Shown here: positions 1 to 64,000 of the stretch, piece by piece
Layout of the letters: every line of letters starts with the position of its first letter
Numbering within the stretch: position 1 is the first letter of the stretch
From: Bacillus sp. ISL-41
GTDB lineage: Bacteria; Bacillota; Bacilli; Bacillales; Cytobacillaceae
DNA length: 64,000 nucleotides
Assembly: GCF_018613235.1 (NCBI RefSeq)
Contig: NZ_JAGGQP010000023.1
Location: 186,001-250,000 of the forward strand
Direction of reading: 5' to 3'
Program-made: the position numbers and the translations under genes
Notes under the pieces: generated by a model
What the model saw: the letters and a program-made list of their open reading frames with translations, nothing else
Told to the model about the DNA's origin: nothing
The model's database searches: none

Positions 1-384
1 TTTGTGTTGAGAATGATAGGGATAAAGTAGAGGAATGCTACTCACCGAAAAATAGTCACCCATTAGATGGAATAAGTAACCTAAGGAAATTCCTAAAGCA
101 AAACTTTTGGGCACACCGATAGCCGATGAACAATAAATAATAATGGTCAGAATGCTCCACGCTAACAAGCTATGTATAGCACCACGATGCCCAAATTTTT
201 TTTTAATAATAATACTTAATCCAAAAGACCGTTTTCCAATATATGATTTTGGTTCATCAATATCAGGGAGTAAACTACCAAGGGTGATCCCGGCAGCGTA
301 TGAAAATAAAAAAGGATATCCGCTTATAAGTGCTACAACTGATCCCATAGCTAAAGAGGAAGTAATATGTGTCTTGTACATCAT
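1..384 (-). CDS. Metal-dependent hydrolase, YdjM/LexA-binding membrane family (partial)
   Basis: The reading frame is open from an ATG at 384 to the window edge, giving the first 128 residues; the C-terminus lies outside. A GGAGGGA ribosome binding site precedes the start. Visible family features are two N-terminal hydrophobic segments, a conserved 'LLPDIDEPKS' segment at about residues 38-47, a 'GHRGAIHS' metal-binding motif near residue 68, and a further membrane segment ending in 'HLMGD'. These are hallmarks of the YdjM/YvsG group of membrane-bound metal-dependent hydrolases, some of which are SOS-controlled in other bacteria. Substrate unknown. No LexA box was identified upstream. Confidence 0.85.
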   Translation of the reverse strand, partial: MMYKTHITSSLAMGSVVALISGYPFLFSYAAGITLGSLLPDIDEPKSYIGKRSFGLSIIIKKKFGHRGAIHSLLAWSILTIIIYCSSAIGVPKSFALGISLGYLFHLMGDYFSVSSIPLLYPYHSQHK

Positions 385-827
385 GTAAATCCCTCCGGAA
401 TAACCAACTAATAAATGGTTATGCTTTCAGGTCAAGTTGTAGTACAAGGGGGTTTTCTTTTATGAGGAAATCTTTAAGAATGATAAAAAACACCTGTATT
501 TTAGCGAATAGATTGTAATCATTCCCCCAGATTGAAACCTAACATTCATACGGCTAGCTTAGCGTACCAGGCCGCAATGCCCTCCTGTAAATATAAAGTG
601 AGGCAGGGACAAGGGAGCGGTTTTAAATGTCTGCTATAACGCTTTGAGATAATGGAACCGTCTCTGGGTGTCAGGGATCCAAGAACTCCAATCCGTTACA
701 TTGAAGCGAGAATTTTCGCGAAAGATAAATAGGGTCTTAATCAGCATTTTTCTAAAGTTACTCATATATAGATATAAATGTTTAAAACTCAATAATAAAT
801 GGATACACAAGGAGTGGAGGGATGAAG
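385..827. other. Intergenic region, no convincing gene
   Basis: About 440 bases between two divergently read genes. It contains a short segment with the GGAACCGTC word at 655-663 that recurs across the window in hairpin repeats. An 18-codon ORF starting at 462 (MRKSLRMIKN...) has an AAGGGGG upstream, but it is too short to support. No tRNA or riboswitch was recognised. Confidence 0.5.
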
Positions 828-2159
828 ATGAAGATACTTATTATTGGTGGAGATGCGGCAGGTATGAGTGCTGCGATGCAGATGGTGCGAAACAGCTCTA
901 GAAATGAGATCACTGTATTGGAAAAGGGAGGCGTGTATTCATACGGTCAATGTGGCCTGCCTTATGTGATCAGTGGGAAGATTGAGTCCACAGATAGGTT
1001 AGTCGCTCGCACTCCGTCTACTTTTAAAGAAAAGTATGGTATTGATGCACGTGTATTTCATGAAGCCCAGAAGGTAGATGTAGAAAATAAAATGGTAAGT
1101 GGGATAAACCATAGTAATGGTGAAATGTTCAGCCTGCCGTATGACCGCCTTCTGATTGCGACTGGTGTAAGTTCGGTCGTTCCGAAGTGGGAGGGTGTGA
1201 CACTTCCAGGTATTTTCTCATTAAAGACCATCCCGGATGCAAAAGCGATCATGGATTATCTGGATAAAGATATAAATAATGTGACGGTGATTGGCGGCGG
1301 ATACATTGGGCTTGAAATGGCCGAAAGCTTTGCAGAGCTCGGCAAGAAGGTCACCATCATTGAAAGAAATGAGCAACTAGCCAAGATTTTTGATACAGAC
1401 ATGGCCGAACTGATACATGATGAAGCAGTAAAGCAGAATATTGTGTTGAAAATGGGTGAATCTGTCGAAGCATTCGGCGGAAGTGACCATGTGGAGTCCG
1501 TGAAAACCGATAAAGGAGAGTATGAAACAGATTTGGTGCTGATCGCTGTAGGTGTGAAGCCCAATACGTACTTTTTAGAAGGAACAGGAATCAAAACAAT
1601 TGGCAATGGTGCAATCCAGGTAAATGCCTATATGCAAACCAGTGTGGAGGATATCTACGCGGCAGGGGATTGTGCCACACAATATCACCGGGTAAAAGAA
1701 AAGGATGATCATGTCCCATTGGGAACCCATGCCAATAAGCAAGGACAAATCGCTGGATTGAACATGGTTGATGTACATAAGACTTTTAAAGGAATTGTTG
1801 GCACTTCCATTATTAAGTTTTTCGATTTAACCCTCGGGAGAACAGGGCTATCAGAAACAGAGGCAAACAGGCTGAACATCCCCTGTGGCTCTGTAACCAT
1901 CACAGCAAATGATATCGCCGGTTATTATCCCGATGATAAAAAAATGAAACTGAAACTTGTCTATCATAAAGAGACACATAAGGTTCTTGGCGGGCAAATT
2001 ATTGGGGGAAATGGAGTCGATAAACGAATTGATGTCCTGGCGACGGCCATATTTCATTCGATGACGACCGAGGAGCTGCTTGATTTAGATTTGGCGTATG
2101 CTCCCCCGTATAATGGGGTTTGGGATCCTATTCAGCAGGCGGCTAGGAGAGTGGAGTAG
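828..2159 (+). CDS. CoA-disulfide reductase-like FAD/NAD(P)H oxidoreductase
   Basis: Pyridine nucleotide-disulfide oxidoreductase of the single-cysteine CoADR/NADH oxidase/NADH peroxidase family, 443 residues. An N-terminal FAD dinucleotide motif (GGDAAG, residues 7-12) is followed by the redox cysteine in 'YGQCGLP' (Cys42), an NAD(P)H-binding GGGYIG motif near residue 152, the second FAD motif 'YAAGDCA' near 275, and a dimerisation domain ending 'YAPPYNGVWDP'. The single Cys with no CxxxxC pair points to CoA-disulfide reductase or NADH oxidase chemistry in cytosolic thiol redox balance. There is no rhodanese domain. ATG 828 sits 7 nt after GGAGG; an ATG at 822 is the alternative. It appears monocistronic. 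Confidence 0.85.
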   Translation: MKILIIGGDAAGMSAAMQMVRNSSRNEITVLEKGGVYSYGQCGLPYVISGKIESTDRLVARTPSTFKEKYGIDARVFHEAQKVDVENKMVSGINHSNGEMFSLPYDRLLIATGVSSVVPKWEGVTLPGIFSLKTIPDAKAIMDYLDKDINNVTVIGGGYIGLEMAESFAELGKKVTIIERNEQLAKIFDTDMAELIHDEAVKQNIVLKMGESVEAFGGSDHVESVKTDKGEYETDLVLIAVGVKPNTYFLEGTGIKTIGNGAIQVNAYMQTSVEDIYAAGDCATQYHRVKEKDDHVPLGTHANKQGQIAGLNMVDVHKTFKGIVGTSIIKFFDLTLGRTGLSETEANRLNIPCGSVTITANDIAGYYPDDKKMKLKLVYHKETHKVLGGQIIGGNGVDKRIDVLATAIFHSMTTEELLDLDLAYAPPYNGVWDPIQQAARRVE

Positions 2160-2180
2160 GAGGGAACAGTATAAATAAAT

Positions 2181-2220
2181 ACTGTCGGCAAACTCGGTTT
2201 TCACCGATTTTGCCGACAGT
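2181..2220. terminator. Long hairpin between convergent genes
   Basis: An 18-bp stem with one mismatch (arms begin ACTGTCGGCAAA and end TTTGCCGACAGT) closes a 4-nt TTTC loop. It lies 21 bases past the oxidoreductase stop. No T-tract follows on the + strand; on the - strand only a weak T-rich stretch follows. It may act as a bidirectional terminator or mRNA-stabilising hairpin. Confidence 0.55.
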
Positions 2221-2278
2221 GAACTTAAAATTCGACTCTATTTTAATCATGGAAAAAATTTTTATTTTCAAATCGAGA

Positions 2279-2351
2279 GGAGCAAGGGGACGGACCTTTT
2301 GCTCCCTTTTCGTGATTGATTTTGGAAGTAAAAGGTTCGTCCCTCTGCTTC
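2279..2351. repeat. 73-bp inverted-repeat element, copy 1
   Basis: Arms of 22 bases (2279-2300 and 2330-2351) are imperfect reverse complements sharing GGGACG-ACCTTTT. The whole unit recurs, degraded, at 12616-12667 and 13226-13294. It resembles a small non-autonomous palindromic repeat. No target-site duplication was identified. Confidence 0.7.
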
Positions 2352-2375
2352 ATTCGTTACTACCTATGAATTAAA

Positions 2376-3071
2376 CTACGATATAATTCCCCTTCGTAAA
2401 AGTTCTCCCACGGCATGAGAACGATTATGAGCACCAAGCTTTTTCATTGCTGATTTTACATATTGTTTGACGGTTAATTCGCTAATATCCATTAGTTCTG
2501 CCATTTCCTTTGTGCTCTCTCCCCAAGATATTTTTCTCATCACCTCTAATTCTCTTTTACTTAATACTTGACTGTCCTCTTTTCGATTCGTTTTTTCCAT
2601 ATATTTTCCTGCTAGTCTTCCGAATTGGGTGAGGGATGAAAGAATTTCTTCATCTATTACAGCATCTTTCGTAAATTCATTTGTACAAATATAACCAATG
2701 ACGGTTGAACTATAACAAATTGGAAAAACCACCATGGAGTTAACACTGGAAGTTACGATGTACTTACTGCTAGTTTGCTTCAAGTATTCCAAGCCAGTGC
2801 AATATTTTGCTTTTCTTTCGAGGATAGAGGAGTAAATAATCGGCAGGGTCCGTATATCGTCCCTAATTTCGTTAATGTATACAATACCATTTTGATTCAG
2901 CATGATTATTCCTTCTCCAAGATAGCCTAAGGGAGAAAATCGAAACAGATACGAATTCAGAACGGGATAGGTTGACATGTATATTTCTAGAATTTTATAC
3001 AATTTTTCTTCATGACTGATTATATCCTCTAATTTCATCAGTTGGCCCATAAAGGTATAGGGTGGGACCAT
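2376..3071 (-). CDS. LuxR-family transcriptional regulator
   Basis: A 231-residue DNA-binding regulator. The C-terminal ~60 residues form a LuxR/GerE helix-turn-helix ('LSKRELEVMRKISWGEST', 'DISELTVKQYVKSAMKKL'). The N-terminal ~150 residues look like a GAF-type sensor fold and carry no receiver aspartate motif. The start at 3071 is chosen because AAAGGAGATGAT lies just upstream; an ATG at 3101 has no such site. It is divergent from the PQQ-dependent dehydrogenase gene with about 130 bp between the starts, so it is a good candidate for that gene's regulator (inference). Confidence 0.85.
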   Translation of the reverse strand: MVPPYTFMGQLMKLEDIISHEEKLYKILEIYMSTYPVLNSYLFRFSPLGYLGEGIIMLNQNGIVYINEIRDDIRTLPIIYSSILERKAKYCTGLEYLKQTSSKYIVTSSVNSMVVFPICYSSTVIGYICTNEFTKDAVIDEEILSSLTQFGRLAGKYMEKTNRKEDSQVLSKRELEVMRKISWGESTKEMAELMDISELTVKQYVKSAMKKLGAHNRSHAVGELLRRGIIS

Positions 3072-3203
3072 TTTATCATCTCCTTTTGAGGGAAAAGTCA
3101 CATAGATAATTGGGAATATTCAAATTATACAAAAAATTATATGATTAAGATAGCCTTTTGAGGTTCGAAATATAAAAATTTTCCAAGGGAGAGGGTGAAT
3201 AGC

Positions 3204-5357
3204 ATGGGGAAGAATAAGCCATTTATTGTAGGTGCATTTTTAATCATTACTTTAGTATTTTTGGTGTTTATGACCATTCGAATCGAAAATAAAGCAGTTG
3301 ATGTATCAGGAGATGTGCCTGGGACTGAAAATTCTGAAAATGAAACCGATTCCAAACCTGAAATTTTAAATCCAATCGCACCAGCCTTTACTGGAGCAGA
3401 TTTGACAGCAGTGCCACATGAAAACTGGTTCGCAAATGGCGGGAGTGTATATAATCAACGATACTCTACACTAGACGAAATCAATACATCTAACGTGGCA
3501 AACTTAAAAGGAAAATGGGTAACCCATCTAGGTTCTGGTCTGGAATTTAAATACTCTGGTGAGTCCAGTCCGATTGTCTATAACGGTGTTATGTATGTCA
3601 ATACAGGTGCCCATGAAGTTTCAGCACTAGATGTAAAAACGGGAGAGGTTCTTTGGACCTACAAGCCCGACCTTCCGCCATTGGAAACGGTCTGTTGTGG
3701 ATGGACGAGTCGAGGTGTTGGGATTGGAGATGGGCTCGTTTATGTAGGGTTATTAGATGCAAGATTAGTAGCACTCGATCAGAAAACGGGCGAGATCGTT
3801 TGGGAGACAAGGGTTGAAGATTGGAAAAAAGGGTACACCATCACAAGTGCTCCGCTTTATTATAATGGCAAAGTATATACCGGTTTAGCAGGCGGTGAAT
3901 ATGGTATTCGTGGAAGACTTACTGCTTTTGACGCTAAGACTGGAAAAGAGCTTTGGAGGTTTTATACGATTCCAGGACCTGGTGAAATTGGACATGATTC
4001 ATGGCCAAGTGATAATGATTCCTGGAAACGAGGAGGGGCGCCAGTCTGGCAAACTCCAGCGGTCGATCCTGAATTGGGAACCCTTTATTTTTCAACAGGA
4101 AACGCAGCACCTGATTTAGATGGAAGTACAAGAAAAGGAGATAATTTATTCGCTGCCTCCATAGTAGCTATTGATGCAGAAACAGGCGCTTATAAATGGC
4201 ATTTCCAAGAAGTGCATCATGACATTTGGGATTTGGACGCACCAAACCCGGTCGTTCTTTTTGATGTAAACATTGATGGAAAGGAAAGAAAGGCTCTTGG
4301 TCAAGCAGGTAAAACCGGTTGGGTCTATTTCTTAGACCGCACAAACGGGGAGCCGTTGATCGGTATTAATGAAACTCCTGTGCCACAAGATGAAAGACAA
4401 GCGACCTCTCCTACTCAGCCGATTCCTGTCGGGGATTCCTTTGTTCCTCAAATTGTAACCAAAGAGGATGTAGAAAAGGATCTGCCTGAGTATGGAGGAA
4501 CATATGGAAAGATATTTGACCCATTTTGGGATGAAGCTCTGCTGTTAAAACCATCTGCATTTGGAGGGGCTAATTGGCCACCATCTGCCTATAACCCGGA
4601 GACTGAATTGTTTTATGTCCTCGGAACTGATATGTATATGAATTTCACTAGAAGTGAAGAGGAATATGAAGAAGGTGAAATGTATATTGGGAGTATTATA
4701 GCTCCGGTAAATGAAGCACCCGTGAGAGGGACGATTACCGCACTAGATGTCAAAACGAATAAAATCGTTTGGCAGCAGGTATGGGATGCTATGGCTTACA
4801 GTGGAGTCTTAACCACTAAAGGTGGATTAGTTTTTGTTGGGCATAATGATGGAAGACTCATCGCTTTCGATGCTAAAACGGGTAATCAGGTTTGGGAATT
4901 TCAAACAGATGCAGGAGTTAATGCACCTCCTGTTACCTATGAAGTGGATGGTGTACAATATATATCCGTACTTGTTGCAGGTAACTCATTAGCAGGTTCA
5001 AAACATGGAGACTCCTTATGGACCTTTGCTCTTGAAGGAGATATTGCATCAGGGGAAGTTGCAGCTGGGAACGATACGGATTCAGATGAAGAAAGTAACC
5101 AAGAAGTGGTTGCTAATGCAGATGAAGGTGAAAAGATATATGAAGGAAATTGTTTAGCCTGTCATGGTAAAGGTGGCGAAGACGGGCATAATGGACCTAA
5201 CCTTAAATTAAGTGATATAACAAGTGATACTCAAAAAGTCATTGACCGTGTGAAAAAGGGCGGAACGACGATGCCGGCATTTGAAGACATTTTAACCGAG
5301 GAGCAAATCAATAATGTTGCTGCTTATATTACTGAGGTGATAGCTAAAGATAAATAG
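3204..5357 (+). CDS. PQQ-dependent alcohol dehydrogenase with C-terminal cytochrome c domain
   Basis: Quinohemoprotein of 717 residues. An N-terminal membrane segment (about residues 6-24) would anchor it on the outer face of the membrane. The eight-bladed PQQ propeller follows, with repeated tryptophan-docking motifs, the vicinal disulfide Cys164-Cys165 typical of methanol/ethanol quinoproteins, likely metal ligands Glu232 and Asn300, and the likely catalytic Asp343 in 'HHDIWDLDAP'. The last ~75 residues are a class I cytochrome c with heme motif CLACH (650-654) and a methionine ligand in 'TTMPAF'. Expected to oxidise alcohols or aldehydes and pass electrons through heme to the respiratory chain. 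ATG 3204 is preferred to GTG 3195 on ribosome-site spacing. No PQQ synthesis genes are in the window. Confidence 0.88.
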   Translation: MGKNKPFIVGAFLIITLVFLVFMTIRIENKAVDVSGDVPGTENSENETDSKPEILNPIAPAFTGADLTAVPHENWFANGGSVYNQRYSTLDEINTSNVANLKGKWVTHLGSGLEFKYSGESSPIVYNGVMYVNTGAHEVSALDVKTGEVLWTYKPDLPPLETVCCGWTSRGVGIGDGLVYVGLLDARLVALDQKTGEIVWETRVEDWKKGYTITSAPLYYNGKVYTGLAGGEYGIRGRLTAFDAKTGKELWRFYTIPGPGEIGHDSWPSDNDSWKRGGAPVWQTPAVDPELGTLYFSTGNAAPDLDGSTRKGDNLFAASIVAIDAETGAYKWHFQEVHHDIWDLDAPNPVVLFDVNIDGKERKALGQAGKTGWVYFLDRTNGEPLIGINETPVPQDERQATSPTQPIPVGDSFVPQIVTKEDVEKDLPEYGGTYGKIFDPFWDEALLLKPSAFGGANWPPSAYNPETELFYVLGTDMYMNFTRSEEEYEEGEMYIGSIIAPVNEAPVRGTITALDVKTNKIVWQQVWDAMAYSGVLTTKGGLVFVGHNDGRLIAFDAKTGNQVWEFQTDAGVNAPPVTYEVDGVQYISVLVAGNSLAGSKHGDSLWTFALEGDIASGEVAAGNDTDSDEESNQEVVANADEGEKIYEGNCLACHGKGGEDGHNGPNLKLSDITSDTQKVIDRVKKGGTTMPAFEDILTEEQINNVAAYITEVIAKDK

Positions 5358-5414
5358 CGAAACAAAGTGGTCAGGGTGCCCCCAACAGAAACATAGGAGA
5401 CTCAGGGACGGTTC

Positions 5415-5456
5415 GGACGGTTCTATTGCCTAGTTTTATAGGACATTGGAACCGTC
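5415..5456. repeat. GGACGGTTC-type hairpin repeat
   Basis: Inverted repeat GACGGTTC ... GAACCGTC downstream of the dehydrogenase gene. It belongs to the GGGACGGTTC hairpin set seen at 11062, 23646, 26550, 27802 and 54526. Confidence 0.6.
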
Positions 5457-5512
5457 AACTGTTCTTCTGAAGGCGATCCGAAGAAGTGAAGCCTGCTCTA
5501 ATAATGGCTAGA

Positions 5513-5541
5513 AGGAGAACCTTTATTGGGTTCTTTTTTTA
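5513..5541 (+). terminator. Intrinsic terminator
   Basis: AGAACC stem, short TTTATT loop, GGTTCT and a run of T. It follows the dehydrogenase gene. Confidence 0.6.
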
Positions 5542-5692
5542 TTTAGAAACACGAAAAATGCTATAAGTTCTTGGAACTAATTGAAAATAGACATAGCAAA
5601 TAACAAGTAAAATAGCACCCTCATAAACTCAATGACAATATCTATTGTCCAGAGGCCATTAAGGGTGGGGATTTTATCCAAACCAAAAAAAC

Positions 5693-6496
5693 TTATTGAA
5701 CACTCTTCTGATGCTCATAACAATAAATCTTCCCATTGAAATTATGGCTTGATAAACAGTATGCTTTAACTTTATCTGACACAGGTTTATTACAGATTGA
5801 ACAAGCCGCTTGAGTGGTTGTGTTTGAGTCACTTGCCTTCAATGCCTGTTCGTGTTCTCGTCTTATTGCAGGGTCTTTTATATTTTCATTCGAAAAAACA
5901 TCGTGAATCTCTGAAATCTCCCCCTCACTTAAGAGAGGTTCTTTGTGTTGGATTTTTAATACGGAAACTTTCCGGTGAATGAATTCTGATAGCTCGATAT
6001 CGTAAACGATGAGTTCGTTGGACTGTATTTTCCGGTAATCCAGATCGACTTTAAAAGTGGAGCGCTTGGTAAAAGAGACAATTGATATGAAGAAGTTCTG
6101 GTACTTTTGATCAACCAAGGAAGCTAGTGCTTTAATATGTCCATAGTTTTGTACAAAAGGATTCATCATTTTGAACTTTCCATTGACTGACCATGTTTTT
6201 CTGTCTTTCCCGCCGTATATCGTTCCTTGATAGTTTTTCGTTTCAATCACAAAGATGCCGTATGGTGTCAGCACCACATGGTCGACTTGGGAATAACCTG
6301 ACTTTGCTTTTGGGTTCTTGATGAGAAGGTCACTCAAGTATCGGCAATCCTTTGGCAGCTGGTCAAGCTGTATATCAATTTTGTATTCTCCAATTTCCCC
6401 TTTTCTTACGGCAACCTGTTTTGGAGCGGCAGTTTTCGCTTTTGCAGGAGGTGCCTCTTTCTTCTGCTTCTTTAAGAAATTCAAAAACAATAACAT
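5693..6496 (-). CDS. NERD domain protein with C-terminal zinc-ribbon-like segment
   Basis: 267 residues. After a hydrophobic N-terminus and an Ala/Lys-rich linker, residues ~34-150 match the NERD (nuclease-related) domain: 'KGEIGEYKI', 'DHVVLTPYGIFVIETKNYQGTI' with the D...ExK-like pattern of PD-(D/E)XK folds. The C-terminus has a CSICNKP...YC...YEHQ arrangement compatible with a small zinc-binding module. NERD proteins are assumed to process nucleic acid, but few are characterised. AAGGAGAG precedes the start. The gene is divergent from the three-gene nuclease operon at 6614. Confidence 0.85.
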   Translation of the reverse strand: MLLFLNFLKKQKKEAPPAKAKTAAPKQVAVRKGEIGEYKIDIQLDQLPKDCRYLSDLLIKNPKAKSGYSQVDHVVLTPYGIFVIETKNYQGTIYGGKDRKTWSVNGKFKMMNPFVQNYGHIKALASLVDQKYQNFFISIVSFTKRSTFKVDLDYRKIQSNELIVYDIELSEFIHRKVSVLKIQHKEPLLSEGEISEIHDVFSNENIKDPAIRREHEQALKASDSNTTTQAACSICNKPVSDKVKAYCLSSHNFNGKIYCYEHQKSVQ

Positions 6497-6613
6497 GAAT
6501 TCTCTCTCCTTGCTGTTAAGTATCCTCTCTTATACTTTCGTTCTAATACCTTCTTTATTTAAGTTTTAATTTGATATAATGGAAAAAATAACTAATTTTT
6601 GGAGTGGTGGTCT

Positions 6614-7531
6614 ATGTCTTATGAGGTATATGAATCTGAATCAATCCAAAGCTTATTTTTGAAATTAGCATTTATTTTTAAGCAAATTAACTTGGATGTT
6701 TATCTACCGCCAACTAGCTGTGAGACCGTGCAGTTACGCATGCCTGAAATACTAAGTTCAGAAAACAAACAAGTTGGTTCGATTCAATATGGGGGAGTAA
6801 AGTATCCTATTACTCCAGCTAGCAAGTTGAACCTCAAGTATGTGGAGCTAAGACTGGATTCGACTTTTTTGAGAGAAATGAAAGTTTTTTCATTGGTTCA
6901 TAATCTAATAGATGAAAGTGATGCTAATGGCTGGCTGAAATATAAATTTGCAACTTTGGATGAAATTAAATTGGCTAGAAGGGTTGCTGCCATCATTTCA
7001 AAAGGAATGGAAAGGAAATATGGCTTGGAATACTTAACAATAGGAATGGACCTGAATATTTTAGAATTGCCGAGAGCAAAGTCGAAGCAAAATTCGGCTA
7101 CATACAATCAGGACAATGCTATCAGGAAGGTTTCAGATTTACTAATGCAAGAGGGATACACAGTGTCCCGGTCATCCCAAGGCAATTCTTCTTATCATTT
7201 AATGGCTGCTGCTGAAAATGGGCGTTCAGCGAGAATTTTAGTCCGGCATCTGCAATATGATTCTGCCTATAACAACTCTACAATTCCTTATCAGGTATAC
7301 AAAATCGATGCCTTTGAGAAAGCGGAAGAACATGCTGCTGGAGTAAAGAAAATCGACATTGTTGTGGGTTATAACTTTAAAGATGATTGTTTTGCTTGTT
7401 TGGATATTAAAGACTTTTTCGAGAAGAAAAGTAGGGTGGTGCATCAGAAAGAAGGACTTAAATCTGAGTTCTATAATTCCTGGCATGTGCTTGATGATTA
7501 CCTACGAACTGAGTTGATTGTTGAGGGGTGA
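6614..7531 (+). CDS. Hypothetical protein, first gene of a nuclease operon
   Basis: 305 residues, family not recognised. The start at ATG 6614 follows GGAGTGGTGG. The sequence is soluble, AT-rich in codon use and without membrane segments or cysteine motifs. The last ~140 residues have an alternating helix-strand pattern reminiscent of restriction-endonuclease folds ('DNAIRKVSDLLMQEGYTV', 'ARILVRHLQY', 'KIDIVVGYNF') but lack an obvious catalytic D...ExK, so an inactive or sensor version is possible (inference). The next gene starts 5 bases after its stop codon, indicating a single transcript. Confidence 0.7.
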   Translation: MSYEVYESESIQSLFLKLAFIFKQINLDVYLPPTSCETVQLRMPEILSSENKQVGSIQYGGVKYPITPASKLNLKYVELRLDSTFLREMKVFSLVHNLIDESDANGWLKYKFATLDEIKLARRVAAIISKGMERKYGLEYLTIGMDLNILELPRAKSKQNSATYNQDNAIRKVSDLLMQEGYTVSRSSQGNSSYHLMAAAENGRSARILVRHLQYDSAYNNSTIPYQVYKIDAFEKAEEHAAGVKKIDIVVGYNFKDDCFACLDIKDFFEKKSRVVHQKEGLKSEFYNSWHVLDDYLRTELIVEG

Positions 7532-7536
7532 TTACT

Positions 7537-8739
7537 ATGGATCTGAAGCAAATACAAAAAACAATTGATTGGGCTCTCAAAAATATTTGGGTAGATAAAA
7601 TTTCAAAAGACTATAAGTCCTTTTATCTATTAAAAGAAGATACTTTAAAAAATGCTCTCTATTATCATTTGCGCAATGAATTGGCTAGTTTATTTGATCA
7701 GCATAATCTAAGGATTTATACGGAATTTCACCATGGTGGATTTAAAGCGGATCTTGCCATTGTAAAATTGAATGATGATCCAGGTAACAATGATCATTTG
7801 AAAGATGACATCGAAAATGTTCTGGCAATTATTGAATTGAAGTATAAATCATGCAGTACTATGAAGTTTTTCGAAGAGGATGTAGTAAAAATAAAGAACT
7901 ATATAGATGCCACACCATCAGCAACTACTCAATACTATTTAGCTTTTATCCATGAAGCAGAATACGAATACATAGAAGATGACTCGTGGCTGACGCTTGA
8001 GCAACAAGTATGGGCAAAAGATCGATTAACTGAGTTATCTGGACACTATATTGATGGGAAAATGAAATGGACGGTACTTTCGTATAACGGAATGAATAAG
8101 AATTATCGATGGGAATATCGCTTTACGAAGGATGAACTGACTCAAGCAGCATCATTTTTTAATGAAAAGAAATATTCACATGAGTTTTATAATCATTTCC
8201 TGGGTGTCGTTAGCCGTGAAAAGGAAGTAACCCAAGAACTGAGGGATGCGGTTAGGTATCTGATGTACTGGAAACTGGGAAAGGTATCATCTAAACAGCA
8301 ACCAACAAGTGAAGTCGTAGTTGTCGAAGGAAATACTTATTATGTATCAGGTACTACAACTCAAAATAGATTAGCTATTGAGAAATCATTAGTTGAAGAT
8401 TTGCTGGAAATGGGATTGAAGTTTCGAAATCAAGAAATTACATATGAACAGTTTAAGGATGAAGTAGATTCAATTACAGGAACCTCTATTGTATTGCCTG
8501 CTTTCTATATTCATATATGGCAGCCAGCAGATTTTCCGATTCTAGATATTAAAGTTTGGCGTACTTATAAATGGAATAAGGGAGAAGTCGTACTAAAACA
8601 TACTAAACCCACGTCGTGGCGGCACTATGAAGAATACATTTCATTCTTTAACGGGTTGGTTGCTGATGTGGATAAAGAATGGAGAGATTGCGATAAGGGA
8701 TTGTGGATGCTCGGGGAAAAATTGAAAGTGGGAATATAA
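7537..8739 (+). CDS. PD-(D/E)XK nuclease-like protein
   Basis: 400 residues. The N-terminal third carries a PD-(D/E)XK signature: 'GGFKADLAIVKL' with Asp72, then 'IIELKYKS' with Glu100-x-Lys102. This is the metal-binding core of many restriction, repair and recombination nucleases. The C-terminal part holds 'LPAFYIHIWQPADFPILDIKVWRTY', which resembles helix-hairpin-type DNA glycosylase folds only loosely. ATG 7537 is preferred to GTG 7528 because GAGGGGTGATT lies upstream. It sits between a hypothetical protein and an EEP-fold enzyme in one operon. Biological target unknown. Confidence 0.75.
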   Translation: MDLKQIQKTIDWALKNIWVDKISKDYKSFYLLKEDTLKNALYYHLRNELASLFDQHNLRIYTEFHHGGFKADLAIVKLNDDPGNNDHLKDDIENVLAIIELKYKSCSTMKFFEEDVVKIKNYIDATPSATTQYYLAFIHEAEYEYIEDDSWLTLEQQVWAKDRLTELSGHYIDGKMKWTVLSYNGMNKNYRWEYRFTKDELTQAASFFNEKKYSHEFYNHFLGVVSREKEVTQELRDAVRYLMYWKLGKVSSKQQPTSEVVVVEGNTYYVSGTTTQNRLAIEKSLVEDLLEMGLKFRNQEITYEQFKDEVDSITGTSIVLPAFYIHIWQPADFPILDIKVWRTYKWNKGEVVLKHTKPTSWRHYEEYISFFNGLVADVDKEWRDCDKGLWMLGEKLKVGI

Positions 8740-8741
8740 AT

Positions 8742-9464
8742 ATGAAGTTCGTTACCTGGAATGCTTCTATGCGATTCAGAGATAAAATTGATAGTATATT
8801 CCCGTTCAATGCAGATATTTTAGTCATACCGGAATGTGAGGCTCCGGAAAAATGGAGCGGGAAAAATCATCACAAGGATATTCATCAATTTCTCTGGTTT
8901 GGTGACAATCTGAATAAGGGCATTGGAATATTCATTTTAAACGAAGCCTTTAGTATAAAGTTACATCCATCCTATAATAAGGATTTCCGCTATATTATTC
9001 CTTTAATAGTAACTGGAAAGCAAAGCTTCCTGCTGTTTGCAGTTTGGTCTCAGCTTACAAAGAGCAAGTTTGATAGTTATATAGGGCAAATATTTCTAGC
9101 TTTAAAGTATTATAAATCCTTACTTAATGAGCCTTGTATCATTGCAGGTGATTGGAACAGTAATAAAATATTTGATCATATTAAACGGGTAGGAACCCAC
9201 TCAGATGTAGTGGACCTTCTGGAGAAAGTGAATATTAGAAGCGCCCATCATCATTTGCTTAATGAAGAACATGGTCTTGAAATGCAGCCAACACATTATT
9301 TTAGGAAGAATAAATCTAGTCCATTTCACATTGACTTTATTTTTGCATCAGAAACACTCCTTAAGCAGATAAGAACTCTCGAAATTGGAACATATGAAAA
9401 ATGGATTAATTTGAGCGATCATATGCCGATATTCATGGAACTTAATTCTGAATTGGGTGATTAA
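8742..9464 (+). CDS. Endonuclease/exonuclease/phosphatase (EEP) family protein
   Basis: 240 residues, a compact EEP (DNase I-like) fold with its active-site motifs in order: 'TWNAS' (Asn7), 'IPECE' (Glu31), 'AGDWNSN' (Asp137, Asn139), 'HIDFIF' (Asp198) and 'SDHMPI' (Asp226-His227). All the catalytic residues expected for a metal-dependent phosphodiesterase are present. EEP enzymes cleave DNA, RNA, phosphoinositides or nucleotides; the substrate cannot be read here. The start codon follows the preceding stop after two bases, indicating translational coupling with the PD-(D/E)XK gene. Confidence 0.85.
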   Translation: MKFVTWNASMRFRDKIDSIFPFNADILVIPECEAPEKWSGKNHHKDIHQFLWFGDNLNKGIGIFILNEAFSIKLHPSYNKDFRYIIPLIVTGKQSFLLFAVWSQLTKSKFDSYIGQIFLALKYYKSLLNEPCIIAGDWNSNKIFDHIKRVGTHSDVVDLLEKVNIRSAHHHLLNEEHGLEMQPTHYFRKNKSSPFHIDFIFASETLLKQIRTLEIGTYEKWINLSDHMPIFMELNSELGD

Positions 9465-9520
9465 GTCAAGAGCCGAGTTTCAATTTTTTTATAAGCTTTT
9501 ATTTATCAGGGGGAGCCTTA

Positions 9521-9679
9521 ATGCGAACGGAGCTTTGTCCAAAATGCGGCAGCATAATGATTAAGGATGCTTTTTAGAACATTCTTGAACTTAGGGATGG
9601 GTCGATACAGATTGAGACGATTTATCCTGCTTGGGTGTGTAGTGATTTCTGCGGTTATTATGAAAAAATTAGGGGTTAG
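9521..9679 (+). pseudogene. Zinc-ribbon mini-protein gene interrupted by an in-frame TAG
   Basis: From ATG 9521 (preceded by AGGGGGAGCC) the frame reads a CPKCGS zinc knuckle, hits TAG at 9575-9577, and then continues in the same frame with no further stop to a second knuckle (VCSDFCGYYEK) and TAG at 9677. Joined, the 52-codon product would be a two-knuckle zinc ribbon. Only one base separates this from an intact gene, so the nonsense mutation looks recent, or the site is a sequencing error. Confidence 0.6.
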
Positions 9680-9691
9680 GAGTGAATGAAC

Positions 9692-10687
9692 ATGTCGCGT
9701 TATTTTAAATTTGTGGCAATCAGAAAAGATGAGGAAGAATGGATGTTTAAAGAGCTGCAGGAAGGGCGGGCGAGGTTTGGCTGGAGCAGTGCTGGGTCTG
9801 ACTTGAGAGTGATTAAGGTCAAGTCTTCAACTGCCAGGACTGCAGATGAAAAAATTGTCTGGCGGTACACACAGTTTTTAATCAACAGGCTGACGAAGGG
9901 CGACAGACTGATCATTCAGTTAAGTAGACCATTGCGGAAATTCCTCATCGCCGAAGTGACAGGTGAGTATCATTCGACAGATCCTCAAGAGAGTGATTTT
10001 AACCATTATATAGAGTGTAAGCTTTTAACAGAGGCATTTATAAACGTGGAATCCCAGGCCGTTTCACAGTCACTGAGGCACCACCTTTCCAAACGAGGAC
10101 ATTACTATGAGATTTATGATGACCTTGCCAAAGAAGAACTGAATTGGATCTTGGAAAAATCAATGCAAAGGAATGCTGAATTTTTGCAGGCTAATGAGAT
10201 TAAGCATACCGCAGAATACGAGTCAAAGGTACTTGAAGAAGATGTTATTATGCAAACATATAAACGGATTTCGACGAAATGGCCGAGTGCGTATTTTGAG
10301 AAATTTGTTGCGGACCTCATCCGTTCGACTCCTGGGTTGGAAGTCAAGAAGCAGGGAGACTCAGGTCAAGGATGGGATCTAACGATGAGGATTCTGGATC
10401 CTATCGATGGGTCAATTTTACATGAAGATATTCCAGTGCAATGCAAAAATTATATGGGGGCCGTAAAAACAAAAAGACCCATAGATGATTTGGAAAGGTG
10501 CATAAGAAACTCTGGTTCCTCAATTGCCTACCTCTTCATAATCGGAGACTTGACGGAGGAGTTTGAGAAAGAATTTGAAAGTAGACTAGAGTTATTGAAG
10601 GCTGAAAATGAAGACATCCAATGGAGAGTCATTGGCCAGGGGCAAATAGCCAAGATGTACTTGAACAGGGTAGGCTCCGGTATTTAA
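9692..10687 (+). CDS. Restriction endonuclease-fold protein with PUA/EVE-like N-terminus
   Basis: 331 residues. The C-terminal ~130 residues match Mrr-like restriction endonucleases: 'YFEKFVADLI', then 'GDSGQGWDL' (Asp229) and 'VQCKNY' (Gln250-x-Lys252), the Q-x-K variant of PD-(D/E)XK. Residues 1-110 ('GRARFGWSS', 'LTKGDRLIIQLSRP', 'FLIAEVTGEY') look like a PUA/EVE-type fold, which in other proteins reads modified bases. The combination suggests a modification-dependent type IV restriction enzyme (inference). ATG 9692 follows TAGGAGTG by nine bases. Confidence 0.7.
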   Translation: MSRYFKFVAIRKDEEEWMFKELQEGRARFGWSSAGSDLRVIKVKSSTARTADEKIVWRYTQFLINRLTKGDRLIIQLSRPLRKFLIAEVTGEYHSTDPQESDFNHYIECKLLTEAFINVESQAVSQSLRHHLSKRGHYYEIYDDLAKEELNWILEKSMQRNAEFLQANEIKHTAEYESKVLEEDVIMQTYKRISTKWPSAYFEKFVADLIRSTPGLEVKKQGDSGQGWDLTMRILDPIDGSILHEDIPVQCKNYMGAVKTKRPIDDLERCIRNSGSSIAYLFIIGDLTEEFEKEFESRLELLKAENEDIQWRVIGQGQIAKMYLNRVGSGI

Positions 10688-10752
10688 GAGTCCGAGGTAT
10701 TGTATACAGACTAGAAGGAATCTTTTTACTATCATAAAAGGAGGAAGCCAAA

Positions 10753-11028
10753 TTGAATAGACCCCAAACAAAATACAAGCGCCATGGTCGTATTTCGCAC
10801 AATGTTGATGAGGCATATGATATCGTGTTTGATAAGTGTACTCCAGTTATAAATGGAGTACCTAAAAATGAGATCCAACTCTTAATGAGATACACAAAGA
10901 ATGGAATCACTGTCAATAATGCGCCAGCATTTGATGAAATTGATATGATGGAAGCAATTGTGAAATTATATAATAGTTCACTAATATCCTCAGAAGCTAA
11001 AGAAATACTAAAACAAGGAATTAAGTGA
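10753..11028 (+). CDS. Small hypothetical protein
   Basis: 91 residues from a TTG start eight bases after AAAGGAGG. Soluble and charged, with no membrane segment and no recognised family. It closes the accessory stretch on the + strand and is followed by a clear terminator. It could be a small partner of the upstream restriction-like gene, but 65 bases and a separate ribosome site leave that open. Confidence 0.6.
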   Translation: MNRPQTKYKRHGRISHNVDEAYDIVFDKCTPVINGVPKNEIQLLMRYTKNGITVNNAPAFDEIDMMEAIVKLYNSSLISSEAKEILKQGIK

Positions 11029-11061
11029 TTAGGCAATCCAAAACTACAAAATCGATCGGAG

Positions 11062-11118
11062 GACGGTTCTAGTGTTATAGTAGCATTGTTACTTGAACAG
11101 TAGGACCGTCGGTTTTTT
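11062..11118 (+). terminator. Terminator of the GGACGGTTC hairpin family
   Basis: GACGGTTCT ... AGGACCGTC stem followed by GGTTTTTTAAG. It ends the 10753 gene and may also serve the convergent gene at 11145. Confidence 0.65.
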
Positions 11119-11144
11119 AAGTGATATTCTTAGTATTCTTTGAG

Positions 11145-11888
11145 TTAGTCACTGGAATTAATTAATTGTATTTCTGGCAACCTGCATCGGTATACTTCTT
11201 TTACTAATCCAATAATTATAAGTTGTAGTAAAAATTCCAGTAATTCATCGTCAGTTCCTTCATGTATATTTACCACTTTCAACAATATGGATTGGTCTTT
11301 GACTGTTAATCCAAAGACTGTTTCAAGTGTTTTTAAAATTTCTCCTTTTAACTCTTTTTGGACACCAAGCATTTTAAATTCAGGCATTAGCTTAGCATAT
11401 TTTGCATTTAGATACTTATGGAAACCATATTGGTTTATTCCATTATAATTAGAAGTGGATTTTGGTTTTAACAACTCAACAATGATAAACCGGGAAAAAG
11501 CATCTTCATATACAGAAGCAGGCTCACCTCTATTTCCCCAATTAGATAAAATGATACGGCCCCTTCGTAACAAAAGCCCATTTTGAATAAGACTGAACAG
11601 TAACGAACACCCAATTACTGAACTGTCATTATCTTTATGCTCACTCCATTTGGAGTCTAGAATAATAGTTAAGTTATGTGAGAATGCTAGTGTTCTATTT
11701 GGTAATAAACTCATTATTTTATATATTAACTTGTCCACAAGATTCTGGTTGATAGATAGATCATTAGATAAAACTTTACTATGGTCAGAATGCTTATTTG
11801 TTCCATATTTCTCAACATAACGATTAGGATTTAAGTCACGGTACGCCATGTGTTCCGAATATGCTTCCCTTTCTTTAAACCAGCTCAT
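11145..11888 (-). CDS. Hypothetical protein
   Basis: 247 residues, start at 11888 after AAAGAAAGGGG (an upstream ATG at 11927 has a poorer site). The sequence is soluble, Leu/Lys/Asn-rich, with no known motif. It contains 'RNRGEPASVYEDAFSRF'-like polar segments rather than a catalytic signature. Its AT-rich composition matches the nuclease cluster to its left, and it may belong to the same acquired segment. Function unknown. Confidence 0.65.
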   Translation of the reverse strand: MSWFKEREAYSEHMAYRDLNPNRYVEKYGTNKHSDHSKVLSNDLSINQNLVDKLIYKIMSLLPNRTLAFSHNLTIILDSKWSEHKDNDSSVIGCSLLFSLIQNGLLLRRGRIILSNWGNRGEPASVYEDAFSRFIIVELLKPKSTSNYNGINQYGFHKYLNAKYAKLMPEFKMLGVQKELKGEILKTLETVFGLTVKDQSILLKVVNIHEGTDDELLEFLLQLIIIGLVKEVYRCRLPEIQLINSSD

Positions 11889-12004
11889 AAAAAACCCCTT
11901 TCTTTTACTAACAGTAATTCCTCTCATATTTTTCCATATTTTAATTATAAGGGAAAGATGCTAATGGAGGAATAACTAAATGATTGAATAGTAAATTCTA
12001 TTAA

Positions 12005-12160
12005 ACACAGAATGGATCCAGTGTCTCATTCGGACGCGGAAATGAATGGGTTTCAAACGACCTTGAGGAACTAGCCATTTGCCATTGTGAAGGTTGGAGA
12101 GTGAAGGAGATCCATATGGACATTTATTCTCCAGAACAGGAGAAGCGTGTGGAGCTTTAG
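12005..12160 (+). pseudogene. Possible gene fragment without a start
   Basis: The frame is open from just after TAA 12002-12004 to TAG 12158-12160 and reads as protein-like sequence ('GRGNEWVSNDLEELAICH', 'VKEIHMDIYSPEQEKRVEL'), but no start codon lies near its beginning. Upstream, ATG 11981 stops after three codons. It is best read as the 3' remnant of a gene of unknown family. Confidence 0.3.
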
Positions 12161-12287
12161 CGATCAGGATTAGATATGAACAATGAAGCAATGGAGCTTT
12201 TTAAATTATTTGTGATTATCTATAAATCGACATTAGTATCATGTTATCCTAATATTAACAATTGCACGAAGGAGTTTGGTTGCCAAG

Positions 12288-12586
12288 ATGGCTTATGGTG
12301 GTCTTTTGGGAAGTTTCTTTATCTTGCTTGGTCTGTTCATCTGGAGAAGGGGCAGTGTTTCTTTTTTAGCAGGTTATGCGAAAGACAGGTGAGTAATGAG
12401 AAATTAATGGCAAAGCGGATTGGTCTGGTGGTTATCTTATTTGGGTTCGAAACAATCTTGTTAATTGCTGTCAGCTTATATGTCATGCCTGTTGACGCAC
12501 TGATATAAGGGATTCTAGCCGGATTGCATGTGCTGGCCATTTTATTTTTAATGGTTACTAATCAAATGAGTAAGCCTGAAGAATAA
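12288..12586 (+). pseudogene. DUF3784-like small membrane protein, frameshifted
   Basis: ATG 12288 opens a frame with a membrane helix typical of DUF3784 proteins ('GSFFILLGLFIWRRG', then 'LAGYAKDR') that stops near 12394. The rest of the family pattern continues in another frame ('NEKLMAKRIGLVVILFGF', second helix), is broken again by TAA 12506-12508, then continues in that frame with a third helix ('GILAGLHVLAILFLMVT') to TAA 12586. One frameshift and one nonsense change make it a pseudogene. Confidence 0.6.
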
Positions 12587-12615
12587 CTCCAGTCGTTACC
12601 TTCAGAGACATTAAA

Positions 12616-12667
12616 GATAGCAAGGGGACCTTGATCTTTGGGAGCAAAAGGTCCGTCCCTCTGCTTC
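12616..12667. repeat. 73-bp inverted-repeat element, copy 2 (shortened)
   Basis: It keeps the AGCAAGGGGAC left end and the AAAAGGTCCGTCCCTCTGCTTC right end of the 2279 element but lacks about 20 central bases. Confidence 0.6.
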
Positions 12668-12686
12668 AGAAAAGGAAACAATGATA

Positions 12687-13217
12687 ATGAACAATAAAGA
12701 TCAAGTTATGCAGGAAGAACATAATATAAAATTTTCAGAAGGAAAGGTTGAGATCGTCTACACGAATCCAGGTGCCGGTTGCCTGGTGTCATCTGCGTTA
12801 TTTGGTACTATGCTTTCCGCCTTTGTTCTGTTTGTTGTAGTGCCTGGTTCGGGTTTCGTAAGAGGTTTTTTAGGTATTATCATCGGAATGATTGGATTGA
12901 TATTTACAGGCTCCATCTTACTCAAGCTCATAAGTGTAATCCTTTCAGGTAAGACATTACTAACGGTTGAGTCTGGATTGTTAAAAGGTCGTAAAGGCAG
13001 CATTCCAATTAATGAAATTACAGAGATCAAATGGGGCGGCACCAGTTTAAAGTATCTTGTTGTCCAAACCTCAAACAAAAGCAAAATCAAATTTCCTACT
13101 TATAACCTCGTTGGTGAAGAAAAGGTGAACCAGGTTATAAAGGAATATGTAGTTCCTCATGCGACACCTGAATTAAAGTTAAGTTGGGAAAAGTACATGG
13201 GAGATAAAGAAAGCTGA
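12687..13217 (+). CDS. Membrane protein, DUF5381-like
   Basis: 176 residues. A short cytosolic N-terminus is followed by two closely spaced membrane helices (about residues 30-55 and 58-80) and a C-terminal ~90-residue soluble domain with a PH-like strand pattern ('LLTVESGLLKGRKG', 'INEITEIKWGG', 'YLVVQTSNKSKIKF'). This layout fits DUF5381 proteins of Bacillus such as YfjD. AAAGGAAAC lies nine bases before ATG 12687; ATG 12681 is an alternative. Function unknown. It is flanked on both sides by copies of the 73-bp repeat element. Confidence 0.7.
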   Translation: MNNKDQVMQEEHNIKFSEGKVEIVYTNPGAGCLVSSALFGTMLSAFVLFVVVPGSGFVRGFLGIIIGMIGLIFTGSILLKLISVILSGKTLLTVESGLLKGRKGSIPINEITEIKWGGTSLKYLVVQTSNKSKIKFPTYNLVGEEKVNQVIKEYVVPHATPELKLSWEKYMGDKES

Positions 13218-13225
13218 ATGGAAAG

Positions 13226-13294
13226 GGAACAAGGGGGTTTTATGCTTCTTTTCGTGAGTGACTTTTAGAAGAAAAAGCTCCGTCCTTCTGCTTC
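13226..13294. repeat. 73-bp inverted-repeat element, copy 3 (degraded)
   Basis: It aligns along its length with the 2279 element (TTTTCGTGAGTGA centre, CGTCC-TCTGCTTC right end) with several substitutions and a gap in the left arm. Confidence 0.55.
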
Positions 13295-13553
13295 CGAAAG
13301 TCCTATTGCATCTCGCGAGATTAATAGTGTTTAAGGACATACAGTTGTATGGGGGAAAACCCGAATATTATTAAGCGATGAAGATGGATTGGGAGTCTGG
13401 AGGCAATAATAAAAAATCATATTAACTGTAGAGTAAGTCCTTATGAAAAATTTCAATTACGATATATCCATGGTGGAAGATTTCCGGAAGGCCGTCTTTT
13501 TATTTATAACAATTAAAATGGCTGGAACACATGTATTGGAAAGCGGTGAGACG
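13295..13553. other. Upstream region of the flavin monooxygenase gene
   Basis: It contains an in-frame 5' extension from 13443 without ribosome binding site support. No clear promoter or structured RNA was recognised. Confidence 0.4.
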
Positions 13554-14717
13554 ATGAAAGCAATTATTATTGGTGCTGGTATCGGGGGGCTGAGCACAGC
13601 CATTGCCCTGCGCAAAATCGGGATGGATGTGAAGGTGTTTGAAAGCAAGCCGGAGGTGCGTTTCGCAGGTGCCGGGCTTGGAATTGGAGCGAATGCTGTT
13701 CAAGCATTGCAGCAGCTTGGTGCAGGCGATTCAGTGCTTAAGGAAGGTAAGGTGTTGGATGAGCTTCGCATCCTTACACCTGCAGGGAAAATCCTGCAGC
13801 GGACGGACACAGCCGTCATTAGCCAAAAGTATGGACCTGACAATGTGACGATTGAGCGCGGAAAGCTCCTGGAGTTGCTCATGAGCGCCTTAGGTCCGGA
13901 GCAAATTGTCCACACAGGAAAGACTTGTAATCGTTTTGAACAAAATGACTCCGGGGTGAAAGTGTGGTTTGAAGATGGTTCAACGGAGGAAGGGGATTTG
14001 CTGATTGGCGCGGACGGTGTATACTCCACCATCCGCGAAACTCTGCTGCCGAACGCAAAACCACGATATGCAGGATACACTTGCTGGAGGGCGGTTGTGA
14101 AGGCAGGACCAGATTTGCGTGATTATGACCCGAATTTATTTATAGAAACTTGGGGACGCAGCGGGCGCTTTGGAGTGGTTCCCTTGCCGGAAAACCGGAT
14201 CTATTGGTTCGCATGCGTGAATGCTAAAGCCCGCGATTCCCAATTAAAAGCCTTTACTACCCGGGACTTGATGAAGATTTTTGAAGGCTATCATGATCCG
14301 ATTCCTCAAATACTGGCGCAAACCTCCCATTCCCAATTGCTCCATCATGATATTTATGATCTAAAGCCAATCCGCCGCTTCGCATTCGAACGCATTGTTT
14401 TACTCGGGGACGCGGCTCATGCCATGACACCCAACTTGGGGCAAGGTGCCGGGCAATCTATTGAAGACGCAGTCATCCTGGCTAGCCATTTGAAACGGAA
14501 TTCCACCATTAAAGATGCGTTGGAAGGATATGAACAGGAGCGAACCGACAGGACCAGGCAAATTACGAGAATGTCGAACCAGATTGGAATGGTGGCCCAG
14601 TTGAATGAGCGCGTTTCTGTCGCTCTTCGTGATGCACTATTCCCGCTAATTCCAAATAGGGTTCTGGAAAAGCAGCTTCAGTTTCTATATAAAGTAGAGC
14701 TTGGTGAATTATTGTAA
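13554..14717 (+). CDS. FAD-dependent monooxygenase
   Basis: 387 residues. Flavoprotein aromatic-hydroxylase family: GxGxxG dinucleotide motif in 'IIIGAGIGGLSTA', the mid-chain 'GADGVYSTIR' motif (DG motif), and the C-terminal FAD motif 'LLGDAAHAMTPNLGQGAGQSIEDA'. It is close in pattern to 3-hydroxybenzoate/6-hydroxynicotinate or zeaxanthin-epoxidase-like monooxygenases. It would hydroxylate or epoxidise a small substrate using NAD(P)H and oxygen in the cytosol. Start ATG 13554 follows AAGCGGTGAG. It has no neighbouring catabolic genes, so its pathway cannot be inferred. Composition is more GC-rich than the nuclease cluster. Confidence 0.85.
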   Translation: MKAIIIGAGIGGLSTAIALRKIGMDVKVFESKPEVRFAGAGLGIGANAVQALQQLGAGDSVLKEGKVLDELRILTPAGKILQRTDTAVISQKYGPDNVTIERGKLLELLMSALGPEQIVHTGKTCNRFEQNDSGVKVWFEDGSTEEGDLLIGADGVYSTIRETLLPNAKPRYAGYTCWRAVVKAGPDLRDYDPNLFIETWGRSGRFGVVPLPENRIYWFACVNAKARDSQLKAFTTRDLMKIFEGYHDPIPQILAQTSHSQLLHHDIYDLKPIRRFAFERIVLLGDAAHAMTPNLGQGAGQSIEDAVILASHLKRNSTIKDALEGYEQERTDRTRQITRMSNQIGMVAQLNERVSVALRDALFPLIPNRVLEKQLQFLYKVELGELL

Positions 14718-14759
14718 AGGATTTGTTTTTGAGATAGTAAGGGGAACGAAAGGTGATTT

Positions 14760-15257
14760 ATGAAGTGTCTTACATATAAAAGGTGGACTATACTTAACCG
14801 GATTATATTGACTGGAGGCTTTGTCCTCTTAGGCATTCTTTTAATCTTAGCGGGACTGAAAGAGGATGAAGCCATTTCCAAAAGGATATATTTTATTCTT
14901 GCAGGGATCGTTGGGATTCCTTACTTTGGCAGGTATTTCATATTGTACATTATCCTTCTTTTTAGGGATAAGACGATAGCAAGCTACGATGATTACATAA
15001 TTAAAGTTAAGAACAGGCAATTCAGCCTTCATGAAGTGCAGAAGGTATCAATGACAAGCAGCTTTCCTGTAGGATTTTTGTGGATACATACACCGGCTTA
15101 TATGATCCTTACTTTCACAGGAGAAAAAGTCTATATTCCAACCTACTATGCAATGACTAAAAAAGATGAGGTCGAAGTATACGATATTCTAAAACATGTC
15201 ATCAGCAACAAGATAAAGGCAAAAAAGGCGACAGCACTCGTGTCTCGCAAAAAGTGA
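14760..15257 (+). CDS. Small membrane protein with PH-like domain
   Basis: 165 residues. Two N-terminal membrane helices (about 15-35 and 43-68) are followed by a soluble domain with 'YDDYIIKVKNRQFSLHEVQKVSM' and 'LTFTGEKVYIPTYY' strands, echoing the layout of the protein at 12687 without obvious sequence identity. A GGGGAACGAAAGGTGATTT stretch lies before the start. Family not firmly recognised. It is close to the next membrane protein gene (60 bp) and may share its transcript. Confidence 0.65.
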   Translation: MKCLTYKRWTILNRIILTGGFVLLGILLILAGLKEDEAISKRIYFILAGIVGIPYFGRYFILYIILLFRDKTIASYDDYIIKVKNRQFSLHEVQKVSMTSSFPVGFLWIHTPAYMILTFTGEKVYIPTYYAMTKKDEVEVYDILKHVISNKIKAKKATALVSRKK

Positions 15258-15317
15258 AAAAAGCGTTAGCTAGGAATGTTTGCCTCTGTTAAAAATTCAG
15301 ACAGAAAGGAGCTTGCG

Positions 15318-15971
15318 ATGAAGACGGTGAAAACCAGGTCAGGACATATAACTCAAGAAGAGATGCAAAAAAAATTCAGATTTGTAACTGTTGCATTTTT
15401 CATAATCAGTCTGTTTATTTCTCTAATTAATCTACAGTCCATCTCTGTCCTTCCAAGCTGGTTAAATATAAGTTTTATCATTCTATTGATCTGTTCGATT
15501 GCGCTTTTTGGCTATGGATTAATTCTTTCAAAAAAGTACATAACATGGGTTAATGGGGGAGTACATTTCTTCTTTTGCCTGCTAGTAATAAGTTTTCAGC
15601 TCTTTTTGACATCAACGGGTATGTATACAATTGGAGTCAGGGAAGGGCTGATTATCGAGGAAGGAAACTACTCACAGTTCACCTTAGTCTTTTATCTTGC
15701 AAGTGCTGTTTTGTTTATGACTGCGTCTCTATTCATCTCTTCCCAAAAATTACGGAGAATGAATAGTTACAAGGCATATGTGACCGGAACCATTGTAGCC
15801 GTAGTTATAATTGCGTTCATATTTATAGCTCTCAATGTCATAAGAGATACATTCTTCAGCGATCCAGATAGTGTTAAAGAGTCTTATCAGTTTTTTATAG
15901 GTTCTATCCTGGCCCTTTTTCCAGCTGCAGTACTAGGAATTAGTATAATCCGTACAAAAAAGCGTACATGA
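15318..15971 (+). CDS. Integral membrane protein, unknown
   Basis: 217 residues, start ATG 15318 after AAAGGAGCTTGCG. Six predicted membrane helices fill residues ~20-215, with a short extracytoplasmic loop 'TIGVREGLIIEEGNYSQ'. No catalytic or transport signature is visible. It is likely co-transcribed with 14760. Confidence 0.7.
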   Translation: MKTVKTRSGHITQEEMQKKFRFVTVAFFIISLFISLINLQSISVLPSWLNISFIILLICSIALFGYGLILSKKYITWVNGGVHFFFCLLVISFQLFLTSTGMYTIGVREGLIIEEGNYSQFTLVFYLASAVLFMTASLFISSQKLRRMNSYKAYVTGTIVAVVIIAFIFIALNVIRDTFFSDPDSVKESYQFFIGSILALFPAAVLGISIIRTKKRT

Positions 15972-16067
15972 AAAATGAAAGAGCTCGAGATACATAGGGT
16001 ATTCTTATTGGCTTATTATCGAAGCGAATGAGGGCTGTTCGATAAATGATAGGGAGGAGTCTCGTAT

Positions 16068-16967
16068 ATGCTGACAGAAAGTAAAATCCAATTACCGAAT
16101 TCAATAGAATTGAATGTAAAGTATTCGACTTCAAATAAACCCGTGATCTTGTTTCTTCATTTTAGTGGAGGGACTTTGAATATGTGGGATGGCATTTTGC
16201 CGAGGTTTAGTGAGGATTACCGGATTATTGCTCCTGATCTCAGGGGGCATGGAAAATCGGATAAGCCGCTGACGGGTTATCATATTGTTGATTTTGCCCA
16301 TGATGTATACTTGCTGCTCCAAGCTCTTGATGTCCAGAGCTGTCATATTGTAGGCAGTTCGATGGGAGCAGAGATTGGGTTGAGTTTGGCTGCGTCCCAT
16401 CCTGATATGGTGAAGTCGATTGTTTGTGAAGGTGCTCTATACAATGAGTTTGGCGAATATGGGCTGTTCGATGGGACAGCTGAGGAGATTACCGCTGAAA
16501 AAGAGAGACAGAGGAAGAAGTTGTCGGAGCGAAGAATGCCTGAACATCCTTCCCTCAATGATTTTCTTACTGAAGCAAAGGAACCTATTGAACGGATGGG
16601 GATCCTGAATGAACATTTCCTGAGCTACCTGAAAAGCACAGCAGAAGAGCAGGATGACGGCACCATAACCAGTCATTACCGGAATCACGTCAGGATCGAG
16701 TACATTGAAAAGTATTGGGACCTTCAATTCCAAGATTACTATAAAGAAATAAAATGTCCGGTCCTTTTTATGCCAAGTGAAGAGGAATGTGCAGATGAAA
16801 AAATCAGGAGAAGCCTGGATGCTTTTTCAAAGCTTGTAAATTCATCTGAAATCATCAAAATTGAAGGCTCCAGGCATGCCTATGTCTGGATGCAGCTTCC
16901 GGATCAGGCAGGGTTGGCAGTGAAGGATTTCCTGAATCGAGTTGCGGAGCATGAGGATGAACTTTAG
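16068..16967 (+). CDS. Alpha/beta hydrolase
   Basis: 299 residues. Oxyanion segment 'LHFSGGTLNMWDG', then 'APDLRGHGKSDKP', and a nucleophile elbow 'VGSSMGAEIG' with serine near residue 96. The acid and base are likely the aspartate or glutamate after 'PVLFMPSEEE' and His in 'GSRHAYVWMQ' near residue 267. It is a cytosolic esterase, lipase or haloperoxidase-like hydrolase; the substrate is not predictable. AGGGAGGAGTC precedes ATG 16068. A strong terminator follows. Confidence 0.85.
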   Translation: MLTESKIQLPNSIELNVKYSTSNKPVILFLHFSGGTLNMWDGILPRFSEDYRIIAPDLRGHGKSDKPLTGYHIVDFAHDVYLLLQALDVQSCHIVGSSMGAEIGLSLAASHPDMVKSIVCEGALYNEFGEYGLFDGTAEEITAEKERQRKKLSERRMPEHPSLNDFLTEAKEPIERMGILNEHFLSYLKSTAEEQDDGTITSHYRNHVRIEYIEKYWDLQFQDYYKEIKCPVLFMPSEEECADEKIRRSLDAFSKLVNSSEIIKIEGSRHAYVWMQLPDQAGLAVKDFLNRVAEHEDEL

Positions 16968-17007
16968 TCTTCTGGACAATTCTAACTTTCTATTAATCTA
17001 GGGAATT

Positions 17008-17040
17008 GGGTTGCCTCTACATGATGGCAGCCCTTTTTTT
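17008..17040 (+). terminator. Intrinsic terminator
   Basis: GGGTTGCC, ten-base loop, GGCAGCCC and a run of seven T after the hydrolase gene. Confidence 0.85.
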
Positions 17041-17112
17041 AAAGCAAGATTGAATGGAAAATTATGTTACAATTAATTACTGAATTACATAGGTTTTAAA
17101 GGGTGGATTTTT

Positions 17113-17325
17113 ATGAAAAAATATCTTTATTCTGCTTTAGTTTTAATTATAGGTTTGGTTTTTACGATGTTCATGGGTGGAAGTCTTGGAGGTGGAGATG
17201 GAACAGTTAGCAGCGGAGTCTTCAACTCAGCTATGGCCGGATTGATCTTTGCCATCATATTTCTTAGTGCTACTATTATGTTATGTACCTTGATGATTAT
17301 TGAAGAACTGAAAAGGAATAGCTGA
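17113..17325 (+). CDS. Two-helix small membrane protein
   Basis: 70 residues: helix ~5-25, a Gly/Ser-rich loop ('GGSLGGGDGTVSSG') and helix ~40-62, ending in a charged tail. AAAGGGTGG precedes the start. Family not recognised. It is followed by the YczE-type gene 43 bases later. Confidence 0.65.
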   Translation: MKKYLYSALVLIIGLVFTMFMGGSLGGGDGTVSSGVFNSAMAGLIFAIIFLSATIMLCTLMIIEELKRNS

Positions 17326-17368
17326 TTCCGTGGTGTTAAGACTAAGTTCAACGAAATGAAGTGATAAA

Positions 17369-18016
17369 ATGAACCTTAAAATACAAGTTCCCTTTTTTAT
17401 AGTCGGTCTTATCCTTTTTAGTTATGGTATAGCTGTGGCAATCAAGGTCAAGTACTTAGGGGTCCACCCCTGGGATGTATTGAATATTGCATTTTATGAT
17501 AAGTTTGGTTTAACCATCGGAACATGGAACGTGATCTTCGGTATCATGTTAGTTCTTGTAACACTTTTGATTGATCGTACTTATGTTAATATTGGTACCT
17601 TTATTAATGCGCTGATGGTTGGCCCAATGGTTGACTTTTTTCTCTGGCTGGATGTTTTGCCCCAGGCTTCCATGCTCGTGTTTGATGTTTTGGTGTTGCT
17701 GCTTGGTATTGTAATCATGGGTATTGGAGGAGGGATGTATAATGCTGCTCGAATCGGATCGGGGCCAAGAGATGGATTCATGCTTGCGATTTCAGCTAAG
17801 GTCGGCTATTCAATCAGCAAAGTGCGAATAATTGTTGAGAGTATTGTGCTGGTGGTTGCCCTAATACTGGGCGGGCCGGTTTTTATTTTCACCTTTATTT
17901 ATACATTTATCCAGAGTCCTATTTTCCAGGCTGCCTACAAGGTGTGTACAAGGTGGATTGAAAAGTTATCTAGCTCAATAAACAAAAAAATGATTTCTAT
18001 GTCGTCTGAACGATGA
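17369..18016 (+). CDS. yczE: YczE-family membrane protein
   Basis: 215 residues with five membrane helices. The pattern 'GVHPWDVLNIA', 'GTWNVIFG', 'GPMVDFFLW' and 'ARIGSGPRDGFMLA' is characteristic of the YczE/YyaS/YitT group. In Bacillus subtilis YczE is a membrane protein reported to influence surfactin production; its biochemical role is unresolved. Length is typical of the family. The gene ends in a strong terminator. Confidence 0.8.
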   Translation: MNLKIQVPFFIVGLILFSYGIAVAIKVKYLGVHPWDVLNIAFYDKFGLTIGTWNVIFGIMLVLVTLLIDRTYVNIGTFINALMVGPMVDFFLWLDVLPQASMLVFDVLVLLLGIVIMGIGGGMYNAARIGSGPRDGFMLAISAKVGYSISKVRIIVESIVLVVALILGGPVFIFTFIYTFIQSPIFQAAYKVCTRWIEKLSSSINKKMISMSSER

Positions 18017-18044
18017 AAAGAAAAGGAAAATAAAAGTTGAGGAA

Positions 18045-18074
18045 GCATAGGGGTGTTGAACCCTATGCTTTTTT
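18045..18074 (+). terminator. Intrinsic terminator (GCATAGGG type)
   Basis: GCATAGGG, eight-base loop, CCCTATGC and six T. A near-identical hairpin ends the lipoprotein gene at 56434-56470. Confidence 0.9.
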
Positions 18075-18177
18075 GCCTTGGGAAATAGGGGGGATTAATC
18101 TGTTAAAATACGAAAATCATGGAACGGCATACCGACCCTCCTATCCCGGTCTCCACATTTCTACCATAAACCGTGTA

Positions 18178-18209
18178 TTGATAGTGTATAGTATCAAGTG
18201 ATACACTAT
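18178..18209 (+). promoter_or_regulatory. Promoter overlapped by a nested palindrome (ycnJ)
   Basis: TTGATA (18178-18183) and TACACT (18202-18207) could form a sigma-A promoter with an 18-bp spacer. The same stretch holds nine-base inverted arms ATAGTGTAT (18181-18189) and ATACACTAT (18201-18209) around an inner GTATC-AAGT-GATAC. Palindrome placement over the spacer and -10 suggests a repressor operator for the copper genes (inference). Confidence 0.5.
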
Positions 18210-18236
18210 TGGGTATGTGAGTTTAGAAAGAGGCAG

Positions 18237-19835
18237 GTGATATTTATACTTAGCAAGCGTACGGCCATTAGTCATTTTTTAATTCTATTTGCCCTTATAT
18301 TTAGCTTAATGATTCCGCAAGATGTCTTTGCACATGCGACGCTGAAGATGGCTGAGCCTCCCCCAGACAGTGAATTAACAGAATCCCCGAAAGCGGTCGT
18401 TCTGACATTCGATGAAAGACTTGAAGACGAACTCTATTCGATTAAGGTTTTTAATGAAAATGGGGAAAGAATCGTCAATGCGAAGCCGGAGATGAGCAAA
18501 GATCAAACCACCATAAGGCAGCCTTTGCCTGACTTGCCTGACGGGAATTATGTCATATCCTATAATGTTATTTCAGCGGATGGCCACCCGATCAGGAGTT
18601 CCTATGTCATTTCTGTAGGGGAAGAAACGGTCTTCCAAAGGGATATTAACCAGCAAGTTTTAGAAACGCAAAAGAGCTCAGCTGGTGTATATGCTATCAA
18701 GTCATTGGTGAGGATACTGTTTTATATGGCATTGATCCTGACAACTGGCTGGATTCTGTGGGGGACCATCTATTCTTTAAAAGAAGAGATGAAGCCAACC
18801 TTCAGACGGAGGACCTTTCAATTACAAACTGCGCTGTTCATCACAACGGTAGGAGTGGGAATACTCCAACTCTTAGAATTACTTGACCGCCGGACCCTGA
18901 CTGAAGTGGTATCTATTTTAACAGGGACAACAGTAGGTATATCATTGGTCGCTTCTGTGCTTTTATCTTTATTAGGGTTTTTCGTCTTACTTCGTTATAA
19001 ATGGATTGATTTAGTGTGGGTATTTTTGATTCTGTCGGCCAAGACTTTTAACGGGCATGCTGCAGCATTTGAATCGGAAATCCGCTCCATGTCACTTGAA
19101 CTGGCTTTCATCCATTTACTTTCAGCCGCCGTTTGGGCTGGTGGCCTGTTATACATTCTAACTTACTGGAAAAAGCAGAAGGAACATATTAGACAATTCC
19201 TTTCCTTCTTTTCGCAATCTGCCTTAATCAGCATGGTCATGCTGTTGTTAACAGGGTCAACTTACACGGTAATCTTTGTGCCAGAACTCGATTACCTGCT
19301 CCATTCACTATGGGGAAAGCTGCTTATAACGAAAGTTGCCTTAGTCATACTTGTATTCGGGATTGGTGCGATTTTACGGCATAAGTTGAAAAAGAAAAAA
19401 GAAGACTCTATCAGCAGGCTGGTGAAATTCGACTTCAGTTTGATGCTGATCATTTTGGGGATTGTCGGTGTGATGACTTATATGAACCCACTCCCGGAAA
19501 ATGAACCTTTGGAATGGGAAAAAGAAGATCAGTCCATTGAATTCACAACATCGATCTCACCGAAGACACCAGGCTACAATCATTTCAAAGTGACTGTAAA
19601 CTCGCTTAAAGAAGACGTAGAGATTAAACGGGTTGAGCTATTCTTGATTTATAGAGACAACCTTGAAATCGAGCCGATCTCAGTTCCTTTTTCCGAAATA
19701 CAACAATCAGATACTGTTCAATTCAAGGTTAATGGTTCGTATCTGCCAATTGAAGGGAACTGGACTGTGGAGCTTCGAATACTAGATTCTGAGGACAATG
19801 AGAAGGTATATCATAAGGATTTCATTGTTTATTAA
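18237..19835 (+). CDS. ycnJ: CopC-CopD fusion, copper uptake/resistance protein YcnJ
   Basis: About 530 residues. A signal peptide ends at '...QDVFA', giving a mature N-terminal His followed by 'ATLKMAEPPPDSEL', the CopC copper-binding start; the second CopC His lies in 'SADGHPIRSSYV'. Eight or so membrane helices of the CopD domain follow, then an outer C-terminal domain. In B. subtilis YcnJ imports copper under limitation. GTG 18237 is chosen as the in-frame start nearest the signal peptide, but its ribosome site is poor and the start is uncertain. ycnI follows after 18 bases. Confidence 0.85.
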   Translation: MIFILSKRTAISHFLILFALIFSLMIPQDVFAHATLKMAEPPPDSELTESPKAVVLTFDERLEDELYSIKVFNENGERIVNAKPEMSKDQTTIRQPLPDLPDGNYVISYNVISADGHPIRSSYVISVGEETVFQRDINQQVLETQKSSAGVYAIKSLVRILFYMALILTTGWILWGTIYSLKEEMKPTFRRRTFQLQTALFITTVGVGILQLLELLDRRTLTEVVSILTGTTVGISLVASVLLSLLGFFVLLRYKWIDLVWVFLILSAKTFNGHAAAFESEIRSMSLELAFIHLLSAAVWAGGLLYILTYWKKQKEHIRQFLSFFSQSALISMVMLLLTGSTYTVIFVPELDYLLHSLWGKLLITKVALVILVFGIGAILRHKLKKKKEDSISRLVKFDFSLMLIILGIVGVMTYMNPLPENEPLEWEKEDQSIEFTTSISPKTPGYNHFKVTVNSLKEDVEIKRVELFLIYRDNLEIEPISVPFSEIQQSDTVQFKVNGSYLPIEGNWTVELRILDSEDNEKVYHKDFIVY

Positions 19836-19853
19836 AAATGAGGAGATTTTTAC

Positions 19854-20504
19854 ATGAAAAAACTTTTAACCTTAACCATATCAATGATTGGCGCGATCAC
19901 TCTTTTTGCCGGTATGGCAAGCGCGCATGTAACCGTTCAGCCGCAGGAAACTTCACAAGGAAGTTATGAAGTATTCACTGTACGAGTTCCTTCAGAAAGT
20001 CAAGATGCTCTAACAACGAAAGTGGAAGTGAAATTCCCTGAAGAAGTGAATGTCACCCGCTTTGAAGCGAAACCAGGCTGGACATATACAGTCCAAAAAG
20101 ATGACACTGGAAAAATTACAAGTGCTACGTGGACAACGGAAGGAAAAGGATTAACAGAATCCGAATTCGTTCAATTCAACATCCAGGGAAAAGTTGGCGA
20201 CGAAGCGACAGAACTCGTTTGGAAAGCCTACCAAACCTACAGCGATGGAAGTGTAGTCGAATGGGTTGGTGCACCTGATGCAGACAAGCCAGCTTCTTAT
20301 ACAGTTGTGAATCCTGCAGATGGAGATGGCCATGGACATGGAGGAACAACAGCTGATTCAACCAATGATCACAGTGCTGCTGGAGACCTTGAAAATGACG
20401 TAGAAGCAAAATCAGCAACAAGCAGCGTACCGCTTTTCCTTTCCATCGCTGCTTTGGTTGCAGGATTGTTAGCATTGTTTTTTTCTTTGAGAAAAAGAGC
20501 TTAA
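19854..20504 (+). CDS. ycnI: YcnI-family copper-binding protein (DUF1775)
   Basis: 216 residues. The signal peptide is cleaved before 'AHVTVQPQE', leaving the mature His that with the nearby Glu forms the DUF1775 copper site; 'GWTYTV' supplies the conserved Trp. A Gly/His-rich linker ('DGDGHGHGG') and a C-terminal membrane helix (about 192-210) anchor it outside the membrane. It is expected to pass copper to YcnJ. It lies in one operon with ycnJ and has a GAGGAGATTTTT ribosome site. Confidence 0.9.
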   Translation: MKKLLTLTISMIGAITLFAGMASAHVTVQPQETSQGSYEVFTVRVPSESQDALTTKVEVKFPEEVNVTRFEAKPGWTYTVQKDDTGKITSATWTTEGKGLTESEFVQFNIQGKVGDEATELVWKAYQTYSDGSVVEWVGAPDADKPASYTVVNPADGDGHGHGGTTADSTNDHSAAGDLENDVEAKSATSSVPLFLSIAALVAGLLALFFSLRKRA

Positions 20505-20546
20505 TAAACTTATTCAGGCAAGGAGATTAATTTTTTTGCCATTTGG

Positions 20547-20579
20547 GAGCATGGGGACGTACCCTGTGCTCTCTTTTTT
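20547..20579 (+). terminator. GGGACGTACCC-type terminator
   Basis: GAGCATGGG-GACGTA-CCCTGTGCTC followed by TCTTTTTTA. The same core recurs at 48907, 58853 and 59833. Confidence 0.8.
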
Positions 20580-20725
20580 AATCAGAAAAAATTGGGAAGA
20601 CTCCAAATCATGAGACAGCAGAACGTCCCTATGTCCTCAAGGAGTGTCGTCGCTTTTTTTATAAGGGTAACGTATAATGAAACTATAGAAATAAATATAC
20701 GATTCATTAGGAGGCTCAATGTTTC

Positions 20726-22144
20726 ATGAAAAATGAACTAACAATGCCGACAAAAATATCGTTCAAATCTAATAGAGTTATGGTTAATGGAGAAGTTGTA
20801 CGGACAGCGATCTTCGCCAGATTCATGGTCGCCGAGGTCCAAACTGTAGTAAACGAAAAGTACTATCTGATTTTCTACAAAAATGCCCTTATCTATGGTG
20901 AGCAGCTCGAAAAGGTTCAAAAAGGTTCTTTTATTGATAAAGTGCTGAATCAAGGGATCGTCTTAGATGAAAAGCACCCGCTCCTGCCTGTACTCATTCC
21001 CGCGACAGCTTTAACCATACCTGCTAAAAACAAGCTCTTCCATCATCTCCAGCGCCATTATTCTCTCCTTGAAATACCATGTATTGCCGCATCACTCGAC
21101 TCATTTTTCCCGCCAGAACAGCTCAGCAAACCCATCGAAAATATCTTCTTCGACTACAGAAGGAACGGCAGTTTTTTAAGGGCCTATCAATCGATCCATC
21201 TTTTGTCCGACTTAACTCCCTCCCTGGGGAAACTCAGTGAACTCCTCCATTCCCGGGAATACAGCTCATATTCCAGTTTCTACAGTTCTTCATCTCTGCC
21301 AGCAATCCAAAAGAAAGACCCCTTATTTGTAGAGTTCCATTGCTTTATGAATCGAAAAAGCGACGAACATACTCAAATGCTTGAAAAGATATTAAAAAAC
21401 GAAGAACGGTATGCAGAATGGCTGCTGGTTTGGATGGATGACAAAAGAAATCTTACTTCTGAGTCCGTTAAGAGCCAAACAGAGCTGGCCTTGAAGTACA
21501 TCCCCCTTGAAAACTGGATTCTAGTCTTATCCTGTGCAGATATAAATCCATATAAATGGGTACCGGCAGCTCGAACTTTTATTGAAGGATTAATGAAAGA
21601 CGGGCAGTATGAGAAAGCGGCCAATTATTTATTCCCTTTTATAGAGGAACTGCCAGCGGAGTATCATCTGCTCCTTAATGAAATATGGAAGCAGGTTGAT
21701 GCTGAATTTGTTGCTTCTCACCTGGATGAGTTTCTGCTGCTCCATCAGCAGGTTGCTCAGGAACATGAACCGAGGCAATCGGAACAAAGAATCCTGCAGC
21801 TCGCAGCAAAGCTAATGGAGGGCCATGACTTGAAAGCAGTCTGTGAAAAGTTGAAGCCTATCCAGAAAAGCTTCCCACAGTCACTCACCATCCGCAAAAT
21901 CAATGAAATGGCCGCTCTTACGGAGAATCCTGACAGAATGATGGATTTGGGGCAATTTTACGCAGATTTCAATCAATATGATCAAGCAATCGAATGTTTC
22001 TACTGGGAAATGGAGCTCAACCCGGCTGACCCAGGTCCGGTCAGGCAGCTGAGTAAAATGTATCAACAGAAAGGCATGGTCAATGAGGCGTCAGCCTATC
22101 AGCAAATTTATACACAATTAAGGAGCGACCAGGAGACGGGTTGA
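20726..22144 (+). CDS. TPR-like hypothetical protein
   Basis: 472 residues, cytosolic. The first ~110 residues are beta-rich and unassigned. Residues ~130-470 are helical, and the segment ~400-460 ('FYADFNQYDQAIECFYWE', 'QLSKMYQQKGMVNEASAYQQ') reads as tetratricopeptide repeats, which usually carry protein-protein contacts. A Ser/Tyr-rich stretch near residue 180 ('YSSYSSFYSSSS') is low complexity. TTAGGAGGC lies 11 bases before the start. It is a single-gene unit. No enzymatic motif was seen. Confidence 0.7.
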   Translation: MKNELTMPTKISFKSNRVMVNGEVVRTAIFARFMVAEVQTVVNEKYYLIFYKNALIYGEQLEKVQKGSFIDKVLNQGIVLDEKHPLLPVLIPATALTIPAKNKLFHHLQRHYSLLEIPCIAASLDSFFPPEQLSKPIENIFFDYRRNGSFLRAYQSIHLLSDLTPSLGKLSELLHSREYSSYSSFYSSSSLPAIQKKDPLFVEFHCFMNRKSDEHTQMLEKILKNEERYAEWLLVWMDDKRNLTSESVKSQTELALKYIPLENWILVLSCADINPYKWVPAARTFIEGLMKDGQYEKAANYLFPFIEELPAEYHLLLNEIWKQVDAEFVASHLDEFLLLHQQVAQEHEPRQSEQRILQLAAKLMEGHDLKAVCEKLKPIQKSFPQSLTIRKINEMAALTENPDRMMDLGQFYADFNQYDQAIECFYWEMELNPADPGPVRQLSKMYQQKGMVNEASAYQQIYTQLRSDQETG

Positions 22145-22228
22145 AGCTTGGAAATGGGGAACTTCTCCATCCAAAAACTCACAAACAGCATTTTAGAGGG
22201 ATAGTAAAAACATTCTTGTTTTATTGGA

Positions 22229-22253
22229 GGATTGCCGGGAGATGCTATAGACA
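22229..22253 (+). repeat. GGATTGCCGGGA-type repeat, copy 1
   Basis: A 25-base stretch (GGATTGCCGGGA, then GATGCTATAGAC) found almost unchanged at 30547-30571. Here it runs into a terminator hairpin. Confidence 0.6.
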
Positions 22254-22294
22254 CTGATTCCGGAATACCACAGAGGAACCGTGTCTTCTTTTTT
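22250..22294 (+). terminator. Intrinsic terminator
   Basis: GACAC and TTCC pair with GGAA and GTGTC, then TTCTTTTTTG, downstream of the TPR-like gene. Confidence 0.55.
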
Positions 22295-22380
22295 GTACGA
22301 ATGGCCTGCTTGCCTGATTTATATAGGATGAAATATAGTGAGATATCACATTTTAAAATCTAAACTACTTCTCATGAGAA

Positions 22381-22408
22381 AAAGCAAAGGGAAAGTGCCC
22401 TTTGCTTT
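22381..22408 (-). terminator. Terminator of the lipoprotein gene
   Basis: AAAGCAAAGGG-AAAGTG-CCCTTTGCTTT overlaps the stop codon of the - strand gene. On the - strand the stem runs into TTTTTCTC. Confidence 0.8.
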
Positions 22409-23087
22409 ATTCCTGACTATTTAGTTGATAATGCTCAATTAAGCGATCGATTCGGGTTTCTGGATCATATGGAGGCATGCCCCTAGGATCGTATTCATAT
22501 TTTTCATACAGATTTGCTGCCGTTTTGAAATAAAGTGTCGGCACTTTTTTTTCAGGTTCGATGATAAAGAGAATGTCGTTTGTTTTGATTGGCTGAGGAT
22601 CATTACTTCTTATTTGAAAAGGAATCTCGGCATCATTTGATAGAATGATATGCAGGAAATATTGACCTGCGTCAAGCCCGTCTATATTGCCCAGGTATTT
22701 ACTGACCTCTGAGTCTGAATCTTTTATATCTGCTGTTTTGATATAGGCGAATTGTGGTGAAAGGTGTTCTGCGATTACGAGTGAATGAAGGAGGGGCAGG
22801 CTCTCCCCTTGTGCATCATTCGTGGCAAATTCTTTTGCCAGGAGCTTTAGGGATATTGCCTGCATTTCAATATCCGTACTGCTTAGGTCATGTAGGTTTC
22901 TAAACTCTTCACTTTGTTCGCGATTCTTATTCTTTTCCTCTGTTAGCTGACTTTCAGCAAGGGTCAATTTTTTATTCACTGACGATAGTTCTTGCTTCGT
23001 ATCTTCTAATTCATGACTGGGAGTGCATGCCGATAGCAATCCGCCGATGAGAGATACATATAGGAACTTTTTTGCTATCATTTTCAT
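22407..23087 (-). CDS. Lipoprotein with coiled-coil segment
   Basis: 226 residues. A lipoprotein signal peptide ends in the lipobox 'LLSAC' (Cys about residue 21), so the protein should be diacylated and held on the outer face of the membrane. Residues ~27-65 are a charged heptad-like coiled coil ('ELEDTKQELSSVNKKLTLAE'). The C-terminal domain (about 75-226) is unassigned. TTTGGAGTG precedes the start. Its architecture mirrors the lipoprotein at 55853, although the sequences differ. Function unknown. Confidence 0.8.
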   Translation of the reverse strand: MKMIAKKFLYVSLIGGLLSACTPSHELEDTKQELSSVNKKLTLAESQLTEEKNKNREQSEEFRNLHDLSSTDIEMQAISLKLLAKEFATNDAQGESLPLLHSLVIAEHLSPQFAYIKTADIKDSDSEVSKYLGNIDGLDAGQYFLHIILSNDAEIPFQIRSNDPQPIKTNDILFIIEPEKKVPTLYFKTAANLYEKYEYDPRGMPPYDPETRIDRLIEHYQLNSQE

Positions 23088-23191
23088 TCACTCCAAAGAT
23101 TAGAATTTAACTTTTGCGGTGTCCCATGTTCCTAAAGAACTCATTGGATGGGGAAAGGTTTGCAATCCAATCTTACAATGACTTTGAATTA

Positions 23192-23434
23192 TTATTTCAT
23201 ACTCGCTTTATTTCTAGCTCTAGTTTCGGCAAATAGGACAATTGGATAGGATAAAATGAATAGCAATGTGATGAATGTATAATTAGTATACGAATTTCTG
23301 AATTGGTCGCTCGTTAATCCGTCTTCACCGAGGATCCATCCTGCTAAGATATTCGATATGCTAATGCCATCATTTGCTTCTGGGATCAGGCTCTGGGTAT
23401 AATTTTGAGCAAGGCTTATCACTGCTAATATAGC
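23192..23434 (-). pseudogene. N-terminally truncated membrane protein
   Basis: The frame opens directly after an in-frame TAG at 23435-23437 with 'AILAVISLAQNYTQS', the second half of a membrane helix, then a polar loop and a complete helix ('FITLLFILSYPIVLFA') and charged tail. The missing first half of the helix and the absence of a ribosome binding site before GTG 23422 indicate loss of the 5' end of a longer gene. The break coincides with a fragment of another gene on the opposite strand. Confidence 0.45.
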
Positions 23435-23436
23435 CT

Positions 23437-23518
23437 AGTTGTGGCGGGTTATAGGCACGGAAGAATGTAAATAATTTAATTGAGAAGCAGGTGACCTGAA
23501 AATAGGCAACTGCTTTTT
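23437..23518 (+). pseudogene. 3' remnant of a small-peptide gene plus its terminator
   Basis: AGT-TGT-GGC-GGG-TTA-TAG (23437-23454) encodes the same SCGGL-stop end as the intact 55-residue gene at 27920 (NCGGL-stop), sharing the 14 bases 23440-23453. A matching downstream hairpin follows at 23484-23518 (AGCAGGTG...CTGCTTTTTC), like 28138-28177. The rest of the gene is gone. This marks a deletion or fusion junction. Confidence 0.5.
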
Positions 23519-23645
23519 CTATTAATAGAAATGATTTTTACTTTAGAAAAATCAACTATATCCCGAAAAGTCCTAGCTTTTTAGCGATAATAAAACGATA
23601 GGGTACCTGGAAATCTGTGTTATTTTACAGAATGAAAGGCTGTTT

Positions 23646-23672
23646 GCGACGCGAGAACCGTCCCCATGTCGC
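23646..23672. repeat. GGGACGGTTCT-type hairpin repeat (inverted orientation)
   Basis: GCGAC ... GTCGC arms around GAGAACCGTCCCCAT. Its reverse complement matches the element at 27802-27828. Confidence 0.6.
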
Positions 23673-23698
23673 GAAGGATGGTCACTTTGCCTTTACTT

Positions 23699-24559
23699 TC
23701 ATGCCATATGAGTATCTGATATGAGGATTTTATTTGCCTTCAATGCTTGCTTTAAGGTTGCCTGTGTTGGTATTTTATTAAAGTTGATTCCTAGATGGAC
23801 TGCTGTCTGGGCTATTTCTGGGCGGATGCCGCTGATATGTACCTTTACTCCGATTAACTTCAAGATGCCGATAATTTGGAATAACTGGTTTGCTACCATT
23901 GTATCGATAATGGAGACACCTGATAAATCAATGAACAGGTGGGTTAAACGGTAATCTTTGCTTTGGATCAGTATGGATTCTGTAATGTACTTTGCACGCT
24001 GGGTATCGATTTCTCCCACAAGCGGCAATACCCCGATAGAATCAGAGAGTGGTATGACAGGGGCACTCAATTCATTAATCAGTTCACTTTGCATTAAAAG
24101 TCTATCATGGTAATAGCCATAATATTTTTCAGCAAAGGTTTCAATAATGGTATCAAATGTAGAATGAATCAATTTGCTCCACTGCAGAATTTCTGAATCG
24201 GTAATGTCCACTTTGTTCTCCATGATGAATAGGTGAATGTGTTCCCAGAAAATACCTCTAAACACCCCGAATTGATGAATGACCTCGTGGATGGGAGTCC
24301 TCGTTTCCACACGGTCCATCGCAACGGTTTGTGCCCATGCTTTAATCTCTTCATTTACATTGTTATCAGCTATAAGTACTTTGGCTAACGTTTTAATAAA
24401 AAGGCCGTTCTGCTCCCTTAAGCGTACCTCAGCATGATGGTTGTCACAAGAGTATACACTTGCTGGGTTGTTGGCTCTCCTGCTTAACCACTTATTCGTG
24501 AGGATGGAAGGGTCTTCAGTAATAAAATCATAGAGTTTCTTATTATTAGTAGAATTCAT
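23699..24559 (-). CDS. RsbR-family stressosome protein (STAS domain)
   Basis: 286 residues. The N-terminal ~150 residues fit the RsbR N-terminal globin-like domain, and residues ~165-280 form a STAS domain. The two threonines phosphorylated by RsbT in RsbR proteins appear conserved in 'GVSIIDTMVANQL' and 'IRPEIAQTAVHLG'. Such proteins build the stressosome that holds RsbT and releases it under stress to activate sigma-B. AAGGAG lies before ATG 24559. It is isolated from other rsb genes, as B. subtilis RsbRB, RC and RD are. Confidence 0.9.
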   Translation of the reverse strand: MNSTNNKKLYDFITEDPSILTNKWLSRRANNPASVYSCDNHHAEVRLREQNGLFIKTLAKVLIADNNVNEEIKAWAQTVAMDRVETRTPIHEVIHQFGVFRGIFWEHIHLFIMENKVDITDSEILQWSKLIHSTFDTIIETFAEKYYGYYHDRLLMQSELINELSAPVIPLSDSIGVLPLVGEIDTQRAKYITESILIQSKDYRLTHLFIDLSGVSIIDTMVANQLFQIIGILKLIGVKVHISGIRPEIAQTAVHLGINFNKIPTQATLKQALKANKILISDTHMA

Positions 24560-24897
24560 AATTTCTCCTTAATTTTAGTCTGATTTCCGAATGGCTATTT
24601 TAAGTTAAATATAAAGAAGATGTTCTATAAAATCAATTTTTAGTATACGCAGAATCGTGGTTGAAATATTTTACTTTGGTCCTGGCTGATATTAGTCTGA
24701 GAAACAGTATTTTTATTGTCATTCCGACCAGGAGGACGTAAAAAGACCGGTTGCTCATCCGAAATTCTAAACCCTTAAAAGCAGGATATTTCTGCGGAAT
24801 AAAGAATATAGATTTGTTATTGAGCATGGCGATATAAGGGAGCAGTTCTCCTATCGTGTGAAGCTGAATACGTCTTTTTTTGAAGGGAAGGATCATC
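24560..24897. other. Intergenic region
   Basis: It separates rsbR-like and acetyltransferase genes. A - strand frame reading 'IGELLPYIAMLNNKSIFF' to a stop at 24633 is protein-like but has no ribosome binding site at a suitable distance. No structured RNA was identified. Confidence 0.35.
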
Positions 24898-25794
24898 ATG
24901 AAGGTCGAAGCATTAAAAATAGAGCGACAGGGAGATTTTTTCGAATACTGTAAAAAACATCGAAAGGAATTGGATGATTCTTTTTTGTATGATGAAGATC
25001 TAGAGAATTTTAAGGTGGATGCCGAAAATCCCACTTTTATTTTGACTGACCCAAAAGGGCAAATAAAGGGTGCGGCCTCGCTGATTCTGGATGACTATCA
25101 TCGCAGAGGGAAAAGGGCAAGGTTCCGGATTTTTCATTGTGAATCACATGACGACCAGGACTATAAAAGACTGTTCGCGCAGGTATTGAAACATACTGAG
25201 TCATTGGATCATGTGTTTTTATTTGTCCCCTTGCTTAATCAAAAGCTTAAGGATGCCATGGAGGAGCTGAATTTTCATGTGGAGAGATATACCTTTCTTC
25301 TGGTCAGGGAGGACTTGGAGGTTCGGGAACACTCTATCCCGAAAGGTTATCAGATTAGGAGTTTCCGGCCAGGCAAGGATGAAGATGCCTGGTGCCTGGT
25401 TAGGAATGCTGCGTTCTCTACGCTGAAGGGAAGTGAGACGGCGATTACGCCCGAGATGGTCGCAAAAATGGCGACAGAGTCTGATCACCTGGATGGCGGT
25501 ATGATGATTCTTTATGAGAACGATCAGCCAGTTGGAGTCGTAAGAGGTACTGACGATGAATATGAAGATTCCCCAATCATGAACATAGGACCAGTGGCTG
25601 TTTTGCCAGAATACCAGGGAAAAGGATTGGGAAGGACCCTCCTGAGAGCATCGATCAAGTTTTCGAAGGAAAAAGGGTACGATCGATGCGTGCTATGTGT
25701 AAATGCGGACAATGAACAAGCCAAAGCCCTCTACCTGCAGGAAGGCTTCGAGCAGACAGAAGGGGTCGTCTGTTATCGATATGAACTTAAGTGA
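24898..25794 (+). CDS. Tandem GNAT acetyltransferase
   Basis: 298 residues with two GNAT-fold halves. The C-terminal half has the acetyl-CoA pyrophosphate loop 'EYQGKGLGRTLL' after 'VAVLP' and the closing 'ALYLQEGFEQTEGV'. The N-terminal half keeps the strand pattern but a weaker motif and is probably a pseudo-GNAT. Start ATG 24898 follows GGGAAGG. Substrate unknown. A terminator follows at 25845. Confidence 0.85.
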   Translation: MKVEALKIERQGDFFEYCKKHRKELDDSFLYDEDLENFKVDAENPTFILTDPKGQIKGAASLILDDYHRRGKRARFRIFHCESHDDQDYKRLFAQVLKHTESLDHVFLFVPLLNQKLKDAMEELNFHVERYTFLLVREDLEVREHSIPKGYQIRSFRPGKDEDAWCLVRNAAFSTLKGSETAITPEMVAKMATESDHLDGGMMILYENDQPVGVVRGTDDEYEDSPIMNIGPVAVLPEYQGKGLGRTLLRASIKFSKEKGYDRCVLCVNADNEQAKALYLQEGFEQTEGVVCYRYELK

Positions 25795-25844
25795 GGCATG
25801 GTCGTTTATTGGGCTCTGCCGTACTGGCCATTGGAAGGTACATT

Positions 25845-25880
25845 AGAACGGCTCTCAAGTCGTTCTTTTTTATTTTTTTC
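25845..25880 (+). terminator. Intrinsic terminator
   Basis: AGAACG, ten-base loop, CGTTCT then a long T-rich tract. The tract overlaps the 3' end of the small - strand gene at 25870. Confidence 0.75.
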
Positions 25881-25965
25881 TCCTTAGTTTCTCTATGTAG
25901 AGAGCCATCCCTATGTAAATGCTAAAGAGTAAAAACATGAATAATGGAGTGGAGAGAGAATCCAT
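25870..25965 (-). CDS. 31-residue single-helix membrane microprotein
   Basis: ATG 25965 is preceded by AGAAGGTGATCC at ideal spacing. The product starts MDSLSTPLF, has one membrane helix (about residues 8-24) and ends in a basic tail (EKLRRKK). It starts 12 bases after the stop of the CBO0543-type gene on the same strand and is very likely co-transcribed with it. Family unknown. Confidence 0.6.
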   Translation of the reverse strand: MDSLSTPLFMFLLFSIYIGMALYIEKLRRKK

Positions 25966-25976
25966 CGGATCACCTT

Positions 25977-26507
25977 CTATTTCATATCGTGTAACGCCGG
26001 ATGAAAAAACAATAGGAGAATGACAATGATTGGTGCCGATACCAGTAATGCAGCCAGAGTGTTTTTATAGTGGATTCTAATGAGAGTAAAAGTAATGATA
26101 TTAAACAAGACTGACCACCACGCATTCCAGCCATTTTCATAAACAAACAATCCCTTTGCCTCAAAAAGATATTCAATCGCCGAGAAATAGGCCACCCAGA
26201 TCAGTACATACAAAAATCCTCTTAACTTTTTTTTCGGAAAATACTCCAGGTACATCATCAAGACGACAGGGACAATGAAAAATGTGAAGGAAATCTCAAT
26301 CAAAGTGTGATTTAACCAATCGACTGTAACAGCTTTATATCTCCATAAAGTATGTTGATAAAAGAGGAAGTTATACAAAAGATTGCATATTATGTAGAAT
26401 TGAATGGTTGAGTAGTATTCTTTCCACCTTTTCCAATTTACAAATTTTTTTGCGAAAATAATATATACAATAATTACAACTAATAGATACATGTCTGAAA
26501 ACCTCAT
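25977..26507 (-). CDS. CBO0543-family membrane protein
   Basis: 176 residues with five membrane helices. The pattern 'TLWRYKA', 'HTLIEISFTFFIVPVVLMMYL', 'EYLFEAKGLFVYENGWNAWWSV' is typical of the CBO0543 family found mainly in spore-formers. Function unknown. ATG 26507 has only a weak ribosome site; ATG 26492 with GAGG nine bases upstream is an alternative. The 31-residue microprotein follows on the same strand. Confidence 0.75.
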   Translation of the reverse strand: MRFSDMYLLVVIIVYIIFAKKFVNWKRWKEYYSTIQFYIICNLLYNFLFYQHTLWRYKAVTVDWLNHTLIEISFTFFIVPVVLMMYLEYFPKKKLRGFLYVLIWVAYFSAIEYLFEAKGLFVYENGWNAWWSVLFNIITFTLIRIHYKNTLAALLVSAPIIVILLLFFHPALHDMK

Positions 26508-26549
26508 CTAACTTTTACTAAAATTCTCTCCAAAAAGGCCGTTCCATAG

Positions 26550-26590
26550 ACCCGAGAGACACGGGGATCATAGTAAAAACCGTCCCGGGC
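26550..26590. repeat. Degenerate GGGACGG-type hairpin
   Basis: CCCGAGAGACACGGGG ... ACCGTCCCGGG carries the GAGACACGGGGA and ACCGTCCC words of the hairpin family in a rearranged order, upstream of the oxidoreductase gene. Confidence 0.4.
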
Positions 26591-26672
26591 CAAAAAATTT
26601 TAATAGTATAATGGACAAACAAGCTTTGTTCTGTATAGTGCAACTAAATCATTAAGGAGTTGAATACATACG

Positions 26673-27659
26673 ATGGACGAAAGAGTAATCAAGTGGGGGA
26701 TATTAGGAACAGGCGGAATTGCAAGTGCTTTCGCAAGGGATTTAAACTTTGCTAAAAATACCGAAAAGGCTGCTGTTGGTTCACGTACAAAAGAGAGTGC
26801 CGCAAAATTTGCGGAGGAGCATGACGTTTCTCGCGCATATGGAAGCTATGAAGAACTAGTGCAGGACCCGGATGTGGATGCCATTTATATTGCGACGCCG
26901 CACCCTTTTCATAAGGAGAATGTATTGGCATGTCTTCGTGCTGGCAAGGCTGTGCTCTGCGAGAAGCCATTTACGATAAATAGCGGTGAACTAGAAGAAA
27001 TCATTCAGTTTGCCAGAGATCAAAAGCTTTTCTTGATGGAGGCGATGTGGACAAAGTTCCTGCCTCCGATTGTTAAAGTTAAAGAATGGATTGATAACGG
27101 GGAAATTGGCGAAGTCCTTTTGGTAAAAGCAGAATTTGGCTTCCGAGCATCATGGGACCCTGATGGGAGATTATTTAATCCGGCACTTGGAGGAGGCGCG
27201 CTGCTCGATGTAGGGATTTATCCTGTCACATTTGCATCGATGATTTTCGGAACAAACCCGGAGAAGATTTTGAGCACTGCTCATATTGGTGAAACAGGTG
27301 TGGATGAACAGTTTTCCATCATCATGTCCTATCCTTCTGGAAAGACTGCTGCCCTTAATGGTTCCTTTCGAGTTGGTTTAACCGACGAAGCTTACATCCA
27401 TGGAACTGAAGGATCTATTCGGATTCCAGCATTCTTTCGTGCAACATCCGCTACCTTATTTAAAGAAGGTGTGGAAGCAGAGACATTCTATGATGACAGA
27501 AAATCGGCTGGTTATGCACTTGAGATAGAAGAAGTTGGAAGGTGCCTGAGTCAAGGGCTTTTGGAAAGCCCTGTCGTTCCGCTGGATGAATCGTTGAAAA
27601 TCATGAGACTGATGGATGAAATTCGCGGACAGTGGGGGTTAAAATATCCGTTTGAGTAA
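26673..27659 (+). CDS. Gfo/Idh/MocA-family oxidoreductase
   Basis: 328 residues. N-terminal Rossmann fold with 'WGILGTGGIASAFARDL', then 'YIATPHPFHKENVLACLRAGKAVLCEKP', the signature with the catalytic Lys of the EKP motif. The C-terminal half is the open-sheet substrate domain ('GGGALLDVGIYPV', with the usual D...H-type active-site region). It is expected to be an NAD(P)-dependent dehydrogenase of sugars, inositols or trans-dihydrodiols. AAGGAG lies before ATG 26673. It stands alone, so the substrate is open. Confidence 0.9.
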   Translation: MDERVIKWGILGTGGIASAFARDLNFAKNTEKAAVGSRTKESAAKFAEEHDVSRAYGSYEELVQDPDVDAIYIATPHPFHKENVLACLRAGKAVLCEKPFTINSGELEEIIQFARDQKLFLMEAMWTKFLPPIVKVKEWIDNGEIGEVLLVKAEFGFRASWDPDGRLFNPALGGGALLDVGIYPVTFASMIFGTNPEKILSTAHIGETGVDEQFSIIMSYPSGKTAALNGSFRVGLTDEAYIHGTEGSIRIPAFFRATSATLFKEGVEAETFYDDRKSAGYALEIEEVGRCLSQGLLESPVVPLDESLKIMRLMDEIRGQWGLKYPFE

Positions 27660-27668
27660 TTGAGGGAT

Positions 27669-27693
27669 ATGGGGACGCTTGCGGCGCCCCCAT
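27669..27693 (+). terminator. Hairpin after the oxidoreductase gene
   Basis: ATGGGG ... CCCCAT stem followed by a T-rich stretch. It contains the GGGGACG word of the repeat family. Confidence 0.5.
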
Positions 27694-27801
27694 AAATTTG
27701 TATTTTTCTAACTGCTGTTCCTTGATGAACCTGGAAATGAATTGGCTTCCTCCGTATCTGGCGGCAAAAAACATGACTGAAATCCCAAGAAGTGTTCCTA
27801 A
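27691..27801 (-). pseudogene. Fragment of a DedA/TVP38-type membrane protein gene
   Basis: On the - strand 27801-27691 reads 'LGTLLGISVMFFAARYGG' and 'ISRFIKEQQLEKY', matching the conserved 'G...G....F..GR..G' segment of DedA/VTT proteins. Both ends are missing: the upstream side is cut exactly at the hairpin repeat at 27802-27828 and the downstream side at a hairpin. No start or ribosome site remains. Confidence 0.5.
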
Positions 27802-27828
27802 GAGACATGGGGACGGTTCTCTTGTCTC
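27802..27828. repeat. GGGACGGTTCT-type hairpin repeat
   Basis: GAGAC ... GTCTC arms around ATGGGGACGGTTCTCTT. It is the reverse-complement counterpart of 23646-23672 and abuts the DedA remnant. Confidence 0.65.
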
Positions 27829-27919
27829 GCGAAATGACTTTGAGCGGGTTGTTTCCCTCATTGCGAATAAGAATATACCTCCAAGAGAAAAATACATAAT
27901 AAACTCTGGAGGAAAAGCG

Positions 27920-28087
27920 ATGAGAGACGATAAGCGAAAACAGAAGGATCGCCAAATGATCAACAGTGTCAAAAATGAAGAGTTGCAGGAAATCAGCCAA
28001 ACAGAATCTGGTTTGGAATCCATTACAGAAGGTACTGACTACATGGAGGGAGATCAACAGAATTCTCCAAACTGTGGCGGGTTATAA
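27920..28087 (+). CDS. Small hydrophilic peptide gene
   Basis: 55 residues from ATG 27920, eight bases after CTGGAGG. The product is highly charged (MRDDKRKQKDRQM..., then a Glu/Gln/Ser-rich middle) with a single Cys in the C-terminal NCGGL. No membrane helix or signal peptide; family not recognised. A strong terminator follows. The 3' end of a second copy of this gene survives at 23437, so it belongs to a small paralogous set. Confidence 0.55.
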   Translation: MRDDKRKQKDRQMINSVKNEELQEISQTESGLESITEGTDYMEGDQQNSPNCGGL

Positions 28088-28137
28088 CCGCATTTGGCTG
28101 CACGAAGCCGTCTTTTAAAAAGCGAATATTAAATCAG

Positions 28138-28177
28138 AAGCAGGTGTCCCTGGAAAATGGGGCAGCTGCTTTTTTGC
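28138..28177 (+). terminator. Intrinsic terminator
   Basis: AAGCAG-GTGTCCC ... GGGGCAG-CTGCTT followed by a T run, ending the small peptide gene. A similar hairpin is at 23484. Confidence 0.75.
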
Positions 28178-28359
28178 TTTTTTAGACTTGGTGGTTTTAG
28201 TGTAATTTAGTGGGGCAGCAGAAATGTTTCTTCTAATGTCTTAGATATGAAGGAAGAACAGCTTGTTTAGAGAACTATTAAATGTCGGAGCAATTCGTTA
28301 AGGCAGTTGTTTTTTATGTTAAATGAGAGCTGGATTATTGATATAGGAAGGAGATTTAG

Positions 28360-29070
28360 ATGGCCTCATATAAAGTGATTTTATTTGATTTAGATGGAAC
28401 CATTTCCGACCCAAAGGAAGGAATCACCAGATCGGTTCAATACGCATTGCAAAAAATGAATATTTCAGCACCTGACGGCGAGCAGCTTGAGGGTTTTATT
28501 GGGCCTCCTCTCCAGGTTTCGTTCGCTGAATACTTGGATTTCGATGAACACCAAACTAAGAAGGCAATTGATTTTTACAGAGAAAGGTTCAAGGAAAAGG
28601 GAATGTATGAAAATGAGTTATACTCAGGTATTCGATTACTATTACAATCCCTAAAGGAACAGGATTTTATTTTAGTTGTTGCCACATCGAAACCTACCGT
28701 ATTTGCTGAACAAATACTACGGCATTTTGAGATTGACCATTATTTTGATCTTGTTGTTGGAAGTAACCTTGACGGAACTCGATCATCGAAAACGGAGATC
28801 ATTCAATACATACTAGATTCGTATAAAAAGCATAAGTCAGAAGATTTTATCATGATTGGCGACAGGAAGCATGATATAGAGGGTGCCAATAATTGCGGCA
28901 TTGATTCAATAGGAGTGATGTATGGATATGGCTCTTTCGAGGAATTGCAGAACTCCCAGCCTGCTTATATTGTCGAGAGCGTTGAACAGTTAAGAGATAT
29001 TTTAATGAAAATGAAGTCAACTACGTATCACTCTAATTTGAACAGAAAAACCAGGAAGGCTGTCTTGTAA
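28360..29070 (+). CDS. HAD-superfamily phosphatase (phosphoglycolate phosphatase-like)
   Basis: 236 residues. HAD motif I 'ILFDLDGTISDP', motif II in 'LVVATSKPT', motif III Lys in 'SSKTEI' and motif IV 'MIGDRKHDIEGA'. The helical cap inserted after motif I places it in subfamily IA with Gph/PpaX-type enzymes acting on small phosphate esters or nucleotides. The basic C-terminal tail (LNRKTRKAVL) extends the usual length slightly. AGGAAGGAG precedes the start. Confidence 0.88.
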   Translation: MASYKVILFDLDGTISDPKEGITRSVQYALQKMNISAPDGEQLEGFIGPPLQVSFAEYLDFDEHQTKKAIDFYRERFKEKGMYENELYSGIRLLLQSLKEQDFILVVATSKPTVFAEQILRHFEIDHYFDLVVGSNLDGTRSSKTEIIQYILDSYKKHKSEDFIMIGDRKHDIEGANNCGIDSIGVMYGYGSFEELQNSQPAYIVESVEQLRDILMKMKSTTYHSNLNRKTRKAVL

Positions 29071-29116
29071 AACTGAAACCACTTTTCATGCAACCTTCAC
29101 TTATGAGGTGTTACCA

Positions 29117-29587
29117 ATGATCCTAGTGAGTTCCTGCTTAGCAGGATTGGAAGTACGGTATAATGCTACTCATTCTTTAAACCATAAGATACGTCAGCTG
29201 GTGGATGAGAAAAAGGCGATGCCTGTTTGCCCTGAATTACTTGGAGGTTTTTCTACTCCCCGGGAACCCGCAGAGATCATTGGCGGGGATGGAGAAGATG
29301 TCCTCGATGGAATAGCCAGGGTAATTGAAAAATCAGGCAGGGATGTCACGGAATTATACATAAAGGGAGCTTATCTTACTCTTGAAAAAGCTCAGGAATA
29401 CCATGCTGACGTAGTGGTGCTTAAAGAATTCAGTCCATCATGTGGAAGTTCGATGATTTATAACGGTGAGTTTCAGGGGGAGAAAGTACCTGGAAATGGT
29501 GTCACTGCCGCTTTACTAAAAAGGAATGGAATACGGGTAGTCTCAGAGAAAGGTTTTAGCGATATGCTTCGTGAGCTCGGTTATTGA
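29117..29587 (+). CDS. DUF523 family protein
   Basis: 156 residues. Four conserved family elements are visible: 'VSSCLAGLEVRYNA', 'PVCPELLGGFSTPR', 'GAYLTLEKAQ' and 'KEFSPSCGSSMIYNG'. The cysteines in the first, second and last are candidates for a metal or redox site. Biochemical function is unknown. ATG 29117 lies seven bases after GAGGTG; the in-frame GTG 29108 is within the ribosome site and unlikely to be the start. Confidence 0.88.
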   Translation: MILVSSCLAGLEVRYNATHSLNHKIRQLVDEKKAMPVCPELLGGFSTPREPAEIIGGDGEDVLDGIARVIEKSGRDVTELYIKGAYLTLEKAQEYHADVVVLKEFSPSCGSSMIYNGEFQGEKVPGNGVTAALLKRNGIRVVSEKGFSDMLRELGY

Positions 29588-29672
29588 TTATATAAATTTG
29601 CTTCCTTGGCGGGAGATTTATTTTAGCTGAGTTTATGGATATTTCTTTATGAAGTTATTAAGGGGGATAACA

Positions 29673-30464
29673 ATGGAGGCGGTTGTATTTGATCTCGATG
29701 GTACCTTATTAAGTTCCAACAAACTGTTGAGCAGCAGAAATAAAAAATCGATTGAACAATTATTGCGACATGAAATTCCAATTATTATTGCAACTGCACG
29801 GCCACCTAGAGCAGTCAAATATTTATTGCCCCCAGATATACAATCCCAGGTTGTAATGGTCTATTATAACGGTGCGATGATCGTGAGTGAACAACTGGGA
29901 ATTCATCAGCATTTTCCGATTGATTCAACAGTATCCAATGAAATAATTGATTACTTGATAGAAGAGGAAGCACCGCACTGGTTATCGATAGAGGTTGAAG
30001 ACAAATGGTATTGTTATCAAGAACTCGACTATAAGACGGTTATGAAAGTGAGAAGTAACCCCGAAAAAATCGACTTACACAATTTGAAACAAAAGAGTCC
30101 AACGAAAATGTTAGTCTCAAACCTATTATCATATGATTTCTTTAATAAAAGGTTTGGGAGTAAAGTGAATATGATTCAGACTGATTCCAACCAATTAACT
30201 CAAATTATGCGATTGAATACCTCAAAAGAATATGCAATAAACGTGGTATCAGAGCACCTCAATATTTCGCTTAATAAGATAGTAGTATTTGGTGATGACT
30301 TTAATGACTTAGGTATGTTTCACCTATGCGGCTATCCCGTTGCAATGGGAAACGCAGTTGATGAATTAAAAAACGCAGCAAAAGAAGTCACAGATACTAA
30401 TGATAATGATGGTGTTGCGAAGACCTTGGAAGCTTTGTTCAAGAAGAGTTTGATCAAAAACTGA
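29673..30464 (+). CDS. HAD-IIB (Cof-type) phosphatase
   Basis: 263 residues. Motif I 'VVFDLDGTLLSS', motif II 'IIIATARPP', and motif IV 'VVFGDDFNDLGMF' with 'AMGNAVDELKNAA' are textbook Cof-type HAD features. The alpha/beta C2 cap between motifs II and III selects sugar phosphates, flavin or pyridoxal phosphate in relatives. Start at ATG 29673 follows AAGGGGGATAAC. It is near two other small metabolic enzymes but probably transcribed alone. Confidence 0.9.
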   Translation: MEAVVFDLDGTLLSSNKLLSSRNKKSIEQLLRHEIPIIIATARPPRAVKYLLPPDIQSQVVMVYYNGAMIVSEQLGIHQHFPIDSTVSNEIIDYLIEEEAPHWLSIEVEDKWYCYQELDYKTVMKVRSNPEKIDLHNLKQKSPTKMLVSNLLSYDFFNKRFGSKVNMIQTDSNQLTQIMRLNTSKEYAINVVSEHLNISLNKIVVFGDDFNDLGMFHLCGYPVAMGNAVDELKNAAKEVTDTNDNDGVAKTLEALFKKSLIKN

Positions 30465-30546
30465 TTCCTTTTCGAACAATGATGATGTTAACTCTGTTGT
30501 GAAATAGGGATACATCAGACAGGATCACCGTCCCCGAGTTATTTGG

Positions 30547-30571
30547 GGATTGCCGGGATATGCTATAGACA
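30547..30571 (+). repeat. GGATTGCCGGGA-type repeat, copy 2
   Basis: GGATTGCCGGGA followed by TATGCTATAGAC, matching 22229-22253, just upstream of the ASCH gene. The ACCGTCCCC word of the hairpin family precedes it at about 30528. Confidence 0.55.
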
Positions 30572-30603
30572 AAATAGTTATTGTGGTGCAGAGGATGGTT
30601 GAA

Positions 30604-31029
30604 GTGAAGGTGTTATCGATGATTCAGCCCTGGGCAAGTCTGTTTGTCTTGCGCGAGGCTCAACATGAAACAAGGTCATGGAGTACAAAGTATCGCGGCC
30701 CTCTTGCGATTCACACCAGCAAAAAGGTCGATAAGGCAGTCTGCAGCCATGTGGCGATCAAGTCGCTGCTTTTAAAGCATGGGTACAAGTCAGATGATCT
30801 TCCGACTGGCGTGATCATTGCGGTCTGCCAGCTTGAAAATTGTCTGAGGGTGATGGAAAACAACGAAACATGGGCCGTGTTGGAGGATGGAAGGACGGTA
30901 TCAGGCAATGACTTTTTCCTTGGTGACTATAGAGTGGGAGGGTATGTCTGGGAAGTCCGTGATATGAAAATGCTGGACAGCTTCATACCGGCTAAAGGAA
31001 GGCTTGGGCTTTGGGAGTATGAGGTGTAG
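30604..31029 (+). CDS. ASCH-domain protein
   Basis: 141 residues. 'MIQPWASLFVLREAQHETRSW' and 'RGPLAIHTSKKVDKA' are the conserved N-terminal strands of the ASCH fold, a PUA-related RNA-binding or small-molecule amidohydrolase fold; 'DYRVGGYVWEV' closes the barrel. GTG 30604 lies nine bases after AGAGG; ATG 30595 has almost no spacing. Specific role unknown. Confidence 0.8.
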   Translation: MKVLSMIQPWASLFVLREAQHETRSWSTKYRGPLAIHTSKKVDKAVCSHVAIKSLLLKHGYKSDDLPTGVIIAVCQLENCLRVMENNETWAVLEDGRTVSGNDFFLGDYRVGGYVWEVRDMKMLDSFIPAKGRLGLWEYEV

Positions 31030-31030
31030 A

Positions 31031-31062
31031 GTGCCTGTTCAACGGGGAACAGGCACTTTTTT
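31031..31062. terminator. Terminator between convergent genes
   Basis: GTGCCTGTTC-AACGGG-GAACAGGCAC then TTTTTT. The perfect 10-bp stem overlaps the 3' end of the - strand transporter gene. Confidence 0.85.
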
Positions 31063-31986
31063 AGCTTTGCTGTCTTCACCCGCTAACATACGGGCAGGAA
31101 TCGGGATCGTGAACCTGACAGGCTTGTTTTTCAGAATCGTAAATAAGAAGCAGCCTGCAATCACAATGATGCTTCCGACGGCCTGGATCCAGGTCATGTT
31201 CTCGCCTAAAAAGACAAAGGCCAAAAGAGCTGTGAAGATGGGGTTGAAATTAAGGAACAACCCGGAAGTACTTGGTCCCAGTTTATTGACTCCGATATTC
31301 CAAAGAACCATACAAAGCACGGTCGATACAAGGCCTGTATATAAAATGCCTTGCATAAAGGTTGAATTCAAGTTGGTTACCGTGAAATCTTTAATGGAAA
31401 AAGGCAGCAGAACGAGCAGGCCGAAAATACCGGAGTAGAGTATGGACATCATCGGTGTGACGGTCGCCATTGCCCACTTGCTGCTGACCGAATAAATCCC
31501 CCACATTCCCACAGCTGCCATCATATAAAGATCACCTTTATTGAACTGCAAGGAAAACAATACATTGATATTCCCTTTTGAAAGGACGAGCAGAACACCA
31601 AATAGGGAGACGATCATTGTGAGGAATTGAAGTTTATTGATCCTTTCTTTTAAAAAAAAGAAAGAGAATGCTGCAATCGAAAACATGTTCAATGTCGAGA
31701 TTAAACCGACGTTCGTTGCCGAAGTTTTTTCAAGTGCCATGAATTGCAATGCCTGAAATAAGGCGACTCCGGTGACGCCCATTATAAACAGGGGCAGAAT
31801 GGATTCTTTTGGCGGAATCAGCTTTTTTTCTTTCCACCAGACAAGCGGGATCAGACAGATGATTGCGATGGCCCATCTTAAAATGGTCAAGGTGATTGGA
31901 GAAGCATGGTCTACAAGCGTCTTCCCCACGATAAAATTACCGCCCCAAAGAAAACTCGTTAAAAGTAAGAGTAAATAATATTTCAC
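31039..31986 (-). CDS. DMT-family (EamA) transporter
   Basis: 315 residues, ten membrane helices in two five-helix EamA repeats ('SFLWGGNFIVGKTLVD' opens repeat 1; 'GDLYMMAAVGMWGIYSV' opens repeat 2; 'LNFNPIFTALLAFVFLGE' is the signature). Members export amino acids, metabolites or drugs. The tail after helix 10 is basic. It is divergent from an Lrp/AsnC regulator, a pairing common for amino-acid exporters, so substrate-responsive control by that regulator is likely (inference). Confidence 0.88.
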   Translation of the reverse strand: MKYYLLLLLTSFLWGGNFIVGKTLVDHASPITLTILRWAIAIICLIPLVWWKEKKLIPPKESILPLFIMGVTGVALFQALQFMALEKTSATNVGLISTLNMFSIAAFSFFFLKERINKLQFLTMIVSLFGVLLVLSKGNINVLFSLQFNKGDLYMMAAVGMWGIYSVSSKWAMATVTPMMSILYSGIFGLLVLLPFSIKDFTVTNLNSTFMQGILYTGLVSTVLCMVLWNIGVNKLGPSTSGLFLNFNPIFTALLAFVFLGENMTWIQAVGSIIVIAGCFLFTILKNKPVRFTIPIPARMLAGEDSKAKKVPVPR

Positions 31987-32195
31987 GTCATTTGGCCCCT
32001 TTGATCAGAGCCATTGTGCACAATGACTTACGTTATATGAATAATTTTAACATTTTCCGCAAACGACAAAAGATAATTTTGTATAATTAATTTAATTCGA
32101 AATAAATAAAAGTATAATAGAAATATAGTTTAATAAATTCAAATGCAGGTCATTATTACGCTGCTATTTGGAATTTTTAAAAAGGGGGTAGGGTC

Positions 32196-32672
32196 GTGGA
32201 ATCAGTTGTAAGCAAGGTTTTGGACAATGTGGATATTAAAATCCTGGATTTATTGCAAAAGGATGCTCAGTTAAGCAATCTGGAACTCTCGAAGCGAGTG
32301 AATTTATCTGCGCCGGCCGTTCATGCCAGAATCAAGCGGCTGGAAGGTGAAGGATATATCAAAAAGCAGGTAGCGATTTTGAATCACGAGAAGCTCGGCT
32401 TTGATTTGCTGTGCTTTGTTTTTATGAGCACGAATATGCATCAGTTAGAAAAGCTGGAATCATTGGAAAAGACCCTGGAAGCAATGGAAGAGGTCTTGGA
32501 GTGCCATTGCCTTACAGGGGAGTATGATTATCTGTTAAAGGTCGCCTGCAAAGATCGCAAGGGGCTGGAAATGTTTATCAGGGGGCTGAATGAACTGGGG
32601 ATCACCAAGATTCAAACAAGCCTGGCGTTAAGGGAAATCAAAGACTCGACCGTGCTGCCAATCAGTGGGTGA
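32196..32672 (+). CDS. Lrp/AsnC-family transcriptional regulator
   Basis: 158 residues. N-terminal winged helix-turn-helix ('NVDIKILDLLQKDAQLSNLELSKRVN', 'SAPAVHARIKRLEGEGYI') and C-terminal RAM ligand-binding domain ('VLECHCLTGEYDYLLKV'). GTG start at 32196 after AAAGGGGGTAGGG. Such proteins sense amino acids and form octamers on DNA. The divergent EamA transporter gene, 209 bases away, is the obvious target. Confidence 0.9.
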   Translation: MESVVSKVLDNVDIKILDLLQKDAQLSNLELSKRVNLSAPAVHARIKRLEGEGYIKKQVAILNHEKLGFDLLCFVFMSTNMHQLEKLESLEKTLEAMEEVLECHCLTGEYDYLLKVACKDRKGLEMFIRGLNELGITKIQTSLALREIKDSTVLPISG

Positions 32673-32900
32673 GAGTGATCTGCAGCTACTATACACAAGA
32701 ATGACGCAGCAGAGAGTTATTGCTAAATAGGCTTATCTAAATGCGTCTACATTAAGTTTAGGAATTTGTGGAATTTTCAAATAAGTATTTGTAATCTATA
32801 ATTAAGTGTGAAGCGGAACGTACATGAAAATAGGAACCGTATTTGGCTGGGAGAGTTATATTAAGTCGAATTTTTCCTAAAGGGTTGAGGGGATGAGAAA

Positions 32901-34712
32901 ATGACAGACATAGAGATTCTTTTTCGGAAAAAGGTTTCTGACTACTATATCATTCTTGTAGGTGTTCTTGGGTGGGCATTTATTTTGTATTCGATCCCTT
33001 TGGCGCCTTTTCCGGAAAAGCCGATTGTGCTGATCCTTCTGATTGTATTAATGTTGCTTTCAGAATATTTTCCGATCCCCTTATTTTCGATAACCATGTT
33101 CAGCACGATGACGTTCCCAATTCTATATATAATGAATTTGTATTTTGGTATTTATACCGCCACGGTCACCTTTGCGTTTGTGCTGATTTTTGAATCCTTT
33201 CATCATAAAAGATCACTTCGTTCAACCGTTTTCAATATTGCCCAATATACTCTATCTCTTGTTGGAGCGGACTGGCTGATCAAGGTATGGATAAGCCAGT
33301 ACCCATTAAGTGATCCATTCTTGAATCTGCTAATTATTTATGCTTTTACTTCGTTCTATTTTTTAATTAATAATGTCCTGAATGATAGCCTGTTTTACAT
33401 ACGTCCTTTCCCTTTTACAAAAAAAGAGTGGAAGAGCAAAGCTTTACAAGAGTTGTTTATTGCCAAGCTGTCTATCATATTACTCGCTTTTCTTGAAATC
33501 TATACAAATTATCTTCCTGGGAACGTCATTGATTTTACAACTATTCTTTTTTTAACCCTCTGGATCGGAATCACCACGACGAGCTCCATACTGACAAAAG
33601 CAAGGATCGAAAGGAAGAGATTGAACGCGCTATCGATGCTTAGTACAGAATTGAACAGGATCAATACAAAGGATTTCGATGAGAAGAAAAGACTTCTTGC
33701 CGAGACTTTCAATGCCAATGCTTTCGTTTTACTGGTTAAAGAACATAATACCTGGAACCTTTTGCTTAAGGATGGGCAGGTAAAAAGCGAGGTCACATGG
33801 AGTGATGAAATGGCACTCTATATGGATGAAATTTCAGAAATGACTGTTGTGACCGAAAAGGAAATCGAGAAGCTTCCAGGTAATTCTATTTTTAATAAAA
33901 TGGTTCTCTCCCAGATATTTTCACCACTTATTATCGACAATGAAAAAGTCGGTATGCTGATTGTCGGCAGAGTAAGTGGAATTGGATTTATCCATGATGA
34001 GATTCGTTTATTAACCGTATTATCCAATGTTTTGGCAAGTACATTGAAAACACGGTCGCTCATCCTGGAAAATGAAAAACTCTTGATATCGGAAGAGCGA
34101 AGCCGAATTGCGCGTGATATTCACGATGGCATTGGCCAGTCCCTGGCAGGCATCGTCTTTCAAATGGAATCTTCGCTGCGAAAGAAGAGTAGAGCTAAAG
34201 AGACTCCTCCTAATGAACAGATTGAACAATGGATCCAAAAGCTTAGAGACAGCCTGAAAGAGCTTCGTCAATCGATTTATTCCTTACGAACATGCCCGGT
34301 GGAAAAGCATGGGCTCAAACGGGCGATGGAAGAAAGGGTCCGAAAAATCGAGTTGGAGGAAGAAGCTAGTATTACTTTTACGCAGAAGGGAGAGCCATAC
34401 GCTCTTAGCTATCAAATAGAAAAAATGATTTATGATATATTCCAGGAAAGTCTGCAAAACTCTGTCAAACATGCAAGAGCTGAAAAAATTGAGGTCATGC
34501 TTAAATATGGACATGAGCAGACGATGATCAAAATCAAGGATGATGGTATTGGATTTTCATTATATGACAAGTTGATCAAAGGGCAAACGGAACCTCATTT
34601 TGGCATCCTTACCATGAGCGAGCTTGCGCATAATTTTGGAGCCAAATTGGAGATTGACAGTGCGGAAGGAAAAGGAACGGAGATTCGGCTTGGCATAAGC
34701 CACTTCAAATAA
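32901..34712 (+). CDS. Sensor histidine kinase, NarL-partner type (HisKA_3)
   Basis: 603 residues. Residues 1-215 contain about six membrane helices; residues ~240-390 look like a GAF sensor domain; then HisKA_3 with the phosphoacceptor in 'RIARDIHDGIGQSLAG' (His408) and an HATPase_c domain ('QESLQNSVKHARA', 'IKDDGIGF', 'HFGILTMSELA'). It will phosphorylate the response regulator encoded 12 bases downstream. Signal unknown; the N-terminal region could monitor the membrane. GAGGGG precedes ATG 32901. Confidence 0.9.
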   Translation: MTDIEILFRKKVSDYYIILVGVLGWAFILYSIPLAPFPEKPIVLILLIVLMLLSEYFPIPLFSITMFSTMTFPILYIMNLYFGIYTATVTFAFVLIFESFHHKRSLRSTVFNIAQYTLSLVGADWLIKVWISQYPLSDPFLNLLIIYAFTSFYFLINNVLNDSLFYIRPFPFTKKEWKSKALQELFIAKLSIILLAFLEIYTNYLPGNVIDFTTILFLTLWIGITTTSSILTKARIERKRLNALSMLSTELNRINTKDFDEKKRLLAETFNANAFVLLVKEHNTWNLLLKDGQVKSEVTWSDEMALYMDEISEMTVVTEKEIEKLPGNSIFNKMVLSQIFSPLIIDNEKVGMLIVGRVSGIGFIHDEIRLLTVLSNVLASTLKTRSLILENEKLLISEERSRIARDIHDGIGQSLAGIVFQMESSLRKKSRAKETPPNEQIEQWIQKLRDSLKELRQSIYSLRTCPVEKHGLKRAMEERVRKIELEEEASITFTQKGEPYALSYQIEKMIYDIFQESLQNSVKHARAEKIEVMLKYGHEQTMIKIKDDGIGFSLYDKLIKGQTEPHFGILTMSELAHNFGAKLEIDSAEGKGTEIRLGISHFK

Positions 34713-34724
34713 AGGGGTGAGAGT

Positions 34725-35369
34725 GTGATTAAAGTTATGATAGTAGATGACCATACAGTTTTAAGGGATGGAATCCGCAGTATTTTGGATGTGGAAGAGG
34801 ACTTGCTGCTCATTGGAGAAGCAGATTCAGGAGACGGCCTATTAGAGAAATTGGATACGATCGCGCCTGATGTAATCGTTTTGGATATTAACCTGCAGGA
34901 TAAGAATGGGATTGAATTCATTTCGCTAATCAAAGAAAAGCATCCTGCCTGTAAAATACTGATCTTAACGATGTTTGATCATGATGAATACTTCAAAGCA
35001 GCCCTCCGGGAAGGGGCTGACGGATATTTGCTAAAGGATGCCTCCTCCATGGAAGTCATTGATGCCATTCGCAAAATCCATAAAGGAAATTCCATCATCC
35101 ACCCTAAAATGGCTAGTAAATTAATATCCTATCACCGGCTCCAGAGCGACTTTACCATCCAGGAGAATGAATTGACCAATCGAGAGAAGGAAGTACTCAA
35201 TCAGTTGGTCAGAGGGAAGTCCAATAAGGAAATAGCTGCCCAGCTTTCCATAAGCGATAAAACGGTGAAAATTCATGTGAATAAAATTTATAAGAAGCTG
35301 AACGTGAACAGCCGCTCGCAAGCCATTATTTACGCTGTCCAAAATAAGCTTGTACCCTATTTAAATTGA
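34725..35369 (+). CDS. NarL/FixJ-family response regulator
   Basis: 214 residues. Receiver domain with acidic pocket 'VDDH', phosphoacceptor Asp54 in 'VIVLDINLQ', Thr in 'ILTMFD' and Lys in 'YLLKDAS'; C-terminal LuxR-type helix-turn-helix ('LTNREKEVLNQLVRGKSNKEIA'). GTG start after AAAGGGGTGAGA. It is the partner of the upstream kinase. Targets cannot be read from the window; the Spo0E-type gene downstream is one possibility. A terminator follows. Confidence 0.92.
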   Translation: MIKVMIVDDHTVLRDGIRSILDVEEDLLLIGEADSGDGLLEKLDTIAPDVIVLDINLQDKNGIEFISLIKEKHPACKILILTMFDHDEYFKAALREGADGYLLKDASSMEVIDAIRKIHKGNSIIHPKMASKLISYHRLQSDFTIQENELTNREKEVLNQLVRGKSNKEIAAQLSISDKTVKIHVNKIYKKLNVNSRSQAIIYAVQNKLVPYLN

Positions 35370-35374
35370 CATCA

Positions 35375-35402
35375 AAACTGCCTTTTTGGCGGTTTTTTTT
35401 TA
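35375..35402 (+). terminator. Intrinsic terminator
   Basis: AAACTGCC, TTTTT loop, GGCGGTTTT and a long T run after the response regulator gene. Confidence 0.85.
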
Positions 35403-35574
35403 ACCGACCTATAACCTTTGTACTATCCCATCTATAATCAAGTATCTAGAAAAATAGAACAAACACTCAATATTCAAAAAAGATTAATTCTACCATAATA
35501 GTAGAGTAGGATAAATGTCGTTAAGGTAAAGTTTCTGTAAAGATTTTCGGGAAGAAAAAGAGGTGTGCAGCGTC

Positions 35575-35751
35575 ATGACTAAGGAGGACCTGATTGAAGA
35601 TACTCGCAGGAAAATGATTATTAGCATAAAGGAAAATGGATACTTAAATAAAAAGACCATTGAATTGAGCCAGGAGTTGGATGTGTATATATTGGAGCAA
35701 CAAAAGATTGGGCTGGAACTTCTGAAGAAAAAACGGTGCAATAGTCTTTAA
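35575..35751 (+). CDS. Spo0E-family aspartyl-phosphate phosphatase
   Basis: 58 residues, two helices joined by a turn. The family signature lies in 'IELSQELDVYILEQQK' (SQELD motif) where the aspartate acts in dephosphorylating Spo0A~P or related receivers. The length fits Spo0E/YisI/YnzD proteins. It restrains entry into sporulation in B. subtilis. A purine-rich stretch (GAAGAAAAAGAGG) precedes ATG 35575. Confidence 0.85.
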   Translation: MTKEDLIEDTRRKMIISIKENGYLNKKTIELSQELDVYILEQQKIGLELLKKKRCNSL

Positions 35752-35837
35752 TAAGATTCCTCATGTGGAAAAGTGTAATTTTAATACCAGAACAAGTAGC
35801 TGCTAATTAGATTTCATTGAGGAGTGGAGACAACCGC

Positions 35838-36032
35838 ATGAAACCTGAGAGGCTAGGGGACATATTGAAGATGGAGAGATATAAAAGAAATCTAACACAA
35901 GAAGAAGTGTGTGAAGCTCTGGATATGGAGTTAGATATGCTTAACAAAATCGAAAACAATAAAAGTGTCCGAGGAAGCACGATAAAAAAACTATTAAATT
36001 ATTATCAAATGAGTAAGAAAGTTGATTTCTGA
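35838..36032 (+). CDS. XRE-family helix-turn-helix protein
   Basis: 64 residues, essentially one HTH_3 domain: 'LGDILKMERYKRNLTQEEVCEALDM' (helices 1-2) and 'DMLNKIENNKSVRG' (recognition helix area). ATG 35838 is seven bases after GGAGTGGAGA. It may be a regulator or a SinR-like antagonist partner. It lies between the Spo0E-type gene and the structured leader of the GGDEF gene. A terminator follows at 36095. Confidence 0.8.
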   Translation: MKPERLGDILKMERYKRNLTQEEVCEALDMELDMLNKIENNKSVRGSTIKKLLNYYQMSKKVDF

Positions 36033-36094
36033 AGGGTGATATTTAACGCGCGCTATTGATTGTTCATTTAAAAAAATTGCATCAGAAAGCCATT

Positions 36095-36123
36095 GAGGGG
36101 CCAGGGCTATCCCTCTTTTTTTG
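36095..36123 (+). terminator. Intrinsic terminator
   Basis: GAGGG, eleven-base loop, CCCTC then seven T, after the XRE gene. Confidence 0.8.
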
Positions 36124-36247
36124 TTTAATCTGCCTATCTTTTAAAGCAAATTTATTATGTACCCCATGTTCCTTAAATCCCCATAATAATTTTAGTTACA
36201 CGAAATAAATCCATGGTATAATATATTGAATTAATAGAAAAAATGAA

Positions 36248-36353
36248 CAGGCAGGGGCGGTAACTCTAGAAACCTATTAAGGTAGTCGCAGAGTGTTCGC
36301 CTGGATATATTTTAAAAGTGAAATCTCCTGTTGCCTTTAGCAGCAGGATTTTT
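36248..36353 (+). promoter_or_regulatory. Structured leader ending in a terminator, candidate riboswitch
   Basis: A three-helix fold can be drawn: CAGGC (36248) with GCCTG (36299-36303), ACTCT with AGAGT inside it, and ACCT-ATTA-AGGT inside that. Then TCCTGTTGC-CTTTA-GCAGCAGGA plus TTTTT (36326-36353) forms an intrinsic terminator 43 bases before the GGDEF start. A folded domain followed by a terminator in a leader is the usual layout of an attenuating riboswitch. It does not show the conserved bases of c-di-GMP-I, c-di-GMP-II or other classes I could recall. Confidence 0.55.
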
Positions 36354-36396
36354 ATGTGTTTTAGAAACAGAAAGTGTAAGCTTCGAGGAGGACCCC

Positions 36397-37497
36397 ATGA
36401 AGGAACAAAAGGAATGGAACGATATAGCTGGATTGAACAGGTTGATATTAAAATTTTCATGGTGGATGGTCATTGTCGTTATTCTTCTATCCGTTTTGGG
36501 AACCTTAATCTCATTCCAATTTAATGTGGAAGCTTTTATGGAAGTAGCGGTCTCAAACGTCTTGTTACCGACAATACTTACAGTTGTGATCCTTGCCATG
36601 ACACATGTATTATATTACATGTTTAATAGTTGGGGAGATTATATACTCCTATTGGGGATTTTCGCGATTCTCCACGTTTATATTATTAACTTTCCTTTTG
36701 CGCAAGGCATCCATTATCTGCTGATTATCAGCGTTCTCATATCAGCTTTATATTATCAAAAGGATAAGATCTATTTTACTGGCATTTTGAGTTTGATCTC
36801 CATCTTGTCTCTTTATTTCTTTTATGAGCCTCTTTCCAGAGAACTTGAGAGCAGAGATATATTTGCCTTCATAGGGATTTTTATTGGATTCGTGTTTATA
36901 TCTATTGGAATCATTTATCGCGGTCATTATTTGCTAAAGCACCTGGAAGAATCGATAAGGAATCAGGAAGAATTAATGGTGCGGAATATTATGATGGACA
37001 AGGCAAGCAAAATGGATGCGCTGACTGATCTGTACAATCATAAAACGTTTCATGAGTACCTCGACAGATTGATCGAGCAAAGTGATCAAAACCAATTATC
37101 CTTCCAGTTGGCGATTATTGATATTGATGATTTCAAAAAAGTGAATGACCAGTTCGGTCACTGGGTGGGTGACATTGTTCTCAAGCGAGTGGGTGAACAA
37201 TTGAAGCTGAATGTAACACCGGATGATTTCGTTTCAAGGTATGGCGGCGAAGAATTTGCGGTGATTTTTACCGAAAAGAATCAACATGAATCCTTCCGAC
37301 TAATTGATCATATACGCTCAAGTATCAGTGAAATGGTCCATCCGGAAATGGATCATAAGCCTGTTACGATTAGTGTAGGAATGTGTTCCTATGCAGCTGG
37401 TCTCGGTAAGGAGAGCTTCTTCAAAGCTGCAGATGACAGCTTGTATGAAGCAAAAAGGAACGGCAAGAATCAAACTGTTGTGGCGAAGATTTCCTAA
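36397..37497 (+). CDS. Diguanylate cyclase with membrane sensor (GGDEF)
   Basis: 366 residues. Six membrane helices (about residues 20-195) and a short helical linker lead to a GGDEF domain beginning 'MDALTDLYNHKTFHEYLD'; the active-site loop is GGEEF at 283-287. The metal-binding Asp is in 'IIDIDDFKKVND'. It should make cyclic di-GMP. At the position of the allosteric I-site (RxxD) it has TPDD, so product inhibition at that site is not expected. ATG 36397 follows CGAGGAGGAC. Confidence 0.9.
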   Translation: MKEQKEWNDIAGLNRLILKFSWWMVIVVILLSVLGTLISFQFNVEAFMEVAVSNVLLPTILTVVILAMTHVLYYMFNSWGDYILLLGIFAILHVYIINFPFAQGIHYLLIISVLISALYYQKDKIYFTGILSLISILSLYFFYEPLSRELESRDIFAFIGIFIGFVFISIGIIYRGHYLLKHLEESIRNQEELMVRNIMMDKASKMDALTDLYNHKTFHEYLDRLIEQSDQNQLSFQLAIIDIDDFKKVNDQFGHWVGDIVLKRVGEQLKLNVTPDDFVSRYGGEEFAVIFTEKNQHESFRLIDHIRSSISEMVHPEMDHKPVTISVGMCSYAAGLGKESFFKAADDSLYEAKRNGKNQTVVAKIS

Positions 37498-37537
37498 GCT
37501 TGTTGGAAGAGAAAAAGCCGGACAGCCAAGTAAACTT

Positions 37538-37590
37538 GACCCTGTGTAATAGACTCTTAAAAAGTGTCTGCTGCACAGGGTCTTTTTGTT
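37538..37590 (+). terminator. Intrinsic terminator
   Basis: GACCCTGTG ... CACAGGGTC then TTTTTGTTT, after the GGDEF gene. Confidence 0.85.
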
Positions 37591-37835
37591 TAGAAAACGA
37601 ATGATCGCTTATAAAATATAAGGAGTGGAAAATTTGGTATTCAGCTCTGTCTTACCCGTTTTTAATTTATTTACTCGTTTTGCATTACAAATTTTTTCAG
37701 TGGTTGGTGAAACGGGGGCATAGCGATGGTTTCATTGCTTATAAAGCATAAGAATACTTTTAAGACAGCGAAAATCGATTCGCTGTCTTATTTATGCTAA
37801 ATTTTAAAATGGTCACCTGGTCTGTAATGGAAAAT
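37591..37835. other. Intergenic region with hairpin
   Basis: It holds short open frames that overlap each other after AAGGAGTGG at 37620 (one reads SALSYPFLIYLLVLHYKFF without a normal start) and a hairpin AAGACAGCG-AAAATCGATT-CGCTGTCTT at 37762-37789. No gene can be supported with confidence. Confidence 0.4.
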
Positions 37836-38240
37836 TCACTCTTCCCTGGACAGAGCATTATACTGTTTGAGGCTTTTAAACCGCTTTTTCTTTTTCATAT
37901 ACTTTTCGTTAAGTACGAGTACCTTCCCGTTTTCAGCAGGAGAAAATTTGCGGTAGACGGATTTATATTTTTCAAAGGCTAAGTGTCCTGAGAGATAAAT
38001 AGGTAAGATGATAGCGAGCAGAATCAGGATGTCCCGGATGATATGAAATTCTTGCCCGAAAACATATCTCGTCATAACGGCCTGAGAAGCAAAAGCCACC
38101 ATCAAGATGATCAGCACATTGCAGATGTGAAAGGGGAAGAACTCTTTACCTTTTAGAAACATCCGTTCCAGTTCATTTTTAAAAAAGAGGGAAATGAAAG
38201 CTGAAATCACAATGAAAATGAGAGAAATGAAAAACGCCAT
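37836..38240 (-). CDS. Four-helix membrane protein, unknown
   Basis: 134 residues: membrane helices at about 3-20, 38-55, 68-85 and a partial fourth, then a strongly basic cytosolic tail ('KYMKKKKRFKSLKQY'). GAAGGAGGACGGG lies before ATG 38240. Family not recognised. No catalytic motif. Confidence 0.7.
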   Translation of the reverse strand: MAFFISLIFIVISAFISLFFKNELERMFLKGKEFFPFHICNVLIILMVAFASQAVMTRYVFGQEFHIIRDILILLAIILPIYLSGHLAFEKYKSVYRKFSPAENGKVLVLNEKYMKKKKRFKSLKQYNALSREE

Positions 38241-38338
38241 TTTACCCGTCCTCCTTCGTGGATGATCTCTTTCTGGTATTGTAACATATTGGAATATTGG
38301 CTGGGGAAAAACTGGATTGACCCTATGAGGGATTGTGC

Positions 38339-38449
38339 ATGAGGGTTGGTGTGCATATTTTTCATGTAAACAAGTTTGAGGCAGAAAACCACCTGAAGCC
38401 GTCGAAAGCAAAAAAAAAGGCAATGGATTTTGCGAAGAAACGGAAGTAG
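38339..38449 (+). CDS. Possible 36-residue basic peptide
   Basis: ATG 38339 lies eight bases after GAGGG. The product MRVGVHIFHVNKF... ends in a Lys-rich segment 'KPSKAKKKAMDFAKKRK'. No second copy or family was recognised, and it may be a gene remnant. Confidence 0.3.
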   Translation: MRVGVHIFHVNKFEAENHLKPSKAKKKAMDFAKKRK

Positions 38450-38507
38450 GTGGTCAGGGAGCTGTCTCAAAGAATAGAGCCAGCTGAACGGCACTGGTTT
38501 TATAGCA

Positions 38508-38681
38508 CTAGTCGACCAACCCGAACCAATTCGCAAAGGAATAGGTCAGGAATCCTGTGCCAAAGAGGATTGTCAGAAATCTTACCGCCCAAGGATACCT
38601 GTAAGGACGGAAAAAAGAAACAGCGCCAATCCCTACGAATAAAATTCCTAATAGAAAAATAAAGATTGAAGACATCAACAT
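38508..38681 (-). CDS. Small two-helix membrane protein
   Basis: 57 residues from ATG 38681 (GCAGGATGTGA upstream; ATG 38675 also possible). Helix 1 'IFIFLLGILFVGIGAVSFF', a short RPYRYPW loop, and helix 2 'FLTILFGTGFLTYSF'. It ends at TAG 38508. The coherent amphipathic pattern and ribosome site support it. Function unknown. Confidence 0.55.
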   Translation of the reverse strand: MLMSSIFIFLLGILFVGIGAVSFFRPYRYPWAVRFLTILFGTGFLTYSFANWFGLVD

Positions 38682-38732
38682 TCACATCCTGCAGTTAGTT
38701 TCATGCTTTTTCTGGCGAAAGTGAAGGGAATC

Positions 38733-39284
38733 CTACTTTTTAATACGCTTCATGAACAAAAAAGTTCCGAGGGCGACTACTGCTAAAGCTCCAGCAATCC
38801 ATAGATAAAATGGAGCCGGGTTTTGGTTGCTGCTGCTCAAATCTGCTTTCTCCGTCGGGGTTTCTCCTGCACCTAAAACCTCCAGATCATCTTGTAAAGC
38901 TCTCAATGCATTGGTCCGGTCACACATGGTGGTTGTAAGCGAATTGGCTCCGTACATGTCCGATTCTTTTGCATAGACCAGGTATTCCTGTCCCTCGATA
39001 AATCGAAATCCACAGTCCCCGCCACCCTGTCCTGTCGTGATGACCACTTGAGATTCATCCACGCCTTTCCAAGTGTTTGTAACCTCAAAAAGCACTTTTT
39101 TCGTCATGTATCCTTTTACTTTCTCTTCTTTTATCTCGATGACCTTCCCGCTAAAAATAGCGTCTGAACGCTCCATTTCTTCTTCAGCCGTCGGTAATTC
39201 CGCACAAGAGCACGCACTTGTTATAGCGGGGAAAGATCCAATCAGGAACAAACTTAAAAACATTAATGCGATTGCCTTTTTCAA
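38733..39284 (-). CDS. Secreted TIMP/netrin-like domain protein with C-terminal anchor
   Basis: 183 residues from TTG 39284, six bases after GGAGGTG. The signal peptide ends at '...AITSA', leaving CSC at the mature N-terminus as in tissue-inhibitor-of-metalloproteinase-like (NTR) domains; 'FSGKVIEI', 'VTNTWKGVDES' and the later 'GDCGF' and 'TTTMCDRT' cysteines complete the disulfide pattern. A linker and one membrane helix (about 157-175) anchor it outside the cell. Bacterial roles are unknown; the fold suggests binding of a protein or metal ligand. Confidence 0.8.
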   Translation of the reverse strand: MKKAIALMFLSLFLIGSFPAITSACSCAELPTAEEEMERSDAIFSGKVIEIKEEKVKGYMTKKVLFEVTNTWKGVDESQVVITTGQGGGDCGFRFIEGQEYLVYAKESDMYGANSLTTTMCDRTNALRALQDDLEVLGAGETPTEKADLSSSNQNPAPFYLWIAGALAVVALGTFLFMKRIKK

Positions 39285-39363
39285 AATCACACCTCCAAAA
39301 CGTTTGGTTTAATATAAATATTCTAGTAGCTTTAAGTCGTTACCTGCTTTAAATTAAAAACGA

Positions 39364-39395
39364 TAAAAAAGAATGCCTCGAAATATAGGCATCCT
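39364..39395 (-). terminator. Terminator of the 39403 gene
   Basis: On the - strand GGATGCCT, eight-base loop, AGGCATTC and six T. Confidence 0.8.
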
Positions 39396-39402
39396 TCGAT
39401 GT

Positions 39403-39903
39403 TTATGACCATTTTTCTTCGTCATCAATCCATTTATGATTCTTCAAATCATATGATTTATAATCATCGTGAAAAACAAAATACGATGGCAAATTCAATG
39501 AAGTTCCGCTGGCTTCTTCCCAGCATTGCCTAAACCAGTCTGTAAAAACCTGTTGCTCTTGTGGAACTAATGTCTCTTCATTTTGCTCATAGAACTCAAA
39601 AAAATCATTTAACTGACTCTCGTTCAGCTGATGATATTCGACTTCCGGCAGGATCTCCTCACTGCCAGCAAAAACCGATGTGTCATTTCCTTCATAGAAA
39701 ACTTCATTGCCTTCTTTATCCATTGAGAACATTATTATTGATAACTCTAAATTGGTTGGTTCAATGAATGCAGAGAAATCCAATAAATCTATATTAGATG
39801 AAAAATTGTATGAAAAGGTGTTTTTGAGATTTCCAACTAATAAACCCGATTGTTTCTCAAGGTTGGCTTTGATGGATCCAATATACTTATCGATTGTAAA
39901 CAT
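39403..39903 (-). CDS. Hypothetical acidic protein
   Basis: 166 residues from ATG 39903 after GGAGG. Acidic and soluble, with aromatic-rich C-terminus ('QQVFTDWFRQCWEEASG', 'YFVFHDDYKSYDL'). No family was recognised; the composition recalls SMI1/KNR4-type immunity proteins but no specific motif supports that. Single-gene unit with its own terminator. Confidence 0.6.
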   Translation of the reverse strand: MFTIDKYIGSIKANLEKQSGLLVGNLKNTFSYNFSSNIDLLDFSAFIEPTNLELSIIMFSMDKEGNEVFYEGNDTSVFAGSEEILPEVEYHQLNESQLNDFFEFYEQNEETLVPQEQQVFTDWFRQCWEEASGTSLNLPSYFVFHDDYKSYDLKNHKWIDDEEKWS

Positions 39904-40108
39904 AACAACAACCTCCACAAAAAATTTGAGATTAAGCGGTAAACCGTTAAAACGTTATGACGGTACAAACCTTTAAATTCTTCAAAGAATCTTTAAATCC
40001 CTTTTTTCGGAAAAGCGAACCATGCCAAATATTGCTCTGGACTTTGCAGCTTCTCATTCAGCCAGATTAGTAGGTATTATAGGCTCTGAATTTTGATCAT
40101 AATGTAAA
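39904..40108. other. Intergenic region
   Basis: Only the divergent upstream region of the 39403 gene; no RNA or operator was recognised. Confidence 0.4.
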
Positions 40109-40182
40109 TGAGCCAAATTAATTACTCCACATTGTTTTCGTCTCTGATCACATTGTTGGGAATAATTTGGCTTATTTTTTTA
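40109..40182 (+). terminator. AGCCAAATTA-type hairpin, left flank of the Bce-type module
   Basis: GAGCCAAATTA ... TAATTTGGCTT followed by seven T. The same arms close the hairpin at 44920-44970 on the other side of the four-gene module. Confidence 0.65.
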
Positions 40183-40209
40183 AATACGGAAGAATTCGAG
40201 AACAATAAT

Positions 40210-40261
40210 CTGATTGGTGCACAAAACTCCAGAAACCGGACAAAGAGGTTACCAATGAAGC
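40210..40261 (+). repeat. Single 52-bp repeat unit (array-1 type)
   Basis: One diverged copy (ATTGGTGCAC ... GGTTACCAAT) of the unit that is tandemly repeated at 44995-45618. It lies 28 bases after the left-flank hairpin. Confidence 0.65.
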
Positions 40262-40359
40262 AAATAAGCTAACTCTCTGCCTTCATGTCCCTACTATTTC
40301 TGGTATATAGAAAATACTTCCTTTAAAATAAAGAAGATAGAAGTGGAAGTGTGGTGGTT

Positions 40360-41052
40360 ATGGTGTTGAAGCTTTTGCTGATTGAGGATGATGCGTCTTT
40401 ATTCCAAGAGATTCGGGAGCGTCTGACTCAGTGGTCGTATGAGGTGCATGGGGTGACGGATTTTGGTGATGTGATGGGTGATTTTACGAGAGTGAAACCT
40501 GACTTGGTGATTATCGATATTCAGCTGCCGAGGTTTGATGGGTTTCATTGGTGCCGGATGATCCGGTCGCATTCGAATGTTCCAATCATTTTCCTGTCTT
40601 CACGGGATCACCCTACGGATATGGTCATGTCGATGCAGCTAGGAGCGGATGATTTTGTCCAAAAGCCGTTCCACTTTGAGGTGCTGATTGCGAAAATCCA
40701 GGCCATCCTGCGCCGTGCCTATAATTATAATGCGACCCAGAACCAGTTGAAGACCTGGTGCGGGGCAACGATTGATTATGATAAAAACACGGTTGAAAAT
40801 GAGATGGGCCGGATTGAATTGACAAAGAATGAGATCTTCATTTTAAAGCTGCTGATTGATCAGAAAAACAAAATCGTCAGCCGTGATGAGGTGATGAACA
40901 GCTTGTGGGATGATAAGCGGTTCATCAGCGACAATACACTGACGGTCAACGTGAATCGGCTGCGGAAGAAGCTGGATGAGATTGGGCTGGGCCGCAGAAT
41001 TGAAACGAAGGTTGGACAGGGATACATGGCCGTTGAAGAGGAACATGCCTGA
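40360..41052 (+). CDS. Bce-type response regulator (OmpR family)
   Basis: 230 residues. Receiver domain with 'LIEDDAS', phosphoacceptor Asp53 in 'LVIIDIQLPRFDGF' and Lys in 'FVQKPFHF'; C-terminal winged helix ('ELTKNEIFILKLL', 'DNTLTVNVNRLRKKL'). The pattern fits BceR-type regulators. It overlaps the kinase gene by one base (TGATG), so the two are translationally coupled. It should bind the inverted repeat at 42045 and drive the transporter genes. GTG 40351 is a possible alternative start. Confidence 0.88.
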   Translation: MVLKLLLIEDDASLFQEIRERLTQWSYEVHGVTDFGDVMGDFTRVKPDLVIIDIQLPRFDGFHWCRMIRSHSNVPIIFLSSRDHPTDMVMSMQLGADDFVQKPFHFEVLIAKIQAILRRAYNYNATQNQLKTWCGATIDYDKNTVENEMGRIELTKNEIFILKLLIDQKNKIVSRDEVMNSLWDDKRFISDNTLTVNVNRLRKKLDEIGLGRRIETKVGQGYMAVEEEHA

Positions 41053-42053
41053 TGTTTATTACATATCTAAAGGAACGGAGGAGCTGGATTCTATTATTTC
41101 TGCTGCTCCAGTTTCTAATCATTTTTATTGCTTATATAGATTCAGCTGTTTCGATGGAGTCGGCTCTTTATTATGTTTTTCTGTCAGCGATTATCTTTGT
41201 AATTTTTATCCTGATCCGTTACCAGAGAGAAATGAAATTTTACCAGGAGTTGAAGGATGCGGAGGATCTCCTGGGATTTTCAGATAGGGAACTGCTCAGT
41301 CCGTTTGAAGGGATGGTAGCCGAAAGCATCACCCATCATTTTGAAGTGCTGAAAAAAGCAGTGTCCGAGAATGGGCGGAGGCTGGACCAGGAAAAGGATG
41401 AGCTGCTTTCCTGGATCCATGAAGTGAAAACGCCCCTGACGGCTTTGCGGCTGATGATTGACCGGCTCGAGGACCAGGCGCTGAAAAAGGAAATGACCTA
41501 TGAGTGGCTGCGCATCCATCTTTTATTGGATCAGCAGCTGCATCAAAAACGAATTCCGTTCATGGAAAATGACTTATACATAGAACAGACAGATTTGGAG
41601 AGTGTGATATTCGGTGAGGTCAAAACTCTGCAGTCATGGTGCATCCAAAAAGGGATTGGCTTCGATATCGATCTGGAGTACAACGAGGTGATGACGGATG
41701 CCAAATGGCTTGCGTTTATCCTGCGGCAGCTGTTGACGAATGCTGTGAAATACAGCGATGCATCAGATATCCAGATTAGAAGTGGGGAGTGGAATGGGCA
41801 GATTATCCTCGAGATTGCCGACGAGGGCAGAGGGATTGATTCCAGGGATCTTCCGCGCATCTTTGAAAAAGGTTTCACGTCCACAGTCCATCATCAGGAT
41901 CATGCCGCAACCGGAATGGGCTTATACCTGGCAAGGAAAGCGGCACAGCCTCTGAAAATCAGGATTGATGTGGAATCCGCACCTGGCAAGGGAAGCACGT
42001 TTACTCTTACCTTCCCGAAAAGCAATGAATTTCTCCAAATAACAGGCATGTGA
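41052..42053 (+). CDS. Bce-type intramembrane-sensing histidine kinase
   Basis: 333 residues. Two membrane helices near the N-terminus (about 12-30 and 36-56) are separated by only a few residues, with no extracellular sensor domain. This is the hallmark of intramembrane-sensing kinases that depend on their partner ABC transporter. The phosphoacceptor is His123 in 'LSWIHEVKTPLTAL'; the ATP-binding domain shows 'LLTNAVKYSDAS', 'IADEGRGID' and 'GMGLYLARKAA'. The next genes encode that transporter. Confidence 0.9.
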   Translation: MFITYLKERRSWILLFLLLQFLIIFIAYIDSAVSMESALYYVFLSAIIFVIFILIRYQREMKFYQELKDAEDLLGFSDRELLSPFEGMVAESITHHFEVLKKAVSENGRRLDQEKDELLSWIHEVKTPLTALRLMIDRLEDQALKKEMTYEWLRIHLLLDQQLHQKRIPFMENDLYIEQTDLESVIFGEVKTLQSWCIQKGIGFDIDLEYNEVMTDAKWLAFILRQLLTNAVKYSDASDIQIRSGEWNGQIILEIADEGRGIDSRDLPRIFEKGFTSTVHHQDHAATGMGLYLARKAAQPLKIRIDVESAPGKGSTFTLTFPKSNEFLQITGM

Positions 42054-42070
42054 CAAAAATGTCACATGCC
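42045..42070 (+). promoter_or_regulatory. Inverted-repeat operator, probable BceR-type site
   Basis: GGCATGTGACA-AAAA-TGTCACATGCC: perfect 11-base arms, 4-base spacer, overlapping the kinase stop codon and about 50 bases before a TATAAT at 42119. The TGACA-N4-TGTCA core resembles the inverted repeats reported for BceR-type regulators. It is an operator rather than a terminator because no adequate T run follows. Confidence 0.6.
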
Positions 42071-42152
42071 TTTGCTCACTTGTAACCTGAATCGAAGGAA
42101 GGCATAGCGCCAGGATTTTATAATGAAATTATCAAAGAAAGGATGTGCGGAT

Positions 42153-42914
42153 ATGATTTTACTGGAAGCTGCCAAACTTCATAAAACATATGGAAATAAG
42201 TTTAATAAACAGGAAGTCTTGAAGGGGCTCGACCTGAAAATTTTCAAAGGGGAGTTCGTGAGCATCATGGGTGCCTCTGGCTCGGGAAAGACGACGCTGC
42301 TGAATGTCCTTTCCTCGATTGACCGAGTCTCTAACGGTTCGATCAAGATTGAAGGAAAAGACATTACCGGGATGAAGGAGAAGCAGCTGGCGGAATTCCG
42401 CAAGCAGCATTTGGGCTTTTTGTTCCAGGATTACAATCTGCTTGACACGCTGACGGTGAAGGAAAATATCCTTTTGCCGCTATCAGTCAGCAAGACGCCC
42501 AGGAAGGAAGCGAATCAAAGGTTTGAGAAGATTGCCAGTGAACTGGGGATTTCCGAGCTGAAGGATAAGTATCCTAATGAAATTTCTGGCGGGCAAAAGC
42601 AGCGGACCTCGGCTGCACGGGCATTTATTCATGAACCGAGTATCATTTTTGCTGATGAACCTACGGGTGCACTGGATTCGAAATCGGCGTCAGACTTATT
42701 GAACAAACTGAGTGACTTAAACGAAAAACGGCAGGCGACGATTCTGATGGTCACTCACGATCCTGTTGCGGCAAGCTATTGCGGCCGGGTTATTTTTATC
42801 AAGGATGGCCTGATTTACACAGAATTGAATAAAGGCGACCAGACGAGACAGGAGTTCTTCAAGGATATCATGAAAACCCAGAGCGTATTGGGCGGTGTGC
42901 ACCATGAGCGTTAA
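42153..42914 (+). CDS. Bce-type ABC transporter ATP-binding protein
   Basis: 253 residues. Walker A '[11 protein letters not shown]', Q-loop '[12 protein letters not shown]', ABC signature '[10 protein letters not shown]', Walker B '[13 protein letters not shown]' and H-loop 'MVTHDP' are all present. Pairs with the following FtsX-like permease to form an antimicrobial-peptide sensing and resistance transporter. AAAGGATGTGCGG precedes ATG 42153; the frame upstream to 42123 is not supported. Its end overlaps the permease start by 11 bases. Confidence 0.92.
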
Positions 42915-44844
42915 TCAACTCATCTTTCGTAATTTGAAAAAGAACCTGAAGAATTATTACTTGTATGTGTTTGCGCTGATGTTCAGTGTCGCGCTTTACT
43001 TCGCATTCGTCACTCTCCAATATGATCCGTCGATGGATGAAACAAAGGGTTCGATCAAAGGGGCGGCGGCGATAAAGGCTGCTTCTGTCCTGCTTGTTGG
43101 CATCGTCGCGATTTTCCTTACGTACGCCAATCGAATTTTTATCAAGAGGAGGAGCAAGGAGATCGGGTTATTCCAGCTGGTGGGGATGACGAAGGACAGA
43201 ATTTTTTGGATCCTCAGTGTTGAGAACTTTCTGCTGTATTATGGCTCTTTGCTAGCAGGTGTTTTCCTCGGATTCTCCATCTCCAAGCTGATCATGATGG
43301 TACTGTTCAAACTCACGCAAGTCGACGGAATCGCAAAGCTTCATTTTTCCGGCACAGCACTGGTCCAGACACTGATTGTATTTTCACTGATCTACGTATT
43401 GCTGCTGGTGCTGAACTTCATTTTTATAAAAAGACAAAGCATCCTGAGCTTATTCAGGGTGGTATCAAAAACGGAAGGCCGTGTAAAGAAAATCTCTTTC
43501 TTTGAGATAGTGATCGGAGTCCTTGGCATAGGGCTGATCGGGATCGGCTATTATGTATCTTCTATGCTATTTGAAGGGGACTTCACGTCGGTGAACGCAC
43601 TCTTTTCGGCCATGGTGTTCATATTAGCTTCAGTCATCTTTGGTACCTACCTGTTTTATAAAGGGTCTGTAAGCTTCATCGCCAATATTATCCGGAAAAA
43701 GAAGGATGGCTATTTAAACATTAATGAGGTGCTTTCGCTATCCTCAATCATGTTCAGGATGAAGTCGAATGCGCTGCTGTTGACGATTATCACCACGGTA
43801 TCGGCCTTGGCGATCGGATTGTTGTCGCTAAGCTATATCTCCTATTATTCCGCGGAGCAGACTGCGAAAAATATGGTTCCAGACAACTTTGCCTTTGTGG
43901 ATGAGAAGTCTGCTGCTGATTTTATGGAGAAGTTGAATTCAAAGGACATCGATTTTACCGAAAAAAGGATTGAGGTACTTCAGGCGGTAATGAACGCGGA
44001 AGCAATTATTGGCCTGAAAATGGAGGGTTACACACAGGATCCACGCTCGATGAGTGTGTCGGTTATTAGCGAGAAGTCTGATGGTCAGAGGGAAGTAAGT
44101 AAGGATGAAGCCTACATGACAGGCTACAGTGATATCATGATGACCTTTATCTCCATGAAGGACTCTGGGCCGATTGAAATCATCGGGAAAAATCATGCCA
44201 TTCCGCTGCAATATCTTGGAATGGAAAAGGAATATCCGGTGTCGCGCTATTTCGGGGGAGCTCCGGTAGCCGTCGTGGATGAGACTGTATTCGAGAAGTT
44301 AAAGGAAGATGCGGATCCTTCTATTCAAACAGGCTCTACTCTGTATATCGGAATTGAGATTCAAAATGAAAGCGATCTGGAGAGAGCGAATGGCCTGTTC
44401 AATGAATATAAGTACCATAAAGAAGACATGAATGAATCACGCCTGGACAGTGAAAATATCCAAAAGAAGCAGATGGGGCTTACGATGTTCATTGTTGGTT
44501 TCCTTGGACTGACTTTCCTTGTCACATCAGGCTGCATTCTGTATTTCAAGCAGATGGACCAGACAGAAGATGAAAAACCGAATTATACAATATTACGAAA
44601 GCTCGGATTCACCCAGGGAGATTTGTTGAAAGGAATCCAGGCAAAGCAGGCGTTCAACTTCGGCATCCCGCTAGCAATCGGGCTGCTGCACAGCTACTTC
44701 GCCGTCCAATCCGGCTGGTTCTTCTTCGGAACAGAACTATGGTGGCCGATGCTGATCGTCATGGGATTATACACAGCATTGTATTCCATTTTTGCTATAC
44801 TTTCAGTTGTGCATTCAAAGAAAGTGATTAGGGAATCTCTTTAA
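42904..44844 (+). CDS. Bce-type ABC transporter permease
   Basis: 646 residues with ten membrane helices and a large extracellular domain (about residues 310-520) between helices 7 and 8, the layout of BceB-type permeases. FtsX-like segments around helices 2-4 ('[26 protein letters not shown]') and 8-10 ('[17 protein letters not shown]') are clear. The extracellular domain is thought to bind bacitracin-like or lantibiotic ligands or their lipid targets; specificity cannot be read here. Last gene of the module. Confidence 0.9.
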
Positions 44845-44919
44845 AGTTGGAAGTGGGACTTTCTCATGTCCTGTTGCTGTTCGATAGTGCACATCAGCAA
44901 CCCAAAGACCCACGATAAA

Positions 44920-44970
44920 TCAGCCAAATTAACCCTCCACGTTGGTGGAATTAATTTGGCTGATTTTTTT
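44920..44970 (+). terminator. AGCCAAATTA-type terminator, right flank of the module
   Basis: CAGCCAAATTAA ... TTAATTTGGCTG with an inner CCAC-GTT-GGTGG helix, followed by seven T. Paralogous to 40109-40182. Confidence 0.85.
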
Positions 44971-44994
44971 ATTTGAAAAATTTACGTTATTACC

Positions 44995-45630
44995 CGATTG
45001 GCGCCCTGAAAATCCAGAAACAGGAAAAAGAGGTCACCAATAAGCCCGATTGGTGCCCTGAAAATCCAAAAACCGGAAAAAGAGGTCACCAATGAAGCCG
45101 ATTGGTGCCCTAAAAATCCAGAAACCGGAAAAAGAGGTCACCAATGGAGCCGATTGGTGCCCTAAAAATCCAGAAACAGGAAAAAGAGGTCACCAATAAG
45201 CCCGATTGGTGCCCTGGAAATCCAGAAACAGGAAAAAGAGGTCGCCAATGGAGCCGATTGGTGCCCTAAAAATCCAGAAACAGGAAAAAGAGGTCACCAA
45301 TAAGCCCGATTGGTGCCCTGGAAATCCAGAAACAGGAAAAAGAGGTCGCCAATAGAGCCGATTGGTGCCCAGGAAATCCAGAAACAGGAAAAAGAGGTCA
45401 CCAATAAGCCCGATTGGTGCCCTGAAAATCCAGAAACAGGAAAAAGAGGTCACCAATAAGCCCGATTGGTGACCCGGAAATCCAGAAACAGGAAAAAGAG
45501 GTCACCAATGAAGCCGATTGGTGACCTGAAAATCCAGAAACAGGAAAAAGAGGTCGCCAATGTGCCCGATTGGTGTCCTAAAAATCCAAAAACCGGAAAA
45601 AGAGGTCACCAATAAAGGCGATCGGCGTCC
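44995..45630. repeat. Tandem array of twelve 52-bp units (array 1)
   Basis: Units start at 44995 and every 52 bases to 45567, with a partial unit from 45619. Each reads GATTGGTGCCC, a 25-base interior including AATCCAGAAACAGG, then GGTCACCAAT and a short variable spacer. ATTGGTG and CACCAAT can pair, and CCTG can pair with CAGG inside. Units differ at scattered bases, so this is not a CRISPR array with unique spacers. Period 52 is not a multiple of 3. Confidence 0.9.
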
Positions 45631-45716
45631 GCAAACCCCTCATCCCACCCATGTACCATGAAACCTTATGCCCTTTGATTCGTATATATTAAGGACAAAT
45701 TGATAAGGGGATTATT

Positions 45717-47387
45717 ATGGGAAATATTCTGTTGTTTGCACTATTAGTTGGTTTGGCTTCTGCTCTAGTCCTTACTCCTTTTTCAAGGGGGGAAGAAAAG
45801 GGATGGAAAATGAGGTCGTCCTTTTTGATTGCTGTGATTGTCCTTGTCACAATTGGAACTTTTGCGTTTTATTATGCCTTTAATTTGGATCGCAACTTAT
45901 CGTCTCTATGGCCGTTTGCGGTTTTAATAACGGTTGGCGGCACGTTTTTAGCGGTTGGGAAGGAAAGGATGGTAAAAGGGATTCTATTTATAGCCCTCCT
46001 TCTTGTTGGCGCGTATTTTATGATTGCCTTTCTTTTTAACGCCGAGGAAAAGTATGAATCTGCGAAAATGGCGGAGAAGACGGAGATTTCGACTTTTGAT
46101 GAAAAGGAAACACCTGCGAGTGTCCCTCCGCAGTTTGCACGCAATAAGATGAAGAAGGCATTCGGCCAGGTTCCGAATACGAGTTATTATGAGCTTGGGA
46201 ACCTGCAGATTCAGAAGGTCAATGGCGAGTATGTCTATATTGCTCCCGTTGAGTTTTCAGGCTTTTTCAAGTGGTGGAATGGCGAATCGACACCGGGTTA
46301 TTTTACAGTCAGTGCCACTGATTCATCAGCAAACCCGAAATTCATGAAGTCAAAGATGTTTTACACGCCATCTTCTTACTACAATAAAAATCTCGAGCGT
46401 CATATCCGGATGCAGAATCCTGAGACTATTTTTTACGGAGACACGCAGCTGGAGATTGATGATGAGGGTAAACCTTTCTATATCAGGACTTTCGGTGAGT
46501 TCATCTCAGCCAGGATTGGTTTTGATGTAAAAGGGGTCGTCGTTGTGGATCCGGAATCGGGAAAGACAGACTCCTATGCGTTGGCCAATGTTCCTGAATT
46601 CATTGACGGTGCCGTTTCTCCTGAAGCGGTCAGTCTGCAAAATAGCTATTACGGTAATTATGTCCATGGCTATTGGAACAGCGTGTTTGGCAAAACGGAT
46701 GTGAAGCTGCCTTCAGATGAAGGGACCGAGGCTCAGGTCAGCCCGATTTTCGATGAAAATGGCGACATGTATTATTTCACCGATTTTACCAGCCCGAAAG
46801 AAGGGGTCGACTCGATGCTCGGCTACTCGCTGACAAACTCACGGACAGGGAAGGCGACCTTCTATACCGGTAATCTCGAAGATTCCTATATGGATTCCGA
46901 AGGGGCATTGCAGATTATTGAAAAGAAATTCATTGAGAAAAAGTGGCACGGTGAAATGCCGATCATCTACAACTTCTATGGAGAAGCTAGCTGGTTGACG
47001 GCCGTGCTAGATTCGAACGGCTTCCTGCAAAACTACTTTATCGTGTCAGCAGCGAACCCCGAGATTTCTGTGTACGGCAACACTCCGAATGAAGCCTTGA
47101 AAAAGTATAAGACCGCTCTCCAGCATGGCGGCGGAACGGTCGATGGCAATTCGAAGGCAGAGGAAAAGCAAACAAGCGGAACCGTGCTGCGCGTCTACAA
47201 AGAAAAAACAGGCGACTACACGATTGTCTCGATCCTGCTGGATAACAAAAAGAACTACATCATTTCATCAGAAACAAACCCGCTGGCGATTTATGTAAAA
47301 GAAGGCGACCAGGTTAATGTCAAATACATGGATACCGGCGAAACCTTCCTGCCAGTGAAAGAAATAGTGATACAAGGATTACAATAA
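45717..47387 (+). CDS. Membrane-anchored protein of unknown function
   Basis: 556 residues. Four membrane helices in the first ~105 residues, then a large soluble part (about 115-470) with repeated beta-propeller-like or PepSY-like strand patterns ('IQKVNGEYVYIAPVEFSGFFKWW', 'TPGYFTVSATDSS', 'DPESGKTDSYALANVPEF'), and a C-terminal OB-like region ('SGTVLRVYKEKTGDYTIVSILL'). AAGGGG precedes ATG 45717. No enzyme motif. It follows the 52-bp array and ends in a strong terminator. Confidence 0.7.
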   Translation: MGNILLFALLVGLASALVLTPFSRGEEKGWKMRSSFLIAVIVLVTIGTFAFYYAFNLDRNLSSLWPFAVLITVGGTFLAVGKERMVKGILFIALLLVGAYFMIAFLFNAEEKYESAKMAEKTEISTFDEKETPASVPPQFARNKMKKAFGQVPNTSYYELGNLQIQKVNGEYVYIAPVEFSGFFKWWNGESTPGYFTVSATDSSANPKFMKSKMFYTPSSYYNKNLERHIRMQNPETIFYGDTQLEIDDEGKPFYIRTFGEFISARIGFDVKGVVVVDPESGKTDSYALANVPEFIDGAVSPEAVSLQNSYYGNYVHGYWNSVFGKTDVKLPSDEGTEAQVSPIFDENGDMYYFTDFTSPKEGVDSMLGYSLTNSRTGKATFYTGNLEDSYMDSEGALQIIEKKFIEKKWHGEMPIIYNFYGEASWLTAVLDSNGFLQNYFIVSAANPEISVYGNTPNEALKKYKTALQHGGGTVDGNSKAEEKQTSGTVLRVYKEKTGDYTIVSILLDNKKNYIISSETNPLAIYVKEGDQVNVKYMDTGETFLPVKEIVIQGLQ

Positions 47388-47391
47388 AAAG

Positions 47392-47443
47392 AAAATCGCC
47401 TGCCCTCCGGTGAGTATGATGGACCGGAGGCAGGCGATTTTTT
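47392..47443 (+). terminator. Long intrinsic terminator
   Basis: AAAATCGCCTG-C-CCTCCGGT pairs with ACCGGAGG-CAGGCGATTTT (19 bp, one bulged C), then T residues. Confidence 0.9.
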
Positions 47444-47825
47444 GGGGATATGGGTGTCAAAGTAAAATGCCACTTCCTTCCGCATCTCACTCTGTTCCGA
47501 AAGTACCCTGTAAAACAAGTCGCCACAAAATGACAAGCTGTTTTGCTTTTCTCACAACCACTCCTCCAATCGCATTGCTTATACATAAGCATTCTACTAG
47601 ATGAAAGTTATCGCCTTTATAAATTGGCAGTGAAGAAGACCACATTCGCAAGAGATTATTTCGGGTAAAATAGAAAATATTGTGCACTACATCACCGTTC
47701 CTCTGTTTGTATCGGGGGCCTTTTAATACTCTAAGTGGCGAGGGAGAGGACTAGGAATTTTCTAGCAAAATTGTCCTTTATCTCGTATTCTATAAAAGGA
47801 TGCCGAATTTCACGTTTTAGGTGGT
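47444..47825. other. Intergenic region
   Basis: A 22-codon - strand frame starting GTG at about 47554 (MRKAKQLVILWRLVLQG...) has GGAGGAGTGG upstream but no independent support. Also holds the palindrome ATTGCTTATACATAAGCAT. No RNA gene was recognised. Confidence 0.35.
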
Positions 47826-48908
47826 ATGATCTTGCTGAAAGACTTTTTAATACATTCTAGTTTTGTTATCACGTTTTTGTTTATAGGCGGAAGTTTATTT
47901 AAAAATAATCCTGAGATGGATTCAACTCTTCAAAAGATAAAACTTGGGGCATTAGCGGGAATACTTGGTTCAGTGTTAATGGCTTTTAGTATCCAGATTA
48001 CTCCAGTGATCATAATGGACTTGCGTCATATCGCAATCCTGTTGTCTGCTTTTTATGGAGGAATTGTTTCGGCGTTCGTAGCCGCTAGCATAATCAATAT
48101 CAGCAGATTAGTATTTTTTGATGGAAGTTTGGAAACATTTCTCGTCACTGTGCTCATAATGTTTATTATTGCGGGGTTTGCCGCACTGGTCCAAAACAAG
48201 GTAAAGGGTCCGGACTTTTTCAAGTGGACGATTATGGGATTGATTAGCTTAATTTCGATTTCATCCGGCTTATTGTATCTAATGGGCTTTTCTGATCAGG
48301 TATATCAAATTCTGGTTAACTATTGGGTGATTACAACAATATCGGGAGTTTTGGTGTATTTTTTGGCAGGATATATCGTTCAGTCGAACAAAATGTTTTT
48401 GCATCTGAAAACCCAGTCGGCAACAGACTTTCTTACAGGATTAAATAATGTCAGACAGTTCGATTCTTCATTAAACGAAAGTATAGAAAGTGCCCAGGAG
48501 CTTAATGAAAAATTATCGTTGCTTATGATTGATATCGACCACTTCAAAAAGGTCAATGATACATATGGTCATCAAGCTGGAGATGAAGTTTTAAGGCAAT
48601 TGGGAGGTCTGTTAATCACCTGCTCGCGCCCAAGTGATATTGTCTCAAGAAATGGCGGTGAAGAATTTTCTCTGTTATTAAAGAATTGTTCCTATTCTCA
48701 AGCGCTGGAAATCGCAGAACGCCTTCGCGGAATAGTGGAAAATCATCGATTCTCCATACCAAATGGCAAAGAAATCAAGATTACCATCTCCCTTGGCGCT
48801 TCAACCTATCTAGAAACAACTCAATGCTTAGAAGATTTCATCAAACAGGCGGATGACACCTTATATAAATCAAAACGGACAGGAAGAAATAAAGTATCCG
48901 CACTATAA
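47826..48908 (+). CDS. dgcK: DgcK-like diguanylate cyclase (5TM-LytS sensor + GGDEF)
   Basis: 360 residues, matching the size and layout of B. subtilis DgcK (YhcK). A five-helix LytS-type sensor ('MDLRHIAILLSAFYGGIVSAFVAA') precedes a GGDEF domain with 'DFLTGLNNVRQFDSSL', metal Asp in 'MIDIDHFKKVND' and active loop GGEEF (277-281). RPSD at 268-271, five residues before GGEEF, is an intact allosteric I-site, so feedback inhibition by c-di-GMP is expected. TTG 47832 is an alternative start with better spacing to AGGTGG. Confidence 0.88.
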   Translation: MILLKDFLIHSSFVITFLFIGGSLFKNNPEMDSTLQKIKLGALAGILGSVLMAFSIQITPVIIMDLRHIAILLSAFYGGIVSAFVAASIINISRLVFFDGSLETFLVTVLIMFIIAGFAALVQNKVKGPDFFKWTIMGLISLISISSGLLYLMGFSDQVYQILVNYWVITTISGVLVYFLAGYIVQSNKMFLHLKTQSATDFLTGLNNVRQFDSSLNESIESAQELNEKLSLLMIDIDHFKKVNDTYGHQAGDEVLRQLGGLLITCSRPSDIVSRNGGEEFSLLLKNCSYSQALEIAERLRGIVENHRFSIPNGKEIKITISLGASTYLETTQCLEDFIKQADDTLYKSKRTGRNKVSAL

Positions 48909-48937
48909 AGCCCGGGGGACGTACCCTGGGCTTTTTT
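48907..48937 (+). terminator. GGGACGTACCC-type terminator
   Basis: AAAGCCC-GGGG-GACGTA-CCC-TGGGCTT then TTTT, overlapping the end of the dgcK-like gene. Confidence 0.85.
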
Positions 48938-49078
48938 ATTTAGTGTACGTCGTTAAAAAATTAGCCTAATGAAAGCAATATCAGCCAGCTTCCATTTTTT
49001 AAAAGATATCTAGCATAATAGGGAATTAAAGGTAAAATAGAGTTATATAGAAAGAGCGTGTTAAAAGGGGGGATGAAC

Positions 49079-51136
49079 ATGATTCCAGCAAAAATGGATG
49101 CCATCACAATCACCGCTGTTCAAGAAAAAGGGATAGATTCTGTCGTGGATTGGTTTGAGCTGCATAAGCAACCCTTTTATGCACTAGGCTGGTTTTACCT
49201 TCGCAATCAACAGCAAACGGAAGAGCTATTTTACCGGTCGATCATGAAAGTGCACAAGGAATTGCCTCGATATAGAAATGATACTTCATTTCCATTATGG
49301 GTTGCTTCGATTTTCATTGATATTTGCCGGGAGCTTTCGGACGATGAAGTCACGCTGGCATCAGATGAAGATGCTTCACATCATGATTTATTTAATGCAC
49401 TTGATCAACTTAAGGATGCGGAAAAGGAAGCGATGGCCCTTACCTATGGCACAGGATTCTCCCAGGAGGAAGCTGCACATATTTTACGAGTTTCAGTGGA
49501 TAAATTAAAAGAGTTATTGTTCTCCGGGACTCAGTCGGTCAGAAAACAATTGTACGAGACAACTTTTAACGGCTGTAAGGAATATCAGAAGAACTACATT
49601 GATTATCTGGAAAAAAGGATGGAGCGGCCGGAAAAAATAGAGTTCGAGATCCATCTTTATGAATGCCGGGAATGTCAGGAGGATTTGGCTGCCTTTCAGG
49701 ATGTCACCCTTATGTTACATCATGCTGAGTGGATGAATGATTTGACAGTGCCGGAGAATTTGATTGCGAATATCAAAGAACGGTTTGCAAAAAAAGTGCA
49801 GCAGAGGCAGCAGAGATTTAAGAAGCTTAAAAAAGTTGCACTGGTCTTTGCAAGTGTTTGTGCCATCGTGATCGGGATTAGTTTCTTTACTGGCGTTTTT
49901 GCAAATGTCTACTATACTTGGACCGAAGAGGATGAGCAATTACGCACCTTCCTGCAGCGCAACCTTGGCCAAAGGGTGAACCTGGAAGCAGAAAGCGATG
50001 GCGTGAAAATCAAAATTAAAGGCGTGGTTGCTGATGATGCCCAAACACTTGTTTTTTATGAGATAGAAGATACCAAGGGCGACAATAAATATCTTATGAG
50101 CTATGAAGATGGCCTTTATGTTGAGAACGAATATCAAATCATGAGAAATGAAACGTATCCGAGATATTCTTTTCCGGACCTTGATGCCGAGATCAATAAA
50201 CGAGATAAGAATGTGTTCTACGGAAAGGTCAGTCTGAAGCCGTTAGAAGAAGATGAGGCGGTAATCAAACTGAAAATCACACAAGTCCAGGAATTGGTAG
50301 CCGGAAATAATGGAGCAGGTATGGAAGTGGGCTTTAGGGCCAATGGTTATAAATCAGGCGAGTGGAAATTCGAAATTCCGGCAACTAAGCAGCCTTCCAC
50401 AGAAATAGCTTTAACAGAACAAACAGTGATCGAGGGAATTCCCATTCGGTTAGAGAAGTTAACGATCGCGCCAACAGCAACTATTTTGCAATATGGCATC
50501 CGAGAAGTACAGCTAAATAAAAGGATCGATTTTCTTAACTTGGGTGATCTCGAAGTGAATGGTAAAAAAGTGAAAGTTGACGAATATGGCAGTGTCTTTT
50601 CACACACTCAGCAAGATATGGACTGGCGTACTTATCAAACGCAATTTGATTCGTTTTTTGGTGAGAAACCTGAAGAGCTGAAAATTCATTTTGAAACTGC
50701 CTATTTTACATTTGCAGACCATAAAAGCGTCGAATTGGATGTAGACCAACCACTTCCACAGACCTTTGAATATGCAGGAAGCACAATCAGTATTGATGAA
50801 ATTGAAGTTGGACAGCCGACAAGGGTTGTGATAAGCAATCATGAAGTTGCCGATCGGGCCTTCGAAGCTCTTCACCTGAATATTGTCGATGAAAATGAAC
50901 ATGAACCGATTTCAACTGGGATGCAACAAGAAAGCGTACTCGTTGATAAAAATGGTGTTATTTACGATCCATATTCAGATCCGGTGGATTATGAAAAATT
51001 AGAACAGCCCCGGCATTTTGTAACAGTTCAAACCATAATGATAGACGGAGTAAACGTGGTTCCTAAGAGGCTTGATATTTATGGATATAATTCAATGAGG
51101 TATTTGGGTGATGTTATGAAGATCACACTGAAATGA
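49079..51136 (+). CDS. Sigma factor-like / zinc-finger anti-sigma fusion with DUF4179-type ectodomain
   Basis: 685 residues. Residues ~15-165 resemble an ECF sigma factor, with region-2-like helices ('QQTEELFYRSIMKVHKELPRYRNDTSFPLWVASIFIDICR') and a region-4-like helix-turn-helix ('EAMALTYGTGFSQEEAAHIL'). A zinc-finger anti-sigma motif follows: Cys166 upstream, then His192-x3-Cys196-x2-Cys199. One membrane helix (about 253-275) leads to an extracytoplasmic half with DUF4179/DUF5643-like beta domains. Normally sigma and anti-sigma are separate proteins; here they are one chain. ATG 49079 is seven bases after AAAAGGGG. Confidence 0.75.
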   Translation: MIPAKMDAITITAVQEKGIDSVVDWFELHKQPFYALGWFYLRNQQQTEELFYRSIMKVHKELPRYRNDTSFPLWVASIFIDICRELSDDEVTLASDEDASHHDLFNALDQLKDAEKEAMALTYGTGFSQEEAAHILRVSVDKLKELLFSGTQSVRKQLYETTFNGCKEYQKNYIDYLEKRMERPEKIEFEIHLYECRECQEDLAAFQDVTLMLHHAEWMNDLTVPENLIANIKERFAKKVQQRQQRFKKLKKVALVFASVCAIVIGISFFTGVFANVYYTWTEEDEQLRTFLQRNLGQRVNLEAESDGVKIKIKGVVADDAQTLVFYEIEDTKGDNKYLMSYEDGLYVENEYQIMRNETYPRYSFPDLDAEINKRDKNVFYGKVSLKPLEEDEAVIKLKITQVQELVAGNNGAGMEVGFRANGYKSGEWKFEIPATKQPSTEIALTEQTVIEGIPIRLEKLTIAPTATILQYGIREVQLNKRIDFLNLGDLEVNGKKVKVDEYGSVFSHTQQDMDWRTYQTQFDSFFGEKPEELKIHFETAYFTFADHKSVELDVDQPLPQTFEYAGSTISIDEIEVGQPTRVVISNHEVADRAFEALHLNIVDENEHEPISTGMQQESVLVDKNGVIYDPYSDPVDYEKLEQPRHFVTVQTIMIDGVNVVPKRLDIYGYNSMRYLGDVMKITLK

Positions 51137-51207
51137 TCAGTGGAAAAAGGACAGTTCTTATGTTTAGCCCGCAGAGCTCCCAATTAAATTATTAGGAGGC
51201 TGAAAAT

Positions 51208-51474
51208 ATGAAGCTATTCATGCAAGCGGCCGCTTGGTCAATCGCACTTCATATAATCTACTTTCTTAGTATGTTTGGAATAGGCTACATGAAAACGATG
51301 AACTATACACCAGATATCGAAGGCTCATGGAAAAGTGTTGATACACTTCAGAATTAGGTGGCTTTCGGTATGACGGGTTCTCCTCTTTTCTTCATCTTTA
51401 CCATTATCGGAATGACGTTTTTCTGTGAAATGGTCATCGTTTTATATAGGAAAGTTAAAAGAGCACAAGGATAA
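51208..51474 (+). pseudogene. Two-helix membrane protein interrupted by an in-frame TAG
   Basis: ATG 51208 follows TTAGGAGGC. The first 49 codons encode a membrane helix and a polar loop ('YTPDIEGSWKSVDTLQN'), TAG stands at 51355-51357, and the same frame continues with 'VAFGMTGSPLFF', a second helix and a basic end to TAA 51472. A single base change would restore an 88-residue protein. The first half could still be made as a 49-residue peptide. Confidence 0.6.
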
Positions 51475-51495
51475 AAATGCCCTGTGCTCCTTTAT
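51461..51495. terminator. Bidirectional terminator
   Basis: GAGCACAAGG ... CCCTGTGCTC then CTTTATT, between the interrupted membrane gene and the convergent alkD-like gene. Confidence 0.65.
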
Positions 51496-51502
51496 TCTGT
51501 CT

Positions 51503-52177
51503 TCACTTCTTGCCAATATGCTTCAAGGCTTCTCTTCGGCTTAAGTTTGAAAGAGGTAGCCTGTTCGTCATCTCTAAGACTTTCTCAGGGTTTTGCTTAG
51601 CGTATTCTCTCAGAGCCCAGCCGATGGCTTTATTGATGAAGAATTCTTTTGTATGGCAGGTTCTCGAGATAATATCCTCGAGCATGGCCACATCGGTTCT
51701 TTCTTTGTAGCCTAATTGAAATAATATGCAGGAACGGATCAGCCAGATGTTATCCGAGGCGATCCATCTGTCGATAATTAGTTGCCGATGCTGCGGGAAT
51801 TTTTCAAGATAATATCCGAAATGCTTTTTCGCGATATGGTCTACCGTGTCCCACCAAGGCTTGGTCGTGATGATGTATTGAAGAAGCTGGAGATCCTCTT
51901 CGGTGAACTGTTTTTTCATTAAATCTAACAGGTAAGCCCCGCTAATCTGCATTTCTCGTTCTTCCAGTTTCCACAGGGAAGATATGACCTCATGTAAGTC
52001 TTCCTTTGCAGGGAGGCCATAAGTCTTCACATGCTGTTTGAAAACCTCCTGCATCTGCGGAGCTCTTAAACCAATGTATTCAAATTGATTCCTCATGTAT
52101 TTAGACAACCTGACTGCTTCCGTACTATTCCGATGTTTTAATGCTTCCTCATATAATGCTTTAACGTAGTTGTTCAT
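51503..52177 (-). CDS. DNA alkylation repair protein (AlkD-like)
   Basis: 224 residues, an all-helical ALK/HEAT-repeat protein. Family segments visible are 'YIGLRAPQMQEVFKQH', 'KPWWDTVDHIAKKHFGYYL' with the Trp and Asp of the AlkD DNA-binding cleft, and 'NKAIGWALREYAKQNPEKV'. AlkD enzymes excise bulky or positively charged N3- and N7-alkyl purines without base flipping. Start ATG 52177 follows GGTGAGG; the in-frame ATG 52198 lacks a site. Confidence 0.88.
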   Translation of the reverse strand: MNNYVKALYEEALKHRNSTEAVRLSKYMRNQFEYIGLRAPQMQEVFKQHVKTYGLPAKEDLHEVISSLWKLEEREMQISGAYLLDLMKKQFTEEDLQLLQYIITTKPWWDTVDHIAKKHFGYYLEKFPQHRQLIIDRWIASDNIWLIRSCILFQLGYKERTDVAMLEDIISRTCHTKEFFINKAIGWALREYAKQNPEKVLEMTNRLPLSNLSRREALKHIGKK

Positions 52178-52212
52178 CTTTTCCTCACCATCATTCAATT
52201 GAATTGCTTTCT

Positions 52213-52773
52213 CTATTTTACATATAGCTCTCTGAATTCATCTTCCAAGATACTCATTTTAATACAGTCATGGTATTTATGATTGTAGTAGAGATAATCG
52301 CGTTGAATTCCTTCCTGTTTGAATCCCAGCTTTTCGTACACATGGATGGCCCGGGGGTTGTAAGCAAAGACCTCGAGCTCGATCCGATGCATGTTCAGTA
52401 TGCCAAATCCATAATCCAGCATGAGCGGCATGACTTCACTGCCATAGCCTTTGCCTTGGTACTCACTTTCAATCGCAATGCGAATGTTGCAGTTTCGGTT
52501 GATGGGATCAATATCCTGTAGAGCGATATCCCCAATGACCTGATCGGTGTCTTTTAACGCAATGAGCAGCAGGACACTCGAAATATCCTGTGATTTGGCC
52601 TCGATGTAACGCTGAATACCTTCTTTGGTAAATGCCCGTGTCGTGCCCGTGAGCCTCCTGACTTCAGGGTCAAATAATTGCTGGAAATAGGTTTCCGTAT
52701 CCTCGAGACTGAGCGGCCTTAAATACAATCTGTCGCCAATAAGCAGCCTCACAGGTTTTGAATTGTTTTTCAT
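52213..52773 (-). CDS. GNAT acetyltransferase, RimJ/RimL type
   Basis: 186 residues. 'LIGDRLYLRPLSLEDTETYFQQLFD' is the RimJ/RimL N-terminal pattern, 'ESEYQGKGYGSEVMPLMLDYGF' the acetyl-CoA loop and 'VYEKLGFKQEGIQRDYLYYNHKYHD' the closing strand typical of SpeG/RimL-like enzymes. Likely N-acetylates a protein N-terminus or small amine. GGAGGATATCAT precedes the start. It lies upstream of the alkD-like gene on the same strand and may be co-transcribed. Confidence 0.88.
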   Translation of the reverse strand: MKNNSKPVRLLIGDRLYLRPLSLEDTETYFQQLFDPEVRRLTGTTRAFTKEGIQRYIEAKSQDISSVLLLIALKDTDQVIGDIALQDIDPINRNCNIRIAIESEYQGKGYGSEVMPLMLDYGFGILNMHRIELEVFAYNPRAIHVYEKLGFKQEGIQRDYLYYNHKYHDCIKMSILEDEFRELYVK

Positions 52774-52945
52774 ATGATATCCTCCGAATAATTTGTTATA
52801 GATGTAATTTCTATAAAATGCTCGTCTTTTCCTTTTTTGTCAATTTCCAAAACGCCACGTTGGCAACTAAAACTTATATTAGAAGGATTATAAATGATAA
52901 AGTCGAAATCTAATTCTATAGACTTCGGACATGAGGGGACAATTG

Positions 52946-53380
52946 ATGAGGAAATTAGATAAGTCGTATTTAGGCTGGGGCATTTCGTTGGTTGCATTTC
53001 TTGTCATTAGTGTGGTTGATCAAACTGTATTTATTGGAGTTTGGCCTTCGACTTTGCCAGTCATACTCCTTGTTACACATGCTCTTTATTTTAAGGAAGA
53101 AGTGAAGAGGAAATGGAGAATTCCTTATTGGGTATTCGCCTTGCTTTTCTTAACCATTTTATACTTTTCTATCCCACAATTAACCTATAATCAGGCGAAG
53201 GAAATCGTCATAGAAAAATATGAGATTATAGACGAAAAAGAGCAGACCATACCTGTGATGGATTCTGGATTTCATCCCTTTGCCTATACACGCTTCTATT
53301 CGTTTAAGTTCAAAGCAGGGGATGCAGAACAGCGGATCATGGTGAATCCGGATACAGGGAAGATCATCGTCCTGAGATAA
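52946..53380 (+). CDS. Membrane protein with PepSY-like C-terminal domain
   Basis: 144 residues. Three membrane helices (about 10-28, 30-45, 60-78) and a C-terminal domain with 'TYNQAKEIVIEKYEI' and 'NPDTGKIIVLR', the helix-strand-strand pattern of PepSY domains. Faces outside the cell if the helix count is right. ATG 52946 follows GAGGGGAC. Function unknown. Confidence 0.65.
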   Translation: MRKLDKSYLGWGISLVAFLVISVVDQTVFIGVWPSTLPVILLVTHALYFKEEVKRKWRIPYWVFALLFLTILYFSIPQLTYNQAKEIVIEKYEIIDEKEQTIPVMDSGFHPFAYTRFYSFKFKAGDAEQRIMVNPDTGKIIVLR

Positions 53381-53390
53381 TTTGCAAAGA

Positions 53391-53415
53391 AAAAACCACA
53401 CTCAAAGTGGTTTTT
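53391..53415. terminator. Bidirectional terminator
   Basis: AAAAACCAC-ACTCAAA-GTGGTTTTT between convergent genes; A and T runs on both sides. Confidence 0.75.
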
Positions 53416-53572
53416 AATCGCGCATAGAGCCTGCTTCTCGGGAAGTCATGGCCCCTTGGCCTGCAGCTACATCTTTCTGTATCTGCTGTTTTACTTTTTC
53501 AGCATCTGTTTCTGAATATCCAGGTTGCATAGAAGATCCTGAATATCCTTTTACTTGTTGATTTTTCTCCAT
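53414..53572 (-). CDS. Gamma-SASP-like small protein
   Basis: 52 residues from ATG 53572 after AGGAGGATTTTC. The segment 'SETDAEKVKQQIQKDVAAGQG' resembles the repeat of gamma-type small acid-soluble spore proteins (NAQQVRKQNQQSAAGQG type), which store amino acids in the spore core. The Gly/Ser-rich N-terminus and 'MTSREAGSMRD' end are unusual, so assignment to the SspE family is tentative. Product is hydrophilic with no cysteine. Confidence 0.6.
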   Translation of the reverse strand: MEKNQQVKGYSGSSMQPGYSETDAEKVKQQIQKDVAAGQGAMTSREAGSMRD

Positions 53573-53644
53573 GAAAATCCTCCTTCGTTTCCGGTCTTAT
53601 TATTTACAAAGCTTTGTTTATCATTCATTGTTGATTTTCGGTGT

Positions 53645-53890
53645 AGGCATAAGCGGAGAGTTTCCGTCTATTATCTATAGAGGGTGCTTTTGAATCCGAA
53701 ATAAGAGGAGAGATTCCGGTTATAGTTTAAAAAGGGCACTTAGGAAGCGGAAATAAGCGGAGCTTTTCCGGTTAGTTGTTAAAAATAAGCCAAAATCCGA
53801 CGATTTGGATGAAATAAGCGGAAAAACGACTCTTATTTTTAAAGAATTATAGGTCTTTTCCGATTTAAGCGGAATTTTTCCGTTTAACTG
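53645..53890. repeat. Degenerate AATAAGCGGA...TTCCG repeats
   Basis: At least five imperfect units of the type ATAAGCGGA-GAGT-TTCCG (about 53651, 53703, 53747, 53812 and 53868), each with CGGA/TCCG arms able to pair, spread between the spore-peptide gene and the YiaA/B-type gene. Spacing is irregular. Confidence 0.55.
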
Positions 53891-54018
53891 TGCATTTGCT
53901 CTCTCCTTTTTGACGCTGATTTTAGAAAAAATAACAAATTTATCTATTATTTGTAAACAACTTCTATATAATGTATTTAGATATAAGCCATATTTGTAAA
54001 AGCTGGAGGAGAGACTTG

Positions 54019-54489
54019 ATGTCAAATGAACATGATTTATCATTAAATAAAGCGGTTGAAACAAAGCCGAAAGTGAAGGTGGAGAGGAAAGAGGGAGAAC
54101 CAACCTCAGCATTTAAGGGGGCTTCATGGGGAGCTCTGTTAATTGGTGTTTCGGCTTATTTGATTGGTTTATTCAATGCGGGGATGGAGCTGAACGAAAA
54201 AGGATATTATTTTGCCGTATTGGTATTCGGGCTCTATGCAGCTGTATCCTTGCAAAAAGCAGTGAGAGATAAGGAGGAGGACATACCGGTTACCAATATT
54301 TATTACGGGATCAGCTGGTTTGCGCTTATTGTCTCTATTTCATTAATGGCGATTGGTTTGTACAATGCAGGGAGTATTATTTTAAGTGAAAAGGGATTCT
54401 ATGGAATGTCCTTTGTCCTCAGTATTTTTGCGGCCATTACGGTTCAGAAGAATATCAGGGACACGCAGCGAGCGAAAGAAAGAGATTGA
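54019..54489 (+). CDS. YiaA/YiaB-type two-helix-domain membrane protein
   Basis: 156 residues. A charged N-terminus is followed by two copies of a two-helix unit: 'SWGALLIGVSAYLIGLFNAG...EKGYYFAVLVFGLYAAVSLQK' and 'SWFALIVSISLMAIGLYNAG...EKGFYGMSFVLSIFAAITVQK'. The internal duplication and the 'GLYNAG...EKGFY' motif are diagnostic for YiaA/YiaB proteins, membrane proteins of unknown function. GGAGGAGAG precedes ATG 54019. Confidence 0.88.
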   Translation: MSNEHDLSLNKAVETKPKVKVERKEGEPTSAFKGASWGALLIGVSAYLIGLFNAGMELNEKGYYFAVLVFGLYAAVSLQKAVRDKEEDIPVTNIYYGISWFALIVSISLMAIGLYNAGSIILSEKGFYGMSFVLSIFAAITVQKNIRDTQRAKERD

Positions 54490-54525
54490 TGAGTAAAGCG
54501 GGTCGTGATTGAGACCTATTGGCAA

Positions 54526-54557
54526 TACAGGGACGGTTCCGCAAATGGAACCGTCCC
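54526..54557. repeat. Perfect GGGACGGTTC hairpin
   Basis: CAGGGACGGTTCC-GCAAAT-GGAACCGTCCCTG, a perfect 13-bp stem, the best-preserved member of this family. It lies between convergent genes and may terminate both, although no T run follows directly. Confidence 0.75.
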
Positions 54558-54564
54558 TGCTGCG

Positions 54565-55587
54565 TTAGGCCTTTACTTGCAATGTCTCTTCGATTGTTTC
54601 GAGGATATCGTAAGCTCCGCTTGATTTATTGGAGCATACTGTTGCAATGGTTTTGGCAGCTGGATAGTAGCCGGAATGGAAGCTGACTCCCGGGTCATAG
54701 CCCATGACATGGTATTTAAAAATGTCATCGTCCTGCTTCTTAATCCAAACTCCGTATCCATAATAGCCTGTGTCATTGACTTGTGCGTGGGGAGTCAGCA
54801 GGATGTTCAAGGTGTCCTCTTTTAGCAAAAGCTGGCCAAGAAGCGCCCTCCACAGTTTGCTCATGTCATCTGCGGTGACATAAGCTCCTCCGTCTGAACC
54901 GCCTTTCACCGGCAGTGAGTAGATATTGGTTTTCCAGCTTCCATCAGGCAAGTCGATATAACCTAAAGCAGTACTTGAAGGCAGAGCGTCAAAGGAAAAG
55001 TAACCAGAATCCATCATTCCTGCTTTTTTAAAAATATATTCCTCTACATAGGCAGTGAATTGCATACTGGAGGCATGTTCCGCAATAAGCCCCAGCAAAA
55101 TATAGCCTGCGTTATTATAGTGAAAGGATTCCCCCGGGGTGAATTTCATCTGCTCATCCTGGAACATTGGCAGGAAGTCTTTAAGGCTCCTGATGTGATA
55201 CATCGGTCGCTTAATCCACAGCTCTTCAAAGTCCTCCATGATTTCCTCATCAAAATAGTCAGGAACACCGGACGTATGCGTCAGTAAATGGTGGACCGTG
55301 ATTTCTTCACTGAAACTGGGAAACTTAATATCAAGGCAATCTTTCAGTCTAGTATCAAAACTGAGCTTTCCATCCTCCACTAGCTGGCAGATGGCAATTG
55401 CCGTGAAAAGCTTACAGCCAGAAGCGATTCCGAAACGGGTTCCCAGGTTGTTTTTTGATTGATCCGCCCGATTTGCATATCCATAGCTTGCAGTTGCAGC
55501 GTCACCGTGCCCATCCTGCACCATGACGACTCCTGAAAAATCTACCCTGGACTGAGTCTCTCGAATGGCTTCTCCTAAGTTATTCAT
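54565..55587 (-). CDS. Serine hydrolase, beta-lactamase/class C PBP fold
   Basis: 340 residues. The catalytic S-x-x-K is 'ASGCKLFTA' with Ser near residue 55, the Y-x-N motif is 'FHYNNAGY' and the 'LLTHTSGVPDYF' segment is typical of this family. A canonical KTG/HxG triad at the C-terminus is not obvious. No signal peptide, so it likely acts in the cytosol as an esterase or peptidase rather than on cell wall. AAGGAGGATTAAC precedes the start. Confidence 0.85.
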   Translation of the reverse strand: MNNLGEAIRETQSRVDFSGVVMVQDGHGDAATASYGYANRADQSKNNLGTRFGIASGCKLFTAIAICQLVEDGKLSFDTRLKDCLDIKFPSFSEEITVHHLLTHTSGVPDYFDEEIMEDFEELWIKRPMYHIRSLKDFLPMFQDEQMKFTPGESFHYNNAGYILLGLIAEHASSMQFTAYVEEYIFKKAGMMDSGYFSFDALPSSTALGYIDLPDGSWKTNIYSLPVKGGSDGGAYVTADDMSKLWRALLGQLLLKEDTLNILLTPHAQVNDTGYYGYGVWIKKQDDDIFKYHVMGYDPGVSFHSGYYPAAKTIATVCSNKSSGAYDILETIEETLQVKA

Positions 55588-55852
55588 GTTAATCCTCCTT
55601 ACCTTATCTACTATAAGGGTATCATTGAGCGTGTATAGATTATAGTAAAATATGACAATAAGTGGAATCTATGGATACCTGGCAGAGAATCGTTTCCTCA
55701 ATATCAAGAAAAAATCAGCTGCTTAAGGATAACGGCGTCGAGAATTACCGAGTATCGAGACTTTAAAAAGTCAAGGAAGTATATGGGGGAAATTGGTGTA
55801 TGGCGAAGGACTTTTGAATGACTTGGCAGAACTATATAAAGAAGGAAAGGGG

Positions 55853-56425
55853 ATGAATAGCATAAAAAAATTACTGCTGTTGATCGTTTGTTTCATACCA
55901 ATCATGACAGCTTGTACCGATACCGAAACAGTTGATCAGCTTATTAGTGAGAAAGAAACATTAGCCGTGGATCTTACTGAGAATAAAGAGGAAATTGAAA
56001 CGTTAAAGAAGAAAATATCCGAGCTGGAAGCGCAGCTTGAAATACATCAAAAAGAAATTGACCTGTTTTCCCAAATAAGCTACCTGTCCAGAGAGTTTGT
56101 AAAGGCACATACCATAGGGGAAAAAGAAGCAGTGCAAGCACTTCTGTCTGACGAACTTATCCTGGTGGAAAGAGATAATAAGTTATTGGTCAAGGGCAAA
56201 GATAATTATGAATGGCATCTGTATTCTGCCGATAATGGCCAACTGGATGACTGGGTTATTCAGGGGTTTCGGTATCTTCCAGACCAAGATGCCTATAGGG
56301 TCCATATAAGAGAATTTATCATTGATGCAAGCGGTGAGCCAGTCATTCCCCCGACATTCTTGAATCTGACATTTAAATTAATCAATGACGAATGGAAAGT
56401 TACCGGAGTGGAATTTGATGTGTAA
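55853..56425 (+). CDS. Lipoprotein with coiled-coil segment
   Basis: 190 residues. The signal peptide ends in lipobox 'IMTAC' (Cys about 21), followed by a coiled coil (about residues 28-70, 'EIETLKKKISELEAQLEIHQKEID') and a C-terminal alpha/beta domain ('FVKAHTIGEKEAVQALLSDEL', 'LTFKLINDEWKVTGVEFDV') of NTF2-like appearance. GAAGGAAAGGGG precedes ATG 55853. It has the same plan as the lipoprotein at 22407. Confidence 0.8.
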   Translation: MNSIKKLLLLIVCFIPIMTACTDTETVDQLISEKETLAVDLTENKEEIETLKKKISELEAQLEIHQKEIDLFSQISYLSREFVKAHTIGEKEAVQALLSDELILVERDNKLLVKGKDNYEWHLYSADNGQLDDWVIQGFRYLPDQDAYRVHIREFIIDASGEPVIPPTFLNLTFKLINDEWKVTGVEFDV

Positions 56426-56433
56426 AAGGAATA

Positions 56434-56470
56434 GAAGCATAGGGTTGGTGAACCCTATGCTTCATTTTTA
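56434..56470 (+). terminator. Intrinsic terminator (GCATAGGG type)
   Basis: GAAGCATAGGG-TTGGTGAA-CCCTATGCTTC then ATTTTTATT. Near-identical stem to 18045-18074. Confidence 0.85.
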
Positions 56471-56477
56471 TTAAAGA

Positions 56478-56553
56478 AGATTAGAGACGCACCCTAGGCT
56501 TCCAATCTTATTCAAAAAGCTTAGAGACGCTCCTGAGCTTCCAATCTTATTCA
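56478..56553. repeat. Two direct copies of a 38-bp sequence
   Basis: TTAGAGACGC-CC(T)-AGCTTCCAATCTTATTCA occurs twice in tandem. The second copy includes the stop codon of the ytoQ-type gene, so the duplication captured the gene end. Confidence 0.65.
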
Positions 56554-56987
56554 TAAATATAACTGATGACATCCAGTGCCTGGTCAACGGTTTCTACCGT
56601 AACATTCGCTTTATTGGATAGTTCTTTTAAGGGGTGAATCAAGGATTCTGGTCTAACAATAATAGTAGGTTTGTTCATCGTGATGGCGGCGCTGGCGTCC
56701 ATCGCAGTGTTCCATTGTTTGTACTTTTCGCCGAACAGGGCAATGACAATATCAGATTTTTGCATTAAAACCTGTGTCCTGAAGTTGTTGATATCAGAGG
56801 CAGCATCGTCCTTATACACATTGCCAGGCTGTTGCCCGAGAATATCCTCGCCAATATTGTCCGAGCGATCATGGTTCGTCTGTGGTCCGACGAATACCAA
56901 AGGCAGGTTCTTTTCCTGCGCCTTCTTTGCCAGCTGATCCCGCCAATCATCGTGAATCTGCCCAGCTAAATAAACCGTTAATTCCAT
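56547..56987 (-). CDS. ytoQ: YtoQ family protein
   Basis: 146 residues, the size of B. subtilis YtoQ. 'VYLAGQIHDDWRDQLA', 'FVGPQTNHDRSDNIGEDILG' and 'SDIVIALFGEKYKQWNTAMDA' place it in the nucleoside 2-deoxyribosyltransferase-like fold. Reaction unproven. Start 56987 follows GGAGGGTGTTACG; the in-frame ATG 57002 overlaps that site. Confidence 0.88.
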   Translation of the reverse strand: MELTVYLAGQIHDDWRDQLAKKAQEKNLPLVFVGPQTNHDRSDNIGEDILGQQPGNVYKDDAASDINNFRTQVLMQKSDIVIALFGEKYKQWNTAMDASAAITMNKPTIIVRPESLIHPLKELSNKANVTVETVDQALDVISYIYE

Positions 56988-57112
56988 CGTAACACCCTCC
57001 ATTTGAATAGATTCTCATTCAATCATATAAAACTTTACTGATAATTCAAAGGAATTAGGATGCGGGGATGATCGCAATGGAATATGGTGAAGAGTGAATA
57101 CTAAAGAAACCG

Positions 57113-57528
57113 TTTATGTGCCCTAACTAGGAGGAATTGCGGGTTCACGGTCACATAAATGAGTTTTATGTGCCCCAACTCGGAGGAATTGCGGGTTCAC
57201 GGTCACATAAATGAGTTTTATGTGCCCCAACTCGGAGGAATTGCGAGTTCACGGTCACATAAACAGGATTTATGTGCCCCAACTCGGAGGAATTACGGGT
57301 TCACGGTCACATAAACAGGTTTTATGTGACCCAACTCGAAGAAATTAAGAGTTCACGGTCACATAAACAGGATTTATGTACCCCAACCCGGAGGAATTAC
57401 GAGTTCACGGTCACATAAACAGGATTTATGTGCCCCAACTCGAAGAAATTAAGAGTTCACGGTCACATAAATGAGTTTTATGTGCCCCAACTCGGAGGAA
57501 TTGCGAGTTCACGGTCACATAAACGAGA
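57113..57528. repeat. Tandem array of eight 52-bp units (array 2)
   Basis: Units start at 57113 and every 52 bases. Each reads TTTATGTGCCCC, AACTCGGAGGAATT-C-GTTCAC, then GGTCACATAAA and a 7-base spacer. TTTATGTG pairs with CACATAAA. Sequence is unrelated to array 1, but the period and the GTGCCC-N25-GGTCAC frame are the same. Not coding and not a CRISPR. Confidence 0.9.
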
Positions 57529-57589
57529 TTCGAAGCATGGGGACGACTCTGACATGGAAGAAGCAAGTTTTACGCCCGCATGTTACCTA

Positions 57590-57619
57590 TTGACAGAATG
57601 CCTGGCCATGAATTATATT
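57590..57619 (+). promoter_or_regulatory. Sigma-A promoter of the Mn riboswitch transcript
   Basis: TTGACA (57590-57595), 18-bp spacer, TATATT (57614-57619). Predicted transcription start about 57626, just before the aptamer. Confidence 0.65.
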
Positions 57620-57640
57620 GAATTTACATTATTTGAATAG

Positions 57641-57763
57641 TTCTCCTAAAGGGGAGTAGCTTTTACAACAGAGTCGTCATTTCGGAGGTTTGATATCTCC
57701 CGGCTTTGTTGGCAACGATGACGTTGTTAGCAAGACCTTTACCGTTTTGGTAAAGGTCTTTTT
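57641..57763 (+). promoter_or_regulatory. yybP-ykoY manganese riboswitch with first terminator
   Basis: CTCCTAAAGGGGAGTAGC, the later GAGTCGTCATTTCGG and CCGGCTTTGTTGGCAACGATGAC segments are the conserved elements of the yybP-ykoY aptamer, which senses Mn2+. The expression platform is AGACCTTTACC-GTTTT-GGTAAAGGTCT plus T run (57733-57763). Mn2+ binding is expected to prevent terminator formation and turn on the exporter gene. Confidence 0.93.
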
Positions 57764-57772
57764 GTTGTTTTG

Positions 57773-57804
57773 AGACCTTTACCATGTCTGGTAAAGGTCT
57801 TTTT
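57773..57804 (+). terminator. Second copy of the riboswitch terminator
   Basis: AGACCTTTACC-ATGTCT-GGTAAAGGTCT plus five T: identical arms to the first terminator ten bases upstream. Confidence 0.85.
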
Positions 57805-57876
57805 CTATATATGGACCGCAGGCAAATAAACAGGAACTTTCAATAATAGCAAACTATTGAAAAGGGGCTGGTGTAG

Positions 57877-58023
57877 GTGAAAAAGAAAAAAGTGACTTTT
57901 GAGGAATTGCTGAAGGCTAATAGGCTCGAGCTGATGGAGGATGAAAAGCAGCTGGAAAAAATCGAGGAGCGTATTGAAGCCAGGCGTTTGAGCAATGTCA
58001 AAAAATCCGGAAATGCATCTTAA
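57877..58023 (+). CDS. FbpB-family small basic protein
   Basis: 48 residues from GTG 57877, after AAAGGGG. 'KVTFEELLKANRLELMEDEKQLEKIEERIE' is the helical pattern of the FbpB small basic protein family; in B. subtilis FbpB helps the small RNA FsrA in iron-sparing regulation. Here it sits between the Mn riboswitch and the TerC gene, so it is read on the same Mn-controlled transcript, 30 bases before the TerC start. Confidence 0.75.
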   Translation: MKKKKVTFEELLKANRLELMEDEKQLEKIEERIEARRLSNVKKSGNAS

Positions 58024-58052
58024 TAAACAGAATTTTAAAGGGGGATAAATAA

Positions 58053-58820
58053 TTGGAACTATCGATTTTATTTGAATACGGTTGGGTATTGCTGCTATTG
58101 ATCGCTCTTGAGGGCCTGCTGGCAGCGGATAATGCATTGGTATTGGCAATCATGGTAAAGCATCTTCCCGAAGAAGAGCGCAAAAAAGCACTATTTTATG
58201 GTTTGGCAGGAGCATTTGTTTTCCGATTTGCTTCGTTATTCATCATTTCGTTTTTGGTCGATGTCTGGCAGGTGCAGGCAATAGGAGCCCTTTACCTGTT
58301 ATTCATCGCGATTAACCATATCGTCAGAAAGCTTTATTTTAAAAAGGTGGAAGACAACAACAATGCTGCTGAGAAAAAGAAATCAGGCTTCTGGGCTACT
58401 GTTTTCAAGGTAGAGCTTGCAGATATCGCGTTCGCGGTTGATTCGATTCTGGCGGCTGTTGCCCTGGCGATGACTCTTCCGAACACCAATCTTCCGACTA
58501 TTGGCGGAATGGATGGCGGCAAGTTCCTTGTCATTTTTGCCGGAGGGTTAATCGGTTTGATTATCATGCGTTTCGCGGCCAACCTCTTTGTAAAGCTGCT
58601 TCATTCAAGACCGGGTCTCGAAATCGCTGCTTTTGCGATCGTCGGCTGGGTAGGCGTCAAGCTGGCGGTGTTAACATTGGGACACCCAGATATCGGAGTG
58701 TTATCCTACGATTTTGCTCATTCCAAGGAATGGAAGCTGTTCTTTTACAGCGTATTAATTACGATAGCAGCAGCCGGCTGGTTCCTGACGAAGGAAAAGA
58801 ATCCTCAGGAAGCTGTGTGA
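58053..58820 (+). CDS. ykoY: TerC-family manganese exporter (YkoY-like)
   Basis: 255 residues, seven or eight membrane helices. The family metal-site motifs are visible: 'ALEGLLAADNALVLAIM' in helix 1-2 and 'VELADIAFAVDSILAAVA' in the second repeat, each with acidic residues in the membrane. TerC/YkoY proteins export Mn2+ or metalate secreted enzymes in Bacillus. TTG start at 58053 after AAAGGGGGATAA. Control by the upstream Mn riboswitch supports the assignment. Confidence 0.9.
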   Translation: MELSILFEYGWVLLLLIALEGLLAADNALVLAIMVKHLPEEERKKALFYGLAGAFVFRFASLFIISFLVDVWQVQAIGALYLLFIAINHIVRKLYFKKVEDNNNAAEKKKSGFWATVFKVELADIAFAVDSILAAVALAMTLPNTNLPTIGGMDGGKFLVIFAGGLIGLIIMRFAANLFVKLLHSRPGLEIAAFAIVGWVGVKLAVLTLGHPDIGVLSYDFAHSKEWKLFFYSVLITIAAAGWFLTKEKNPQEAV

Positions 58821-58852
58821 GCTCTGAAATTCTACAAATGAACGATGCCACC

Positions 58853-58884
58853 GAAGCGCAGGGACATACCCTGTGCTTCTTTCT
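58853..58884 (+). terminator. GGGACATACCC-type terminator
   Basis: GAAGCGCAGGG-ACATA-CCCTGTGCTTC then TTTCTG. Confidence 0.8.
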
Positions 58885-58995
58885 GTTGAAAAAAGGTTTT
58901 TTCTACCTTTTTGTTGAATACATTTCTACCGAGTGTGATTAAGGTTATTGTACATCCGCGACATGGATGGTTGATTACGTTGAGGAGGAACTCCG

Positions 58996-59544
58996 ATGAT
59001 TTATGATGATACTAAAAAGACAATCACTACCGATAGGCTGGTACTAAGATTATTTCAGGAATCGGATGCCCCGGCAGTCACGAGGCTCTGCAATAATTAC
59101 AATCTTTATAAAAGCACTTTGAACCTGCCGTATCCGTACTCTATCGAGGATGCTTTAGGGTGGATCGCACAACATCAGGGTAATTTTAACGCTGATCGAT
59201 TTTACGAGTTTGCAGTAACGGATAAGGATAGCGGAGAGTTATATGGAGCAGTGGCCCTTTCCAATAACCAAAAGTTCAGCAACGGGGAAATAGCTTATTG
59301 GATTGGAGAAGAGTTCTGGGGAAAAGGAATTGCGACAGAGGCAGCACAGGCTGCTGTCGATTTTGCCTTTGAGGTTAAGGGCTATCACAAGGTTTATGCC
59401 CGCTATTTTCAGTCAAACCCGGCGTCCGGAAAAGTCATGCAGAAATTGGGCATGAAAGAAGAAGGGATTTTGATTGAACAGGTGAAGAAAGAAGGCCGAT
59501 TTGAAGACCTAGTTTGTTATGGGATTATTCATTCTGCAGGATGA
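58996..59544 (+). CDS. GNAT acetyltransferase, RimJ/RimL type
   Basis: 182 residues. 'TITTDRLVLRLFQESDAPAVTRL' N-terminal pattern, 'IAYWIGEEFWGKGIATEAAQAAVDFAF' acetyl-CoA loop, and 'SNPASGKVMQKLGMKEEGILIEQV' closing region characteristic of ribosomal-protein N-acetyltransferase relatives. TTGAGGAGGAACTCC precedes ATG 58996. Substrate unproven. Confidence 0.9.
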   Translation: MIYDDTKKTITTDRLVLRLFQESDAPAVTRLCNNYNLYKSTLNLPYPYSIEDALGWIAQHQGNFNADRFYEFAVTDKDSGELYGAVALSNNQKFSNGEIAYWIGEEFWGKGIATEAAQAAVDFAFEVKGYHKVYARYFQSNPASGKVMQKLGMKEEGILIEQVKKEGRFEDLVCYGIIHSAG

Positions 59545-59567
59545 TTAGTGAAGGGAGTGAGGCGGGG

Positions 59568-59834
59568 ATGAAGGAAAGGTTGCAAGGATTTGTGATTATT
59601 GGAGCTTTACTCATTTTACTGGGTGTGATTTTGACTTTTTACAGTGTGGCCTTTGGTACGTCGATGGCTGACTCCTGGCTGGCCAGCCGCGGAGGAGCGG
59701 ACACAGGGTATTATCATATTATTGTCACGAGTTATATCAATGCCTTTTTAGTTGCTGGAGGAGTCGCGCTGGGGTTTGGACTGGTGTTGACTAGTGTGAC
59801 AGCTTACAAACTCATGGACATATTGGAGAGCTGA
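59568..59834 (+). CDS. Two-helix small membrane protein
   Basis: 88 residues: helix ~7-27, an extracytoplasmic loop ('SMADSWLASRGGADTGYYH') and helix ~55-77. ATG 59568 follows GTGAGGCGGGG, 23 bases after the acetyltransferase stop, so the two are probably co-transcribed. Family not recognised. Confidence 0.65.
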   Translation: MKERLQGFVIIGALLILLGVILTFYSVAFGTSMADSWLASRGGADTGYYHIIVTSYINAFLVAGGVALGFGLVLTSVTAYKLMDILES

Positions 59835-59867
59835 AGCGTGGGGACGTACCCTGTGCTTCTTTTTTTG
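59833..59867 (+). terminator. GGGACGTACCC-type terminator
   Basis: GAAGCGTGGGG-ACGTA-CCCTGTGCTTC then eight T, overlapping the stop codon of the upstream gene. Confidence 0.88.
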
Positions 59868-59943
59868 TTTGCGCCTTCCATTATAGTCTTTTCTTTTAAT
59901 ATGATAGAATGTCTTGCAAAGAGTTTTAAGGAGGAAGAAAGAT

Positions 59944-60921
59944 TTGAAAAAGCTGCCTATTAATGAAAATGGATTGAATGCTTCACAGCTTGTGTTTGGA
60001 TGCATGGGGCTTGGCGGGGGCTGGGACCGCAGTCCAATCGAGCCGGAACATGTCAAGCAGGCACATGAGGCGGTCGAGGCTGCGTTAGAGTCTGGAATCA
60101 ATATGTTTGATCATGCTGATATTTATACTTTGGGAAAAGCAGAGAAAGTCTTCGGGCAGGTTTTAAAAGAAAAGCCCGGACTTCGTGAGGAAATCATCAT
60201 CCAGTCGAAATGCGGCATTCGTTTCGCTGATCAAGAATCTGGCCTGCCCGGCAGGTACGATTTTTCAAAATCATACATACTCGACAGTGTGGATGGCATT
60301 CTTTCAAGGCTTGGCATTGAATACCTGGATATCCTGTTGCTGCATCGTCCTGATCCTTTGATGGAACCGGCCGAAGTGGGCGAAGCTTTTCATCAGCTAA
60401 AAGCTTCCGGCAAGGTGCGTTCATTCGGTGTTTCCAATATGAGTGCAGGTCAGATTCGTATGTTGCAGAAGCATACCGATGAGAAAATCATCATCAACCA
60501 GCTGGAAATGAGCTTGAATAAAATCGGCTGGCTTGAGACGGGTGTCCATGTCAACCAGGATGCCGCACGCCAAAACACCTTCCCTGAAGGGACTATGGAG
60601 TTCATGCAAACGGAAGGAATTCAGATTCAATCTTGGGGTTCCCTTGCTAAAGGGCTTTATTCTGGTAAAAATATCGAGAATGAAAACGAAAGCGTCAAGC
60701 AGACGGCGGCCCTGGTGCAAAAGCTTGCAGAAGCGAAACAAACCACACCAGAAGCCATCGTGCTCGCCTGGCTGATGAGGCATCCAGCCGCCATCCAGCC
60801 TGTCATCGGAACGGTCAACCCAGCGAGGATCAAAGCATGTGGAGACTCAGTCAACATCACCCTCAGCCGTGAGGAATGGTATTCATTGTATGTAAGTTCT
60901 CGAGGTGTAAGACTGCCTTAG
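59944..60921 (+). CDS. Aldo/keto reductase
   Basis: 325 residues, (beta/alpha)8 barrel. Catalytic tetrad residues are in 'FDHADIYTLGKAE' (Asp, Tyr), 'IIQSKCG' (Lys) and 'LLLHRPDP' (His). The NADPH-binding end shows 'LAKGLYSGK' and 'VIGTVNPARIKACG'. Similar in pattern to B. subtilis YcsN-type reductases that reduce small aldehydes. TTG 59944 follows AAGGAGGAAG; the frame continues upstream to 59914 but without a site. Confidence 0.9.
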   Translation: MKKLPINENGLNASQLVFGCMGLGGGWDRSPIEPEHVKQAHEAVEAALESGINMFDHADIYTLGKAEKVFGQVLKEKPGLREEIIIQSKCGIRFADQESGLPGRYDFSKSYILDSVDGILSRLGIEYLDILLLHRPDPLMEPAEVGEAFHQLKASGKVRSFGVSNMSAGQIRMLQKHTDEKIIINQLEMSLNKIGWLETGVHVNQDAARQNTFPEGTMEFMQTEGIQIQSWGSLAKGLYSGKNIENENESVKQTAALVQKLAEAKQTTPEAIVLAWLMRHPAAIQPVIGTVNPARIKACGDSVNITLSREEWYSLYVSSRGVRLP

Positions 60922-60943
60922 GGAAAGAGAGATTTTTGTGAGC

Positions 60944-60973
60944 CAGCAGAACCATTCTGCTGCTCTTTTTTTG
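60944..60973 (+). terminator. Intrinsic terminator
   Basis: CAGCAGAA-CCA-TTCTGCTG then CTCTTTTTTT. Confidence 0.85.
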
Positions 60974-61068
60974 TTTATGTATAACTATTTCTTATGGATA
61001 ATTATTAATTTTATTAAATTTTCTTATTGAAGGTGCGCGAATATAATAAATTAAGGAGGTGTAAAAAT

Positions 61069-61803
61069 ATGGATTATATCATTCTCTTTTTCATTGGAAT
61101 CATAGCGACGACGATTGGAACTTTGGCGGGAGGAGGAGGCTTAATCAACTTGCCTTCCATGCTTGTTCTGGGCATCCCGGTGCACTCTGCAATTGCCGCT
61201 AATAAAGTATCAAATACGGTCAGCTCGTTCTCGAGCTTTTATCACCTTTATTGGGAAAAGAAAATTACATTCAAGGAATCATTCTGGATTATCCCGGTCA
61301 GCCTGATTGGCGGGGTGAGCGGCGGGTTCATAGCCTCAAAAATTTCAAGTGAAGACATGTATATGGTGGCGATTGGCTTGCTGATTTTTGCCTTCTTCGC
61401 CTCTTTTTTAGGGAAAGGAAGCATGTCAGGTGATCAGCCATTAAAGCCTTCTGGTAAAAGTGTCCCGGGGTTATACGCAATCGGGATTTATGATGGACTT
61501 TTTGGGCCAGGACAGGGAACGCTCTTGCTATGCTTGTTTGCTCATTTGAACATCGCTTACATCCGGGCGGTCGGGTATGTCCGGCTTGCCACGTTTTCAA
61601 GCTGCTTAGGCGCAGCGATTACCTATATATCAACTGGAGCTGTGATCTGGCCAGTGACCATCGCCCTGATGCTGGGGTCAGTGACGGGAGCTCAGATTGG
61701 CGTGCGGATTGCCAGCAGGCTGAACCCCAACTATGTCAAACCGATCCTGCGGGTAATGACAGTGGCACTTGTTGTACAGATCTTTTTGGAAAAAGTGGTG
61801 TGA
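61069..61803 (+). CDS. TSUP-family (TauE/SafE) transporter
   Basis: 244 residues, eight membrane helices in two halves. 'GTLAGGGGLINLPSMLVLGIPVHSAIAANKVSNTVSS' in the first half and 'GIYDGLFGPGQGTLL' in the second are the two TSUP signatures. Members export or import sulfite, sulfoacetate or related organosulfonates. AAGGAGGTG precedes ATG 61069. No sulfur genes are adjacent, so the substrate is open. Confidence 0.9.
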   Translation: MDYIILFFIGIIATTIGTLAGGGGLINLPSMLVLGIPVHSAIAANKVSNTVSSFSSFYHLYWEKKITFKESFWIIPVSLIGGVSGGFIASKISSEDMYMVAIGLLIFAFFASFLGKGSMSGDQPLKPSGKSVPGLYAIGIYDGLFGPGQGTLLLCLFAHLNIAYIRAVGYVRLATFSSCLGAAITYISTGAVIWPVTIALMLGSVTGAQIGVRIASRLNPNYVKPILRVMTVALVVQIFLEKVV

Positions 61804-61880
61804 GTGGAACACCTGTTTATTGAAAGATTACTTGGTGCCCATACTCTGTAAAAGTCTCATCAGCCAGAAATAAATCTCGG

Positions 61881-61985
61881 GCCAACCGTTAAATAAATCG
61901 TCATAACCGTATAAATTTACGAGCCAACCGTTAAATAAATCGTCACAACCGTTAAAAAAACGTCGCCAACCGTTAAATATGCTCC
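61881..61985. repeat. CCAACCGTTAAATAAATCGTC repeat array
   Basis: GCCAACCGTTAAAT recurs at 61881, 61923 and 61965, a 42-bp period. Each period holds two related 21-base halves (CCAACCGTTAAATAAATCGT and CATAACCGTATAAATTTACG or variant). A small, diverged array between the TSUP and ABC genes. The remaining intergenic sequence up to 62247 shows only the terminator at 62089. Confidence 0.65.
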
Positions 61986-62088
61986 TAATTGGTATTCAAT
62001 TCCTTTAAAAGTAGCTCCGACTGAATAAAAATGTCTCAAAAACAGTAATAAACATTTCTCAGCAAACCTGTTTTGACACTTTGATTGG

Positions 62089-62117
62089 CCCTTTCCTATT
62101 TGGTAAGGGTTTTTTTA
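62089..62117 (+). terminator. Possible terminator
   Basis: CCCTT ... AAGGG stem followed by seven T. Confidence 0.6.
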
Positions 62118-62247
62118 GTTGTAAGAAAAAGAGAAGAATAAAAATGTTCTATTTTTGTTTCATAGTAGGTAACAATCCGGTCATATATTGTTCATATTTT
62201 CCACTTAAGCTTATCCTTGTACTCATTTTGGTAAAAGGAGAGAAATT

Positions 62248-63705
62248 ATGAATTTTTTTAAGCGATCGTTTTTAAGTGTGAAAGCCAGGAAGGGAAAGAG
62301 TCTGCTGCAAATCTTTGTGTTTTCGGTGATTTGTGTGCTTGTCCTGGCGGGTCTTTCCATCCAGACTGCGGCAAAGAAATCCAGTGATCTTGCCCGTCAG
62401 AAGCTTGGAGCGGATGTTACGCTGCAGGTTGACATGGAAAAAATGCGTGAGAAGATGCAGGCCGAGCAAGCAAGCGGTGAACGCCGCCGGATCCAGTCCA
62501 CTCCGATTCCGGTGGAGACAGCGAAAGAACTGACCTCGTATGAACAAATCAAAGGGTATAATTTTTTCTCATCAACTACTGCTTTAGCCTCGAATTTTGA
62601 ACCAATCACGGACGAAGAAAGTGAACCGAATGAGGATAGCACTAACACTCAAGCAGAAGGATCTGGTGGCAGGATGGGCGGAGGCATGGCCCAGGGTGAC
62701 ATCAGTCTGCAAGGGGTGAGCTTTACCGATTCTACTTCGGAATTCATGGACGGTACAGCCACTATCGTAGAAGGGGACCATCTAACAGAAGAGGACCAGG
62801 GGAAAAATATAACCCTTATTGAACAGACGCTTGCAGAAGAAAATGACTTAAAAGTAGGCGACACAATCACAGTGTCGAACCCAAGGGATGAAACGAGCAC
62901 ACTGAAGCTGCAAATCAAAGGTATTTATTCCACAACTTCCACTGTCGAACAAGGGATGGATTTCACCGCCATGATTCCTTATAACAAGTTGTATGTGCCG
63001 TATACAGCTGCCGCTACGCTAAAAGGCAGTGACTATGAAGGCAGTATCGATAGCGCCATTTTTTACATTGATGATCCTGCTGAGATGGAAAGCTTCATCA
63101 CCCAGGCGCAAAAAGAGAGCAGCATTGATTTCGAAACCTTCAAGCTAGATGCCGATGACCAGCTGTATCAGCAAATGGTTGGTCCAATTGAGAATGTTGC
63201 CAGTTTTTCTAATAACATTGTCTATCTGGTATCGATTGCCGGCGCGATTATTTTAGGGCTGATTGTCATGATGTCCATCCGTGAGCGGAAATATGAGATG
63301 GGGGTTTTGCTGGCGATTGGGGAACGACGCTGGAAGCTTGCAGGACAATTCATCGTTGAGATTTTGCTCGTTGCAACGGTTTCCCTCGGTATTGCAACAG
63401 TCAGTGGGAATGCAGTGGCTAAACAGGTAAGCGATCAGCTTTTAAAACAAGAGCTGCAGGCTGCAGAGCAAACCACTGCACCTGAATCATTCCGCGGCAG
63501 AGGCATGGGCTTCGGGGGTGGCAATATGCCAGGCGGTCAAACCGAACAGGCCGAAACGATTGAGGAAATCGACGTGAGTGTGACTGGCGATGACTTAACG
63601 CTGCTTGCCATGATTGGAATGCTGATTGCGATTGTATCGGCACTGCTGCCATCCTTGACTGTATTACGATTACAGCCTAAAGCGATTCTGAGCAGGCAGG
63701 ATTAA
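62248..63705 (+). CDS. ABC transporter permease (MacB/FtsX type)
   Basis: 485 residues. One membrane helix at about 18-38, a large extracellular MacB-like domain (about 45-325) with Gly/Met-rich insert ('GGRMGGGMAQG'), then three helices near 325-350, 368-390 and 455-475; the FtsX core is 'IRERKYEMGVLLAIGERRWKLAGQF'. A second Gly/Met-rich stretch sits in the last extracellular loop. It forms an exporter with the ATPase encoded next. AAAGGAGAGAAATT precedes the start. Confidence 0.88.
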   Translation: MNFFKRSFLSVKARKGKSLLQIFVFSVICVLVLAGLSIQTAAKKSSDLARQKLGADVTLQVDMEKMREKMQAEQASGERRRIQSTPIPVETAKELTSYEQIKGYNFFSSTTALASNFEPITDEESEPNEDSTNTQAEGSGGRMGGGMAQGDISLQGVSFTDSTSEFMDGTATIVEGDHLTEEDQGKNITLIEQTLAEENDLKVGDTITVSNPRDETSTLKLQIKGIYSTTSTVEQGMDFTAMIPYNKLYVPYTAAATLKGSDYEGSIDSAIFYIDDPAEMESFITQAQKESSIDFETFKLDADDQLYQQMVGPIENVASFSNNIVYLVSIAGAIILGLIVMMSIRERKYEMGVLLAIGERRWKLAGQFIVEILLVATVSLGIATVSGNAVAKQVSDQLLKQELQAAEQTTAPESFRGRGMGFGGGNMPGGQTEQAETIEEIDVSVTGDDLTLLAMIGMLIAIVSALLPSLTVLRLQPKAILSRQD

Positions 63706-63728
63706 TTTTTTTAAAAGGAGATGAAAGA

Positions 63729-64000
63729 ATGAGCACATTGTTAGCATTTCAGAACATCAGTTACTGGTATAAGCTAGAAAACAAGAAGCAGGAAATTCTC
63801 AAAAATATAGATGTCAACTTTGACAGGGGAACCTTTTACACGATCATCGGCCCGTCAGGTTCAGGTAAAACGACATTCCTGGCGCTGGCCAGTGCATTGG
63901 ATGTGCCGAAGGAAGGGGCCGTTTTATATGAGGGAAAGGATATAAAGAAAGTTGGACTCACCAAGTTCCGCAATAAATATGTTTCGATTGTCTTTCAATC
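63729..64000 (+). CDS. ABC transporter ATP-binding protein (partial)
   Basis: The first 90 residues before the window ends. Walker A 'GPSGSGKTTFL' near residue 41 and the start of the Q-loop 'VSIVFQS' at the edge. AAAAGGAGATGAAAG precedes ATG 63729, 23 bases after the permease stop, so the two genes form one operon. MacB/LolD-type exporter ATPase. Confidence 0.9.
   Translation, partial: MSTLLAFQNISYWYKLENKKQEILKNIDVNFDRGTFYTIIGPSGSGKTTFLALASALDVPKEGAVLYEGKDIKKVGLTKFRNKYVSIVFQ

Follow-up and report, generated by a model that had tools for sequence, protein, structure and literature searches.

Tandem repeats with a constant unit of 52 nt and a variable sequence have been described in Bacillus, and why some Firmicutes carry dozens of such exactly 52-base satellites without a common sequence is an open question (Subirana and Messeguer, 2021, PMC8161180). 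The same study proposes small RNAs or nucleoid proteins as their role and notes that short sequences and their reverse are often found within one repeat. Its list includes selenatarsenatis, which has repeats in common with boroniphilus and subterraneus; selenatarsenatis and boroniphilus are placed in Mesobacillus in the NCBI taxonomy, which is the probable genus of the genome analyzed here. REP elements, as described in an excerpt of the relevant paper, have conserved stem mismatches and are recognized strand-specifically as single-stranded DNA (PMC8266576). For the IS200/IS605 family, an excerpt of another report states that orientation recapitulates the direction of replication and that excision and insertion favour the lagging-strand template (PMC5371812).

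The DNA analyzed is a stretch of 64,000 nucleotides from Bacillus sp. ISL-41 (the window), which contains two arrays of this kind (Table 1). A search for GTGCCC-N{20,30}-GGTCAC gave 12 matches in the window, six in each array, compared to 0.03 expected from 100 dinucleotide shuffles. A reading made from the sequence alone had claimed that array 2 has the geometry of array 1 with a different sequence, and that both place GTGCCC and GGTCAC 25 bases apart; TRF and the frame search confirmed the former, and the gap was exactly 25 bases in all 12 matches. The frame common to both arrays is GTGNCC-N25-GGTCAC with a period of 52. That reading also held that the arrays share no overall sequence, which is true outside the boxes only, as the boxes are common. 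It correctly saw pairing arms, but the ATTG/CAAT and TTTAT/ATAAA given for them are too short: the arms are ATTGGTG/CACCAAT in array 1, as read from the sequence, and TTTATGTG/CACATAAA in array 2. Further, the boxes do not merely lie inside the arms but belong to the hairpin themselves, with one C.T mismatch (GTG-C-CC / GG-T-CAC). No known RNA family was found in the window at the gathering threshold of Rfam, and a search of plasmid sequences found no similar DNA. The probable yybP-ykoY riboswitch beside array 2 scored 25.7 bits (E 7.8e-5), which is below the curated gathering score of 45, and it is not part of the array.

Table 1. Positions of the two arrays, the first hairpin unit of array 2 and the neighbouring features in the window.
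Feature	Position	Strand	Description
Array 1	44993..45615	+	12 copies (TRF 12.0), period 52; boxes and orientation as in array 2
ytoQ (YtoQ family)	56547..57002	-	NCBIfam TIGR03646, Pfam PF11071; array 2 lies directly upstream
Array 2	57113..57524	+	52-bp hairpin unit repeated in tandem, 7.9 copies; GTGCCC precedes GGTCAC on the + strand; TRF, period 52, 90% matches
Array 2, hairpin unit 1	57113..57159	+	outer arms TTTATGTG/CACATAAA
Array 2, unit 1, GTGCCC box	57118-57123	+	frame match 57118-57154
Array 2, unit 1, GGTCAC box	57149-57154	+	frame match 57118-57154
Array 2, unit 1, mismatch	57121, 57151	+	C 57121 opposite T 57151
Probable yybP-ykoY manganese riboswitch	57645..57728	+	Rfam RF00080; between array 2 and ykoY
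ykoY (TerC/YkoY membrane protein)	58053..58820	+	NCBIfam TIGR03716, Pfam PF03741; far side of array 2

Arrays 1 and 2 fit the published constant-size 52-nt class. As in that class, the period is 51-53, most arrays have 4-10 copies, many families of different sequence are found per genome, and short characteristic sequences are shared across the genome, here GTGNCC and GGTCAC. The own genome (4.62 Mb) has 61 forward and 48 reverse matches to the frame, i.e., 109 strand hits at 21 or more places, while the reversed-pattern control has 0; a perfect palindrome is counted on both strands in such totals. The list of matches shows arrays that are equal in length and different in sequence from one another. 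The frame is thus not confined to the two arrays of the window, and the outcome that the sequence-only reading had named as refuting did not arise, although some arrays of 52-53 bp with other boxes do exist. Among the 61 genomes searched, the 21 of this genus (own genome included) have at least one match in 20 cases; the genome that lacks it has a completeness of 66%, and the full genome G008 contains one match. The other 40 genomes have 0 to 8 strand hits each. While the repeat sequences are called species-specific in the published work (PMC8161180), one frame is found here across a genus.

At the array loci of six relatives, 69 arrays have a period of about 52 or multiples of it, and the TRF consensus contains the exact frame in 45 of these. 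The remaining 24, read by eye, are mostly near variants of the frame, and a few have other hairpins (e.g., L231:8273-8788, L202:1652-1822 and L221:800-899). Two 53-bp arrays from two genomes (L035:2177-2646 and L231:8273-8788) have a hairpin of the GTACCC.../...GGGTAC type, which is a second box family with a near-identical period. In the draft of the own genome, contigs C37, C38 and C41 at their starts and C25 at its end break within frame units or at most about 60 bases from them (L042, L043, L045 and L035), so the number and length of arrays in drafts are probably underestimated.

The locus upstream of ytoQ was read by eye in eight genomes, and the arrays are kept, refilled, decayed or absent depending on the species. 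Related filling is found in the own genome (8 units), G019 (3 units) and G016 (about 6 units), while G009 has 3 units with a different filling and GGTAAC replacing GGTCAC. About one and a half decayed units are left in G005 and G006, and there are none in the stretch read in G007 and G017. Gene order beside ytoQ varies between the species, and no clean element ends are seen at this, the one locus compared. The YtoQ protein encoded beside array 2 has its best named match in Bacillus sp. ISL-37 (96%); Mesobacillus subterraneus reaches 87%, a level that other genera reach as well.

The framed 52-bp unit in this genus is an imperfect inverted repeat. To describe it we used 75 distinct consensus units, merged where near-identical, from the 90 arrays with exact oriented units in seven genomes (the window, L029-L047 and 77 loci of six relatives). 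The unit consists of variable but mostly pairing outer arms, GTG, the C.T mismatch, CC/GG, a variable interior and a spacer of about five bases or more. The main arm classes are ATTG-GTG/CAC-CAAT and variants of (C/T)(A/T)T-GTG/CAC-A(T/A)A. In the outer five columns, 66% of the positions are Watson-Crick in register, compared to 25-33% when slid by 1-3 bases, and position -1/37 is Watson-Crick in 95% of the distinct arrays. Standard pairs make up 96, 75, 95 and 59% at -1/37, -2/38, -3/39 and -4/40, where the shuffles reach at most 68, 64, 84 and 53%, whereas pairing at -5/41 in the 75 consensus units is not above the shuffles. The arm sequences thus covary, although the count is inflated by the shared ancestry of a few arm classes, and template switching between the arms could also maintain their matching. 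The claim that these repeats form one class, in which the frame stays fixed and the arms and the filling can change, is therefore supported, by the 20 of 21 genomes, by the covarying arms and by the fillings at ytoQ.

The mismatch is kept in 275 of 317 units and is replaced by a pair in 23 (A.T in 18, C.G in 5), where the 317 are those within 1.3 kb of oriented units and arrays without any oriented unit are excluded. Over all loci used, A opposite T occurs 58 times, with each palindrome counted twice. The spacing is also strict. The gap between the boxes is exactly 25 bases in 287 of 302 box pairs (24 in 10 and 26 in 2; range considered 23-28), and single-step unit spacing is 52 in 150 of 158 cases, 51 in 6 and 53 in 2. 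Between adjacent units there are on average 5.3 substitutions (144 pairs), and the box positions are mostly conserved also in adjacent units without the exact frame (145 units, at least 8 of 12 box letters).

Strict 52-bp spacing with conserved short boxes, which persist in these inexact neighbours, would be expected of a nucleoid-organizing protein that binds double-stranded DNA and polymerizes along units five helical turns apart. The arrays are also mostly intergenic, with median distances to the nearest ORF call of 185 and 152 bases and 4 of 71 within an ORF call. This explanation is close to that of Subirana and Messeguer, and we find it somewhat unlikely. A reader of double-stranded DNA needs neither pairing arms of changing sequence nor a kept mismatch, and the strict replication polarity described below would require an extra assumption. 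A more specific idea of helical phase would place half-sites at distances of 31 and 21 bp, or three and two turns, and a count of the bases in the GTG frame agrees with it; we do not rely on it, as the coagulans repeat 1_52_139 (PMC8161180) and L129, by eye, place their arms at other distances.

The orientation of the arrays can be compared to the direction of replication in six single-contig relatives (G009, G011, G016, G017, G018 and G019), in each of which dnaA was located and fork direction was taken from dnaA (ori) to the midpoint. Of 80 array loci fetched, 9 with perfect palindromes only (GTGACC...GGTCAC) were left out, which gives 71 orientable arrays; two single matches outside the fetch, G009:3786335 and G017:718479, both point along the fork. 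GTGCCC comes first along fork movement in all 71 arrays (201 units, 0 minority units). The GTGCCC-first strand is the lagging-strand template. The arrays form 39 clusters by homology of flanking DNA, which splits some orthologous loci such as both arrays beside ytoQ (L190 and L223), or 36-38 clusters by neighbouring proteins at 50-70% identity, and all clusters agree with the fork. Outside the arrays the box hexamers are unpolarized (GTGCCC/GGGCAC 43/46 and GGTCAC/GTGACC 70/67 in leading-strand sense over 561,583 bases), and the polarity therefore does not come from box composition. Composition bias would not predict it either, as leading-strand composition should favour G over C on the GTGCCC strand. 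Strict polarity is observed in one genus.

Transcription does not explain this orientation. Relative to the array, the upstream and downstream neighbours are ++ in 33 cases, +- in 19, -+ in 11 and -- in 8, so that 52 of 71 upstream and 44 of 71 downstream neighbours are sense. One of the eight double-antisense arrays, L169, is doubtful, since its left ORF call overlaps the array and has no Pfam match, and the homologous L192 is sense there; the other seven fall in three flank clusters. These are the two parts of L191, with GntR-FCD and NERD genes outside and a Mutator-family transposase between; L223, between a GGDEF/CBS gene and ytoQ; and the homologous L174, L195, L211 and L219, with a cell-wall hydrolase gene on one side and no Pfam match on the other (two loci tested). 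Orientation set by transcription was therefore rejected. The same data bear on the suggestion that the arrays are templates of small RNAs or of RNA hairpins that regulate or terminate neighbouring transcripts. The units fold well as RNA (mean z -3.2 compared to mononucleotide shuffles), and according to an excerpt of one report 52-nt arrays are transcribed in B. coagulans (PMC8625621). Even so, we regard an RNA role as improbable, because orientation tracks replication and not genes, with the eight double-antisense arrays and the 11 between divergent genes as examples. Because the polarity is kept whichever way the genes point, the replication fork, rather than RNA and transcription, becomes the place to look for an explanation in this genus.

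At L191:4144-6078 in G019, the gene of the Mutator-family (IS256-type) transposase splits one array, and both parts have the same orientation; an insertion sequence seems to have landed inside the array. At L194 a 392-aa ORF similarly lies between its two arrays.

The point at which polarity switches was compared to a presumed dif site, which we identified by its sequence pattern, with up to three mismatches allowed, and which was unique in the seven genomes tested. In the six relatives its position corresponds to about 52-53% of the ori distance. With the boundary set at this putative dif, 70 of 71 arrays agree, the exception being G011:2465761, which lies between the midpoint and dif. The own genome is a draft, and its arrays were compared to the local GC skew; L033, which lacks oriented units, was set aside. 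Of the 19 stretches that have such units, 18 agree with the skew and L037 does not. L037 is located 57 kb away from the presumed dif site, and in four relatives its neighbour gene has an orthologue placed at 49.5-51.9% of the ori distance. Polarity that switched close to the midpoint, and not at dif, would account for both L037 and G011:2465761, although these are two cases and the skew at L037 is against it. Guide signals for a segregation motor should switch at dif. The ori-to-ter polarity across the whole chromosome would suit polar signals of this kind, read by an FtsK/SpoIIIE-type or SMC-type motor, but we consider that role very unlikely. Both exceptions sit before the putative dif as seen from the origin, close to the midpoint or beyond it, and yet show the orientation of the other side of the terminus, though there are only two of them; moreover, the full genome G008 has a single frame match, and the boxes outside arrays are unpolarized.

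The history of the arrays was approached from their edges. Of 91 arrays, 68 have four units or more, and in these decay is about equal at both ends, as the first unit is the worse one in 32 and the last in 36. Growth at one end was therefore rejected, and the equal decay argues for ordinary homogenization within the array rather than copying from one end. It also agrees with an origin as neutral satellites, in which slippage builds the array, quasipalindrome template switching matches the arms, and orientation-dependent instability of the hairpin purges the other orientation. The turnover in place at ytoQ points the same way, and so do DNA energies, by which the hairpin of the complementary strand is more stable in 64 of 75 units, leaving the less stable one on the lagging-strand template. 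Neutrality nevertheless appears quite unlikely to us: the same two boxes in 36-39 locus clusters are hard to obtain by drift, template switching would mend the mismatch that most units keep, and the lagging-template strand has C where leading-strand composition would be expected to favour G.

The sequence-only reading had suggested that a common protein may copy or recognize the repeats, and had proposed to look for a linked nuclease or recombinase gene. No such gene recurs at the 41 representative loci, where no flank protein family is found at more than 7, and the two largest groups (7 and 6 loci) gave no identification by profile search. As a whole, the interpretation in that reading is partly supported.

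Like REP elements and BIMEs with TnpA-REP (RAYT), as far as an excerpt of the source describes them, the units are imperfect palindromes with a conserved stem mismatch, as in the E. coli type, and often stand in consecutive tandem copies (PMC8266576). They differ in having a fixed period, and GTAG is found in 0 of 75 distinct arrays within 10 bases 5' of the frame and in 1 of 75 anywhere in 57 bases. The Y1 transposase (PF01797) has 0 matches in the array-rich G006, G015 and G016 (67, 39 and 65 frame strand hits), with a positive E. coli control, and is thus not a required factor in these three genomes; it is present in other genomes of the genus, with two matches in the own genome. Since three genomes have no Y1 match and GTAG is absent 5', we do not file the elements as REPs. 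As described for IS200/IS605 in the excerpt of that source (PMC5371812), the arrays follow the direction of replication, but they are tandem non-coding 52-bp units without a transposase gene. CRISPR arrays are likewise intergenic, and their repeats are regularly spaced, in part palindromic and combined with variable stretches. In contrast to CRISPR, the stretch between the boxes is common to the copies of an array instead of a unique spacer, and there is neither a linked recurring gene family nor growth at one end.

Arms that pair although their sequence changes, together with the kept mismatch, suggest recognition of the single strand in its folded form. On this analysis, the best explanation, which we offer tentatively and hold at somewhat less than an even chance, is replication-coupled recognition of a folded single-stranded DNA hairpin, REP-like but not RAYT-dependent. 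The unit would be read as a folded hairpin exposed on one strand at the replication fork, and the kept mismatch may be the feature that discriminates the strands, as in REP elements and IS200/IS605 ends. Such recognition, or else counter-selection of the reverse orientation, would hold the period, the polarity and the distance between the boxes constant; within an array, slippage together with unequal exchange of sister copies might keep the units alike. Because the more stable hairpin forms on the complementary strand in most units, the polarity could result from avoiding lagging-template hairpins instead of using them, and selective loss of the opposite orientation is thus a live alternative. 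A further elaboration of hairpin recognition, which we consider doubtful, is that a host factor reads the lagging-template hairpin via its mismatch without RAYT or Y1; it would fix length and polarity while arms and interior drift, and its box specificity would co-evolve to give lineage-specific boxes. The kept mismatch in a covarying hairpin offers a concrete biochemical substrate for finding a binding protein, and the near-universal fork orientation of the arrays is a first handle on the role of 52-base repeats.

The main text of PMC8161180 does not contain 'palindrom', 'hairpin' or 'orientation', and its uses of 'strand' (three) and 'replication' (one) are unrelated to polarity. As far as that text goes, replication polarity and the kept mismatch are additions. 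In the limited collection of literature searched, we found no report of replication polarity, a unit hairpin or turnover at the ytoQ locus for 52-nt repeats.

Polarity as a general property across genera was not supported by two other types of array. In the B. coagulans-like genome G250 (3,552,226 bp), which carries a published 52-nt family, mismatch orientation, scored as purine.A on one strand and T.C on the other, was mixed relative to GC skew at the five places scored. Three of these, at 114, 261 and 305 kb, are among the matches listed (10 of 83 per strand), and those at 1.81 and 1.99 Mb come from a sample of 20 x 20 kb. TTTGCG-type arrays were scored by which strand has the C.A mismatch, and this strand matched the local skew at 2 of 4 places in M. 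campisalis and at 1 of 2 in Bacillus sp. FJAT-27251. Most copies of the frame in Sutcliffiella horikoshii are perfect palindromes, which fall outside polarity scoring.

Two short tandem arrays lie near array 2 in the window, at 56452-56557 (period 39) and at 61870-61979 (period 42 with a 21-bp half unit); the latter may be a member of the published 20-21-nt class. Between arrays 1 and 2, positions 49058-51136 encode a 692-aa protein with ECF sigma-factor models at the N-terminus followed by anti-sigma/DUF4179 and DUF5643 models. This apparent fusion of sigma to anti-sigma factor has near full-length matches in 17 of the 18 relatives searched, all except G003.
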